A stretch of 64,000 nucleotides of DNA from Trichobilharzia regenti (Eukaryota; Platyhelminthes; Trematoda; Strigeidida; Schistosomatidae): positions 44,179,459 to 44,243,458 of the forward strand of contig OX235265.1 of assembly GCA_944472135.2 (NCBI GenBank), given 5' to 3'. Made by a program: the position numbers and the translations under genes. Every line of letters starts with the position of its first letter. Positions within the stretch are counted from its first letter, which is position 1. The notes under the pieces were generated by a model. The model worked only from the letters and a program-made list of their open reading frames with translations, ran no database searches and had not been told where the DNA came from. This document shows positions 1 through 64,000 of the stretch, piece after piece.

Positions 1-280
1 TCGTTATCAGAGTGAGGCAAGTCATGCAAAAAGAAAGAAAACAGAAATGGAGAAAGAACAGCGCCTTGAGGGACATCAGCCTCAGTAAGCAACAAATTTC
101 ACGACTTTCCCTGCTTTCTTCCTCAGAAATAAGAATGCAGCCGTCTGACAATCCATCAGTCAGTTTGAGTTTCAATAAGGTTGTTTAACAAAATATCCCT
201 AGGTACTGAGTCGAAAGCAGATGTGTAATCTAGGAAGGTGCAACGAACAAATTTAACCCCTTGTCTAAACTAGAGATAAT
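1..280 (-). pseudogene. CR1/SR1-like LINE reverse transcriptase fragment
   Basis: Minus-strand translation gives RT block A (FLDYTSAFDSVPRDILLN) and block B (DVPQGAVLSPFLFSFFMHDL) with a stop between them. These are typical of CR1/jockey-type non-LTR retrotransposons such as schistosome SR1. The element runs off the left window edge and is broken by at least one stop. Confidence 0.75.
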
Positions 281-829
281 GTTATGCTGCAAGACTGCAC
301 CTCCTTACTAATTTATACAATGAAACAAGTCAAACGCAGAATTTGAACAGTAAAATTCATTGTTTGGCTACCAACCACTTTAAGTATTAAATAAAACATT
401 TTCATATCAGACGTACTGCACAAGGAAGCTTAGTATTCAGTTGGTTTGTAATCTTCAATCACTGGTAGGACGTAAAACATAACTAATAAATTAGAATTAC
501 TTTGAGATAAATTAAACATACACCCAAGATGAGCTCATAGTTTAGGTTGTGGTTATATAAATTAAAAGGATTAAATATTTGGTTTATTTGAGAGTCTTTA
601 AGGTTTAAAGCTAAGAAAGCCTAACTAAAAGCTGTTTTTTGAGCAGTTTTATTTGTGCATAAGTCCTTAATCGATAAATCTTAAGCATATAATCTTCTCT
701 TAGTGTCAGACTTATAAATCAAAATTTGTTTCAGAACTTCGGTTAAACTGAATATATTATGATAATATTTAGTTTCGTAAGTTTCCTGAAAGATCACAAT
801 ATCTTGTACGAGTTTTGTTTTAGTAGAAT
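281..829. other. Unassigned AT-rich sequence
   Basis: No convincing coding potential, tRNA or named repeat. Short ORFs here lack family motifs. Confidence 0.4.
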
Positions 830-1625
830 ACACTGGAAAATTGTGGTGAATCATAGTGAAAAATCCAGTGTCACACAAACTCCAAGGTCTACAGACAAAA
901 CCCAACAAGTTTGTAGAAGAGGCAGGCAAAGAAGACAGTGCTTCAAGTGAATATAAGGAAGACACAGGTGATTATTATTATTATTAGCCACTATTAACGG
1001 TTGAAATTTCAAAAAGGTCACTTTTTTGACTAATCTAGGGAGCATCATTTCAGTTACAGCTTGTGCGGATGAGGATGGTAAAGCCAACCAGGAGTGGAAA
1101 GGCAAAGCAGACCCACATCACTCTGAAATCAGTATGAAGATCTGTTGCATTCAGCATAAGATCCGGGATTCGGATTTCCAGTAAATACTTTTATATGATC
1201 TAGGTACCTGGTGTGCACGTCACGAAGAGCATTTTTAACAGGCTGTTGCAGACTTTTATCAACACATGCCTTCCCTCTCAATACCGACGATCAGTTCAGT
1301 AAAAAATAACTACGGAAACAAACCAACCAGGAATTTACTGCCCAACAAATATAACAAGGAAAATGAAGGTGCACCAGGCACACACCGAGGAAACTGTTGA
1401 GTGGCACCATGCTCCTGGCAGGCTGTCGACTGGGACGGCTGAATGGGAAACGACTGGTTAGGCATCCGAGCATGACTCAGGGAGAATCGTGCACGGAGGA
1501 GATAACAACTCACGGCCAAATGTAGAGCCATCTGTAAAGGACTTCAGAAAACACGATAAAATCGAGATGTGTCGTTGAAGTCATATGTTCCACTCGGAAC
1601 CCAAGGGAATAATAATAATAATAAT
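830..1625 (+). pseudogene. Degenerate RTE/SR2-like LINE fragment
   Basis: Matches, with many frameshifts and stops, the RT C-terminal segment seen better at 53095-53966: SHKLQGLQTKPNKF, GKAKQ, FINRLLQTFIN-like and the distal part. It ends in the shared tail 'ttccactcggaacccaagg' and an (ATA)n run. Confidence 0.6.
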
Positions 1626-2020
1626 GAGACATCTATGTATACGGATATACACATTAAATTATAAAGCAAATAATTCAATAAGGGGACTTATTCAAACAGT
1701 TCATTTTCGTAAGTATATTATATTCCTTTTCAGAAGTTACTGCTTAAGTATGTTCGGGTAAGCGAAAGCGCTAATTTATTGAATTATGATTGTAAAGGTA
1801 ACATAGCAGCCGCACATGAAGATACGCTAACAAAAGGTGGCCATCTAATATGACTATTGATGAACGCATCTAGGAACAGAGATAAAAGTAACAGTGTAAA
1901 ACAATAATACACGTTCACTGTCTTCACATGCTCTATGAATTGTTCATCAATACTTATTCTTATCCACAATAGAAGTCACCTCTAAGTATCAGTGAATAGA
2001 GCAGACCAGTCAACTCATTT
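1626..2020. other. Unassigned AT-rich sequence
   Basis: Nothing recognised between the LINE remnant and the PLE termini. Confidence 0.4.
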
Positions 2021-2024
2021 TCTT

Positions 2025-2760
2025 TATGAGAAACTTTATGCAGTTATTCCCCTTGATGAATTTGAATAAAGCAAAAACAACAGTAGTTTGTGCACAATAA
2101 TATGGTACCATCATTTATTTCGTTGGTTTCTCATCAGCTGCCGCTTACAGCCTAAATAAATTATGAGGTTTACGTACAGAAAAGTTTTAACATACTTGCA
2201 GATTTTACATGATGTCAGTTGATAAAGCGTTCCACAATAAGTGAATAGTGCTCAGAAAATTGCGCCTATATAGTTTTTACACAGGCAGTTCAAGTTTAAA
2301 CAAAATAAATGCATGAATACAATGGCGAAGGAGTTACGTAATAAAGACGAGAGATGCGTAAGATGCTGAGTAAGTAATTAATTAGGTAACAATGTACTGA
2401 GCTCAACTCGAGTTATAGAAATAAGAGGTAAGCGAAATTGCGCAATATCAATTTGAGAGGGGTAAGGTCAAAGCCAAAGATTACGTAATCAAGTGAAGGA
2501 GAGAATAAAGACATCCAGTTACGAGGGCAACGAAAGACTAATAATATAATAATAATAATAGTCTTTCCTTGCCCTCGTAACTGGATGTCATTATTCTCTC
2601 CTTCATTTGATTTCGTAATATTTGGCGGCAACTGATGAGAAGCCAACGAAATAAATGATGGTGCCGTATTATTCAGCAAAAACCACTGTTGTTCTTGCTT
2701 GATTCAGTTTTCTTTGTATAATTATATTCAGTTTGACCATTCAGATTCAAATGTCTTCTA
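2025..2760. mobile_element. PLE termini in opposite orientations, with internal hairpin
   Basis: 2030-2150 is an inverted copy of the PLE end found at 2626-2720 and 23390-23470 (both contain CGAAATAAA.GATGGT). 2470-2627 is a perfect-looking hairpin: a segment matching the end of the PLE ORF (compare 23140-23190) faces its own inverted copy across an (ATA)n loop. No coding region survives. Confidence 0.65.
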
Positions 2761-3335
2761 TGATACTGTTTACTTTGCTGAAATAAATCAATAATCCGTA
2801 ATATGCAGTCAGAATTAAGCAGTTAAATCACTTTCGTAAGTCACCTTCGTTATCATAATTGTAACACGATTAACTCAGCGTGTTAAGTGCCAACTACTCT
2901 TCAGACAACTTAAAGTAAGGTATATCTTAAAAAGTATTCCAGCAGTTGGGTAGTTCATGGGCATTAGTTTTGCTTAAAATATTGCCGGAATACCAAAACA
3001 TTTTTGTGTGTAGAGGCTACCATTGAAAAATAATTATAGTTAATTTAAGGTGTAACTTGTTTTATCCTGGTTTAATTTATTTGATATTATTTCTATACCT
3101 GATGTTCTCATTACTTTTCTTAACAATTCAAGGCACTTAAGCTTAAAAATTGGCTTTTATATCTGTCTGTGTGATAACTCTGAATAAACTATATGTATAT
3201 TCTGCAATCATAATTCAACTTGATAACGTTTCCCCCCACTTGTAATGCACATAGCCACTGACTTCACAAAAAGTACAGTCGTGTACCCTTTGGATATATA
3301 TATCAAATTATTTAGTTCAGAGACTGAATTAAAGC
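2761..3335. other. Unassigned AT-rich sequence
   Basis: Nothing recognised. Confidence 0.4.
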
Positions 3336-3339
3336 ATTT

Positions 3340-4330
3340 TCTACACATGAAAAGAGCTTCCTGCCAGACATCAGTCAGTGGTCTAAACTAAATGGCCCCA
3401 TGCTGAATGCCTCAAAATACCAGACTACTGACTTCTCCTTTAGGCATAAACGAGATCTAAAAAACACTACTAAGTACTCAAGAAGCCTGTAGCATTGAGG
3501 GGACTAAAATTAAAACTAAGTCTAATGCAAAATACCTCTGACTAGTTCTATCTTCCGACCTTACTTGGTCATCTCTTATCCTAACGATTTCTAAGAAAGT
3601 GATTCGTCTAACCTACTACATTAAGAAACTCAGACTAACTGGAATCACTCAACCTCTGCTTTCACAATTTGTCAACTCTCGTGTCTTACCTATTCTACTT
3701 TACTGCTCCACATTAGTCTTTCCTGGGTTACTGAAAAAGGATTATACCATCCTGAGAAGGATGTTGAAGGTAGTTAGTAGGACTAGCGGTGTAAAACTCA
3801 GTCAGCTCGTCACAACATTAGTGGATAAGCATCTGAATACATGTGAGAAATGGTCTAAAACCATACTCTCTGACCCCCAACACCCCCTCTATTCCCAACT
3901 CTCTCCCTGCATCTCATCAGGTAGAACCAGAAATCAGTACAAAATAATATATACTCGAACAACCAAGTATAGGAACTCAACGATGCCATATTTGGTCCGT
4001 GTTCTAAGTGACAGAGACAATGTTAAGCGCGAAACCTGTGACTTGGCTTGTTGTTAATAACATAATTTTGGCTCTTTTATTTCTTTCTTATTTGTATTCT
4101 ATAGTGAACACTTTCTTAAACATACTTAGCTACCTAAATTATTAACATAGGCTTACTTTTTTGTGCTTTACTCTATTTCCTTCTTTTGTGTATCTAATGG
4201 TTCCCACTATATTAGCAATATGAGTATTACAAAATTGTCCTGTCATAAACCCTCATGTAATATTAGTTTTGTGGTTGTTTTTTGTTCGGCAATATTAACT
4301 GACAATTTTGGTTATAATAATAAATAATTT
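3340..4330 (+). pseudogene. CR1/SR1-like LINE 3' end
   Basis: The best open part is 3599-4057 (152 codons), the domain after RT in CR1-type LINEs: IRLTYYIKKLRLTGI, ILLYCSTLVFPGLLKKDY, ILRRMLKVVSRTSGV, HPLYSQLSPCISSGRTR, MPYLVRVLSDRDNVK. Upstream, 3360-3600, continues the RT in broken frames (QWSKLNGPMLNASK, FSFRHKRDLKNTTKYS). The 3' untranslated part ends near 4330 in an ATAATAAATAA tail. 5'-truncated. Confidence 0.8.
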
Positions 4331-4336
4331 TTCATT

Positions 4337-4558
4337 CGCGCTCCCAGTGGAACATAGGGCCTCAAGCTATTGGCTTGAAGTTTCTGTAGCAGTGTTTATT
4401 TTTAAAGGATGGGTTTGCTAGCCTCAAGTCCAACCTTTCCTCTTTATCAGCATTATCTCTGGCTTAGCGATGTAAAGAAGTGAGTCGGCCAGGGATCGAA
4501 TCCCGGACTATGTGCATGGTTGGCGAACGTCCTAGCCGCTGTGCCACCGATGTCATTA
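4337..4558 (-). mobile_element. tRNA-derived SINE whose tail resembles the RTE tail
   Basis: The minus strand begins GGTGGCACAGCGGCTAGGA (box A-like) and GGGATTCGATCCC (box B-like), then a SINE body, ending in 'gttccnagtggaacatagggc'-like sequence shared with RTE copies at 18340, 38465 and 53117. Confidence 0.7.
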
Positions 4559-4560
4559 TC

Positions 4561-5105
4561 ACCATCTTAAAAATTTTGTATTATGCAGGATTATTCACAC
4601 TACCACTACAAACACCGCATTAGAGCTGACAATAAAAACAACCTGAAATGTTTATTTTATGATTGTTTAGTGTTGTTCAATCAAATTAACTGATCATGCG
4701 ATAGACGTCCTTAATATCATTTCATAACTTCTTGTATGATATAGTTTTACTGTACACTACGCAAAACACATATCATAGCTTCCACTACCCAATACTTGAA
4801 TATTATTTTTGTTGTTTATTTTCCATTCTACTTCTTTGCGTTTTTTTTATTGTTTTTGTGATTTTTTATACTTATTTTTTGAAATACTCCTTTTAAATTT
4901 TTGATAAAATTAGATGCAATGTTGTAGATAAGTGCTAGAGAAAGAATGGTTACGAATAGTGAATTTTATCATTATTTTCATGATTGTTTTAATTTTTTTT
5001 ACTTTTTCAAAAATTCCATGTTCCATTACAAAAAATATTTTTAAATAAATCTTTTTTAGTGTTCGTGAATTGGCATAATTTAAAATTGATGGACCATTAG
5101 ATTCT
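4561..5105. other. Unassigned, very AT-rich
   Basis: Nothing recognised; T-rich runs at 4800-4880 and 4985-5060. Confidence 0.4.
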
Positions 5106-5280
5106 ATTTCAGTGACCAAGTGGTCATTAAGCTGACGTTATTAACCTGAATATCTTGAGTTCAAGCCCTGGCGGGACGATGGGTGAGTACGTCTGAAGAG
5201 CCTCGAATAGGGACGAAACAACCACCTGGTTTTCTCTGGTTTCCAATAATTGCCTGACTGACATCATCATCGTGTTCAAA
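5106..5280 (+). mobile_element. Hammerhead (Smalpha-like) SINE, diverged
   Basis: A box A-like start (GACCAAGTGGTCATTAAGC), box B-like GAGTTCAAGCC, then the hammerhead region CTGAAGA...GGGACGAAAC. Core CUGANGA and GAAA are kept, but stem II pairing and the GUC cleavage triplet are not. Confidence 0.6.
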
Positions 5281-6280
5281 TTTGATTATAACATTTATTA
5301 AGACAGACATGCACTACAATATTATTAAATTAAATTGACGGATTATTGTAATGTGTTATTTCAATTTTTGAAAATTGTAATGAGAAATAGCAATGAGAAT
5401 TTATCAGCCGACAACATTATAACTATCAGATCACTAATGCGGTTTAATAATAATTATGTTAAACATTTGAAATATTTATGATTATTTGTGAAATCGCAAA
5501 AAAGGTATTTTAGTCTGAAACATGGAATATTTTATTCTCATTGAGATTCAAATTCATGCAACAGGTAGCCAAATAAAATCAAACACCAGGGTAACTCTTC
5601 ATTTTTAACATGCGATATTAAATTACTCCAACACATTACATAAATAACAGGTTGGAAGCTGTGAGGCAAAAGTGCTGAGTCATCTCATCTGATATATCTA
5701 TAACCAGTCACATAACGAGTTGTGTAATTTCACGTCTCTTAAGAACTAAAATAATCGCTGTTTATGTTTACTGGCCATTTATTTCTTGTCTAAGAAAGGA
5801 TGATCCTAAATACACCCCCAATTCGAATGAGTATCATTTAAACACAAGCTAAAACAAAGTATTCCTAATGGAATATGTTGTATATGGAAGCAAAATCTTG
5901 AAAATAAAATAATAATAATAAATAATAAAATTTGAAGCCTGAGGCCTATGAAGCAATATTTTGTTGTTACAGACTAGAAAATACTCTGACTCTGTCCAGA
6001 TAAATACACCTCATAAAATCTTTTTCGAGTGCATAATTTAGGGTCAGTTGTCTACAGAATACATATTAATTAGGTCATTTCACATGGACATCAAGATGGA
6101 ATATGTGGCTACAATTAACGTCCTGTTTAGGGTATGCTTCATGTATAATCTTGACGAAATGTCTTGTGACTGGAATCGATTTAACAGAAAAATTCATTCA
6201 CAGTTATGACAAATATTTAAGTTGATTAAAGGGCGAGGTATTTTTATGCATAGTAAAACAAACGCTGCAACAGACATTTA
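5281..6280. other. Unassigned AT-rich sequence
   Basis: No gene seen. 5906-5965 has (ATAA)n followed by a short inverted scrap of SINE/RTE tail ('gaagcctgaggcctatg'). Confidence 0.4.
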
Positions 6281-6480
6281 TTTTTGTTTTTAAATCTTTT
6301 TTGATTAAAGCTTGATTTCACACTTTATTTTGTAGTACAAGTATGGATTTTTTTCAACATGTGATATCGGTAGTCTAAATTTTGCAGGCCTACCAATTGA
6401 CATCAGTTGTGTGTCAGCAGGAGGTCGAACTCCAGACCATGTACATGGTCAGCGAGAGTTCCAACCACTGTGCAGCTATG
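6281..6480 (-). mobile_element. tRNA-derived SINE, second family
   Basis: Minus strand: tRNA-like head, then the body sharing 'ggccgaccatagatatcag'-like and 'tggtacaagtatggaatttt'-like blocks with 43913-44098, 48842-49036 and 54017-54170, then an A-rich tail. Confidence 0.65.
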
Positions 6481-6790
6481 CAAAAAAAACGAAAGTCTCC
6501 CATACACCTTTAAACCAGTCAAACGTAATACACCTCATATGATTATAGCATTTTTCTGTAGGCATGAAATACAATATTGACTACCTGAAGTAACTCAAAT
6601 CGTAAATGACTGTCTTCTTTCTACTTATTCAAGTATACTGAGATGAAAACGTGGCAATTTTGATTTAGCATAAGACATATCCCATCTTGGGTAAGACACT
6701 TTACAAACACACATTTTACAGATCATTCAAATCAGGTGTATTTTAAGAAAAAGAAATGTGGAGTCATATATTTATACTACTGATATAAGT
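6481..6790. other. Unassigned
   Basis: Nothing recognised. Confidence 0.4.
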
Positions 6791-6794
6791 ATAA

Positions 6795-6965
6795 AACTTG
6801 GGCACTGTGGTAGAGTATAACTCCATTATGGATAAGATTTTATTTTGACAAACCACACTTTGTTGTACAGTAATATTAACTGATGACCTTGTTTCGAGCA
6901 CAAACTATTGCTCATAATCATATCAAGTTGAAATATTCATACTGTACTCAGATTAAAATAAAACA
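6795..6965 (+). mobile_element. PLE terminus with hammerhead-like segment
   Basis: Shares 'gcactgtggta', 'cagtaatattaactgatgac' and 'tgctcataatcatatcaa' with 25556-25742, 42130-42280 and 47590-48455. On the minus strand GAAAC is followed by a GUC triplet, as in the 3' half of a hammerhead. Confidence 0.55.
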
Positions 6966-6989
6966 GAAGAAAACTTTATTATACTAAAG

Positions 6990-7930
6990 GTTTTCGTATT
7001 TCCCAATGAATGAAAAACAAAACAGTTTCGTTGTGTTTTACTGACATTTCGCTATTTAATGCTAATAGCTTTATCAAAGTATTATTAAACCGGAATTTAC
7101 AAAGACTCTCTATCTAATTGTGTCTGTAAAATAAAATGCTTAGAATGTGTAATGCAATATACATCGGACAAACATCTCGAGAAATCAAAATCAGAAGAAA
7201 TGAACACCGTAGGGTATCTCTTCGACCACTGAGAAATCTAGTTGAACTACAAAGGCTTAAAAAATCATCAGCCATAGGTCTACACGCTACGCTATCGAAT
7301 CAGTCCACAAAATTGATTTTGACAATATTGAAATCGTTATCCAGAAAAACTACAGAAATCACAAAGAACGTCTAATATCAGAAGAACTTCATATCAAGTG
7401 GAATCCGGATTGTCTGAATAGGAATGATGGACTAAAACAGAACCTGACCTGGTTACAGCACCTCCCTCCCCTCCTCAACGAAGTGACGAAATCAACACGA
7501 ATGTGATAAGCAAGTTCACTATGTAAACACACACTACTTTTATAATTTTACACACTGATCAAATCCAACAATCAGCACTTGGTTTTGTTATCTTTACCAA
7601 TCGACCAACTCGACAACGAAAAACCAACCCACACAGACGAATGATGATCAAGTTAGTAAACTTTATTTTGATATCATAACAGATGTACTATTACCTTTGA
7701 TATTTAGTTTAGTGATCTTCATTGTTAATTTGACTTTCAATATGTCCCTTTAACTTGACCTAAGTCTATTTTCTCACCCCTTAACTCTTTGTTATATATA
7801 CATATATGCTGAGATTTTGTAAATTCTGGTTTAATAATACTTTGATAAAGCTATTAGCATTAAATAGCGAAACGTCAGTAAAACACAACGAAATCGTTTT
7901 GTTTTTCATTCACTGGGAAATACAAAAATA
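6990..7930 (+). mobile_element. PLE with inverted terminal copies
   Basis: Arms of about 105 bp (7000-7105 and 7814-7926) are inverted copies of one another and carry hammerhead-like sequence. Between them, plus-strand remnants of a GIY-YIG endonuclease: AIYIGQTSREIKIRRNEHRR at 7157-7216, then in a shifted frame IVIQKNYRNHKERLISEELH and WNPDCLNRNDGL (7320-7500). No RT is left: a 5'-truncated PLE whose 3' terminal sequence is at both ends. Confidence 0.8.
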
Positions 7931-8235
7931 TCATATACCCAATGCCCAAATTTTTTCAAACCGTTAAAAGTGAACTTGGTTTGGACATATATGAAAAAAG
8001 GCTTTAATCGTAAACTCAAAAGTGAACAAATTTATTGATAGTATCACTCTGATTAAAAAACACAATAAAAATATTTATTCACTTATAATATTTCAATACA
8101 GTGAATATAATGATCATACCTTGAATTATGCCTTCTTATGCATGTAAGATATTTTCCCCAAGATTCAACATTACTACTGGTATATCTCAAACAGTAGCAT
8201 GCATTAGTTTAGCATACAAATTAATTAAACCTTCT

Positions 8236-8276
<41 letters not shown>

Positions 8277-8994
8277 AATTCGAAAGAAGCAACCAATACA
8301 ATCTGGGTAATTTGAGGATTTGTCTACTTGTCTAGTCTACTTTCGTTAATTAATTCATTCAGTAGTCCAATCATGTTTAAACAAAATATTTGCGCCATTT
8401 TGTTGCTCAGCTATTTACATTTATTATTAATATTGTTATTATTATTATGACTAATGTCATTAATTACTCATAGAACAAGGCTTCCATAATTCTCTAGACA
8501 AATAATAATAAGTTTTGTGTGACATAAACAAATTTAGAATACATTTCAAACAATATCTATCTATATATATATTATGCATAGGAAATACACTCTGAGGTAA
8601 TCATTTTGTGGTGTAAAACTAATCGACATTAAGCATAGTAGTAGGGCTTGCTAATCATAAACGTTCCTATGAATAAATTAACCATAAATCTCATTGAATT
8701 TTGATAGAAATTTACATTGAATGACTAACCATTTTGTTGTTTTCCTAAATGAAACAAAATCAATAATAATTAATGTTTTTAGAGAGTTAGGTGGGAAAAA
8801 AATGAAGTATTCATTTAAAAATGAGTAAGACTTGGAATTATCGCATAGTTTATCATCGTGCATAAATTAATTTAGTCATGTTTCAATGCTACACGGGAAT
8901 TATAATGCATCATATTTTGACTGGAACCTGTAGGTGAATTCATCAAATTGTGATTCTTCCCAGAAATTTGTTAGCAGCAAGGAGAAATTAATTT
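7931..8994. other. Unassigned AT-rich sequence
   Basis: No gene recognised; contains the (TA)n microsatellite listed next. Confidence 0.4.
8238..8273. repeat. (TA)n microsatellite
   Basis: About 18 TA units. Confidence 0.95.
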
Positions 8995-9235
8995 CAAGTG
9001 TTAGTTTGTAGGGATTTGGTTGATTGGTTACAGGATTTCATCAAGAGATGACATTGGTTAGAGGAGCATTGGAAAACCTGCTAGGGAGTACTGAACAGCC
9101 GTTACGTCCTAGTTTGGGACTCTTCAGCAGTACGCACTCGCCGGGATTCGAACCCAGGACCTTCTGATTACAAGGCGAGCGAGTTCGTATACCATTAAGC
9201 CACTGGGACCCGAACCAATGGCCCATGAATTATAA
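8995..9235 (-). mobile_element. Hammerhead (Smalpha-like) SINE
   Basis: Minus strand: tRNA-like boxes (CCAGTGGCTTAATGGTATAC; GGTTCGAATCCC), then stem I GTACTG/CAGTAC, core CTGAAGA, stem II GTCC/GGAC. The GAAA of the core is GTAA, so the ribozyme should be dead. Tail 'aaccaatcaaccaaatccct' at the left end. Confidence 0.8.
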
Positions 9236-9424
9236 CTTCATATTGGGAAATAGGAATTCCCATTAGTGAGGAATGAGGTACGATTTCAGATGCATTTTGT
9301 CCCCACTGCAGCTTTGAAGAAGTCAGTGTTTTGTAGTAATATATATATTTATATATATTCAATTGTTTCAAAATATGTTTTTAAAACGAAATAGTACAAA
9401 GATAGTCGATATTAGACAGAATAG

Positions 9425-10620
9425 AACACGAAGTTCAGCAAAGATGGTGATCTTTTCGCCGATTTCATTTTCAAAAGCAGCTGTACAACCGCATTGAAAT
9501 ACATAATTTTACATGGATAATATTCTTGTTTGATTTCACATAATCACGACAGTGAATTAAAGGTGACAATTATTTTCAACTAGATATGGTTCATGAGAGG
9601 CTTAGAAACATAATTACACAGGATTAGAATGGATAACAAGTGTGTAAAAATGAGTATGGAAACAAAATTGAAATAATTTTCAACTTGAAATGGAAGTTAG
9701 GAGGCGTGGATATAGATTACAAGAGTCTCAGAAACACAAGAATTGCACAGGATTAAGATATAATTGTAACGTAGGTATTTTAAACGAATTACACATGTCA
9801 ACAGGAGGAGAATGGAAACAAACGTAAAATTACTGATTTTATAACTGAGAAAATGGAGTGAATTGGATAAAGACAAACAGAGGGAACAGAACAAAAAACT
9901 GAAGGATAAGGGAACATACTGAACTAGGTCCACGGTAGTTGTAAATGCTGGACTAGTTTCTTTTGAACACACAGCCCAGGCCTATCGATGCATATGGCGA
10001 GAGCTTCCGCAGTACAAAGATATCAGAAACACACTGTCTTCGGCAGATTTTTGTTTACTTTGTAAATGCCTCTGAATGATGAGTCAGTTGAGATGCTGTG
10101 ACAGGTACTGACAACGTGTTCAGTTATGGCACTTCTGACTGAACCAGTGTCTCATCTTTGCAGCCATGCTGGATGATGTTCTCTAACATCACCCGAATAG
10201 AACAACCTATGTACCTAGCTCTGCACGGGCAGGTGAACTGATAAATGCGCATTGAAGTGGTCATATGCGGAAGTCTGTCCTTCACGTTGCTAGAGAATAT
10301 CAGTCTTAGATTTGCTGCCGGAAAAGTCTTCTTCAGGGAATTGGAGATTCTTCGTTTAAGAATATCTGCTGATAGGTCTTTTCTGAATTCCAGATTCAAA
10401 TAAAGTGTTTTCTCTGGCAGTGAAGTGTATTCTTCTCTTTTTGACTTTTGTGTCGTGTTCTTCTACACGAAACGCAGTGGGTATCCATTTTGAACCAGGA
10501 TGCGTTTGAGAAATAGGAGCTCTTCTTCTAAACAGTCATCGCTACAAATTCTTCTGGTACGGTGGGATAGCGAGATGATGAGAGCTCTTTTACGGCTGAT
10601 AGGTATCCAGCTTTAGAAGT
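9425..10620 (-). pseudogene. Penelope-like element, 5'-truncated, GIY-YIG part
   Basis: The minus strand carries the inter-domain and endonuclease region with one or two breaks: ICSDDCLEEELLFLKR and ILVQNGYPLRFV (10470-10560), DILKRRISNSLKKTFPAANL, IYQFTCPCRARYIG (GIY-YIG core, 10195-10240), ending about 9905. 9425-9900 is the noncoding 3' end, repeated at 26330-26640, 27240-27560 (inverted) and 29640-29880. The sequence near 9950-9975 is the uninterrupted counterpart of a site broken by a foldback SINE at 26884-27048. Confidence 0.8.
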
Positions 10621-11264
10621 TTGTCAGTTGACCATTACATTTGTTTGTTTACCTGTTTTTTTTAATTGCTTATAATTCTTGTATTCATTTAGAACTCCTC
10701 CATAACTTCGTATTCCCTACTTTGTTCTTATTTGTATCCTGAGTACAAATCAATCATCAAACTACTCATATTATTACGTAACGATGGTGCTACTGTGTGA
10801 AAACAGTTCAACGGAGACGATGATCAAGAGCGCAGAGTCAACATACGTCCTGAAGTCAGTGAGTTCAGGTTTCAGGGGCATATAGCAAGCCTGCGTCTAC
10901 CAAAATACCACAAACCCAAGCTTTGGTAGCCACACTAAATGTCTGGCGCATACCAGCTTACATTTCTTTATTTAAATTAAAATCAAAAAATATTTGAAGG
11001 AATTAGAAACTGAATTGTAATCAACTCCATTACTTGTGGTAACGTTTTCACTTTAATAAAACACATACAGTTTATTAAGTGTCTTAGCTCATAGGCAAAG
11101 TGGGTGTCACCTTGTATTATTTACTAACCCACTACTAAAGAAAATTCTATAGTCATAAATAAATACAATGCCTAAGCACACATGCTGAAAAAACCATCTG
11201 TAACGAGACAGTACATTGATGCAATTGGTAGTGAGTCACACATGTCGTGTGACCATCAACACTT
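10621..11264. other. Unassigned
   Basis: Nothing recognised. Confidence 0.4.
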
Positions 11265-12175
11265 ATCCAGACAGCAGCTACACGTAACAGGGATGACAAT
11301 GTCAAAGGCAAGATTGGAAAGGCAAGACAAACCTTCACTAGTGTGAAGTTAATATGGAAATCTTCGGCATTCAGTATGAAGAACAACATTAGAGTTATCA
11401 ACAGTAATGTTAAGTCAGTCAGCTCCATCACATTGTTTAGAGACTCACACTGCGCGTTACCAAAGATATTTCCAGAAGTTTGAAAACTTTTATCAACGAC
11501 TACTATTGTGGTGAGAGCTGGCTGCTGACCAAATCGGTAGACAGTAATTTACGTCAATGTTTACGTCCCAAATATTGGTCGTTAGAAAAATATGAACAAA
11601 GACTGATTAAACAACCAATCATAGCATACTCTGCGTAGGCGGATACAGTTAACATATAGATGATCTGACATTCAAGAAACAGCCACAAAGAGATGAAAGA
11701 TTAACTTTTAGTGAAAAACAACCAAGCAGAAGACTGTGTTTGTTTGCCTACAATAATCTATAATCTATAAATATGTGTTGATTTCGTAAATAAATGATCT
11801 GTTGCCTGGCCCTTGTCTTCTGTTGTTACACCATAACTAGTTTCATAAAGAATATCAGCTGGCCAAAAAGCATTAGCAACAAAAAACACTGACAACAAAC
11901 CAACCAGGAACTTATCACCCAACAAATATGCTGAAAATAACACAGACCGATCGAGAACATTCCGGGAGACTGTTGAGTGGTATCCTGCCCCAGGAAGGCG
12001 TTCGAGTGGAACGCGATTGGGAAAGGATAAGATCTCGCATGCAAGGGTGACATCTAGGAGGTCAAGTAGAGTCACCTGGTACAGACCTCTGAGAAGAGAA
12101 TGAGATGAAGATGTACTGTTGACGCCCTATGTTCTACTTTGAACCCAAGAGAATAATCATAAATAGTAATCGTAT
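11265..12175 (+). pseudogene. RTE/SR2-like LINE fragment split by a solo LTR
   Basis: Before 11507: KGKIGKARQTFTSVKLIWKS and INSNVKSV in broken frames. After 11830: the YWPK-like and SITRQ-like distal RT region, ending in the tail at 12130-12170. The LTR at 11507-11830 interrupts the element. Confidence 0.65.
11507..11830 (+). repeat. Solo LTR (about 325 bp, Boudicca-like length)
   Basis: TGTGGTGAGAGC ... TTCTGTTGTTACA, 324 bp, sister to 55535-55871 and, inverted, 54489-54800 and 57185-57510. I do not see a clean target-site duplication. The family name is inferred from length only. Confidence 0.8.
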
Positions 12176-12554
12176 TAGAACTGATGAATGCATTTGGCTG
12201 ACCGAATCTTAGTAGATGAAGCAGGTTTCCTACCCTTGACGCGTTAGCTCGAAGTTAATTTCTCATTCCAGGAAGTAACAGTTCATTCGGCGACAAACAA
12301 ACATTGACTATCTCACTTGTCCAACACAAGCAACCAAACATACTCACTTGCATCACGTAAAAATAAAAACACATTGGAATTAAGTTTCGCTTCTATTCGT
12401 ATCAAAATTAAGTGATTTATTCTAAATTTATTATCACCTTGATTTGGTTGTTAATTTTAATTTTTTAGGTTCCCTTTTTGTCCATAGGATACACAATGCG
12501 ATTTGTTAATTCTTTCTAAGAATAAGACAAAATGAAAAATTCCTACTTTTACTA
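12176..12554. other. Unassigned
   Basis: Nothing recognised. Confidence 0.4.
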
Positions 12555-13200
12555 CTAGTGTAGCGGGAGAAGACAAGAGACTCAGTAACAAACCCTTTTG
12601 TTGAGAAAAACCACATTGTAACGACAGGAGACAAGGGCCACGCTACAGATCGTTTATTGAGAAAATCAAGAAACAATCATAGATTTTTATATACATTATT
12701 ATTAGCGTTATTGTTAGCAGAGAAGTCAAGTCTTCTGATTGGTTGTTTTCTTGCTCAAGGTTATTCTGTCATCTTTTTCTGACCGTTTCGTAGAAAGTAA
12801 GGCCATATATCTGCGAATCATATTTGCACACGTTTAGAACTCTGTGATTGGTTGGTGAGTTCCTCAATGTTAAGCCTTGTTATTGCTTTTTTTCATGACC
12901 CCGATTTGGGAAGTAAACACTGACGTAAATTGTTGTCTACAATTCTGGCTAGCAGATAGCTCTCAACACAACACAATATTTCCACATTTTTAGCTAAATT
13001 AATGGTCGGTTATGACAACGGATAATAGACTATCCTGATTGGTTGGCGATTTTCTGAAGTTAAATACAAATTTGAGAAATAAACAATTCTGCTCCTGTAG
13101 TCATTGTCTTAAAATGTTGTTTTCAATTTTGGCTACTTTTTATTACAACAACACAATAAGTAGACGTAGTTTATCTGAAACGTGTAATGTATTGGCGCAA
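12555..13200 (-). repeat. Diverged solo LTRs, one apparently inside another
   Basis: 12617-12970 (354 bp) reads as the 325-bp LTR family inverted (tgtaacgacaggagac ... tctcaacaca), quite diverged. 12555-12616 looks like the start of a second copy and 13030-13165 like its end ('cctgattggttggcgat', 'aattttggctactt'), suggesting an older LTR split by the inner one. Confidence 0.6.
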
Positions 13201-13379
13201 CACATTTCGGAAATTCTGATCACACACGTACATGTCATACACAGTTTTTATAGAGGGCAACAAGGCATGAATAATTACAATACAGGTTAGATTGTGTACG
13301 GGTCAAGGTCACAAATAATAAGTAGGGAGACGCAAAAGGTGTGGGTGAGGAAAATAAAAAGAGAGTAAACAAGGCAAAG

Positions 13380-14407
13380 AAGGGGTTGAAAATATGATGA
13401 AGTAAAATGATATCATTCTATTTCACAGGTCCTCATCAGCTGCAGACTAACTGAAATTACAACGGTTATATAGATGATAATGACATACTTTAATGTTCGA
13501 GTGGTGGTAGAAAAGAGATACCATAAAATTGACGCATCTAAATGAAAGCATTACAATGTTTTTAGCTTAAGTTTTCATCATCAATTTATACGCTTTTAAA
13601 GTTGAAAAGAGGGAGAGGGGTAAGACAGAAATCAGAAAAATTGATTAACAGAACAGTTTAAGCTTGTAGGTTCACATAGCAACTCAAGAAACAAAAGCGG
13701 TTACAGTTTGCGAGATTAAGATTTGTTCAGTGAGTTGAGATCACTGAATTAGATGACTAATCAAAATCAAAATTCTGTTACCAAGGGAGTGAGAGGTTAA
13801 TCACAGTCTCTTTCTGTATGCATAAGTCTGGTTTAAGCCGTTTGATTGCGATTGCTTCGGCAAATCGTAGTAAACTTGCTGTCCTTTGTCTATTTAATAT
13901 TTTGAAGGACTTAGAAATCTCTACGAGATGTCCGGTATCAATAATGTGTCTGGTAATTGCACTCTGGGAATATCTGCTTCCTTTCAGGCACAGGTTTTTG
14001 GGAATACGTTCAGAAAACCGGATAGAAGCCCTTCTTTCTGACCTTCCAATGTACTTGCTCCCGCAAGTGCACGTGAATTCATAAACGCAGTTGGAGGTGA
14101 CATCAGCAGGGTATTTATCCAGTTTTGAGTGGATTAAAGAAGGAGTGGTGCTGTATACTGTTATGAGTTTTGCTGCTGGGAAGCTTCTATTTATTGCACC
14201 TTTCAATCTTTTATCAATCTTTTGTGACACTGCATCTCCTTTGTATGGTAGACAAATAAACACTTTTTTCTTTTCTACAGTTGGATGCTTTTCTTTCTCA
14301 TCTTTTTCTCTGCTGTACTTCTGTATAAATCCCTTAGGGTATCCATTTTCCCTTAGGCATTTCTCGACGAAAACTAATTCTTCTTCGACCCTGTTTGGTG
14401 GGGTCAA
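13380..14407 (-). pseudogene. Penelope-like element, GIY-YIG endonuclease domain
   Basis: 13778-14407 is open for 209 codons on the minus strand and is the longest PLE reading frame here: [70 protein letters not shown] (GIY-YIG core, about residues 108-125), AITRHIIDTGH, LLRFAEAIAIKRLKPDLC, stop. The endonuclease would nick target DNA for target-primed reverse transcription; RT is missing. 13380-13777 is the noncoding 3' end, containing CTGATGAG on the minus strand at about 13433. A related element is at 50610-51370. Confidence 0.82.
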
Positions 14408-14640
14408 AACCTTGTTTTATATATCAGCTTAAAATCATTGTTGAAATCAACCTTATGACGCATCTCTATAATATGCTTCGCTATAGATGATGTTGGACAT
14501 CTATTTCCAGGGTCAGCTGTGTCTGGCGATTTCATTTGTTGTTGCAGCCACTTTGAAATGTGTTCTGTAGCCCTAACCTGCAGAGACCGATGGGTCCTTC
14601 CTATGTACGTGTACTTCCTATTAATCTGCGTCTACATACT
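14405..14640 (-). pseudogene. Second PLE GIY-YIG fragment joined in tandem
   Basis: Minus strand: RKYTYIGRTHRSLQVRATEH, KSPDTADPGNRCPTSSIAKH, and IIEMRHKVDFNNDFKLIYKT. This is a GIY-YIG domain from a different PLE family, directly upstream of, and colinear with, the element at 13380-14407. Confidence 0.75.
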
Positions 14641-14649
14641 GCTAATAAA

Positions 14650-15190
14650 TTTCGTCAGTAGTATACTACTGTTGTAAGCTTCTATCAAAACAATGAAATA
14701 TGTTTTTGATGTGGTTGTGTTCTCTCAGCTGGATAGTGATTTGTGAAGCTTTCATCGCCCTAATAGGCGACATCTTCAGCGCATACTTCAATTTGAAGTA
14801 AATTCTCTAGCATTCTTGGTGTTTCTAGAAGCCTGGTATTCCAGTAAATCGTCAATCAATAGACACAACGAGATAGACTAAATTTACCAATCGATAAGAA
14901 AGAAACCTCATACACAAAGGGTCAAAGTTCTAATCAAAGAAACAATCAGTTCCAATACAAGTAGCCTAGAGGGTGTGAAAACGCACAATAACAACCAATC
15001 ACATTCAAAGTCATCAGGAGTGATGGCTAGTAAACTCGTGAAGAAATCTAAAAGCTCAGTTCAAATTGAAGAATGCGCTGAAGATGTTGCCTAGTATGTG
15101 GGGCGATGAAAGCTTCGCAAATTAACTATCCAGCTCAGAGAACACAACCACATCGAAATCATCCACCTGAACTACACATATCTTCTCTAT
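14650..15190. mobile_element. Foldback PLE ends, about 115-bp arms
   Basis: 14690-14805 and 15060-15175 are inverted copies. On the strand reading outward each arm has CTGAAGA, a hairpin (GTCGCC/GGCGAT in the left arm) and GAAA, a hammerhead-like layout. The 255-bp spacer has no recognisable domain. Confidence 0.65.
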
Positions 15191-16013
15191 CATATCATAT
15201 GTGAAATCCTATTTTTACATTTTCATCAACTGATAAAATACCTTCATGTTTTTCTTCTTACTCCTGTTTATCCTAAAAATAGTAGCAGCATTTCCAACTT
15301 TTTCCTTAAATACATATAAAATAATAACCTACCATAGGTGGGTTGCTTATGATGTACTGCTATTAAAATATCCAGACGACAAAATGTGTTAAGAAATTCT
15401 TAACCTTCTTATCGTGAAAATGTAACACCATCTGACACATATTTTAGCACAAACAGAAAAAAGAGGCAACTGGAGATTACAAAAATAGCTTATCTAAATA
15501 TGTCGCATACTTAGTTAGCTACCTACCTACAGTATTTATGTTGAATACAATACAGCTGCTACCTGTACACTTGTACATTCATTAAATTAATTAATTTACA
15601 CTCACCATTTAATTCATTATTATTAACTACTTACTACTCTATTGTCATTAGCATTCTATTCAAGTACTTTATGATTCCATATTTAATTTACCATGGTAAC
15701 GAACATCTAATTATGTCGAACAGTCAGTCTATCACCTTCAGAAAATATTTATAGTTCAAATGACACCTACAAGTATAGTTGAGATTATTTTTAGATAGCT
15801 ACTAAATTCTAAAAATGGCGTTGAATGTAGTTTTTGTTTGCTTTATTACCTTAAGATTTCCGTTTACTAAGTTAGTTAGATGGCCATATCATCACTTCTT
15901 TCAGGGATCATGGTGTGGCTTTTAAGCAGTCAACATTTAGTCAGGGGAATATCTCAAAAGTTGTATGGCCCACCAGTTACTTCAGTCTAGGTGACCAGAT
16001 AGTATTATCAGCC
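15191..16013. other. Unassigned
   Basis: AT-rich, nothing recognised. Confidence 0.4.
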
Positions 16014-16025
16014 TTTGTACATTAA

Positions 16026-16862
16026 TATTTAAGTGTTGGTTTGTAGGGATTTGGCTGGACACAGGATTTCATCATGAGTTGATATTGGTTAGGGAACCAT
16101 TGTAAAACCTGCCAGCAAGTACTGGACAGCTATTTCCCTGTCCCAGTTTGGGACTTTTCAGAAGTACACACCCACCAAGGGGTTTCGAACCCAGGACCTT
16201 CTGGTTACACGACCAGCGAGCTCGTAGACTATTGAGCCACTGGGACCCGATCCAATGGCCAGTGCACGAATTCTGACTTCTGCCAATTCATGACATAGCG
16301 CGAACCCTAGCCAGTGTCTTCGGCAAGTATCTGTCCTCATACCCGACCTGCTGCACCCTACTGGTCAAGACTTTTCACTAGAACCCAAGGTCAACACCTA
16401 CCTGATGAGGGCAACCAATGTCAGATCATGATGAAATCCTGTTACCAATCAACCAAATCCCTGCAAACCAAAACTTGAATAACAATGAGATGCTCACTGG
16501 CGACTGGCCCTATTCAGGTAGGTAATTACCTGGGTTCCAGTGGGAAGTCGTGACCAGTAGGATGCAGCAGGTCGGGTGTGAGGACAAATACTCGCCAGCG
16601 ATGACATTGGCTAGGGGTCGCACTGTGTCATGAATTGGCAGAAGTTAGAATTTACGCACTGGCCATTGTATCGGGTCCCAGGGGTTCAATGGTCTACGAG
16701 TACGCTGGCCATGTAACCAGAAGGTCCTGGGTTCGAACCCCCCTCGTGGGTACGTACTTCTGGAGTCCCAAACTAAAGCGGAGGAAACAGCTGTCCAGTA
16801 CTCCCTGGCAGGTTTTCCAATGGTTCTCTAACCAATATCAACTCATGATGAAATCCTGTAAC
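16026..16862. mobile_element. Foldback hammerhead-SINE composite 1
   Basis: Minus copy (about 16026-16408), plus-strand tail fragment (about 16409-16480), then a full plus copy (about 16481-16862). Flanked by TTTGTACATTAA (16014-16025) and TTTGTATATTAA (16863-16874), 11 of 12 identical. Both hammerheads are damaged: left core CTGAAAA, right core with a deletion (CTGGA). Confidence 0.8.
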
Positions 16863-16874
16863 TTTGTATATTAA

Positions 16875-17399
16875 GTTTGACTCTCAGAGGAAGAATTTGT
16901 GATGCTTGGCAGAGATTTTATCAAACTCTGTAAACCTTTGCAAATGTTTCATTTGTATAGATAGACATGTTTTATCTTCACTAGTGCATAACATATAAGC
17001 TAGTATGATGAAGCTTGATTTGTATGATAATGAGATCAGATTTCAAAATAATTCAACTCAATACACTACATAAAGCCTCATCAATGAAAATCGGCTATTT
17101 TGAAGCTAGACGTCCCTATTGGAAGTCCTGCATCCAATCTGTTGGTAAACTTTGATAAATATAGGGTGTAGTTAATTGTAAACCGGTTTTAAAAAATATG
17201 CCAATACTACTAGTACTGTCCGACTGCGCAGAAAAACATTAGTCCAAACTAGCATACTTCGTGTAAAATACAAAGTAAGAAAAATGCTAGAAAAAGGTTA
17301 CTCAAAAGAAGCATAATCAGCAGAAATGTGCGACTTAAAGAATAGGTACATAAAAAAAGCATGAGGGCTTAATAGATATTGGAGATCACGAGAAGTGAA
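16875..17399. other. Unassigned
   Basis: Nothing recognised. Confidence 0.4.
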
Positions 17400-17660
17400 T
17401 GTATCCGCGCCACTGACAACGAGTTTGAGGCGTATCACCAATAAGTCTCCAACTATTAGTTCTTAACGTCTCGCAGACCCTAACGAGGCGTGTCTCAAAC
17501 CAACTGCTCTGACCACCCTAAACCCTTTTCCAACTAGACACTATGTCAGTTAGCAATACTGGTCGAGGAAGGAGATAGCTCAGAATGCGCAACATGTGTC
17601 CTAGCTATCTCAATCGATATAGCTTCACAACCTCATAGATCAGTATGCAGCAAATCTCCT
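17400..17660 (-). pseudogene. RTE-type LINE C-terminal remnant (second family)
   Basis: Decayed copy of the segment better preserved at 43310-43905, 50060-50490 and 56375-56900 ([13 protein letters not shown] ... GGQTKTW ... GWGPRD). Confidence 0.5.
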
Positions 17661-18334
17661 CAAATTATCCACTATAAAATCCCAAATATGCCTAATAAAC
17701 CAGACTTCAAGATAACTTGAAAAGAAAATAACTAAGCTGGTTAAGCTCGTTTAGAAACTTAGGGTTGTTATTAAACTTTATTAGCATTTACACATAAACT
17801 ATTAAAAAGCCGGTGATTTTTCTCTTTCCGAATGGAATATAAGTCTTCAAGCCTTAGACTCTTCGTAGCGCTTGTATTATGTGTACGGGGCGAGATTTCC
17901 CAACAAACGTTCCCTCTTTTCCTGGGTTACCAACGACTAGGCGATGTTTAAGAGTGCGACGGCTGGAAAATAAACTCTGGACCAAGTGTATGTGGCTGGT
18001 GAAAATTCCACCTCTGAATCGCAGGATTTCATGATGAAATCCTGAAACCAATCAAATCCCTATAAACCAACACTTTGATATGGGATTTGCTTATGTTCAC
18101 ATGGATTCTAGATTGACTAACAAACCACTCCTTGGAAGTGATTCCCTTTAGTTTAACAAACTATGCCTCAACAGTGCATATTGCTGTTGTACAAATATTT
18201 GTTCACTGTGACTGACTTCAAGAAACAGAAATTCGAAATGACAAAATATTTATAAATAAGTAGATAGAAATAATCAGTACAAAGAATCAAAAGAAACGGA
18301 ATATAAGTTGTCTAGTCGTAATGGAATTGTTATC
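17661..18334. other. Mostly unassigned; SINE tail scrap at 18015-18080
   Basis: 18015-18080 is the 3' tail of the hammerhead SINE (plus). 17750-18014 looks like a unique or unknown repeat with a 65-codon minus ORF lacking family motifs. Confidence 0.4.
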
Positions 18335-19480
18335 ATTCCCTTGGGTTCCTAGTGGAACATATCGGGCCTCAACTTCACGTCTCCGCTAGATTCTGTCTTC
18401 TGCTGTGCTTTTCACCTGCATCCATGTTAGCCCATACTGTTTCAACTCCTCTTCACACGATCTCCTCCATGTCACCCTTGCACCGACATCACACTCGCCA
18501 CTTCCCTTTCAAGTTCCACTCGAGACATGGCCTGACGCGCGATGTCACCCAGCCGCCTCCTTAGTGAGTGTCCAATCCATCTCCACTTTCTCCTACTTAT
18601 TTGCTGGTAGGCGATTGGTTCTTGTTTTGTTTCTTCCCAGCCATAGTTTCTTGTTGGTGATTCTTTCCGGCCCGACCATCTGATCTTCAGTATAGAGCCA
18701 GCGAAGACAGTTGTTGGTTGACAAAGGTCTGCAACAGGCTGGTTGAAATATTCTCCGTGACTAGCCCGTCAAGTTTCTGATCGGTATAGAAGAACTGACT
18801 GACTTGACGTTTGTATTGAAAATCCGACTGAATTTTGTTGTTGATGCTGAGTGACGAAGATTTCCAAGTTAGTTGTTTCAGGTTGATGAATGTGTTTCTC
18901 GCCTTCCCGATTCTCGCTCGATTTGACATTCTCGTCCGTTCTACCTCCTGTAGTTGAGACAATGCTCTCTAGTTAAGTGAGTGAATGAAGTAACCTCTTT
19001 CAAATCCCCCCGTTGATGGTGATTGATGCTGGATGTTGCTGTTGTTGTTTTTGTTGGTTGGTTATTTTCATAACGTCCCTCTTGTCTTTGTTCACCTGGA
19101 GTCCTGTCTTTGTTGCTTCTTCGACCAGTTTTCACTTGTAAGTTTTCGATTTTGTGTGACATCAAACATAAATCATCCACGCGCGAAATCCAGGTCTTCT
19201 AAGTTCTTCCCGTCGGTCCAGGATATCCCTGTCTGCTCGTTTTCCCATTGTCTGACTCATAATCCAGTTCACCACAATTAGGAATATAATTCATTGGTGA
19301 TAATAAGCACCCTTGTCTAACTCCTGTGTTTACTCCAAACGCCTCGCTGAGTTTTCCGTTGTGGATCACTTGACATGTGGCGTCGTCGTACAGCTGTTGA
19401 ATAAGGCTGATGAATATTTGGGGTACGCCGTAGTACTCGAGTCGTAATGGGATGAAAACACTCAAATAATATTCCCCTTT
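18335..19480 (-). pseudogene. RTE/SR2-like LINE fragment
   Basis: Minus strand, right to left: RT block with YGVPQIFISLIQQLYDDATC and GVNTGVRQGCLLSP (motif B, 19310-19440), then DLCLMSHKIENLQVKT (19125-19175), RIGKARNTFINLKQLTW (18850-18920), and the C-terminal zone. Several frameshifts. It ends with the RTE tail at 18340-18375. Confidence 0.78.
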
Positions 19481-19489
19481 ATAAAAAAA

Positions 19490-20056
19490 TTATTTTTATT
19501 ATTATTATTAGAAGACAAACTTGATGCATTATGGGTAACAAGAGATCAGACACATAAAATCTCACAGTTTGTGCGATGGCTGAAATCCTGCCCAAATCGA
19601 GGTATGTGGTTGTCTTATATGGAACCCCATCGAAGCTTTAACTTGAAGTCTAATACGCAAGCCAGTGGAGCAGCGTTTTCATGGTATTCATTGACCATAA
19701 CAGGTTCATGCGCCATTCGATCGGTTTGGCTTTTGGAGCCCAGGTACCATAGGTTCGGAATCAGGATTTTCTCGCTCCCCTAAGTTGACTAGAATGTCCA
19801 CCAGTCGGGTTGTAAGTGCAAGATGTTCAGGTTCGCGTTTACACTTTTGTGAGAAACACAACCACAGCATGAAGGTAGTGAATAGGATTTACCTGGCAAA
19901 GACTATGAATGTGTGCTCACACGAAAGCTTTTCGAGGGAAGACCAATGTCTACTCCCCTTCTCCCACTAGGCTGTAATAGGGTGTTTATGTGGGCCAACC
20001 TTATCATTCAGGCTTTAAAAATACAACAGAAGGTTGTACATGGAAATTCACGTTAG
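19490..20056. other. Unassigned sequence left of Merlin
   Basis: No family motif. 19905-19995 resembles 21483-21570 on the other side of Merlin (shared 'gaatgtgtg.tcacac', 'tctactcccc'). Confidence 0.4.
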
Positions 20057-21171
20057 CTGTTTCGGGCAACAGTAGAGAATAGAAACCAAAGTCGAATGAC
20101 CTTGAAACAGCCAATCAGATCCTTACAGTTAAAAAGTGGCATAAAATTAATTCTAAAAAAGTATATTTACAACGTATGTGTGCAATAAAAATGAACTATA
20201 CAGGATAAATGTCTCTAATGTGCTGCAAAAACTGTTCCCAGTTTCTCATAGGAGTGGTTATAGACATATTAAATCAATGCCGATACAAAAACTCATCTAA
20301 ATGGCTATATGCCATATCACTTCGGGAATCATTTATCATTGTGATACTTTTTTGAGGTGAGCCCAAAATCCTGCACTGGAATTTGTATGTGTTACTGTTA
20401 TAGGATCCACCAGTTCAGAAGAATGGTTGACTTTGTGGTGAATATAGCCTAGTGATGACAATTGAGAATAACCTCCCCATTCGTCTGTGTGAATAGTAGT
20501 TCCTGGGAGGACTAGTCGTTGTATAATTGATATTAACACATCAGCATTTCTGTTCGGGATGCGTTCCACAAACCCTTTACGAAGATTTGTGTCGTAAAGT
20601 CCCACCACCGAAATATGATTTGCTCTACTCCTCCCTCGATTCATTTTTCGCTTAATAAGTACAGTTTCGTCAATATGCACGAAAGAGGTGATCCCATTCA
20701 GTTTTTGTGAGGCAACATCACGGCAGTACTGATACCACTGCACTATTGAAATCTTTGTATTCTCCGTTTCTGCAGCTGTAGCAGATACTGATCGCTTTAG
20801 TAGCCAGTTGTGGCATATACACAGTATTTTACTAAGCGACACTTTCGAACTGGAGAAGAAAGTATCTAAAAAATTACCATAATGTACGACTTACCAACTT
20901 GCACATATTTCCTCATGTAACAGTGGTTGGATCTAAATGCGTATCGCTCAATAGCCCGGCAATACTTTTGTAGAGTCATTATCCCCCCCCACATATGCAG
21001 GTTTTAGACCTCCCTGTCAACCCATTTTCCACAGAGAAGTCAAAAACTAAATCTGGATGAAACTTGCAACGAAGTTCATGAACCGCATCCATTTTGAATG
21101 ATGAACGATATGACTGGTTGTTTCAGGATCATTTGACTTTGGTATCCATTCTTTACTCTTGCCCTGTTTCG
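20057..21171 (-). mobile_element. Merlin DNA transposon with 8-bp target duplication
   Basis: Element 20065-21163 (1,099 bp) between CTGTTTCG at 20057-20064 and 21164-21171. Terminal inverted repeats of about 55-60 bp, imperfect, begin GGCAA and share ACCAAAGTC and TGAAACA blocks. Eight- to nine-bp duplications are the rule for Merlin. Inside is a broken transposase gene on the minus strand. Confidence 0.85.
20336..21140 (-). pseudogene. Merlin (IS1595/ISXO2-type) transposase, degraded
   Basis: 20336-20842 is open (168 codons): VHIDETVLIKRKMNRGR (first Asp), HISVVGLYD, IHTDEWGGYSQLSSLGY (second Asp), HTNSSAGFWAHLKK, where the family has a catalytic Glu before the FW; here it is Ala. Upstream, 20880-21140, minus strand, shifted frames encode the N-terminal zinc-ribbon-like part (KWVDREV-like, MTLQKYCRAIERYAF). 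Frameshifts plus loss of the Glu make it inactive. Confidence 0.83.
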
Positions 21172-22020
21172 TATTAACCTCTCAAATCACTATTCATAGA
21201 TTGTGAGACTTACTGGCATGTAATTTTTCACTGAATTATTTCTAATCAATAATTGTTCTGTCATTGCTTATTTCTATTTCGAATGACACTAGAATTATGT
21301 TTATTGCATAAAAGATCTTTCCTGTGCTTGATTTGATCATTTTCTGTCTATTTTAAGGCTACGGTGTTGGCAGCAGTGAATCTTGCTGCTAGTGCTACTT
21401 CCAATGCTCGATCTCGCATGGCGATTCCTGAAGTAGCCCTTCCACTTTTACGAGAAATAACCCTACCACGTGTAGGGTTATGAATGTGTGTTCACATAAT
21501 AGCATGTTAAGCGGAAGACGGAAGTCTACTCCCTGTCGCCCACACTAAATCGTCTGTGTGAGCGTATCGAGGAAACAATAGTAAAGTACAGGTATTTCTT
21601 CGTTGTGAAGTGAACCGCTTAACACTATTATTCTTTTAACTCCAATTCACACAAAAAGGGTACATTGCTATTTGTACAAAACGGATGTAACAGTCTAGTG
21701 AAGGCACGATTTCCTCGTCAAATTTAGATGGTGAATTTCTCTGAACACAATACAATTATATGAATAACTGTCTAAATATTAATATTCAAAATGAGACTTA
21801 GATTCGGTTTCCTTCCGGGTTTGTTTCTGCAAATAGGGATTCATAGAGAAGAATGTCAAATGAAATTAACACGAAATGATTAAAAATAATGGTGTGTCTC
21901 CCCATCAGAAAAAAGCAAAGAAAGTTAGAAGAGTCTATGGAAGGTAAAAAAGGGATACACTGGAAAGTACGCTACATAAGATAAGATAAACTTTCGTTGC
22001 TGAATCACACAGAATTAGAG
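21172..22020. other. Unassigned
   Basis: Nothing recognised apart from the 21483-21570 repeat that mirrors 19905-19995. Confidence 0.4.
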
Positions 22021-22025
22021 TGAAG

Positions 22026-22240
22026 TGTATCGATGGCTTAGCGGTAGAATGCCCGCCAACTAGGCATACGGTCCGGGGTTCAAACCTCGGCCGACGCACT
22101 CTTCTACCTCGCTAAGCCAATAATAAAACTAGTTAAGAAAGAAGGTTGGGCATGAGGCTAGCAACCCCATCCTGTGAGAATAAACACCACTGCTACTGAA
22201 AATTTAGGCCTCTAGCCTGAAGCACTATATTCCATTGGTA
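22026..22240 (+). mobile_element. tRNA-derived SINE with RTE-like tail
   Basis: Begins GATGGCTTAGCGGTAGAATG and GGGGTTCAAACCTC (A and B boxes of a pol III promoter), then the SINE body and 'gcactatattccattggtaacg' tail. It resembles a tRNA gene but lacks a plausible acceptor stem and has the SINE body attached. Confidence 0.7.
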
Positions 22241-22289
22241 ACGTAAACGAATAGAAAAAACGTTTACAGTAACCTCCAACAGACGCCTA

Positions 22290-23560
22290 TACCGAATCGC
22301 GAAGAATAATTAACGCGAAAGACTTGAATTTTGTAAACTATGCATTCCTTGTCATACACACCCTTCAGAGACATATTTACAAAATCCTGATATCAAGTAA
22401 AGTACACCAATTATTCCCTAACCGCTTCTGTCTTGTGAACCACACGAACGTTTTAAATACGTTCATGGTGTCACTTGATGTAGACTTCTTGTGCACAATG
22501 ATTCCAATCAACGAAACTATTGAGATCATCTGTTAGCAGTCTGATCTTTTTCCACTGCCAGAGTCGGAATTCAAACGCCTACTTCAAAAGATATTGAAGA
22601 TTGATGGTTACCCTCAAAGGTTCACTAACAAGTACGGAAGATCTGAAGTCACAAATGTAAAACATATCACAGTTTGTAAAAAGCCAATCTACATTCAACT
22701 TGATTATAAAGGTGAAAACATTGCAGCGATGATCAACAGAAGACTGAGTACGTCACTAGCCATAGCCTATTCTGCAGCTAAGTTCGTCCCCATCTATCGA
22801 ACAACTTGCTCTTTGGTGCAATCGAAATTCAATAGATATCCTTCTCATGTTAACTCCAACTGTATTTACATGTATCTGCGGGAGCAGTTAAATTGGAAGG
22901 ACAGAAAGAAGGGCATATCTATGATTTTCTGAACATGTACCAAAAAGCTTATGTCTAAAGGGAACAAATGCTTTAAACAGTGCCATCCATCGCCAGGCAT
23001 CTCCTCGACGCTGGTTATGAGGTGGAAGTCGAAAAGTCGTTCAAAATTACCAATAGGCAAAAGAGCTCAATTCTCCTTAAGTTTGGTGAAGCCGTTTCCA
23101 TCAAGCGCCTGAAACCTGATTTATGCGTCCAGAAAGAAGCGGTTATCAGCCTTTCTTCGCCCTGGTAACTGGATAATTTCACCCCTCTTTCTTCCGAATG
23201 CGAAATGCTAAAAGTTTCCATTTTGTATGGTTATTATTGTTCGGAATAATGTTTAATATTGCATATTTATATATGTATATACTTTTAGTGTATGTGTATA
23301 CTGATCGATTGATTTTTGTTTAAAATGAACACTATGCAAGTATGTTAAAGTTGTTTTGTAGATATATTTAATAATGTCTTTGGCCTGTAAGCAGCGGACG
23401 AGAAGACAACGAAATAAAAGATGGTACCACTTTATTGTTCTAAAACTGTAGTTCTTGCTTTGTTCAAATTCATTAAGGGGAATAAATGTATGAAACGCTT
23501 TTTCTTTATCGATTTGTTTCATAGGAATTATTTTATTTTGTCAAGTGAAATTCATCGCTT
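22290..23560 (+). pseudogene. Penelope-like element C
   Basis: Plus strand. RT block A: VSLDVDFLCTMIPINETIEI (22468-22527). Then, after a gap, LKIDGYPQRFTNKYGRSEV, KKPIYIQLDYKGENIAAMIN, RRLSTSLAIAYSAAKFVP, a GIY-YIG core broken by a frameshift at about 22875, ARHLLDAGYEVEVEKSFK, AVSIKRLKPDLC, stop near 23168. 23170-23560 is the noncoding end. 22590-23005 is almost identical to 23770-24190 inverted. Confidence 0.8.
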
Positions 23561-23768
23561 GCTGTACATCCACTACAGCTGAAACAAGAGATGAGTAATA
23601 AGTTGAACAGATTAGCCCGGGATGAGTAAAACTCGTGACACCTTCCCATGTTGATTCTCAATTATATGTTGTCAATCCACTTTCCATAACATTGTGCATA
23701 TTATTTGAAACAAGCCTTATCATTGCAACCTGCTGTTTGTGTTCTTTAAAAGTTAATTTCATGACCCG

Positions 23769-24600
23769 TGTCGAGGAGATGCCTGGCGATGGATGGCACT
23801 GTTTAAAGCATTTGTTCCCTTTAGACATAAGCTTTTTGGTACATGTTCAGAAAATCATAGATATGCCCTTCTTTCTGTCCTTCCAATTTAACTGCTCCCG
23901 CAGATACATGTAAATACAGTTGGAGTTAACATGAGAAGGATATCTATTGAATTTCGATTGCACCAAAGAGCAAGTTGTTCGATAGATGGGGACGAACTTA
24001 GCTGCAGAATAGGCTATGGCTAGTGACGTACTCAGTCTTCTGTTGATCATCGCTGCAATGTTTTCACCTTTATAATCAAGTTGAATGTAGATTGGCTTTT
24101 TACAAACTGTGATATGTTTTACATTTGTGACTTCAGATCTTCCGTACTTGTTAGTGAACCTTTGAGGGTAACCATCGATCTTCAACATTCTTTGAAGAAA
24201 CTCGAATTCTTTCTCTAATTTCTCTGTAGAGCATATTCTCCTCGCTCTATAGTACAGAGTCTTGACTAGACCGCGCTTAAAGCTACTTGGACAAAAGCTA
24301 TTAAAATGTAAGTATTGTCCTTTTCATGTAGGCTTTCGATAAATTGTCTTCTGAAAACTACCGCCTTGTAGGTGTTCCATGCCAATATCGAGGAAGTGGA
24401 ACTTTCCGTTACTTTCATGTTCCACAGTAAACTCAATATTGGTGTGTCCATCATTGAATAATCTGAGTAAGTGTGAAGCATGACTATCAATGTTGCACAC
24501 CATAAATATGTCATCAACATATCGACAGTAGGAAGTTGTTTCGCCGATTGTATGCTTCAACTTTGTTCTTTCAAAGTTGGACATGAATATATCTGCTAGA
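23769..24600 (-). pseudogene. Penelope-like element D, inverted partner of C
   Basis: Minus strand. RT catalytic block TTSYCRYVDDIFMVCN (24490-24540), then VEHESNGKFHFLDIGMEHLQ, then from 24188 down the same 112 codons as in C, with the same frameshift. The duplication therefore came after that mutation. Confidence 0.82.
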
Positions 24601-24682
24601 ATGGTTGATCACCACGGTTAGTTGAAAGTTGAATTAGGTTGATATTGTTTTGTAATAGTAATGTAACGCTGATAAGTATTCT

Positions 24683-25015
24683 AACTTCTGAACAACTCAA
24701 AGCCCTAAAGAAACTTAAGCACAATACTGATATCGTTATTGTCAAGCAAGAATAAAGATTCAGGTGTGGTCATAATGGACAAGAGTGAAAATGAAAGTAA
24801 TACGCTATTCATTCTCCAAAATGAGGACAAACTTATCAAAGACTCTTTTTCAGATAATGTGAAGACTTTAAAAAGCAAGGTGACCAACAATCTAGTAAAG
24901 TTCCTGGGTATGATTGTGAACAATAAACTGTGTTCGACATGTCATCGAGTAAGCCAACTACAGTGGAATTACATATTACTACAGTATCCAAGGGGTTTTT
25001 TGACATAATAATTCT
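24683..25015 (+). pseudogene. Penelope-like element E, N-terminal RT region
   Basis: Plus strand: KLKHNTDIVIVKQ, then KDSGVVIMDKSENESNTLFI, LQNEDKLIKDSF, NNLVKFLG. This is the conserved pre-RT stretch of PLEs. Broken by a frameshift near 24750 and again near 24940. It is head to head with D. Confidence 0.72.
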
Positions 25016-25224
25016 TTCAGCCATCTTTTTCTCGTCTGTAAGTGTGAATTTGACGTAAGTTAATTCACTTTCGACCACTTAAACTCTGTTAACTCTTGCA
25101 TAAATATGTATGATTATTAAATAAGGCAAAATTAGACTTTAAGCACCACTAACTACCAATCAGCAAATGATCTCGAACGCACCAACCATGTGAAGGAGGC
25201 ATTTTGTGTATGGATTACGCATAT

Positions 25225-25505
25225 TCAAGTATTGGTTTGTAAGGATTTGGTCGATTGGTTACAGGATTTCATCATGAACTGATATTGGTTAGAGAACCAT
25301 TGGAAAACCTGCCAGGGAGTACTGGGCAGTTGTTTCATCCTAGTTTGGGACTCTTCATCAGTACGCACCCACCAGGGCTCGAACCCGGGACCTACTGTTT
25401 ACCAGGCGAGCTTGTATACCATTAAGCCACTGGTTTTTGAGTTCTAACTTCTGCCAGTTCACGATATGGCGCAACCGCTAGCCAATGTCTTCGGCGTATT
25501 ACAGA
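25225..25505 (-). mobile_element. Hammerhead (Smalpha-like) SINE
   Basis: Minus strand: A/B boxes (GGTTCGAGCCC form), stem I GTACTG/CAGTAC, core ATGAAGA (first C changed), GAAA intact, cleavage GUC changed to GCC. Confidence 0.8.
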
Positions 25506-25549
25506 GGATACCTTACTCTCACATGTGATAAAAATAGATCTCAGTCTTA

Positions 25550-25745
25550 CGTCGGAGTGTCAAAGAGTATAATTCCATTGTGGGTAAAATTTATTTTGAT
25601 AGAGTTTTATAATGTTATACAGTAATATCTACTGAGCAGTAGATTGTGGTCGAAACGTTCTCATCAGTAAATATTACCGTATAACACCCTGAGACTTTAT
25701 CAAAATAAATTTTACCCACAATGAAATTATACCCTACCACAGTAA
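25550..25745. repeat. Foldback of PLE terminus, about 80-bp arms
   Basis: 25556-25634 and 25665-25742 are inverted copies with a 30-bp centre that holds GTCGAAACG. The same terminal family is at 6795 and 42130. Confidence 0.75.
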
Positions 25746-26320
25746 ACGAGTTCTATTCTTATATGAATGGAGAAATTTAACAACATTCTATGCATGCAAT
25801 TATTTGGGTATTCTAACCGTAACAATAACGTGAAAATATCCCTAAAGTAACTGTAATCTAACTCAAATCAAACATACTGTCACCTTTGTTAGGTTAACCT
25901 AACCTTAACTTGTCCTTGGTTTGAAGGGTAACTTAATCTTTCCCAAACGTAAGCTGAAACTTACTAGATATCCTATTTAATAATGTAACACTTCGATTAG
26001 CATATTTTATTGATGATGACAACAACATTATTTGCAGCATTTCACTAACTTGCTCAGTGAGCGTTTCAAGATCATTGGTGCGGTCGCACTCCATTGGGAG
26101 TGAGTGATGCTTAAAGTTTAACTTGGCCGCATATATGTGTGTGATAGGAATGTCAGAATGTGTTACGCAAGTAAATTACACACTTCAAAACAATGCCATC
26201 TTCTTATCGTTTTGTAGAAATCATTAAACACAAATGCTTTTATGCACATATCATACAACAAACACTGAGGCACAATCACTAAAGACGAAAAAAAATTAGT
26301 GGTGCTTTAGCTGAAAGAAG
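25746..26320. other. Unassigned
   Basis: Nothing recognised. Confidence 0.4.
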
Positions 26321-26324
26321 AGAA

Positions 26325-27565
26325 CACGAAGTTTAACAAAAATGGTGATATTTTCGACGATTTCATTTTCAAAAGCAGCTGTACAACCGCATTGAAATAC
26401 ACAAATTTACATACATGCAATTTTTATTCGATTCTACATAATGACGAAGGCGAATAAAAGGTGACAATTACTTTCAACTAGATATGGTTTACGAGAGGCT
26501 TAGAAACAAAAGTTACACAGGATTAGAACGAATTACAAGTGTGTAAAAACAAAATGAGCATGGAAACAAATTTGAAATCATAATTTTCAACTTGAAATGT
26601 AGGTTAGGTGGTGTGAATATAGATTACAAGAGTCGAAAATTGCACAGGATTAAAATATAACTGTACAATAGTTATTTTAAACGAATTACAAATGTGAGCA
26701 GGAAACGCATGGAAAGGCTTAAAATAACTGTTCTTATAACTGAAAAAATGGGATGAATTGCATGAAGACAAAGAAAGAAGAATCACACACACACACATAG
26801 AGAACGAAAGAAAATCAAAAACAAAAACCCATAGGCTAACGGAACATACCGAACTAGGTCCATGGTAGTCGTAGAGGTTGGACTAATTTCTTTTGAAGTA
26901 TTGGTTTTGTAGGGATTTTGTTTTGTTTGATTGTATGGAGGGTTCCATCATGAGCTAACATCAGTTAGAGAACCACCTCCCAGGTTTTCCAGTGGTTCTC
27001 TAACTGATGTTAGCTCATGATGAAATCCTCCATATAATTTCTTTTGAACACACAGCTCCGGCTTTTCGATGCATACTGCGACAGCTTCCGCAGTACAGAA
27101 AAGTCAGAAGCATACTGCCTATGGTAGGCTTCTGTTGACTTTGAAAATGACTTTAAAGGAATCAGCTGAGATGCTGTGAGAAGTGTTGACCAGATGTTTA
27201 GTAATGGCGATTCTCATTGAAAAGGTGTCTTCTGTTTAATTTTCGACTCCTTTAATTTATATTCACACCTCCTAACCTCCATTTCAAGTTGAAAATTATG
27301 ATTTCAAATTTGTTTCCATGCTCATTTTGTTTTTACACACTTGTAATTCGTTCTAATCCTGTGTAACTTTTGTTTCTAAGCCTCTTGTAAACCATATCTA
27401 GTTGAAAATAATTGTCACCTTTTATTCGCCTTCGTCATTATGTAGAATCGAATAAAAATTGTATCTATGTAAATTTGTGTATTTCAATGCGGTTGTACAG
27501 CTGCTTTTGAAAATGAAATCGTCGAAAATATCACCATTTTTGTTAAACTTCGTGTTCTTTTCCTT
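26325..27565 (-). mobile_element. PLE with inverted 3' ends, interrupted by foldback SINE
   Basis: 26332-26640 and 27240-27560 are inverted copies (about 310 bp, a few percent different) of the PLE end at 9425-9740. 26640-26883 and 27049-27235 continue the same PLE as at 9740-10130 on the minus strand, split at 26884-27048 by a 137-bp SINE composite. No open endonuclease survives. Confidence 0.78.
26898..27034. mobile_element. Foldback hammerhead-SINE composite 2 (tails only)
   Basis: 137 bp: a SINE tail inverted against itself (arms around 26940-26973 and 26988-27028). Flanked by a perfect 14-bp duplication TAATTTCTTTTGAA at 26884-26897 and 27035-27048. The related site in the PLE at 9950-9975 has one copy and no insert. 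Confidence 0.88.
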
Positions 27566-27639
27566 CTTTAGTTGGTAGACTAATTTCAAGATATTGTTTC
27601 ACAAACACGCAGGTTATACCATATTGCTATAATTCATTT

Positions 27640-27930
27640 GGTTTCCTGGTGGAACACAGAGCTCTAACAGCACATCTTTATTTCACTGTAGTCCTTTATC
27701 GCTAGCTACATGATAACCCTTAAGCTTTCATCTCTTGCTAACACGATCTCCTCTACGACAACGTCAGACGTTCAACTTGCCAAGTGTACTAATTCACTAG
27801 TCAATCTTATGTCTGGAAGAAGAGGGAAGGTTGGGTGTGAGACTGGCGACCCTAACCCCCCTAGAAAATAAACCCAATCGCTTCAGAAACTTCAACGCCC
27901 CCTGTTCGAAGAAAATCGCGCGATAGAAAT
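27640..27930 (-). mobile_element. RTE tail plus SINE scraps
   Basis: 27650-27760 resembles the RTE 3' end (minus; 'ttcctggtggaacacagagct'). 27805-27910 resembles the middle of the RTE-tailed SINE. Much decayed. Confidence 0.45.
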
Positions 27931-27940
27931 ACCTGAGAAC

Positions 27941-28650
27941 AATTTGTAATCTGAGGATTTCATCATGAGCTGACATTAGTTAGAGAACCATTGAAAAACC
28001 TGCCTGGGAGTACTGGACAGATGTTTTGTTAGCCTAGTTTGGGACTCTTTGGCAGTACGCACCCACCGGGATTCGAACCCAGGACCTTCCGGTTACAAGG
28101 CGAGCTCGTATACCATTAAGCCACTGGGACCCGATCCAATGATCCTTGAATTCTAACTTCTGCCAATTCACGAAATAGCGCGACCGCTAGCCAATGTCTG
28201 AGGAAATCCTCAGACCAATCAAATCCCTACAAACCAACACTTGAATACCAATGAGATGCTCACTGGCGACTGGCCCTATTCAGGCAGGTAGTTACCTGGG
28301 GTTCTAGTAGTTATCTCGTGACCATTAAGATGCAGTGGTGAGGACAAATACTCGCCGAAGACATTGGCTAGCGGTCGCGCTATTTCGTGAATTGGCAGAA
28401 GTTAGAATTCAAGGATCATTGGATCGGGTCCCAGTGGCTTAATGGTATACGAGCTCGCCTTGAAACCGGAAGGTCCTGGGTTCGAATCCCGGTGGGTGCG
28501 TACTGCCAAAGAGTCCCAAACTAGAGCGGAGGAAACAGCTGTCCAGTACTCCCAGGCAGGTTTTCCAATGCTTCTCTAACAAATGTCAGCTCATGATGAA
28601 GTCCTCAGACCAATCAAGTCCCTACAAACCAACACTTGAATTTGTAATCT
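27941..28650. mobile_element. Foldback hammerhead-SINE composite 3
   Basis: Insert 27953-28638 between perfect 12-bp copies AATTTGTAATCT (27941-27952, 28639-28650). Order: minus copy (to about 28196), plus tail fragment (28197-28246), plus full copy (28247-28638). Both hammerhead cores read CCAAAGA, a shared defect, so the two arms are close relatives. Confidence 0.88.
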
Positions 28651-28820
28651 ATATCATAGCTAGACTGTTGTTTAGTCACATGATGACGTAATCAGATATA
28701 AAAGCTTCAAGGACAGTGAACAATTTCCACCCTTAGTAGACCACCCTTAATAAACACCGCTCTTATAATAAGTTGGTATTCAATGTTTAGAAAAATTATA
28801 TTTAGAAAAAGAAGTATACT
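28651..28820. other. Spacer between SINE composite and ELP2 3' end
   Basis: Short, with ATATAAAAGC at about 28696; no gene assigned. Confidence 0.35.
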
Positions 28821-28826
28821 TTTATT
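28821..28826 (-). terminator. Candidate ELP2 polyadenylation signal
   Basis: AATAAA on the minus strand (tttatt on plus), about 90 nt after the ELP2 stop codon. Position and sequence fit a poly(A) signal; use is not proven. Confidence 0.5.
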
Positions 28827-28913
28827 CCATAAAAATCAGATTATATGAAAATACAAATCATGCTCAGCCATAGCATAAAGTGAATACACACACAGACACA
28901 CATGAAGTAGAAA

Positions 28914-29409
28914 TCAAATCAACGCCCGGTTGACTTTGAAAACACGTACCAATCCATCATCACCAGCTGTAGATAAATGTATAACTGATTTGTTAATCTT
29001 TTTACTCGCATTAGTATTATTCTTTTCTGGTAAAAATGAAATTCTTCTCAATCGTTTACCCGGAACATGACACCAATTTGTTGGAAAGTTTAGCACAACT
29101 GACCATGTGAAGAAACGTTCACTTGACGATTGTGACTTAATCAACTTTAAAAGAATTATGCTACCAGATTCTAGACCAACAGCCATTAAATACGAATGAT
29201 TAGCATGATGATGATGATTAGATTCGTCCTGCAGAGTGACAGTCTCACAAACATCCAAGGCTGTAACAGCATGGCCAAAATCTTTGTAAGTATCTAAGCG
29301 ACGAAGTACTTCAGGGGGTGTATTGCCATCATTATCTGTTTGCGTTTGCGTTTTAACACTGCCACTCCAACAACATACTGTTGTATCACGAGATCCAGTG
29401 AAGAAGTAT
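28914..29409 (-). CDS. ELP2: ELP2 last coding exon
   Basis: 496 nt from acceptor TTTTCAG to TGA at 28914-28916. The first base completes Lys from the previous exon, then [22 protein letters not shown], a His-rich loop, [15 protein letters not shown], and the final blade [18 protein letters not shown]. This matches the ELP2 C-terminus, including the terminal blade. Confidence 0.94.
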
Positions 29410-32400
29410 CTGAAAAAAAAGTTTTTTTTAAAAAAAAAAGAAAAAGTGCTGATTTATTCAGAGTGTCAATGCACCTATATGAACAATCAAATGATAACCA
29501 CTGAACTATATGACTGTATCAATCCTTTGTCAAACAAATATAAACAATCAATTGTAATGAATGGGACACTGTTCCTGGTGAAATGTCCACTAAGAATGTG
29601 AACACATTGGGGCATAAAAATGGTGTAAAAACACTCGCATTTAGAGCTCAACAAAAATGGTGGTCTTTTCGACGATTTCATTTTCAAAAGCAGCTGTACA
29701 ACCGCATTGAAATACACAAATTTACATTGATACAATTTTTACTCGATTCCACATAATGACGAAGGCGAATAAAAGATGACAATTATTTTCAACCAGATAT
29801 GGTTTACGAGAGGCTTAGAAACAAAATTACACAGGATTAGAACGAATTACAGATATGTACAAAATGAGTATGGAAATAAGTTGTGTTACGAAGGTGATTG
29901 AGTCTTAGAACGATGAGTGATGCTTGAATCTTGAAAAGACGAATGAACCAAGAATTTAGGCTTTATTCATTTTACAATGAAGCCGGAATGGCTTAAACAT
30001 ATAAAGGAAAAAAAGAGTGTTAATAGCGGTAGAGATATGAATATGACTAGATACGTATTATAAGAAAAGTTCACAACATTCACTGCGGCTTGAAAAGGAA
30101 TGAGCCATTATGTCACGCTTCTCTGGTACGCAAATTGTAAGGCCGTACACGTTGTTGTTTTTCCAAAAGAATACGCCCGTTGTTCGTTTCAGTTGTATTT
30201 TCTTCACGAAGAATATTAGGATCAGTGGTCGCATCCCCATTTACTTGTTGCTCAGGAATTGCGTCGCCCTCCGGTATTGAATTTTCAACTTGATCTATAT
30301 CTTCGCCTTTGGGTGCCAGATGATGAAGAGCAACTGTATCTTCACGTCCATTACCGAAGCGAACGTGAGCGAATTGCGGGTTACAATTCAATAGCTCCAC
30401 CTCTTCAACCAGGGGATCGAATTTGGACTGACGAACACTCCGCCGGAGAAGTACTGGTCCTGGTACAGTGAGCCAAGTAGGAAGAGTTGTCCCAGATGTC
30501 GATCTTCGGTTATAGGTAAACAGTCGTTCGTGTGGCGTGGCGTTCGTTGCAGTACAGAGCAAAGATCTGATGGAATGCAAGGCGTCGAGTAGAACAGACT
30601 CCCATTGTGCCGTTGGTAGGCCCCGTGATCTTAATGCTAGAGTGATGGCACGCCAAAGTGTTCCATTGAGGCGCTCGACCTGCCCATTGGCTTGAGGATT
30701 GTATGAGGTAGTACGACTGGTTGCTACGCCTTTCTCCAGAAGAAATGCCCGTAATTCGGTAGACATGAAAGCAGCGCCTCTGTCGGTATGTATGTAAGAA
30801 GGCATACCGAAAATCGAAAACAGTTGGCAAAGGCAATTCATTACCGTTTGAGACGACATGTCGGGGCAGGCGAATGCAAAGGGGAATCGAGAATATTCAT
30901 CGATCAGCGTGAGCAGATAGTGATTGCGGCTAGCTGACGGTAGAGGTCCTTTAAAGTCGATGCTTAACCTTTCAAAAGGTTGGGTTGCTTTTATGAGTTT
31001 GAAATTAGAGGGATTGTAAAATTGAGGCTTTAACTCACAGCATGTCACGCATTTACTGGTTACATTGCGCACCTCGTCAAGGGAGAATGGAAGGTTTCTC
31101 GAGCGTACAAAATGCATCATTCGGACAACTCCAGGATGGCACATAGAGTCATGGAGAAATTTCAAGTCGCACACTGACTGCAAGGAACCGCAGAAACTAC
31201 GGGAAAATGTATCAGCAGCTTGATTATCCCTTCCAGGACGATAAATGATGTCATATTGATAAGGGGATAGCTCAATTCTCCAACGCATTATTTTATCGTT
31301 CTTGATTTTGCCTTTATGAATCTTGTCAAACATGAATGCTACTGAACGTTGATCAGTGACAAGTTTGAAGTGATTTCCGAGAAGGTAATGCTTCCACTTA
31401 CGAATTGCTTCAACCACGGCATAGGCTTCTTTCTCAACCGATGAATGATGTTTCTCACTTCGAGAGAGGCTTCGAGAAAAGAAGGCGACAGGTTTACCAT
31501 TCTGGTTTAATGTAGCTGCAATTGAGACATCTGAAGCATCTGTTTCAACAACAAGGGGTGCTTTCGGATCAACTACCACAACGACTGCACGTTCTAAGTC
31601 GTCTTTCAGTTTGTCAAAAGCATTTCGAGTTTCGATATCAAGAGGGAAAATCCGATTATTTACCAATGGGTGGATTTTATCTGAGAAGCGAGGGATCCAC
31701 TGTGAATAATAAGCAAATAATCCAACGGCCCGTTGTTGAGATTTGATATCTGTGGGTGGTTCTAGATCACGAAGAGGTTTTAGCCGATCGGGATCTGGTT
31801 TAATAACCCCCTTTGAAACTTCATAACCGAGTAATTGTATGCTTCTGCTTGAGATCACACTTTTGGAATCATTAAGGGTTATTCCATAATTGCGTGCTGC
31901 TACCATAAACTTGTTTAGATTTTTGTCGTGTTCCTCCTGAGTTTTGCCGCAGATAGTGACATTGTCAATGTAGGCAAACGTGCTTGTGAGTTGTTCTTTA
32001 CTGATCAATTCATCGATAATGCGTTGAAAACAAGCTACGCCATTGGTAACACCAAAAGGAATTCGGCAAAATTGGTAAAGTTTCCCACAAGCCTCGAAAG
32101 CAGTATATGGTTTATCTTCGTTCCTTAGGGCAATTTGATGATAAGCATTCTTCAGATCAAGAGTGCTGAATATGTCATATTGTGCGATTTTTTCTATCAT
32201 TTCGTCAATCCTAGGTAATGGGTAAGCATCCAGAAAAGTGAATCGATTGATTGTCTGACTATAATCAACTACCATCCTCTTTTTATGGCGTTCGTTTGAC
32301 GTAACAAGAACTTGAGCTCGCCAAGGAGAATTAGAAGGTTCAATAACACCTTCTTGCAGTAACCGGTTGACTTCGGTGGAAATAAAACTTTCATCTTCAC

Positions 32401-35400
32401 GAGAATAACGCCGGGATTTTATCGCGATCGGTTTACAGTCTTTTGAAAGATTTTCAAACAGAGTAGGCAGGTCGACGCGAACACAAGGTAGACCACAGAG
32501 AGAAAAAGGCGGCTTTGATCCCCCAAAAGGAATCTCAATGTGTTTGTGAAGTTTTAAAAAATCATGTCCAAGAAGGACGTCTGCACATAAATTATGAAGA
32601 ATGGAAAATTTGAATAGATCATAAGTGTGGTTTTTATAGCAGATGGATAGAAACAATGTCCTTCAGTATGACTAGTAAGATTCGTACTCGCCATTGTGAT
32701 TCTGTTTCGAGACTTATGGACTTTCCAGTTATACTTACGAACAACTGAGGAAGAGATGTAGCTCTCACTGCTTCCGGTATCCACTAGAGCTTGCATTGAT
32801 TTCCCATTGACAGTAAGCTGCGTAACAGCATCAGTGAGACTTTGAGGTGCTGAAGCCACAACGAGAGATGAAATTATAGAGTTAACTGAAGATGGACCTT
32901 TTTTCGTAGATGGCGCAGACCTGCAAACCTTCTGAAAATGTCCTTGCTTGCCACAAGCTTTGCAAACTGCATCACGGGCGGGGCATTTGGAACGAGGATG
33001 TCTACGATTACCACAGAAAAAGCATTTGGATTCAACGGCAGCAATGGTTGTTTCATTGACGGAGGGTGTGGAATCTGATGAATGAGGTACATCATGTAAA
33101 GAAATGGACGCGCAAGGTGTAACAGGATTGTTGTATGACTGCGATTGTTGATGTGCCATCTCTAGAGCTCGTGCTTGATCGTATGCCGCTTGAAAAGTTA
33201 AAGTACGCTGTTCTAATAGCCTCTGGCGTATCATCGAAGACTGTATACCTGAGATGAATGAATCACGTAGAGATTCGTTACGATGTTCTTCGGCTGTAAC
33301 TGCCCTGAATGAACAATCTGTAGTCAGCGACTTGAGTCGACGAACAAACTGATCCAGATTTTCGCCAGATTCTTGTTTACACGTTGCTAACAAGTGTCGA
33401 GCAAACACTTCGTTGCAAGGCTGCATGTAGAGACTCTTGAGAGTGTCGATAGCTTCTTCGTATGTTTTGCATTCAGAAATGCATTCGTATACAGAAGTAG
33501 AAATATGATTGAAGAGAATATGTAGTTTCGAAGGATTTTCGGATCCCATTGATTCAATGAAGTAGGAAAAAGTCGCAAACCAGTGATCCCACTTCTTGGC
33601 AGCTCCAACTGCGTTAGGTTCTACGTCGAACCGATCAGGTCGGAAAAATCGTTCCATGAATATTGTAAAATGAATAAATTGTTACGAAGGTGATTGAGTC
33701 TTAGAACGATGAGTGATGCTTGAATCTTGAAAAGACGAATGAACCAAGAATTTAGGCTTTATTCATTTTACAATGAAGCCGGAATGGCTTAAACATATAA
33801 AGGAAAAAAAGAGTGTTAATAGCGGTAGAGATATGAATATGACTAGATACGTATTATAAGAAAAGTTCACAACAAGTTGAATAAATAAATAAATGAGGTG
33901 CTCACTGGCGACTGGCCCTATTCAGGTAGGTAGTTACCTGAGGTTTTAGTGATAAGTCGTGACCAGTAGGGTGTAGCATGTCAGGTGTGAGGACAAATAC
34001 TCCCCGAAGACATTGGCTAGGAGTCACGCTATGCAGTGAATTGGCAGAAGTTAGAATTCATAGGCTAGCCATTAGATCGGATCCCAGTGGTTTAATGGTA
34101 TACGAGCTCACCTTGTAATCAGAAGGTCATGGATTCGAGCCCTGGTGGATTCGTACAGATGAAGAGTCCCAAACTAGGCTAACAAAACATCTGTCCAGTA
34201 CTCCCAGGCAGGTTTTTCAATGGTTCTCTAACTAATGTCAGCTAATGATGAAATCCTGTAACTCGTATGTATTCCTTAGAGCTTCTGAACGAACACTGAT
34301 GAATTGGCGATGAGTGTGTGGCATTGCGGTGGGTGCAACTGAAAAGGTTTTGTAGGTAGTATTTTTTTCTGTGTGTGATATCTTTTGCACAAATATTGAA
34401 CAGTGTAGGAATGGATTAAATAACGAAGAGGCGAAATGAGAGATCCTTGAGAAACAACAAAGAAAGCGTGTAAGGAAGACAAAAGAAGCAGCATAAAGAA
34501 AACATGTGCAAAGGGTGATTTCAACTTAAGGTTACTACATTTTGCCATATTTGTGCATCAATTTTCCAATAAACAATTCCCGTAGGAAATACTACCACTA
34601 AGTTCTGATGTTATATATGGTATTGCTGCCTACAACCAAATGATGACCTTATATATTGCAGCCTTCGAAGAGGGAGACATACATAGTTTTTTGAAGGAAT
34701 TCGACGGCGAAGACATTGTGTCTGAAACTCTGCTAAGTGGTCAAACGAAGGCGACTCTCGATAGCGTAGAAGTGAGGAAGAAACCTGGAAGTTTACTGGT
34801 AGTAGAGAAATCGGTTTATTCGCGAACTGATGTAAAGATATGGGGCAATGCATAAACCATACATTGAAATCTCTATTTACACATGTTCTCTGCATTTTGC
34901 TTCAACTGTCTTCCTTTCATGTTTAATATGTTGTTTCACAAGGATGTCTTTAAATATTCCCATTTTTAATATTAGAAGAAGACATATCAGCGAACAATAT
35001 TGTTTTCAATTAGATCTTCTTCAGACTTTACTCTAATTTAAACAGACTTATATACAGAAATTTTTAACCAATGACGGTGATTTTGTGGATCAAATAATAA
35101 TAATAATGTGGTAAATGTTTTGAACGTAGTTAATAACGATGATTATAATGATAACAAAATATTGACAATACGGTTTATGCAGGTGGCGATAAGAATAACA
35201 AGGGTAGTGAGTGATATGTGTATGTATGTAGACAATTCAATAAATAAATTAGGTCAAATCTTAAAAGTTACGTAATACTAAATAAAGATGAAGTGGACAG
35301 ATAATCAGAGTTTAAATAAATATCATAAAAATACCAAGAAGATGGAAAATAAGAAAGCGTGGGAGGGTTTTGAATACTACCTTATTCTTATCGCCACCTT

Positions 35401-38400
35401 CATTAAACCTTATTATCAATATTTGTTATCATTTTAATCATCGTTATTAACTACGTTCAAAACATTTACCACATTATTATTATTATTATTAACACTATTA
35501 TTATTATTATTTGGTCCACTAAATCGCCGTCACAAGGATATCTCATTTTTTCCTTTCACCGATTCATCCATCCCCACCCCCGGCACACTAATCAATATTC
35601 TTTCAGAAGACATCATACACCGTATGCAGTACTTATCAAGAAATTTTGTCAACAACATCCCGCCAGAGTATAAAACTCGTGAACTGAGACTAGTACTCAT
35701 AAAAAAAAGAATACAATTTAAGGTCACGTGAAATTATGTCTATTATAGATAATAAAGATAAGTGATTAACTGTCTAATCAGCTCATTCTGTTGCATTCTA
35801 CATCTATCACAAGATTTTTATCTGAAAACTTCGTAAAAAGAGAAACAGCGAGAGAAAAAACATGAAGTAAACTTAAAACAACGAGAAGTTAAATAAGTGT
35901 CTGTCAGTTTTCAGTTGTTGTTTTTTTTCGAAATTGATAACACGCATAACGGCTTGGTGATAAATAACGCCTTTTAAACATCCCTATTCAAGGTAAGGAC
36001 TCACAGGCCATGTGTGTCTCACCTTTAAGTGAAATTTTGTATGACCACAAAGGGGTGGTATGTTTGCCTCGGGAAAGTAATATGTAACATCTTTGTAAGT
36101 ATTAGAAATGATGTTGCGTCTGTACAGAAAGTTACATAATTTCATAAGGAGTGCTGCAAATAAAGTCAGAGTGTTAAACTTATGACATCATCTTTTCTAA
36201 TTTGCAGATATCTCTCTTCCGATATAATAAATGTTAATAAGGGAGGATATTCATCGAAATAAAAGAGAAGCCATCATCTAACTACGCGAAACAAATCATT
36301 TACAAATGAGGCTCCAGAATGGAAATGTGTATGGACAGTTGTAGGAGAGACACAGCCAAGTAAATCAAGCTATAACATTACACACCAGTTACCCCTGCCA
36401 CACTTCAAAAAGAATGTACAATGAAACAAAACACACAGCAAATATTCATAATTTAGAAGGTGAGGATTTTGAATCTCTTCATGAAGAGACTTCAACCAAT
36501 ATTTCTCAGACTTCGGGCAACCTACATTAAAGCCTAGTTGTATAAGACGAATTAGCTGGAGACTCTACGTACAGGTGTCATACCTTAGTTAAGCCACCTT
36601 TAACAACTTTGTCTAACCTAATCCTACATTAGAAAACAATGCTCGAAGGCAATGGCTTAGTATACGTAATACATATCTCAGTCCCATAAACTGAAGTGAC
36701 TTACCCTAGTCACCAGACCCTGCACTTAACCTCAGTACTGCCTACCGTATTGGTCTACCTTGTGATCGAATAATCGATTAAACGAAGATATTAATGTCTT
36801 CAACTTCAGTGGCCATATTTCGACTATGAAGGGAGAGCGGGAAAACTATAGCACAATACATACGCTCTGCGTCAGATAAGTAGACATCAACCAGCCGCTG
36901 GATAGCGGTTAAACTAAAAAAATGTTACTATAATTGTGTAAATTGCTCACATTATGGTGACCTTAGGACAAATGCATAACGCAAGTTGACAAGAAACAGG
37001 ATCTGTAAGACGTTCCCCTCGTGTGATCAGTCAGCCATCTAGCCTAGTCGCCTGATGTGGAGACAAAGAAGTTAGTAAAGTTAAGCTGCGAAAAATGAAT
37101 ATCCCAACTTACGTTATAGCGATTAGTACCCGGCAGTAAAGCTTTTTGTCCGAAGGAACTTTATGATTTTCACCACCTTTGAACATGACAGGTGTGACTA
37201 ACAGCCGTTTCTAGGTTGTATTGACGAGAAACTAACCGTTTTTTATTTACTCTTAAGATAATTAAACATTCAAAAGGTGGGTAACTGGTAACTACTAATT
37301 ACATACACTTCTGTGTAAGCAAAGAGTTCTTCGGTTTATTATCTACTCTGCTCTCCTTCCGTTGCTTCTTGCTGCTTGTGCTATTCTCCTTGCAACTTCC
37401 TGATATTTTCTTAACTCTGTGGTCAATGTTGGCGAATCAAGTCAGACAAATGTTGTTCCATTTAACTTCATGTTAATAACATCACATTAGGGTTATCGAA
37501 GTTCGAATCTTCTAATGAATATACCAGCAAGCCGAAATGGGGTTTGAACGTATGTTGTTTCTCAAAGATTAACATTAAGACCCAACTGCAGTAAATTACT
37601 GAGACCTATCTGGTCAAATTGATGAATATACCACATTCACATGATGTGTATCTTCTCAACGTCCTAGTTGTCCCACCCGAGGCATAACTAAAATTACACC
37701 CTACCTAGAGGTCAATGGCCTTACCATAACATTTGTGAAGGATGTTTCCTTAATAATCCCAGATGGATGATACTATGCTACTAATGATGATACCTTATGC
37801 ACCACTTTCGCTCGTACTGTACCCTACAGAGTGCCATCTTTGCGTAAACCTTTAGTCAGCAGAAGTTGCCGACTAGTTCAGCAACCCAATAGAATAGGTC
37901 TCTCTGAACCGAACGGCTTCGATGATGTCACAGAAACACACCAGTGTTTTACAGATATCTAAATGACAGTTATCACTGTCTCCTCAGCAGACTGATTAGG
38001 ATACCATATTTTTTTCGATATGAGTTTCTTTATCACGCTAAAATAAATAGTTAACTACGAACTGAATACAAAGACCATGTTTTCATTGGAAAGTTAGACA
38101 ACAGAAGGTTTCGCTGTCACTTATTTTTTTTGTTTATGTCAATTCAGTGGATTAACAACGTGTCTGAGTAAACGCAGGTAGTCTAGAAGAAGCGTCAATA
38201 ATCCATAGATCAATAAACTATTGCAAAGTGATGTATTTGTATAGATACCTCAAACATACTTTTATAACTAGTGGCTGAAAGCTTCTGGAAACGACCGCTT
38301 TGTTTTTTACTTCATTTAACTGTAACTGTTAAAATACAAATCATCGAAGCGTATCACAATTTTACACTGTTTTTATGAAACAATTTTCCATGGAAGTTTA

Positions 38401-41400
38401 GGTTGGTGAAAGTTGTGAAATTTTTTCCCATCCATTGAATTATTATTACTATTATTGTTTCTTTTTATTCCTAGAGGAACACAGGGCTTCAGCTGCACGT
38501 TTCCATTGCGTTCGGTTCTTTGCCAACGTTTCCCCTTGGCTCCAGGTCTGCCCACATGCTTTCATCTCCTCCTCACATGACCTCCTCCAAGTCACTCTTG
38601 CACTGACGACCAACTCTCCGCTTCCCTTTCGGGTTCCACTCGAGCGATAGCCTGGCGTGTGATGTCACTTGACGGTTTCCTCAGAGTATGGCCAATCCAC
38701 CTCTATTTCTTCCCGCCTATTTGTTTCACAATCGGTTCCTGATTGGTTCGCTCAATGCCAGAGATCCCTGTTGCTGATCTTTTCTGGCCAGCCATCTGAT
38801 CCTGAGTGATATTGAGCGAAAGCAGCTGTTGATGAAGGTCTGTAGTTTGTTTGAAGTGCTCTTTATGACGCACCAAGTCTCTGATCCGTACACTATGTAG
38901 CACTGATTCCACATTTGAGTTGAAAATCCGGATCTTATTTTTAATGCTGAGTGCTGTTGACCTCCACATATACTTAAGAGTAATGAAAGCTTATCTTGCT
39001 TTGATATCCTCATCAGTTCCGCTGGCCTGTAGTTGAAACGATGCTTCTCAGGTAGGTAGGTGAAGGAGGTTGTTCCTTTCAGGTTCCTCCCATTTATGCT
39101 GACTTTTGTCTGTTATTGTTGTCGCTAGTACTGTTGGCCAGGAATCTTCATCACCTCTGTTTTCTCTATGTTCACCTGAAGTCATATTTTCTCTGGATGC
39201 TTCTTCTGCCAACTTGTTGCTTTTCACTTGCATATCTTCCAGTTTGTGGGAAATCAGGCATATGTCATCGGAGAAGTCCAGATCCTCCAAGTTTTTCGTG
39301 AACAGGTTGAATGAACTGAATGCTACATTTAAAAGATTATTTGTATACTTTACTGAACTAATGTTTGGTGATTCATGATATCAGAAGTTAAAATCAATAG
39401 AACTGTTAATATATATACAAAACGTCATCTTACAAAGTGACTTTTGTGACTTGAAGAGGACATGTGTGTCAAATTATAAAAAAACACTGTCAACGACTTT
39501 CTGATTTTAGCAGTTGTTAGTTCGGCCATGCACAGATTCAACCCCAGGCGGAAACACTCCTAAAGCCCACCGAGTCGTTAGAAGTAGACCAGGAAAAGAG
39601 GGAGGGTTAGGCGTAAAAGCATGAAGTCTGATGTTCCAAACAGAACGCAAAGGAATGAAAAATTCAATAATAATAATAATAATAATACTTTAATAATTGT
39701 AAAAAGAAAAGAAATCACATTGCTTTAAAACGCTTACTTGTCATCCGGACCCCATGCGCAAGTCCAAATTATTCTCGAGTGACTTTGTCCTTTCATAGGA
39801 TATGCTGCTAAATAATAATTTGGAACATGATTCATCATATCTCCGCTACTATTAATACTAACAGCCTGTTCACACCATAAACTCCAAGTTCGATCTCGGG
39901 AAACAGCTAAAAGTCGAGTGCCATCATGACTCCAGGCCAACTGACTTACAGTTAACTGATGATGTTGTAAACGCTAAGAAATGATAAACACAAATTAATT
40001 TATGAATACAAAGACTGTTGTGAAAATCTGTACATGGAAAGTTATTTATTTTCTTAAAAAGTTGGGTTTGTGATGTCTTAATTGATTTCAGGGAAGATTT
40101 TGTAACGAATCGACATCGATTGGATAACTGAACAACACTGGACAACTGCCTTTTCGTAGATTAACACTCAGTAGAGTACATCTACGACTGCCCTCAGGCT
40201 AATAAAATACGCCATGAAACAGACATCCACGTTAAAATAAATTTTTCTTAGATTATTCATAAAAGTTCTACTACTCAACGATGATACAAGAAGCAGATAA
40301 GTGAATTAAGAATCGCAATATGAAAATACCTTCAGCAGCTTAAAACAATTTAGACCAAAATGTACATTATAAAAAACAGTTTCCGAAGTAAGCTTGATAC
40401 TAACATAAATTGCTTAATCTTCCATGTCTTATCTGAATAAGAAAAAGGCACAAACAGCGAAGAAAATTTTCTTTTCGACGATTCATTTTCATGAACCGTA
40501 CAATCATAATTATATTTAACTTCCAGAGCTTTGTCCCACTGATCCGAAAGAGAAACCTGGTACGTACATTGTGTTCAAGGATTACAAAATTCTGCTCGGA
40601 AGACATGGTAGAGAAAGAATTAAATATATTACGTGAAACCCTACTAGAGAATGAGTATCCACCAAGATTTATCGATAAAAACATGAAGGAGAAGCCTCCG
40701 GTGTCAGACATTGCAACGGCTCTTAAGAAGACTCTCTTCATGAACATGGAAATCACAGATGATATTGCAGCAGAAATTCTCAGAAACCGCGTTTCTAAAT
40801 GTCTGAAGAAGACATTTCCAACAGGCATACTACGTATCACTTTCTCATGCAGACAGTTAATCCAGTCGAACGCTAAGGACAAGATACCGCTTTTGGCCAC
40901 TTCAATGTGTATTTATCAATTTACTTGCTCATGTGGAGCAAAGCATATCGGCCGTACGCAACGTTAAGTCCACAAACATATTCTGGAACACTGTCCAGCT
41001 TAGTTAGCCAGAGGAGAAAAGAAGAATCGCAGCAGCTCTATCCTCAAACACCTTGTCATCTCCTGACATCGAACACCCCCACATGAATGCTTCACAGTGT
41101 TACACAGAGTCCCTCAATATCGTACAAAGGGACTCCGGATACGCCATCTGTACATAGCTGGAGTATTACCTATTCGAGATCTGAAACCGGACCTATGTAT
41201 TCCAAAGCGATGCACACATTCTCTCGTCCTACCATGGCCAGAGTAAAGTTCTTACTACAATTTTGCTTCTTTTCTTTATTATGTAAGTTCACTATTATTA
41301 TTATTGTTATTAATACTTTTATTATCATTATTATTCCCATCATCCACATTTTATTAGCACTCTATTACTGTTTATTAATAACATCGCTTTTTCATACGGA

Positions 41401-44400
41401 TTTTATACAAAAACACTTTATAGCCTTTCCACTAGTTCCTGCCCAATCTACACGAGCTTATTGATTGGTCATTATCTCACACTTATTACGTCATGCCAAC
41501 TTCTGTCTCCTTTCTAACTTACAATTAGTCATCCCTTCTTACACCTTACATTATGTAATACGATTTTTCACGGACAAAGTTTACCAGTATCTGATTGATC
41601 TAAAGATTTCTATGTTAAATATAATTACGATTGTACAGCTCATGAAAATAAATCGCCGAAAAGAAAATTTTCCTCGCTGTTTGTGCCTTTTCCTTATGAT
41701 TCAATATGGGAATATTTCGTTCTTATCTAAATGTATCGTGAGTTTACAACAACACTATCAGAAATATTGCGAAGCAAGAATAACTTTACACACATCTAGT
41801 ACAACAAAATAGAGATATTTCAGAATAGTCCTTGCTAATAAGAGACTTTTTCTTCGCTCTATACTGAAAATCAGATTGCCAGAAACGACTAATCACTGGG
41901 AGTTGTGACAACGAACCAAATGTTCAACAAATAAGCCAAATGACATGGAGGTGGATCGCAAAATTGCTGAGGAAACCTTTAGTGATGTCACGAGCCAGGC
42001 AAATCTTCCAATTGGATTTAGATGGAACATAACGAGTTGAGCGTGAAGACCATGAGAGGTTATAGACAATTGTGGAGCCAGAAAAAACATACTGCAGACA
42101 ACCAGATGAAATGGAGATGTTAATATAAGAATGGAACTTGTGCACTGTGGTAAACTGCAATTCGATTATGGGTAAAATTTTATTCTGATAAAGTCTTACA
42201 GTATTATACAGTAATATTTACTGATGACCATGTTTCGAACACAATTCATTGCTGCTCATAATCATATCGAGGTATTCACACAACTTTTTAACTTCGTTTA
42301 TATAATTCCATCATTTTTCCTCGCTTGATTTGATTGGCACTAGTATTTTCCTTATTTTCGGTATGAGTAATGAGTCATTCCTATTGCACATGTTGGATGT
42401 AGTAGACTCGATGAACAAGGATTCAGTAACCAACCTTTCTCTCCACCTACCTACCTACCTATATTACTTCTTAGAATTTTAACCCTCTCCCATCCACCCT
42501 ATTGTGTGGTTGTTTGTTAATGCATGCAGTGCAATGCAGTACTGAGCTGTTTTCTAAATTACCTATCTTCTCGGGATCAACCACTCTTACATTAGCTAAA
42601 TTCTTATGTTCCAACAATATGACTACCCCTGATCTACTAGTTTGACCTATGACTATTAGCGACTGCCTAAGATTAAGAAAACAAAGTTGAATAGTTTTAT
42701 AACGACAAAGTGGTCAATGGAGTGGAGAATGACTACCACTGCACACAGAGAATAACTGAACGAATATTCAACGATAATTACAATAAGTTTCAAATAAAGT
42801 AATAAGTGGTAGTGTTAAGTAAAAATTCTCACTCAACCAACTTGTAGTCACAGCATTTAAACATTTGTGGAAAAAAAGGGTTTTTCAACTTATATATACA
42901 AATAATACCTGATGTATGCACCAATTTGAATTGCCATTCCATAATATGACATGAGCATACTCTGGTTTTGATGCTGAACACGCAGAGGCCACTAGAAGTC
43001 TATGCGGGTGAACTGCCAAAGAATATATCTAAAACAAAGATAAAGGGAAGGGAAATAGGAGAAATGTTTGCTTGGTCGCATTAATAATAGTAAGAAAATA
43101 GCCAACACTTGATGATAAAAATAGTAGTAATAATAATCACTTAAAGTATCTCTTAGCGACACACAACATTAAGTGACTTTCCCTAGGAGTGAGACAGAAA
43201 GTGGATTTTTCGCCATTTGGTGAGTTCCTTTTTGATATGAATTTCTCGACTAGATTTCCTGTGAACCCACGTAGTTTTGTGTAACACTTTACTTGTAAGT
43301 TTGTTTGTTTTCGACATAGAACTTTGCACCAATATACAGAAGCTCAAGTCGCCACACTCCCTCCTTGTACCACACACAGCAAGAGAAGAAAGTAGAGCAA
43401 ATGCATAATAGAGGCAGTAAACAGAGATGTGAGACAAAGGAATAGTAGTAACGAAGAACCATATAGTTTCATTGGAAATCATATGTCACAAGGAGTGGAT
43501 ATATCTGAGCCAGACATTGAGAACGATTTTGAGCCATATGACCAATTGTTTCCAACCATTGGTTTTCACTGTCTCGAGGACCCCAACCAGTCAAGAATTC
43601 TACACCTTCCTACGTGACTAGCTTAAACTAACTGTTGTAGATTTCATTGACTGGTTCCATGTTTTGGTTAGACCGCCACGAGCTCTTTTCCAGCCTGAGC
43701 AACCCTATATCAGCTAACACTTCCGATTGTCGAGGAAGGCGATGACTAGGCAGGAATGCGTAACGCATGTCCTAACCATCTCAGTCGATGTAATTTCACA
43801 GTCTCGTCGATTGATTTCCCCTCCTTACCTAGAACTCGACCGGTGACTCACCTCAATGTTGCTCACCTTATTATACCACTTCACACGGGAGATATAACGC
43901 AGGCACCTATGATGCGTCGGTGGCACAGTGGTCAGGACTCTCGCCGACCATGGACATGATCCGAGGTTCGATCCCCTATCGACGCACACCTGATATCTAT
44001 GGTCGGCCTGCAAAATTTGGGCTACCGATATCCATGCTGAAAATTCCATACTTGTACCAAAAATACAGTGTGGAATCAAGCTGTAATAAAAAAAAATCAA
44101 AGACAGCTAATCTTTTCATGTCTTCAACTCTCAATGGCCAGTTCTCACAGCCAGTCATAAAGGAGGACGAAGCGGACTGGTCAGCAGTACACCCGCCCTC
44201 TGGCTGATAGCCAGCTGGATATCACGTCTACTCCGGAGACGGGATAAACTGGCATATGCGAAACTAGCCCTCTGCATCAACCGTACAAACATGCAAGCCA
44301 CCGAGTAATTGAAATCTCCCTGATAGATTTGGATCAATAATTAAAAAGACTCGAATACACTGCATACTCGCTGATGACCAAATGGCTGTTTCGCACCACT

Positions 44401-47400
44401 TTCACACAGAGATCCCAGTTACTGACAGTCGACCACACCGTAGGCTAATTTAGTGTTTAGCTTAGATAAGTATACAATATGACAAAATATAGTATGATGT
44501 TTTGAGTAAGTAGAAAACAATTCAACCTTTAGAACAACAAAAAAATACTAAATACAAAAATGAATTTCCTCTCACTTCATAAGGATGACCATACAACTTT
44601 TTCACTTCTGGCCATAAAGTTGCATGCTGTAATCGATCCTCCGTAGGAATTTCATCATATATAGACTGAGAATTTAGAATAAAAAGGAAAGTGTTCAGAT
44701 AATTTAATGCAATTTAAGTGAATGATAGTTTATAGCTGTCTTTTTTTCCAGTGCACAAAACATCCCTTAAGTGCATATATATATATATATATATATCAGT
44801 TAGAGAACCATTGAAAACCAGCATTGAAGTACTGGACAGCTGTTTCATCCTAGTCTGGGAATTATCGGCACTACGCACCCGCTGCCCGGGTTCGAACCCA
44901 GGATCTTCCAGTGAAAAGTAAAGCTCAATGGTTCTCTAACTGACCTCAATCCGAGATCAACTCGTAAAAACAAAACTAATCTTTACAAACCAACTATAAA
45001 AAATATACATATATACTGCTTGAAAAAAATTAAAGTTTAACACTATCAATCGTGTCTAAATCTTAAAGCAGAAAATGAATGACATTCTCCAAAGGAGGTT
45101 TGTAAAGAAGAGATTTTCCAAAATACAGAATACGCGTCTTGTTTAAAAGCTCCTTAGTCATCTTTTGAGCTTCGAGCGGGACATACGGCTACATACGCTT
45201 GAGCGTTAAAGTTTCAGTAACAGTGGTTTTTACATGGGTAGGTCTGCTAACCTCAAGCCCAAGCTTTCTTCTTTATCAAGCCTAGTATCACCAGCTAGGT
45301 GAGATTTAAGAATGCGTCAGGCAATAGTCAAACCCAGACCAAGTGCCTAGCATCCTTGTATCCTTGATCCACCGACACTTCTAAGTGAATGCATTCAAAT
45401 TCACATCACATCAACCTTAACAGTTATAAAGCTGAAAATATGTTGGATAATTGAAGTTGTTTACTCATATGAATACCTGGAGCTTATCATTGGGTGAGGT
45501 GATTATGCAGGATTTATCTTGTAGAATTGAGAAATTCTAGTGTCAAAGCAATGCTGCACATAGATCGTAGAGGTTTTATTGTTGCATTAGTCATTAAAAT
45601 TCACAGAAAAGGATTACAGTTCAAAACTCTGATATACAACGCGTGGATTGTACAATCAAGTAATTTTGTATAAACATAAACACAGTACATCTAATTGACT
45701 AGTAAACAGAAATATGAATGGATACTCACATACAGTATTGGTACAACTCAGGTAACCTTCCATGATGTAGAGTAGCAAATCAATTATTGTGAACTTATTG
45801 TGACGTGACAAAAGGACTGAAAAACTCTTTTGATCCTACCTCTATTTAAAGCTTATTTCAACAAGGCGACTGATTTAGCTAGTAGAGAAAACATTTATAC
45901 AAAAAGTGAGTGAGTTTCACCATAGAACTAACCTTGCACAGAAGTGCAGCAGTTCAAGTTAGTGCACTCCATGTAGCATACAAAGGTAAAGAAAAGGGAT
46001 TCTAAAAAGAACTACACTGAGCACGAGAAAACCTGAGGGTTTCATCGTGAGCTGACATTGGTTAGAGAACCATTGGAAAACCTGGGAGTACTGGACAGTT
46101 GGTTCGTCCTAGTTCGGGACTCTTCAGTTACCTGGAGCTCCAGTGGGAAGTCGTGACCAGTAGGCTGCAGCAGGTCGAGTGTGAGGACAAATACTCGCCG
46201 AAGACATTGGCTAGCGGTGGCTCTATATCGTGAATTGGCAGAAGTTATAATCCATGCACTGGCCATTTGATCGGGTCCCAGTGGCTTAATGGTCTACGAG
46301 CTCGCTGGCTTTGTAATCAGAAGGTCCTGGATTCGAACCCCTGCGGTGAGTGCGTACTGCAGAAGAGTCTTAAACTAGGACGGGGGAAACAGCTGTCCAG
46401 TACTCCCAAGTTTTCCAATGGTTCTCTAACTAATATCAGCTCATGATGAAATCCTGTAACTAATCAACCAAATCCCTACAAACCAATACTTGAAAATCTG
46501 AGGGTTTGATGAATATAAGAAACAGCAAAAAAGGTGAATGCGTCTAAGGCAGTTACACTGATTGTGAGCCACAACATCAACAGTCTCAAGCCATTGATTC
46601 TTAGCATCCCGAAGAACTCAACTAGGTAACATTCACCTACATATCCCTACATGACTGGCTCAAACCAATGATCAGAGACTTCATCGATCGATCCCATGTT
46701 TCGGTTTGACCACATCTAAATATTTTTCCAACCTAATCCTATGTCAGCTAACACTACTCAATAAGCGGATGGCGGAGGCTCAGAATGCGCAACATAATGC
46801 CCTAAGAACCTCAACAGATGCAGAGAGTCACAGCCGATTCGATTGATTTACTTTCCCTACCTAACTCTCCAAGCTTAACCTGAATATGGCTCACCATATT
46901 ATCCCACTTGAAATTTATCCATAAAAGCCAGTACAACTGCAACGATAATAGTAATACTGAACGACTGAAAGGAATACACACCTACCTCGTCTTCATTGGT
47001 GATTTCAGCTTTTCCATCATTCACATATTCATTATGGTTTACATCGTATTCATTGTTAACACCATAACCATTAGTGTTCTCCGATGTTGCATTAACAATT
47101 TGATTAGAAAGACCAAGTGGTGGTTGTACAGCACCTGAATAAAAAAAACAGAAGGAATATTAATTACATCTAATGGATGAACGTTGATTGAAGAAAAAGA
47201 TGAACACAATATTCTCAAGTGTTGGTTTGTAGGAATTTGATTGAATTACGAATTGGATTAGGTTCGATCAGTGGCTGAATGGTCAACGAGCTTACCTTGT
47301 AACCGGAAGGTGTTCACGGTTCAAACCCCAGTGGGTCCGTATTGATGAGGAGCCTCAAACTAGGACGAAACAGCAGTCCAGTACTCCGCGACTTTCTAGC

Positions 47401-50400
47401 ACACTAGCACACTTTCTCTAGCACAATATTTCCCCTTTAATGCTTATCATGACCTCTTCGTTGACCATTATTTATGGCTGTAGATGAAACTAACACTTGA
47501 CATAAAAATTGAAGGCTGAATATATAAGTTACCGCCAAAATGAATTTATCACCCTTTCTTTATTAGTTTGTTTATTAGATATATCACACAGTGAAACAGT
47601 ATTATTTACTGGATGACAAGGTTTCGAACAAAATTTATTACTGTTCATAATCATATCAATTGTAATCACACGACTTTGAAACTTGAGTTTTATAGTTTTC
47701 TTTGTCTTCTCCTATTTGTCGTCGTTAGGGTAGTAGAATTTTCCAGATATCTGGGACAGGTGGTGAATCATTCCTGTTACATGTATTTGCAGTTGATTCG
47801 ATAAATAAAGCTTCTGTTATCAATCTCTCCCTATAAACTGTGACATTAGATTTTAAAACTGTAATCCTATCCCCCCCCTATTGTATGGTTGTATGTAACT
47901 CCATGTGGTGAGTGCTATAACTGAACTATTCTATAGATTTCTTATCTTATTCGGGTCAACCGATCTAGATTTAGCTAGGTTTTTATGTTCGGCTAGTCCG
48001 ACTGCCCCTGTTCTACTAGTTTGACCTATGTATTTGACCTGACAGTCATTGCAGGCAGGGTATTAGATAAACTAAATTGTTTTGTTCTAAAGGCTCCACA
48101 GGATCCTTTAACCGACAAAGCTTGTTTCTAATTGAGTTTGTGGGTGGTTTGAATGCAGCCACTTTTATTCCTGCCTTGTTAGGAATTCTTCGTAAGGTTT
48201 CTGAGGTTCCTTCCTTGATTGATAACAGAAGCTTTATTTATCGAATCAACTGCAAATACATGTAACAGGAATGATTCACCACCTGTCCCAGATATCTGGA
48301 AAATTCTACTACTCTAACGACGACAAATAGGAGAAGACAAAGAAAACTATAAAACTCAAGTTTCAAAGTCGTGTGATTACAATTGATATGATTATGAACA
48401 GTAATAAATTTTGTTCGAAACCTTGTCATCCAGTAAATAATACTGTTTCACTGTGTGATATATCCAATAAACAAACTAATATGGAATTATCACCCTTTCG
48501 TTTCCACCTACTTGAATGGGCAGAACAAAGACAGTCAAATACGATTCCAACTTCTTCACGGAATTTGGTTTTATGTGATTTTGTATTATGCGCTAAGATA
48601 AAGTCTATAGTGATATCAGATATTATAAAACTGGCAGTTTTAAAAGTGTTCTATCGATTGTTTTCTTATACAGTTTCAGTATCTGTTGTGATGTTTGCTA
48701 TCCTTATATCAAAGTGACTCAGCCAGCTATCTCGACAATTTAATTATGACAAAGAAAACAGGATTTCGGAAACTAGGTGGGAGCATTTCTTTCAACGACC
48801 AACAACACGTTAAAGTTTCAATAAATATTAGGTAGAAAAAAATTATTTTTTTATATTTTTGATTGCAGCTTGATTCCACACCGTATTTTTGGTACACGTA
48901 TGGAATTTTCAGTATGTGATATAGGTAGCCCGAATTTTGCAGACCGACCATAGATATCAGGTGTTTGTCGGCAGGGGATCAAAACTCGGACCATGTTCAT
49001 GGTCGGCGAGAGTCCTAACTACTGTCCCACCGACGCAACAATACATTTCAACTAATGGGATAAACAGCCAAAATTCTGATTTACTAGAAAAATAAGGTGG
49101 GAGGGACAGAGATGATGAATATGCCCGAAAACCAACAACGATAACAAGCATAAATGCATTATCAACTGGAGAAATCTAAAGGAAGTCAATTCTTTCCCTT
49201 ATAATATATATAGACATCGTTGTTTCAACTATAAAGACGGTACAGATGGGGATATCAAAACCAGCCAGAGTTGGAAAAGCACAACAGACAGCTCATCATT
49301 GCTGTGAAATCAGTATGGATATGCCAGATGCACTAAGCATAAGAAACAAGATCTGAATTTTCAACATCACTGTCAAATTAATCCTTCCTCTATGCAACTG
49401 ACAGACTTGGCACGTAAAAGAAATAGCTTTCAACAGGCTTCGGACTTTCACATAAACAGCTATCTCTGCAGCTCCGTAATGAAAATCAATTGACCAGTTA
49501 GGAAGGATTAGCGACAAAGAAATCTGGTAAGGAACTAGGCAAGAGTCTTTCGCTCGATAAATAGGCAAAAGAAGATGGGAACGGATTGGTTACATGCTAA
49601 AGAGTGAGTTGAGTGACATCACGTTTAATGCAGATTCTTGGAGTGGAACCCCAGGGGGGAACGACAAGTTGGACGTTCGTAGTTAATATGGATGAGATCC
49701 TGTGAGGAGGAAATCAAAGCTTATGGACAATCGTGGAGTCATCGAAACAGGACTGAAAAGAACAAAGTGAGATGGCGATGTGCTGTCGAAGCTACTTTGG
49801 AACCCAAAGGAAAAATGATAGTAATTATTATTATTACTATTATTATTATCACTGTAGAGACAGTCACGGCAAATAAAGGGGTTGTACAAATTGATTTTGA
49901 ACAAATATTTGGCTCATTCAAATGAATTATGAATGCTTTTGATGTATGTAAAGGACAAACTCATAGCGAACTAGTAGGTTTACATGAAATGCGACAAATA
50001 GCTTTAAAGACTCCGTTAGTGCCGACCTAATTCCTCATACGAATAAAGTGATGAAATCATACACAACTAATTACCGCTTTGTTAGCTATGTTAGCGGATA
50101 TAGGGTCAGGCTGGAGAAAAGCTAGCGGCGGTCAAACAAAAACTTGGCATCAGTCAATGAAATCCACAACAGTCGGTCTAAGCCACTTAGAAAGGTGTAG
50201 ACTTCCAGGCTGGGGTCCTCGGGACGGTAAAAATCTATGGTTGGAAACAATTGGTGACATGGCTCAAAACCGTTCTCAGTGGCGCAGATGCATCCACTCC
50301 CTGTGACTTATGATCTTCAATGAAACTGTTTTGTATTTCTTTATTACTCCTTTGTCTCACACCTCTGCTCACTGTTTCTATTATGCTTTTCTTGTATTTT

Positions 50401-53400
50401 CTTCTCTTGCTTCGCGTGCTACACGGAGTGTGGCGACTTGAACTTCCGCACATTTGTGCAAAGTTCTATGTCGAAAACAGACAGACAATTATCGCTTTCA
50501 TTAGTCATCGCCTAACCAAGGATTGATGGTAATAAGAAATTCTACGATGAACTGACTTAAATCATACGCTTCACGTGACTGCCTCTCTACGAGAGCAGTT
50601 AAACTAGTAAATGTTATGTTCAGAAAACGGTATAGAAGCCATTCTTTCTGTCCTTCCAATCTACTTGCTCCCGAAAGTGCACGTAAATTCATAAGCGCAG
50701 TTGGAGGTGACATCGTCAGGGTATTTATCCAGTTTTAAGTGGCTTATAGGAGTGGTGCTGTATACTGTTATGAGTTTTGCTGCCGGGAAGCTTCTATTTA
50801 ATGCACATCTCAGTCTTTTGTCAATCTTTTGTGACACTGCATCTCCTTTGAATGGGAGACAAAGAAACACTTTTTTCTTTTCTACAGTGGGATCCTTTTC
50901 TTTCTTATCTTTTCCTCTGCTATACTTTTGTATAAATCCCTCCGGGTATCCATTTTCTCTTAGGCATTTCTCAACGAAACCTAACTTTTCTTCAACCTTC
51001 TTCGGTGAGCATAGCTTCCTGGGTCTGTTGTACAAAGTCCTCATTAATCCACGTTTATAGATTGTGGGAAAAAAGCTGTTATAGTGAAGATATTTTCCAG
51101 TCCAGGTTTATTTTCTACAAATTGATGATGAAATCTTAAACTAAAAAATTGTAATGCTTACATTTTGGATGCGTCAATTTTATAGTATCTCTTCTCTACT
51201 ACCACTCAAACATTAAAGTATGTTACTATCATCTATATAACCATTTTAATTTCAGGTAATGGTGTGCAGCTGATGAGAACCTGTGAAGCAGAATGACGAT
51301 ATCATTTTATACTGCGAATTTCGTCTTCTTTTCTTTATCGAAATTTATCAAGGGAACCAAATGTATGAAGAAATTAAAATTATGAATAATTACTTTCAAA
51401 GTGTAGTAGAGACTGACATTTAATCTAATTATGTGAAGAATAAATTGTATTTTAGAAAGTAAAGCCGATAAAATAATACTAATTCACTGTGTGCTAGACC
51501 TGTCTAATGAACAAACTAATAGTGGAATAGTAATAATAACATTACTAAATTAGAAATAACACTATCAATCCCTTTTTCGACTAACAGTGTTCAGTTAGAT
51601 GTAAGGGGAGAAAAAATGATTTTTCAGAAAGGGAGAAGATAAAAATAGAACTTTTAATCTGTTAGCAAAACTTTTGACAATTGTAAAATGTGTATAACAT
51701 CAAAGTGTCATATTTTTCATTGGTGAAAATGACATCTGAAATAGATAAAATTTATCTTCTCTCATTCATAGGTGTTGATTATGCCAACATTAAATACTTT
51801 TTTATGTATAGATAGTATTGTCTGCCTAGAATTACAGAGATTAGTAGAAGTGGTGAATTTGTATTTCAGGGAATGATATGTACTCATTATTATTATTTAT
51901 TTGATTCTTTTTGCGTTCCAAGAGGAGCATAGGGCTTCAAACTTCAACTTTGAGGTTTCAGTAGCAGTGATGTTTTAACGGGATGGAGTTGCTAGCCCCA
52001 TGTCCAATCTTCCCTCTTTGTCCGGGAATGAGCGCCGAATAAGGATCGAACCCTGGACTGCATGCATGCTTGGCGAGCATCCTGCCACTGGACCATCGAC
52101 GCGCTCTATCTCCCGTGTGAAGTGGTATAATAAGGTGAGCAACATCAAGGTTAGGCGTAGGTCGAGTTCTAGGTAAGGAGGGGAAATCAATCGACGAAGC
52201 TGTGAAATTACATCGACTGAGATGGTTAGGACATGCGTTACGCATTCCTGCCTAGTCATCGCCTTCCTCGACAATCGGAAGTGTTAGCTGATATAGGGTC
52301 GCTCAGGCTGGAAAAGAGCTCGTGGCGGTCTAACCAAAACATGGAACCAGTCAATGAAATCTACAACAGTTAGTTTAAGCTAGTCACGTAGGAAGGTGTA
52401 GAATTCTTGACTGGTTGGGGTCCTCGAGACAGTGAAAACCAATGGTTGGAAACAATTGGTCATATGGCTCAAAATCGTTCTCAATGTCTGGCGCAGATAT
52501 ATCCACTCCTTGTGACTTATGATTTCCAATGAAACTATATTGTTCTTCGTTACTACTATTCCTTTGTCTCACATCTCTGTTTACTGCCTCTATTATGCAT
52601 TTGCTCTATTTTCTTCTCTTGCTGTGTGTGGTACAAGGAGGGAGTGTGGCGACTTGAGCTGCTGTATATTGGTGCAAAGTTCTATGTCGAAAACAGGCAG
52701 ACAGATAGACAGATATGACCTTTAATATTCTGAAGAGAAGGACAGTCTCAGTCAAAATAGCCTCGAGATACTGACCAGAAAACTTTATAGTTTGAATTCC
52801 AATATATACCATGTCTGACACACGGGGTGTTGTCAATATCTTGAACAAGACACAAACAATGAATACTGTTAAATCACAGGAATAGTGAAAAACAACTTAC
52901 ACGTGCCTACAACAGTCGCTAATTAAATCAATACGAGCTAAACACCAGAGATATTTATCCATCATCACAAGTCTGCTCAAAGTTCATGATCGAGTTGCTT
53001 TTGAGTTCGATTAAAACTTGTCTGACACCCTAATCAAGTTTCACAGTACTGTGACAACGAGCAGTGAGTGTCCGACTACAAGTACTCATTATTATTTATT
53101 ATTATTATTGTATCCTTTAGTTCCTAGAGGAACATAGGGCTTCAGCTGCGCACCTCCATTGCCTTCGGTTTTCTGACAACTTTTTCACCCTGTTCCAGGT
53201 CTGTCCACATGCTTTCATCTCCTCCTCGCATGACCTCCTCCAAGTTACCCTTGGACGACCAACTCGCCGCCTCCCTTTCGGGTTCCACTCGAGCGATGGC
53301 TTGTCTAGTGATGTCACTTGATGGTTTCCTCAGCGTATGGCCAATCCATCTCCATTTCTTTCTGCCTATTTGTTTCACAATCGGTTCCTGATTGGTTCGC

Positions 53401-56400
53401 TCCCAGAGATCCCTGTCGCTGATCTTTTCTGGCAATCTGATCTTGAGTATTGAGCGGAGACAGCTGTTAATGAAGGTCTGAAGTTTGTTTGAGATGCTCT
53501 TTATGACTCGCCAAGTCTCTGATCCGTATAGTAGCACTGACTTCACATTGGAGTTGAAAATCCAGATCTTATTTTTGATGCTGAGTGCTGTTGGCCTCCA
53601 CACAGATTTGAGAGTAATGAAAGCTTGTCTTGCTTTTCCGATTCTGGCTTTGATATCCTGGTCAGTTCCGCCTGTAGTTGAGACGATGCTTCCCAGGTAG
53701 GTGAAGGAGGTTGTTTCTTTCAGGTTCTTCCCATTTATGCTGATTGTTGTCTGCTGTTGTTGCTGTTGGCTAGGAATCTTCATCACCTCTGTTTTATCTA
53801 TGTTCACTTGAAGTCCTATCTTTGATGCTTCTTCTGCCAACTTGTTACTTTTCACTTGCATATCTTCCGGTTTATGGGAAATCAGACATATATCATCGGC
53901 GAAATCCAGATCCTCCAAGACTTTTGTGTCAGTCCATTTATGTTTTAAACATAGACAAGTACTCATTATAGTTATTAGTATATACCATGTAGGTCAAACT
54001 ATCACCCCTTAATAAAGTGGTCCGGAGTTCTAGCCCACGCCGACGCACACCTGATATCTATGGTCGGCCTGCGAAATTTTGGCCACCGATATCCACGCTG
54101 AAAATTCCATACTTGTACCAAAAATGCGGTGTGGAATCAAGCTGTAATCAAAAAATAAATAAATAAAAATAAATACTATACTTACCTGCAGGTACAGAAT
54201 TATCAGCAAGTATAACATCCAACTTCTGACGAACCGTTGAAGATTTATACAATTGTTTAAAAGATTTTAAAAATGCTTTGGTAGTTTTAAATACACGAAC
54301 TACTTTTTCATCACCGGCTGATGCATATAAGATTGGTGAAATGCTTGCAATTGCATTCATATCATAACCATGAATTTGTGGTCTGGCTAGTTCATACCAA
54401 TATTCTAAATAACATTAAAATAAAATAATGCGAGGTATTTTAATAAGACAGATAAAGATAAATGGAAATATTTTTAATTGAATGATATTGTAACAACAGA
54501 AGACAAGGGCCAGGAAACATCGTTTATTAAGGAAATCAACACATATTTATAGATTTTCATGTACATTATTATAGATTATTTTTAGCAGAATAACCCAGTC
54601 TTCTGATTGGTTGTTTCTCATAAAAAGCTAACCTTGCATCTCTTTGTGGCTGTTTCTTGAATGTCAGATGATCTATGCGTTAACTGTATCCGCCTACGCA
54701 AAACCTTCCTTCTCATTTTTCCCAAGACCAATATTGAGGACATAAACATTAATGTAAATTACTGTCCACCAATTTTGGCTGACAGCCACCTCTCACCACA
54801 CTTGTCCCCCCGTTAAAGACTTGCGACTGAAGTCTGTTCGGTCTTCTTGGTTCTAGGGGCTTTGCTCGTTTGTGTTGCTGTCTGGAATCTCGGCACTCGC
54901 TGATGTTCACCTGTTTCTCTTTGTTTACAATTGTCATTGTGTCTGCGTAACCCCATCTCAACGTGACCATGTGTGGTCCTTCCCACTTTGGAAACTGTTT
55001 GCCTGACCCTGTCGCACATTCGTCAGTATTTCGCCTTACACTTTAATATGCTGCTTTCTCCCGACCTCCCAGCAGCGTCCCAAGTAGCAGACTCATCGCT
55101 GATAGATCCTAAACGCCACTCAACTGCGCAGAAGCCTCGAAGTCCAAAGTCCATATGTCTCCATCAAAAACTGCAAGGCCTAGGCTTTCCATTTGTCGGT
55201 AGGCAGAGACACCAAATGTAACAACAGAAGACAATGGCCAGGCAAAAGATCATTTATTAAGGAACACACGTAAATTGACGTAAATTACTGTTCACCAATT
55301 TCGACTAACAGCCAGCTTTTACCACAATGTAAAAACTATGTGTAGAATATACTAAATATAAACCAGTAAATAAAGTCAAGTGTTCCAGTGGTTCAAAGGT
55401 AGAATTCTCGCTAATGACGCATGTGACCCGCCTTCGATTCCTGGCCGATGAAATCCTGAACTTCGCTTAGCTTGTGGTAAACCAGGAGAAGAGGAATGGT
55501 TGAGCTTGATGCTAGCAATTCTACCCCGCACAAATGTGGTGAGAGCTGGCTGCTAGTCAAATTGGTAGACAGTAATTTACGTCAATGTTTACGTCTCCAA
55601 TATTGGTCGTGAGAAAATCTGAACAAAGACTGATTCAACAACCAACCACAGCAGACTTTGCGTAGGCGGATACAGTTAGCATATAGATGATCTGACATTC
55701 AAGAAACAGCCACAAAGAGATGAAAGATTAACTTTCAGTGAAAAACAACCAATCAGAGGACTGTGTTTGTCTATTAACAATAATCTATAACATGTACATG
55801 AAAATCTATAAATATGTGTTGATTTTCTTAATAAACTATCTGTTTCCTGGCCCTTGTCTTCTGTTGTTACACAAACAGCACCATTACCACTGGAACTTTA
55901 AATCTCGAAGTTAGAGACCTACTTTTACTGGGAACGGAAAGAAACGCACACCAGCCTAATGTTTAGTACAGAATATAATAAAAATCGGTAATTGCTTAAA
56001 AACCTATCAAAGATGGCAGAAATATCAAGAGAAATTACGTGTTTTGTTGAATAAAACGACTAATTATATAATAAAGAATACAATTCCTTTATCCGAACCA
56101 AAATGGTTCATGTAGGTAATCATCTACGAGTTAGTTTGCTAGTGACTGTGTGTAAGAAAAACAGCTTCAGTTCAATTCTTATTTAAACGCCTTGATACCA
56201 TACAAATTATTGTACCTTTTTTTATTGACATGATGTCCCGCAGAAAGTCTATGGGTATCATTCAAAATCCAAAGGAACAATAATAATCAATAACGTTAAC
56301 AACTGCTTAGTCTCATTTTGCTACCAAGAATCATCAAAAATTTGAATCGTGATTGTCAATATCGCTGTGTATGCAAACTTATGCAAAGAAATGCCCATCA

Positions 56401-59400
56401 GAAATTGGTGAATCTGTCTGTCTGGATTCAACATAGAACTTGGCACCGAAATGCAGCAGTTCGAGTTGCCACGTTCCAAATAGCACACAGAGGTAGACAA
56501 GAAGATGAGTGAAGAGAATCAATAGAGTTTGACAAGTATAAGGGTGAAACAGAATAGGTAATGGTAGAAAGGAATATGAAGGATTACAGAGACTGGATAC
56601 ATCTGCGCCATTGACAACGATTTTGAGCCATGTCACCTATTGTCTCCAGCCATTGATTCCTAGAGTCCCGAGGGCCCCAACCCGGGAGTCTGCATCTCCC
56701 TACCTGACTCAGTTTAACTGTCAAGGATTTCATGGATTGATGCCATGTTTTTGTTTGGCCACCATTGGCTCTTTTTCAACCTTCACCTATATCAGCTAGT
56801 AATGCCCGTCGGGGGAGGCGGTGGTTAGGCATGCGCAGCACGTGACCTAGCCATCTTAGTCTATGTAACTTTATAGCCTCGTCGATTGGTGAATAACTAT
56901 TGACCGATACTGTTTACTGCAAGTTTAAACTCCTCCCGGCTAACAAAGACTGCAACATATTTTGCGCTTACCTGTCCTGTTAACAATGTATGCCATAGAA
57001 CTGGTTCGAAAAGAACGACCTGATCAAGACATATTAATATAGTGCATAGAGCTTATGATCACTGATTTGAGCGCAGTGACTTTTTATAAACTACCTAACA
57101 ACAGCACGTTGTTAAATATGTTAATTCTTTGGTTGAAATATTTTAGAGGTTCTTCTCCTAATCATTACCGACGACATATACTTCTGTAACAACAGAAGAC
57201 AAAGGCCAGGCAACAGATCGTTTATTGAGAAAATCAACAGATATTTATATATTTTTAAGTACATTATTATTCGTTATTATTGGCAAAGAAATAGCATCTT
57301 CTGATTGGTTGTTCTCTGGCAGAAAGTTAATCTGTCATTCCTTTGTGGCCATTTATTTGGTTATACCGTATATGTGCTAATCGTATCCGCCCACGCTAAG
57401 TCTGCTGTGATTGGTTGTCGAGTTAGTCTTTGTTCTTGTTTTTCTCCCGACGTAAACATTGACGTAAATTGCTGTCTGCCAATTTTGGTTAGTAGACAGC
57501 TCTCACCACACACTTCAACCTCCTTTTCTTGTAATGTATACCAATTTCACTTACTGGTGCTTTACGCGGTTTTATAGAACTCAGTCTCATTATTTCTCAG
57601 TATATGTTAATTTCTTACTGTGATAACCGAATAGATGCACCATAATCTTTTGTTCCCCTAAAGTTATCTGAGTTAACGAATAATTATGAGATCACAGAAT
57701 GTGACTTGAATATAGTTTCCATGATTATAGTGTAAATAGTGTTCTCTTTTCTCCATTTCAGGTTTGAAAACTGAATGTTAGTTGTCTTACAAGCTAATTG
57801 AGGATTGGTTACAGGAGTCCCAAACTAGGATGAAACAGCTGTCCAGTGCTCCCAGGTTTTCCAGTGGTTCTCTAACCAATGTCAGTTCATGATGAAATCC
57901 TGTAACCAATCAACCAAATCCCTACAAACCAATACTTGAATACTAATTGAGGGTTGTTGTTATTTAGTTAAGTCTGGGAGTTGGAGTTGGCAGTAACAAT
58001 ATGTTTTTAACTGTATCAACTGACATATGCCTATAGACCGCATCTTTACCACATGATTGACAGGTACTGCAAAACAGTCACGGTGTCTTCAGTGAATTCT
58101 ATCCACTCTTATCTGCCGACAATGTGGGGATTTGAATTAAGCAGACGATCTTGTCAGCGAATATTATGTTTAATCACTACCAACGATTTATCACTCAGTG
58201 TAGAAGAGGAAAATTCTTCAATTACTTTGAAAAAAAAAACTTAATTTCTTACGGTAACTAACACTTGAAAATTATTCTGATTCTTGCTAGTGACTGGCTA
58301 CAGGATGATATTGCCTGGAGTTCTCTAATGGGGTCCACCTGGTCGCGACTGAAGACAAATACTCGACGGTGACATTGGCTAATGGTCGCGCTAAAATCAC
58401 GAATTGGTAGAAGTTAGAATTCATGGGCCATTAAGTCAAGTCCCAATAACTGGATGGTCTACGAGCTTGCCTTGTCTTGGCTTCGAACCTCGGTAAATAC
58501 TACCGATGAGTGCCAAAACAGGATGAAACAGTACTCGCTGGTTTTCAATGGTTGGTTCTCTAACTAACAGTCAAGTTTAGTATGACTAAGCAGTGTTCAG
58601 AAGGAACAAACCCGTGAATCCCGGCCAGTCATTAGGCCAGGAAGAGGGTGTATTGATCATATCTTCATCCTTTGACAAACTCCGGAGCATAGGCATACTT
58701 ATTGGCGTCCAATACTTGCTATATTTCTTGACCTGAAGGTATGGTTTGACTTCGCCGACCAAAAGGTGTTGTGACATTGTTTGACCATGAAGAGAGTGCG
58801 AGAAAAGTATATCATACTAATGCAGGCATTCTACTGAAAGCCGGCATATCGAAACCTGGAATCAATCTAATAAGTCTTTCACTGTTGATTTCAGCCTCGG
58901 TCAGGGTCTTTTCAAAACATTTAGAACCAACAACTTGCGATTGTTGGTAATATACCACAGATGCATTCACCCTTTGTAGTATCCTAGATTCCATAAGTCC
59001 TTAAGGTCTTTCATGTAATTCTTCTTCCTCCCATACATTTATGCCCAGTATGCTTCTGATGAATACCTTTCTTTCTCTCTACCTATATGTGCTATGAGAA
59101 ATGCTTCCAGTTTTGTGCAAAGTTTCACGTTGAAACTCAATCATTTAGTCATTCAATGATATTATTATCTTGACTTGCGGTATTTTCTGGAAATAAATTA
59201 CCACATCTGTTTCGGAGTAACTGAAGTGACCCACTAACTGACCGAACTAGTCAACACTTTACACGGCAAAACTCTTTAAAGTAAAGTCCATGACACGTTA
59301 AACATTAATCAGGTGAAATGTCAAGTCAATAAGATAAAACAAAATTTCACCAACACCATCACCACCCACCTCCTGGAATACTGCCATGTGACTGGCATGC

Positions 59401-62400
59401 GTGTAAACGCACTGTCTGATCAAAACCTGCTGTGAGAAGATAAGTGTACGCGTCATTGCTATCATTATTCTTCTCATCACCGTGTAAAGACATCCAAGTT
59501 AAATCTGCCACAGGTCCAACATGTCCCGTTAAAGGTAAGGCTGGAAGCCAGAAGCCCTTTTCAGATTTACACCATATAGAAATACTTCCCTAAATACAAA
59601 AAATAATAATAACCAAACAGTTGAATCTCAATGCATTCGAAAAAAAACTTGCTTCCGTTTGCTTCAACCTCAAAAAAAGACAAGAAATGACAGTAAGTAA
59701 CTACATACACCACACCAGATCATGAACTATTAGCTTCCTTACGATTGTTGACAATGCAAATCAGCCAGTTTGATAAAAAAGAAAGTTGAATTTTTTTCAA
59801 TCCAAATGATGAAAGTTTAGGAGCGGTTTATTCTGATCACCTGTAGATCCAATCAAAAATGCTTCAGTTTTATTATGCTATAATAATTCTTAAAATAGTC
59901 CTCATAAAGCTTTAGATAAACCATGAGACTAGTCTGAATAATGAAATATTCTATTAAAACGTTTAGTGATTGCTTTCCTGAAGATAAATTTTTAAAAAAT
60001 TCAGTAGACTGTAGCGATGACATAGGAAATTGCACCTACGCACAGAAAGCCATAATCAAAACGTCTTACTAACTGAGTATTCAACTTAGATCTTTACACA
60101 AAGTGCATCATTTCAAGCTGCTACACAAAGGTGAACGCATCCGCTTCATTGAGAACAGCCTTGAGTTATATCACTAGTCTCAAGCCGTTAGTTCTTAGTA
60201 CCCCAAGGACTTAAACCAGACAATTTACACCCCAACCCCTACGTGGTTCAAAACAACTGTCAAAAACTTCATGGATTAATTCCGGATCGTGGCAAGTCCA
60301 CTCCTAACTTTCTTCCACCTTAAACCATTGTCAGTTAACACTGACCGATTAGGAATGCAATGACTCGACTTGAGTAAGGGTTGGACGCCAATAAGTATGT
60401 ATATACTCCGAAATTTGTCAAAGGTTGAAGATATGATCAATACACCCTCCTCCTCTTGGTCTAATGCCTGACTGGTTTCTGCAAGTTTGTTTCACCGGAG
60501 TACCACTAAGCCTAAGCAATATTATTGAGTCTAGAACTTCAGATACTATGCCAGTCAAGATAATCCACGTTTGATTATCACAGGAAACATTGGATTGAAA
60601 CTTCGTGAAGAAGTTCGGAAAAGTTTGATGAAAAGAAAGTTGGAGTTATTTATTTCCACTTCGATGGAACTCATATGTCGTTATGTAATACGGTAAGCAA
60701 AGCGATAAGGCGGCGAGTCTTCATCGACACAGATGGCTGAGACACGTGTTATGCATGCTGAGTCACCATCTTCCTTCACAAGAGATGCTAAAAAAATAAT
60801 TTGGTTGAACAAAAGTCAGAAGTGATTAGACGAAAACATGAGACTAATCCATAAAGTCACTAGCCAGTGTAAGCAGGTATAAGCTAACTGACTCAGTGGG
60901 TTTCATAAGATGGTTAGAAATTAATGGCTTTGAGACTTTTGAAGAGATGAACCAGAAACGTTCACAGTGGTGACACATAACTCTTTGATTTATTATCTCT
61001 GAAGTTCTTAGATCTTCACTATTCTTAATCGAAATATACTTCTTCGCAGACATCTTCGCCTATTACAGTAGCATTAAATTTCCCCTCAATTTCTACTGCT
61101 TACGTTTTCAAACTGTGGCAATAAAAACCCTACATGTCGTCGAATACCAGGCTGCACAGTTTCATTAAGGTCATACGTTGGACCGATGAGAAGACTCTAA
61201 AGGATTCAGATTTCAGAGAAGATAATTTATCTTCAGTGTCCCACAAACCTGAAGATCTACAAGCGGAAACCAACAAGTTGAAAGAAGAAATAGCGAAGAT
61301 AGAAATTCTAATAATTAATCACCATCGATGGGAAAAGATCTAAAGGAAGCCAACGGGTGACATAGATGACGGTAGTAGAGTCACTCAGGATGGGAAAAGC
61401 AAAACAGGTGTTCATTCGCTTGAAATCAGTGTGGAAATCTACTGCACTCAGCACTGGGAACAACACCCGAATTTCCAACGCTCATGTCAAGTAAGTCAAC
61501 GATTCTATAGAGTTCAGAAACTTAGTGCACGCGTCACCATATATGTTTCCAACAGACCACTGCAAACTTTCATAAATAGGTGTCTATGTTCCATACTGTA
61601 TATCATATCGTCAGCTAGAAAGGATGAGCAGCAAGGGACTCTGACAGAAAACTAAACAAGGACCTACTGATCTACAAATATGCGAACGGAAATGGAGGTA
61701 GACTGCATGTACGCTGAAGAGCCTGCTGAGTGGTATCACGCGCCAGACTATCGATTGGGAAGCGACAGTTCCGAAGTTTGAGGGTAACATGAAGGTAGTC
61801 ATTTGAGGAAGAAATGAAGACTTATGGGCAACAGTGGGGCAACGGCTAAAAATGACTCTAGAAAACACCGTGAAATGGTGATGTTCCATTGTTCCATTCA
61901 TAAACCAAGGGAATAATAATGATAATTTAATTAATACATAACCTAACCTCTTAAAATGTATCTTCAACACTACAAAATATCTAACATTGAAAGGTGTAAC
62001 GACACAATGAAGCCTACTTGAAAAGTATGTCCAAATATTTTGCTACCATCACTAGGTAACCAGTGACAATCCATTATACTCAATCCTGTATCACCAAAAT
62101 GTCCAAGTCGAGCTTTTTCCTTCCACAAACTGCATACATCTGATGATGATGATGGTGATGATGATTCCTTAGAATTTTCACTAGGAGGATCCCAAACAAT
62201 TAGTGATTTGTCCATACTGCATGTAAGTAGATGTGGAGGGAACAAACGATCCGTGGTAGTTGACGACCAAGAGATACCAGTGACCCAATTTTCATGACTA
62301 GCTAGAACACTTTCAGATGTCAAGCACAGGTTGAGATTGTCAGCTGAGAAGTTTTGTGGAAGTTGAAGACTGATGACCTTTGAAAGAAAATAAACAAAAG

Positions 62401-64000
62401 AAACCAAAAGTCGTGGATTAGGTCACTAAGAATCCGCATGTCAAGTGTAAAAAGAGGATGTATACCCTTCTTAAAGATGCTTGTGTTGACAGAGAATCTA
62501 ATCTATCATGTAACCCTGAATATTTTGAAAGTGATCATTTCAACAATTAAGGAAATTATTCTTTGCATTATACACAACTTAAAAATGTTTTTACGTTACA
62601 TAACAGTGTTACTAAAATGCCAATTAAGTAGTTTATTGAAGAATATGAAAAAGAGATATTAAGCTGAAACGTGACTGACAGAGACTTCCATAATATGATA
62701 TGTTCACAAGCGCTATGACAATCTGTTGTCAACGATGGATACTCTGGAATCAAAATAATCGAATTAGTTGGATAAACGATACCTTCGTAATATTCAGTGG
62801 AGGGTAACTAGCAGGGGAATCCAGGATACGCATTTCATCCTATTTCGGACTGGTTTTCTGTACAAAATTCAGTGAGTGAGTCGCTTAGGCTCTAACCGAC
62901 TGCCTATCATTTCAGAAGTATTCTAGATCCCACTGCTAGCCACCATCCCGCGAATAACAACAGAGATCGCATATTTCGCTCCAATAATATAATCAGTTAA
63001 CGAGAAATACAGAAGTGACTCAAACAAATACCTTTGTATGCTCATAAACTGCCTTATTTGTATCATTCACCATAGAAAACAGACGCCATAATCGAACAAT
63101 ACTGTCTTGACCACCTGTAGCAATTAATATAACAGGAATGACTGGCGCTTCATCAATACAAACATCCATACATCTAACCCAATCTTGATGTCCCGATAGG
63201 GTGGCGCCCAGTGTGAAGTTTCCACCGCTTTCTTTATCATCACCATCATCGTCATTATAATCAAAGAGACCCATTGACCATATTTCTGTCTGTCCATTGT
63301 CAAGTCCCAAAACGATAAAACGAAGCCAGTGCATCTTATCACCACTAGTTGTAGTAATATTATATTTTACACAGAAAGTTTTGAGACACAAACAAAGCGA
63401 TGGATTTCGTGTAATATGATTGATCGATTTGACAGGTAAGAATACAGCATTATTTGTGAGTATATCCTCTGGAATATTAACACACCAATTATACACTGAA
63501 GTATCAGACGCAGCGGATAAAAATAAAACGCCACAACATGACTGATCATTGTGCACTGAAGAATTTGATGCAGGAAAAAAGAAACCATCAATGGCATTTA
63601 TGCTTGAATTTTTTGGTACTTGAAATTTGTTTATCGCGATGAACTGACTACTGGTCAACTGATCAGAATGCAATAAATGATTAGTAGAGCATGCCCAAAT
63701 AATTATTGTACCACAATTATCAGCAGACATTAAAAAGTATATTGAATGCGAATAAATTTTTGATATGCTTGAACAATGATGATCACAGCTGCTCAACCAA
63801 CGTATACACCTTACATCAGAAGTATGACCAAATAATGTTTGATAAATACAAAATTTATCCATGCATGCCTTTGTATTCATCATCACTTCGGCCATCATTT
63901 CATCATTTACACTTGAAGTAGATAACTTGGATAAGCATATCATATGACTTGAACCAAATGCTAGAATATTGTATACTCTTGATGGATTCAAAGGTGGACT
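28914..64000 (-). CDS. ELP2: Elongator complex protein 2 (ELP2), nine exons, 5' end outside window
   Basis: WD40 scaffold subunit of the Elongator core (ELP1-ELP2-ELP3), which carries out the first step of wobble-uridine (U34) modification in tRNA anticodons. Exons in transcript order: 64000-63032, 62377-62018, 59589-59370, 54404-54186, 47134-46986, 44665-44576, 43028-42909, 39973-39738, 29409-28914. Every boundary has AG/GT signals and the phases match, giving about 952 residues to a TGA stop. Family-specific stretches are visible: GHQDWVRC and [12 protein letters not shown] (propeller 1), [12 protein letters not shown] and [76 protein letters not shown], and [12 protein letters not shown] at the end. 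The frame is still open at the window edge, so the start codon is not here. It is longer than animal ELP2 proteins I know (about 820 residues). The introns are large and full of transposons. The exon model is inferred from homology and splice signals, not from transcripts. Confidence 0.93.
29640..29878 (-). mobile_element. PLE 3' end
   Basis: Same family as 9425-9660 ('gtacaaccgcattgaaatac'). It is cut off on the right by the gypsy-like element. 29410-29639 shows nothing recognisable. Confidence 0.75.
29879..29883. repeat. Target-site duplication, left copy (AGTTG)
   Basis: AGTTG directly abuts the 3' LTR; the same five bases follow the 5' LTR at 33875-33879. Five bp is normal for a Ty3/gypsy integrase. 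Confidence 0.93.
29884..30078 (-). repeat. 3' LTR of the gypsy-like element
   Basis: 195 bp, identical to 33680-33874. It contains the same TATA-like box and AATAAA. The sequence just inside it (GCAGTGAA on the sense strand) is only a weak polypurine tract. Confidence 0.95.
30113..32656 (-). CDS. pol: Pol: protease C-half, RT, RNase H, integrase
   Basis: About 847 codons, stop TGA at 30113. The frame is open from a TGA near 32676, overlaps gag by about 120 nt, and is -1 to it; no ATG near the start, so it must be reached by frameshift. Order: protease end with VLLGHDFL (about 27-34); RT about 95-280, with [28 protein letters not shown] and the catalytic-box variant FAYIDN where YxDD is usual; RNase H with [15 protein letters not shown] and [10 protein letters not shown]; integrase with H-x4-H and C-x2-C zinc residues, catalytic [16 protein letters not shown] and [10 protein letters not shown] (D,D,E). 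A hydrophilic tail of about 80 residues carries no chromodomain. No internal stop codons. The YIDN change could weaken the RT or be normal for this lineage; I cannot tell from one copy. Confidence 0.93.
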   Translation of the reverse strand: MFLSICYKNHTYDLFKFSILHNLCADVLLGHDFLKLHKHIEIPFGGSKPPFSLCGLPCVRVDLPTLFENLSKDCKPIAIKSRRYSREDESFISTEVNRLLQEGVIEPSNSPWRAQVLVTSNERHKKRMVVDYSQTINRFTFLDAYPLPRIDEMIEKIAQYDIFSTLDLKNAYHQIALRNEDKPYTAFEACGKLYQFCRIPFGVTNGVACFQRIIDELISKEQLTSTFAYIDNVTICGKTQEEHDKNLNKFMVAARNYGITLNDSKSVISSRSIQLLGYEVSKGVIKPDPDRLKPLRDLEPPTDIKSQQRAVGLFAYYSQWIPRFSDKIHPLVNNRIFPLDIETRNAFDKLKDDLERAVVVVVDPKAPLVVETDASDVSIAATLNQNGKPVAFFSRSLSRSEKHHSSVEKEAYAVVEAIRKWKHYLLGNHFKLVTDQRSVAFMFDKIHKGKIKNDKIMRWRIELSPYQYDIIYRPGRDNQAADTFSRSFCGSLQSVCDLKFLHDSMCHPGVVRMMHFVRSRNLPFSLDEVRNVTSKCVTCCELKPQFYNPSNFKLIKATQPFERLSIDFKGPLPSASRNHYLLTLIDEYSRFPFAFACPDMSSQTVMNCLCQLFSIFGMPSYIHTDRGAAFMSTELRAFLLEKGVATSRTTSYNPQANGQVERLNGTLWRAITLALRSRGLPTAQWESVLLDALHSIRSLLCTATNATPHERLFTYNRRSTSGTTLPTWLTVPGPVLLRRSVRQSKFDPLVEEVELLNCNPQFAHVRFGNGREDTVALHHLAPKGEDIDQVENSIPEGDAIPEQQVNGDATTDPNILREENTTETNNGRILLEKQQRVRPYNLRTREA
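32554..33657 (-). CDS. gag: Gag plus N-terminal half of protease
   Basis: 367 codons starting at ATG 33657, only 22 nt after the LTR, with no better upstream start. Residues 1-200 are a gypsy-type gag core with no sharp motif. Two CCHC zinc knuckles (C-x2-C-x4-H-x4-C) stand at about 212-225 and 232-245 and would bind the genomic RNA. An aspartic-protease active site, ALVDTGSS, is at about 290-297 in this same frame. After GHC (about 335) the frame leaves the protease family pattern and runs 30-odd codons to a stop. The second half of the protease (VLLGHDFL) is in the -1 frame, in the following ORF. So gag and the protease start are fused and the frame breaks inside protease. Confidence 0.9.
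   Translation of the reverse strand: MERFFRPDRFDVEPNAVGAAKKWDHWFATFSYFIESMGSENPSKLHILFNHISTSVYECISECKTYEEAIDTLKSLYMQPCNEVFARHLLATCKQESGENLDQFVRRLKSLTTDCSFRAVTAEEHRNESLRDSFISGIQSSMIRQRLLEQRTLTFQAAYDQARALEMAHQQSQSYNNPVTPCASISLHDVPHSSDSTPSVNETTIAAVESKCFFCGNRRHPRSKCPARDAVCKACGKQGHFQKVCRSAPSTKKGPSSVNSIISSLVVASAPQSLTDAVTQLTVNGKSMQALVDTGSSESYISSSVVRKYNWKVHKSRNRITMASTNLTSHTEGHCFYPSAIKTTLMIYSNFPFFIIYVQTSFLDMIF
33662..33678 (-). promoter_or_regulatory. Self-complementary primer-binding site
   Basis: One base after the 5' LTR the sense strand reads TTTATTCATTTTACAAT. This is the exact 17-nt reverse complement of sense-strand LTR positions 33774-33758. I see no match to a tRNA 3' end (no TGG start at the LTR edge). 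In Tf1 of fission yeast the mRNA 5' end folds onto the site next to the LTR and primes minus-strand synthesis; position and polarity here are the same. Confidence 0.8.
33680..33874 (-). repeat. 5' LTR of the gypsy-like element
   Basis: 195 bp. On the sense strand it has a TATA-like box (CCTTTATATG, 33803-33794), then about 25 nt later the 17-mer ATTGTAAAATGAATAAA (33774-33758), which includes AATAAA. The predicted layout is U3 about 100 nt, R starting near 33774, then U5. Confidence 0.95.
33794..33803 (-). promoter_or_regulatory. TATA-like box of the LTR promoter
   Basis: Sense-strand CCTTTATATG inside U3. The first T of TATAT is 25 nt upstream of the A that starts the 17-mer complementary to the primer-binding site, so the predicted RNA 5' end falls at or near that A. 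Confidence 0.55.
33875..33879. repeat. Target-site duplication, right copy (AGTTG)
   Basis: Pairs with 29879-29883. Confidence 0.93.
33880..34268 (+). mobile_element. Hammerhead (Smalpha-like) SINE, full length
   Basis: Head 'gaggtgctcactggcgactg', A/B boxes at about 34086-34145, hammerhead zone with core ATGAAGA and GGCTAACAAAA instead of GGACGAAA, tail to 34262. It abuts the right duplication of the gypsy-like element. Confidence 0.8.
34269..35065. other. Unassigned intron sequence
   Basis: 34640-34855 (plus) and 34611-34895 (minus) are open, but neither has a motif I recognise. Confidence 0.35.
35071..35535. repeat. Large inverted repeat in ELP2 last intron
   Basis: 35071-35210 and 35372-35535 are inverted copies ('gtggtaaatgttttgaacgt') with (ATA)n in both arms and a 160-bp spacer. 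The family is not identified; the architecture is like the foldback PLEs. Confidence 0.75.
35536..36529. other. Unassigned intron sequence
   Basis: Nothing recognised. Confidence 0.35.
36530..36780 (-). pseudogene. Decayed RTE-type C-terminal remnant (second family)
   Basis: Weak match to 43640-43830 only (order of 'ctaacctaatcctacatta', 'ggcaatggcttag', 'catatctcagtc'). Confidence 0.35.
36781..38454. other. Unassigned intron sequence
   Basis: No coding or repeat family recognised in 1.7 kb. Confidence 0.35.
38455..39300 (-). pseudogene. RTE/SR2-like LINE fragment
   Basis: Minus strand: [20 protein letters not shown] (39230-39290; the FADD box is FSDD), SINGRNL-like, [18 protein letters not shown], then the distal RT. 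Close to 53095-53966 but with more frameshifts. RTE tail at 38465-38500. Confidence 0.75.
39525..39690 (+). mobile_element. SINE remnant and (ATA)n
   Basis: Part of the RTE-tailed SINE (B-box-like 'gattcaaccccaggcggaa', tail 'gttccaaacagaacgcaaagg') followed by (ATA)n at 39668-39690. Confidence 0.5.
39738..39973 (-). CDS. ELP2: ELP2 exon H
   Basis: 236 nt, acceptor TTTCTTAG, donor GTAAGC, two bases left over. It encodes [27 protein letters not shown], and [16 protein letters not shown]. These are the most diagnostic ELP2 motifs in the window. It is followed by the 10.3-kb last intron. Confidence 0.94.
40437..41700 (+). pseudogene. Penelope-like element G with inverted end
   Basis: 40491-40967 is open (158 codons): [73 protein letters not shown] (GIY-YIG core). 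It continues with stops to [11 protein letters not shown] at about 41180. The 3' end is at 41600-41695; its inverted counterpart, about 75 bp, stands at 40437-40510, directly upstream of the coding part. Confidence 0.8.
41830..42125 (+). pseudogene. Short RTE/SR2-like remnant
   Basis: LKIRLPE-like start, then decayed SITRQ.LE-like region, ending at 'gaaatggagatgtt'. Confidence 0.5.
42130..42680 (-). mobile_element. PLE terminus and coding remnant
   Basis: 42130-42280 matches the terminus at 6795 and 47600. 42480-42670 parallels 47860-48050, which encodes a PLE endonuclease region on the minus strand. Confidence 0.65.
42909..43028 (-). CDS. ELP2: ELP2 exon G (120 nt)
   Basis: Forty codons in phase 0, acceptor GTTTTAG, donor GTATTATT. 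It encodes [20 protein letters not shown], then a blade end with VILWN. It joins exon F (LYGHPYE) and exon H ([14 protein letters not shown]) without a gap relative to ELP2. Confidence 0.9.
43310..43905 (-). pseudogene. RTE-type LINE C-terminal region, second family
   Basis: Minus strand, broken: [36 protein letters not shown]-like, and a final WR..IHSL-like end at about 43490. Nearly identical to 52112-52720 in the opposite direction. Confidence 0.72.
43913..44098 (+). mobile_element. tRNA-derived SINE, second family, complete
   Basis: GTCGGTGGCACAGTGGTCAG (A box), GAGGTTCGATCCCC (B box), body with 'ggtcggcctgcaaaatttgg', and an A-rich tail ending at 44098. Confidence 0.8.
44101..44470. other. 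Unassigned intron sequence
   Basis: Looks repeat-like (GC richer than neighbours) but no family assigned. Confidence 0.35.
44576..44665 (-). CDS. ELP2: ELP2 exon F (90 nt)
   Basis: Thirty codons in phase 0 between acceptor ATTCTCAG and donor GTGAGA. It encodes the [20 protein letters not shown] motif and then HPYE, which opens ELP2 propeller 2. This microexon-size coding block is isolated between 1.5 and 2.3 kb repeat-rich introns. Confidence 0.92.
44778..44797. repeat. (AT)n microsatellite
   Basis: About ten AT units, joined to a SINE. Confidence 0.9.
44798..45005 (-). mobile_element. Hammerhead (Smalpha-like) SINE, truncated
   Basis: Minus strand: B box GGTTCGAACCC, damaged hammerhead (CCGATAA), intact GATGAAACAGCTGTCCAGTA 3' half, and tail. 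The A-box half is missing. Confidence 0.72.
45165..45392 (-). mobile_element. RTE-tailed SINE
   Basis: Same body as 4337-4558 and 51893-52112 ('ggtaggtctgctaacctcaa'). Confidence 0.65.
46043..46492. mobile_element. Foldback hammerhead-SINE composite 4
   Basis: Flanked by AAAACCTGAGGGTTT (46028-46042) and AAAATCTGAGGGTTT (46493-46507), 14 of 15 identical. The left arm is a minus tail that stops exactly at the hammerhead core CTGAAGA (46129); the right arm is a plus copy starting at 'ttacctggagctcc'. Confidence 0.82.
46545..46905 (-). pseudogene. RTE-type C-terminal remnant, second family
   Basis: Decayed copy of 43310-43905. Confidence 0.5.
46986..47134 (-). CDS. ELP2: ELP2 exon E
   Basis: 149 nt from acceptor TTATTCAG to donor GTAGGT. 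It begins with two bases completing Gly, then [11 protein letters not shown], which matches the linker after the VPAG motif in ELP2, followed by an Asn/Glu-rich variable stretch ending ITNEDE. It was found only by asking for the residues missing between exons D and F; phase and splice signals fit. Confidence 0.88.
47215..47405 (+). mobile_element. Hammerhead SINE with best-kept 3' half
   Basis: CAGTGGCTGAATGGTCAACG (A box), GGTTCAAACCCC (B box), then ATGAGGA ... GGACGAAACAGCAGTC and CAGTAC. Core C3 is A. It sits about 80 bp upstream of the acceptor of ELP2 exon E. Confidence 0.78.
47585..48460 (-). mobile_element. PLE with about 235-bp inverted ends
   Basis: 47595-47830 and 48226-48455 are inverted and seem identical or nearly so. 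Between them the minus strand encodes a PLE endonuclease N-terminal zone ([21 protein letters not shown], [15 protein letters not shown]) with stops. Confidence 0.8.
48842..49036 (-). mobile_element. tRNA-derived SINE, second family
   Basis: Minus strand copy of 43913-44098 with a poly(A) tail at the left. Confidence 0.75.
49140..49825 (+). pseudogene. Degenerate RTE/SR2-like LINE fragment
   Basis: LRNKI-like, [12 protein letters not shown] and the C-terminal WGT/RR zone; the end 'gaacccaaaggaaaaatga' is the RTE tail followed by (ATT)n. Confidence 0.55.
50060..50490 (+). pseudogene. RTE-type LINE C-terminal region, second family
   Basis: Open from 50079 to 50306: [72 protein letters not shown] stop. 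The best-preserved copy of this C-terminus. Function is not known to me; it lies after RT in RTE-like flatworm LINEs. Confidence 0.75.
50610..51370 (-). pseudogene. Penelope-like element H
   Basis: 50661-51044 is open on the minus strand: [42 protein letters not shown] where the family has YEFTCTCGSKYIG; the frame breaks there, so the GIY-YIG core is lost. 51115-51370 is the inverted 3' end of this family (matches 13390-13590), i.e. the terminal sequence is upstream of the coding part. Confidence 0.8.
51371..51892. other. Unassigned intron sequence
   Basis: Nothing recognised. Confidence 0.35.
51893..52112 (-). mobile_element. RTE-tailed SINE
   Basis: Minus strand: GATGGTCCAGTGGCAGGATG (A box), GGGTTCGATCC (B box), body, tail 'gcttcaa..ctttgaggtttc' and 'gttccaagaggagcatagg'. 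Confidence 0.75.
52112..52720 (+). pseudogene. RTE-type LINE C-terminal region, inverted partner of 43310-43905
   Basis: Plus strand with the same stops and the same text as 43310-43905 over about 590 bp, only a few differences. Confidence 0.75.
53095..53966 (-). pseudogene. RTE/SR2-like LINE, longest RT C-terminal frame
   Basis: 53142-53966 is open for 274 codons on the minus strand: [20 protein letters not shown] (RT catalytic FADD box), [107 protein letters not shown], then a shifted end. This is RT from motif C onward; endonuclease and RT fingers are missing. A frame change near 53280 separates the last part ([20 protein letters not shown]) from the main frame. RTE tail at 53117-53150. 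Confidence 0.85.
54017..54170 (+). mobile_element. SINE of the second family, next to ELP2 exon D donor
   Basis: 5'-truncated copy of 43913-44098 (starts at the B box); its A-rich tail ends about 15 bp from the splice donor at 54180-54185. Confidence 0.75.
54186..54404 (-). CDS. ELP2: ELP2 exon D
   Basis: 219 nt, acceptor TTATTTAG, donor GTAAGT. It encodes [15 protein letters not shown], then [12 protein letters not shown], and ends DNSVPAG across the junction. ARPQIHGYD is one of the most conserved ELP2 stretches. A SINE ends within about 20 bp of the donor. Confidence 0.93.
54489..55326 (-). mobile_element. Internally deleted LTR element (325-bp LTR family)
   Basis: LTR 54489-54800, internal 54801-55216, second LTR 55217-55326 (about 200 bp deleted). 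Read on the minus strand, a good polypurine tract (CGGGGGGACAAG) precedes the left LTR and TTTGGTGTCTC follows the right one in the place of a primer site. Internal sequence encodes a short RWGYAD / [18 protein letters not shown] stretch, perhaps the end of pol. Confidence 0.7.
55383..55900 (+). mobile_element. RTE-tailed SINE split by a solo LTR
   Basis: SINE part 55383-55534 (A box GTTCCAGTGGTTCAAAGGTA), continued after the LTR from 55872 ('caaacagcaccattaccact'), matching the uninterrupted order in 22026-22240. Confidence 0.7.
55535..55871 (+). repeat. Solo LTR (337 bp) with 4-bp duplication CAAA
   Basis: TGTGGTGAGAGC ... CTGTTGTTACA. CAAA stands at 55531-55534 and 55872-55875; the host is a SINE, so the insertion site is clear. 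Confidence 0.85.
56375..56900 (-). pseudogene. RTE-type LINE C-terminal region, second family
   Basis: Minus strand: [18 protein letters not shown], [14 protein letters not shown], [19 protein letters not shown] and [14 protein letters not shown], with a few stops. Confidence 0.68.
57185..57510 (-). repeat. Solo LTR (326 bp)
   Basis: TGTAACAACAG ... CTCACCACA; ACTTC occurs at 57180-57184 and at 57512-57516, a likely duplication offset by one base. Confidence 0.8.
57804..57942 (+). mobile_element. 5'-truncated hammerhead SINE with 10-bp duplication
   Basis: Starts inside stem II and keeps GATGAAACAGCTGTCCAGTG and the tail. CTAATTGAGG at 57794-57803 and 57943-57952. A normal (not foldback) insertion. 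Confidence 0.82.
58258..58570 (+). mobile_element. Hammerhead SINE, diverged
   Basis: 'gacattggctaatggtcgcg', weak A/B boxes, GATGAGT ... GGATGAAACAGTACT; the zone between GAAA and the stem I strand is deleted. Confidence 0.68.
58590..58980 (+). pseudogene. RTE-type reverse transcriptase fragment
   Basis: Plus strand: [40 protein letters not shown] followed by FDFADQKVL (RT block A, FLDLKxxFD). Frameshifts after that. Confidence 0.68.
59370..59589 (-). CDS. ELP2: ELP2 exon C
   Basis: 220 nt from acceptor TATTTAG to donor GTGGGT, leaving one base over. It encodes [28 protein letters not shown] and [10 protein letters not shown], matching the end of ELP2 propeller 1. The left-over G joins AA of the next exon to give Glu. 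Confidence 0.9.
60080..60510 (-). pseudogene. RTE-type fragment, RT scrap plus C-terminus
   Basis: 60385-60500 reads [11 protein letters not shown] and [11 protein letters not shown] on the minus strand; 60080-60375 is the C-terminal zone seen at 56375-56900. The middle is deleted. Confidence 0.6.
60640..60985 (+). pseudogene. Decayed RTE-type C-terminal remnant
   Basis: [23 protein letters not shown] at 60725-60785, then weak similarity to the end of the region at 50200-50300. Confidence 0.45.
61150..61925 (+). pseudogene. Degenerate RTE/SR2-like LINE fragment
   Basis: [12 protein letters not shown] then [20 protein letters not shown] (61165-61290), [20 protein letters not shown] (61395-61440), [10 protein letters not shown] (61570-61600), ending in 'aaaccaagggaataataatg'. 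Confidence 0.65.
62018..62377 (-). CDS. ELP2: ELP2 exon B
   Basis: 120 codons in phase 0, acceptor CAAAG and donor GTAGGC. It encodes the blades with [12 protein letters not shown] and [12 protein letters not shown] and ends at FGHTFQ, which continues as GSISIW in the next exon, a characteristic ELP2 segment. A low-complexity Ser run sits near 62150. Confidence 0.92.
63032..64000 (-). CDS. ELP2: ELP2 exon A (first in window, partial)
   Basis: 323 codons, open to the window edge. It holds the first WD repeats: LAFGSS near the start, [23 protein letters not shown], then GHQDWVRC and the blade end [12 protein letters not shown]. An acidic Asp-rich run lies around 63230-63265. The exon ends in AAG before a GTATTT donor (rc of 63021-63031), phase 0. 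The missing N-terminal residues and start codon lie beyond 64000. Confidence 0.92.

Follow-up and report, generated by a model that had tools for sequence, protein, structure and literature searches.

A non-chromodomain Ty3/gypsy-type retrotransposon of Trichobilharzia regenti that probably primes reverse transcription from its own RNA

The window analysed here is a stretch of 64,000 nucleotides from Trichobilharzia regenti (contig OX235265.1, positions 44,179,459 to 44,243,458). It contains one LTR retrotransposon with both LTRs, which runs on the minus strand from 33874 down to 29884. Its features are given below in the 5' to 3' order of the element.

33875..33879, minus strand: target-site duplication CAACT, 5' side, in the flanking sequence
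33680..33874, minus strand: 5' LTR, 195 bp, TGTTGTG...CGTAACA; a direct repeat, 100% identical to the 3' LTR
33794..33799, minus strand: TATA-like box TATATG, from LTR position 76, 25 nt upstream of the 17-mer; recognized by sequence
33758..33774, minus strand: predicted RNA 5' end and self-primer ATTGTAAAATGAATAAA, LTR positions 101-117; putative start site
33758..33763, minus strand: AATAAA poly(A)-signal hexamer, final bases of the 17-mer primer; recognized by sequence
33680..33757, minus strand: U5 side, 78 nt from the primer to the LTR end
33679..33679, minus strand: one-base spacer (A) between the LTR and the primer-binding site
33662..33678, minus strand: putative primer-binding site TTTATTCATTTTACAAT, 17/17 complementary to the primer
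32554..33657, minus strand: gag and the start of the protease, 367 aa; Pfam gag-asp_proteas
30113..32656, minus strand: pol, a frame of 847 aa with the end of the protease (by eye), RT, RNase H, and integrase
29884..30078, minus strand: 3' LTR, 195 bp
29962..29978, minus strand: second copy of the primer sequence, within the 3' LTR; recognized by sequence
29879..29883, minus strand: target-site duplication CAACT, 3' side, in the flanking sequence

Pfam analysis of the window detected the protease, RT, RNase H, and integrase, and gag itself by weak matches. The order gag, protease, RT, RNase H, integrase is that of the Ty3/gypsy (Metaviridae) elements, and extends across two frames; gag and pol are in different frames, and the frame change is located within the protease (by eye). 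The closest PDB match of the element is the Ty3 Gag-Pol (E 1.1e-58). The Gag translation contains two CX2CX4HX4C (CCHC) knuckles, as judged by eye. Rfam gave no match in 29500-34500. The split of the window copy (32554-32656) into a gag frame of 375 aa and a pol frame of 849 aa recurs partly elsewhere in the genome, with frames of 375 or 849 aa (C7:2723294, C6:4024518, C8:154956249, and C1:23955594), and may be common to a small subfamily. The RT catalytic motif of the window pol is Y-I-D-N, not YxDD. Among the best 120 of 2098 relatives, YxDN was found in 90 and YxDD in 22, and 8 were not parsed; such a widespread change of the second aspartate seems unusual. Outside the element, the window contains a repeat in several copies and both orientations (25250-28620 and 33900-34262). 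Within the latter region, the stretch at ~34080-34165 resembles a tRNA-like SINE (by eye).

The original prediction described a self-priming geometry at the 5' end of this element, and its account of the sequence was confirmed at all coordinates. The 17 nt at 33662-33678 are indeed the exact reverse complement of 33758-33774 in the LTR, and the single base 33679 lies between them and the LTR. The TATA-like box, claimed to be about 25 nt before the 17-mer, starts at LTR position 76, with the 17-mer at position 101; it reads TATACG in several other copies. The sequence TTCATTG around LTR position 101 is a partial match to the initiator motif TCAKTY (excerpt of PMC3601003). AATAAA, said to be contained in the 17-mer, constitutes its final six bases. 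The 3' end of the primer was expected to pair next to the LTR, and the final A of the primer does lie opposite the first base of the site.

Shuffled sequences and the remainder of the element were used as chance controls. None of 20000 dinucleotide shuffles of the window LTR gave a 17-nt complement starting 0-4 nt after the LTR; the best was 14 nt. Scanning of the internal region, minus its first 22 positions, showed that none of 3579 start positions reached 11 nt (longest 10). The 17-nt complementarity at this site is far beyond chance.

The predicted leader RNA of the window element, taken from LTR position 101, forms all 17 pairs when folded (-25.8 kcal/mol, z -3.96; none of 200 shuffles does as well). 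The minimum-energy fold pairs the 5' end with the site not only in the window element, but also in L043, a diverged copy from the same genome, and in L059 and L060, two relatives described below. The folds of L059 (z -2.09, 6 of 200 shuffles as good) and L060 (z -2.91, 2 of 200) are only moderately better than the shuffles. The distance from the site to the gag AUG is 4 nt in the window element, 14 nt in L059, and 7 nt in L060. Since only 4 nt (33658-33661) separate the site and the AUG in the window element, the priming helix would close the 5' leader just before the start codon.

In most relatives, a cellular tRNA docks at the position of the primer-binding site. The 3' end of a tRNA is CCA, which needs a TGG in its site. 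In the window element, the 23 nt that follow the LTR contain no TGG, and the first one begins at a distance of 24 nt, within the start of gag; therefore, an ordinary tRNA 3' end cannot prime there. For the matching tRNA that the original prediction had set against self-priming, this result excludes the ordinary CCA-ended form, and that part of the tRNA alternative only. ARAGORN identified no tRNA gene within the window.

The own genome of the element (954 Mb, 548 contigs) was searched for further copies. In the junction search, 370 candidates were found, and all 40 scored junctions were 100% identical to the window. Unlike the window copy, many other copies have no frame change within the protease: an open frame of 1189 aa is given by 49 of 150 gag matches, one with a stop inside the match, compared with 375 aa in the window copy. 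The identical junctions and the long gag frames indicate that this family has moved recently. Among the 38 loci first fetched by similarity, no change was found in either segment wherever it could be aligned. The site failed to align in L010-L012; in L010, whose 5' LTR has been lost, the site carries G, versus A in its own LTR copy.

Co-variation of the two 17-mers among copies had been proposed as a check of the self-priming reading, and 20 diverged copies bear on it. The perfect match is kept in 11 of them (L043, L044, L046, L047, L048, L050, L052, L054, L055, L056, and L058). In L043, a matched double change was found at pair 9, from A:T to C:G (C in the LTR, G in the site), and the pairing is still 17/17. 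Unmatched changes, which the original prediction had named as refuting it, occur in the other nine copies, of which six are distinct (L039-L042, L045, L049, L051, L053, and L057). L039-L042, one duplicated broken copy, combine C with T at pair 9, lacking the matching G, and contain one further mismatch; L049 combines A with G there, lacking the matching C. L051 lacks a base on each side and has one mismatch, L053 and L057 have two mismatches and one mismatch, respectively, and L045 matches only the last 12 primer bases, because its upstream LTR sequence differs. Since the similarity-fetched loci are unchanged in both segments wherever these align, the unmatched changes were read as decay after insertion. 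Such decay predicts unmatched changes; thus, the within-family test is weak by itself.

Pair 9 was compared over 64 loci, with 57 A/T, 4 C/T, 2 C/G, and 1 A/G. L018 and L090 represent one locus, as do L026 and L092, and L039-L042 count as one copy. Over the resulting 59 distinct loci, there are 55 A/T, 1 C/T, 2 C/G, and 1 A/G (association p ~0.005, with relatedness ignored). The window copy, L010-L012 and L076-L077 (5' LTR lost), L071-L075 (no full junction), and L061-L070 (fetched around the RT) stand outside this table. In a search with L043 as the query, 40 of 373 candidates were scored: L043 itself at 100%, and all other rows at 95%; six of the latter were read, and have A/T. Over 18 diverged loci, 9 of 306 cells are changed in the primer and 5 of 306 in the site; the corresponding counts are 111 of 1783 for the sequence preceding the primer, 51 of 1404 for the sequence following it, and 81 of 2844 for gag. 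In these loci, neither primer nor site stands out clearly as better conserved than the remainder. Within the genome, there is little covariation, as almost all copies read belong to a single young family. A query with the Trichobilharzia RT piece found the same family and decayed copies in this genome. Other families may exist there, since 125 of 6900 candidates were scored.

Several arrangements of the copies were also observed. Among the 125 scored RT matches, 29 end at the same query residue (219 of 320), with frames of 633, 610, 531 aa, and others; this is possibly a pol-truncated subfamily that multiplied and was mobilized in trans. Gag matches spaced by 3796-3797 bp, the length of LTR plus internal region, were found at C8:129107316-129115411, C2:32456992-32461292, and C8:115742421-115746721, and are apparently head-to-tail arrays sharing LTRs. 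At C6:29887459-29898012 (L010-L012 and L076-L077), an array with a period of 5025 keeps gag and the primer-binding site, with other DNA in place of the 5' LTR; base 9 of the site varies between its units. Eight gag matches of one broken old copy, all with the same stops, lie within 216 kb at C7:11566810-11782364, which looks like a segmental duplication.

Homologues were searched more widely with the RT part, and 2098 proteins were identified. The best 120 of these have 60-70% identity, and their named sources include Clonorchis, Trichobilharzia, Paragonimus, Sparganum, Biomphalaria, Plakobranchus, and Actinostola; one is in a bin named Lactococcus. Many of these 120 are ~1200 aa, on ~4 kb contigs. 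Two distant relatives were found by scanning contigs of prokaryote genomes, both in metagenome bins: L059 (JAAESD010000556.1, 58% protein identity) and L060 (JABSRZ010000027.1, 56%); these contigs are presumably contaminants in bacterial bins. L059, L060, and G001 C201 are gypsy-type elements in bins labelled as bacteria ('bacterium', Hyphomicrobiales). The repeated ends of L059 and L060 are 145 and 155 bp, as expected if the assembly path was circular or multicopy. Searches with two alignments gave no relatives in the viral contigs; there were none in the phages, and the plasmid search gave one weak Wolbachia match. The cross-family comparison at the DNA level comprises three families (window, L059, and L060). 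For L059 and L060, the LTR boundaries were placed by eye on the basis of TGT...ACA, with no flanking duplications.

L059 has, at the settings used, a single inverted repeat in 3949 bases, TATTGTTGATTAAA/TTTAATCAACAATA, of 14 nt with a 13-nt core. Its second arm starts one base (A) past the LTR end (...CTACA), and the core ends 14 nt before the gag AUG. None of 20000 LTR shuffles gave a match as long, and none of 3347 other internal positions reached 11 nt. L060 contains a perfect 13-nt pair, TAATGTAATAAAA/TTTTATTACATTA, inside a 22-nt inverted repeat of 82% identity, the longer of two reported; the other (14 nt, 93%) lies within the coding region. In L060, too, a single base (T) separates the LTR end (...CTACA) from the site, and the AUG follows 7 nt after the site. 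This match is the weakest, with 7 of 20000 LTR shuffles as long, and none of 3704 other internal positions reached 11 nt.

The three families share the same arrangement. The site starts exactly one base after the LTR in all three, and the primers all end at a poly(A)-type hexamer: AATAAA in the window element, ATTAAA in L059, and AATAAA one base before the end in L060. The bases beyond the duplex are unpaired, with G opposite the spacer A in the window element and L059, and T opposite T in L060. The primer lengths are 17 (window), 13-14 (L059), and 13 nt (L060); thus, the length changes jointly on both sides. No clear TATA box was seen by eye upstream of the primer in L059 or L060, and MAFFT gave no sensible alignment of the three leaders. 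Across the three families, primer and site vary in sequence and length, yet stay complementary and in the same place, and L043 adds a double change within the family; however, 9 of the 20 diverged copies carry uncompensated differences. The cross-family covariation lends good support to the self-priming interpretation.

The window element was compared with known systems. As in the Tf1/sushi group (Tf1, Tf2, Tj1, and sushi-ichi), its predicted RNA 5' end is complementary to a site just after the 5' LTR, and such a segment was found in all three families (17, 14, and 13 nt). In Tf1, the duplex comprises the initial 11 bases of the RNA, and cleavage by RNase H falls between bases 11 and 12 (excerpt of PMC7175516); self-priming from the RNA 5' end is also described for Tj1 (excerpt of PMC4600332). 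Compared with this group, the duplex is longer here (17 nt, and 13-14 in L059 and L060), the primer ends at the poly(A) hexamer, and the chromodomain at the integrase end is missing. Its absence had been claimed from the window sequence, and Pfam bears this out, with no Chromo match in the window pol or the L059 piece. PF00385 was likewise absent among the best 120 of 2098 relatives, some of which are fragments. Tf1 has a single gag-pol frame. Because the chromodomain is absent, membership of the Tf1/sushi group is not claimed; by analogy, the element would work like Tf1.

Other self-primers have been predicted in the Tcn1 clade of the chromoviruses and the TAR lineage of the plant Ty1/copia elements (excerpt of PMC6317226), including Tcn1 of Cryptococcus (excerpt of PMC7175516). 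These belong to other hosts and lineages than the window element: Tcn1-like elements carry a chromodomain (excerpt of PMC2864245), and TAR is a copia lineage. The CsRn1-like elements of trematodes and insects (CsRn1, PwRn1, Boudicca, and Saci-3) are also gypsy-type and known from flukes. Their shared features are a site for tRNA-Trp, duplications of 4 bp, and a CHCC motif in Gag (excerpt of PMC2582038); the missing TGG within 23 nt, the 5-bp CAACT (window copy only), and the CCHC knuckles rule out this identity. The Troyka elements, also animal LTR elements with unusual features, have CG...CG ends and 3-bp duplications (excerpt of PMC12440569), which are ruled out by the TG...CA ends and the 5-bp duplication of the window element.

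By analogy with Tf1, the following mechanism is proposed. Transcription would begin at LTR position 101 or close to it. The RNA would fold back across the 78-nt U5 side, so that its first 17 nt pair with the site that follows the LTR. The RNase H of the element may then cut where the duplex ends, after ...AATAAA, and the resulting 3'-OH would lie one base from the LTR. Since the final A of the primer is paired with the first base of the site, extension from this 3'-OH would copy the spacer and then U5. In LTR elements, plus-strand synthesis copies the site from the attached primer, so each new copy should have a site that mirrors the parental LTR. If the new primer-binding site is copied from the self-primer in this way, LTR substitutions would be passed on to the site. 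Such re-copying would keep both segments complementary, and would explain the matched double change in L043.

Three alternatives to self-priming were considered. The pairing might have another role in the RNA, as a 5' hairpin or as a 5'-3' contact made by the primer copy of the 3' LTR, acting in packaging, dimerisation, or the control of translation, with some other RNA as the primer. The duplex lies directly before the gag AUG (4, 14, and 7 nt), where it could hinder scanning, and the 3' LTR does carry the primer sequence. However, the paired site is exactly at the usual position of the primer-binding site in three families, no TGG is near in the window element, and the primer 3' end abuts the LTR with the polarity required for copying U5; this alternative seems unlikely. 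An internal tRNA fragment or other small cellular RNA might also act as the primer, with the LTR complement being secondary. Predicted half-tRNA sites have been described in some Ty1/copia lineages (excerpt of PMC6317226), but the site here is AT-rich, and its sequence and length vary by family while remaining complementary to the own LTR. This makes priming by such a fragment very improbable.

Both segments are AT-rich, and the L060 match is no better than the shuffles in 7 of 20000 cases; AT-rich stretches could thus be complementary by accident, or as a by-product of repeated AATAAA-like motifs. Such an origin has a negligible probability, given the same position in three families and the fact that none of 10630 other internal positions, the three families combined, reached 11 nt. 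The best reading is Tf1-type self-priming in a non-chromodomain animal gypsy clade, with a primer that ends at the poly(A) hexamer. The window element, a young Ty3/gypsy-type element, probably self-primes its reverse transcription from its own RNA in the manner of Tf1, with the start, cut, and extension as predicted above.

A broader proposal is more tentative, with slightly less than an even chance of being right. A large non-chromodomain gypsy clade from flatworms, molluscs, and cnidarians might self-prime as a whole. Its primer would be proximal to the cap, re-templated in each cycle with LTR changes mirrored in the site, and would end at the poly(A) signal; it would also close the leader directly upstream of the gag AUG, and this single helix could in this way decide whether the RNA is translated or reverse transcribed.

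In the literature excerpts seen, self-priming is described for the Tf1/sushi chromoviruses, several fungal elements, the Tcn1 relatives, and one plant copia lineage. Among the titles and opening abstract lines of the open-licence literature searched, none describes self-priming in a flatworm or other non-chromodomain animal gypsy element. If a non-chromodomain animal clade has the same geometry, the mechanism either arose repeatedly or predates the chromovirus split; hairpin self-priming has been proposed to be ancestral (excerpt of PMC3601003). Self-primed reverse transcription would then become testable in invertebrates, and these families would document, in a natural setting, the ways in which such elements maintain the complementarity of primer and site.
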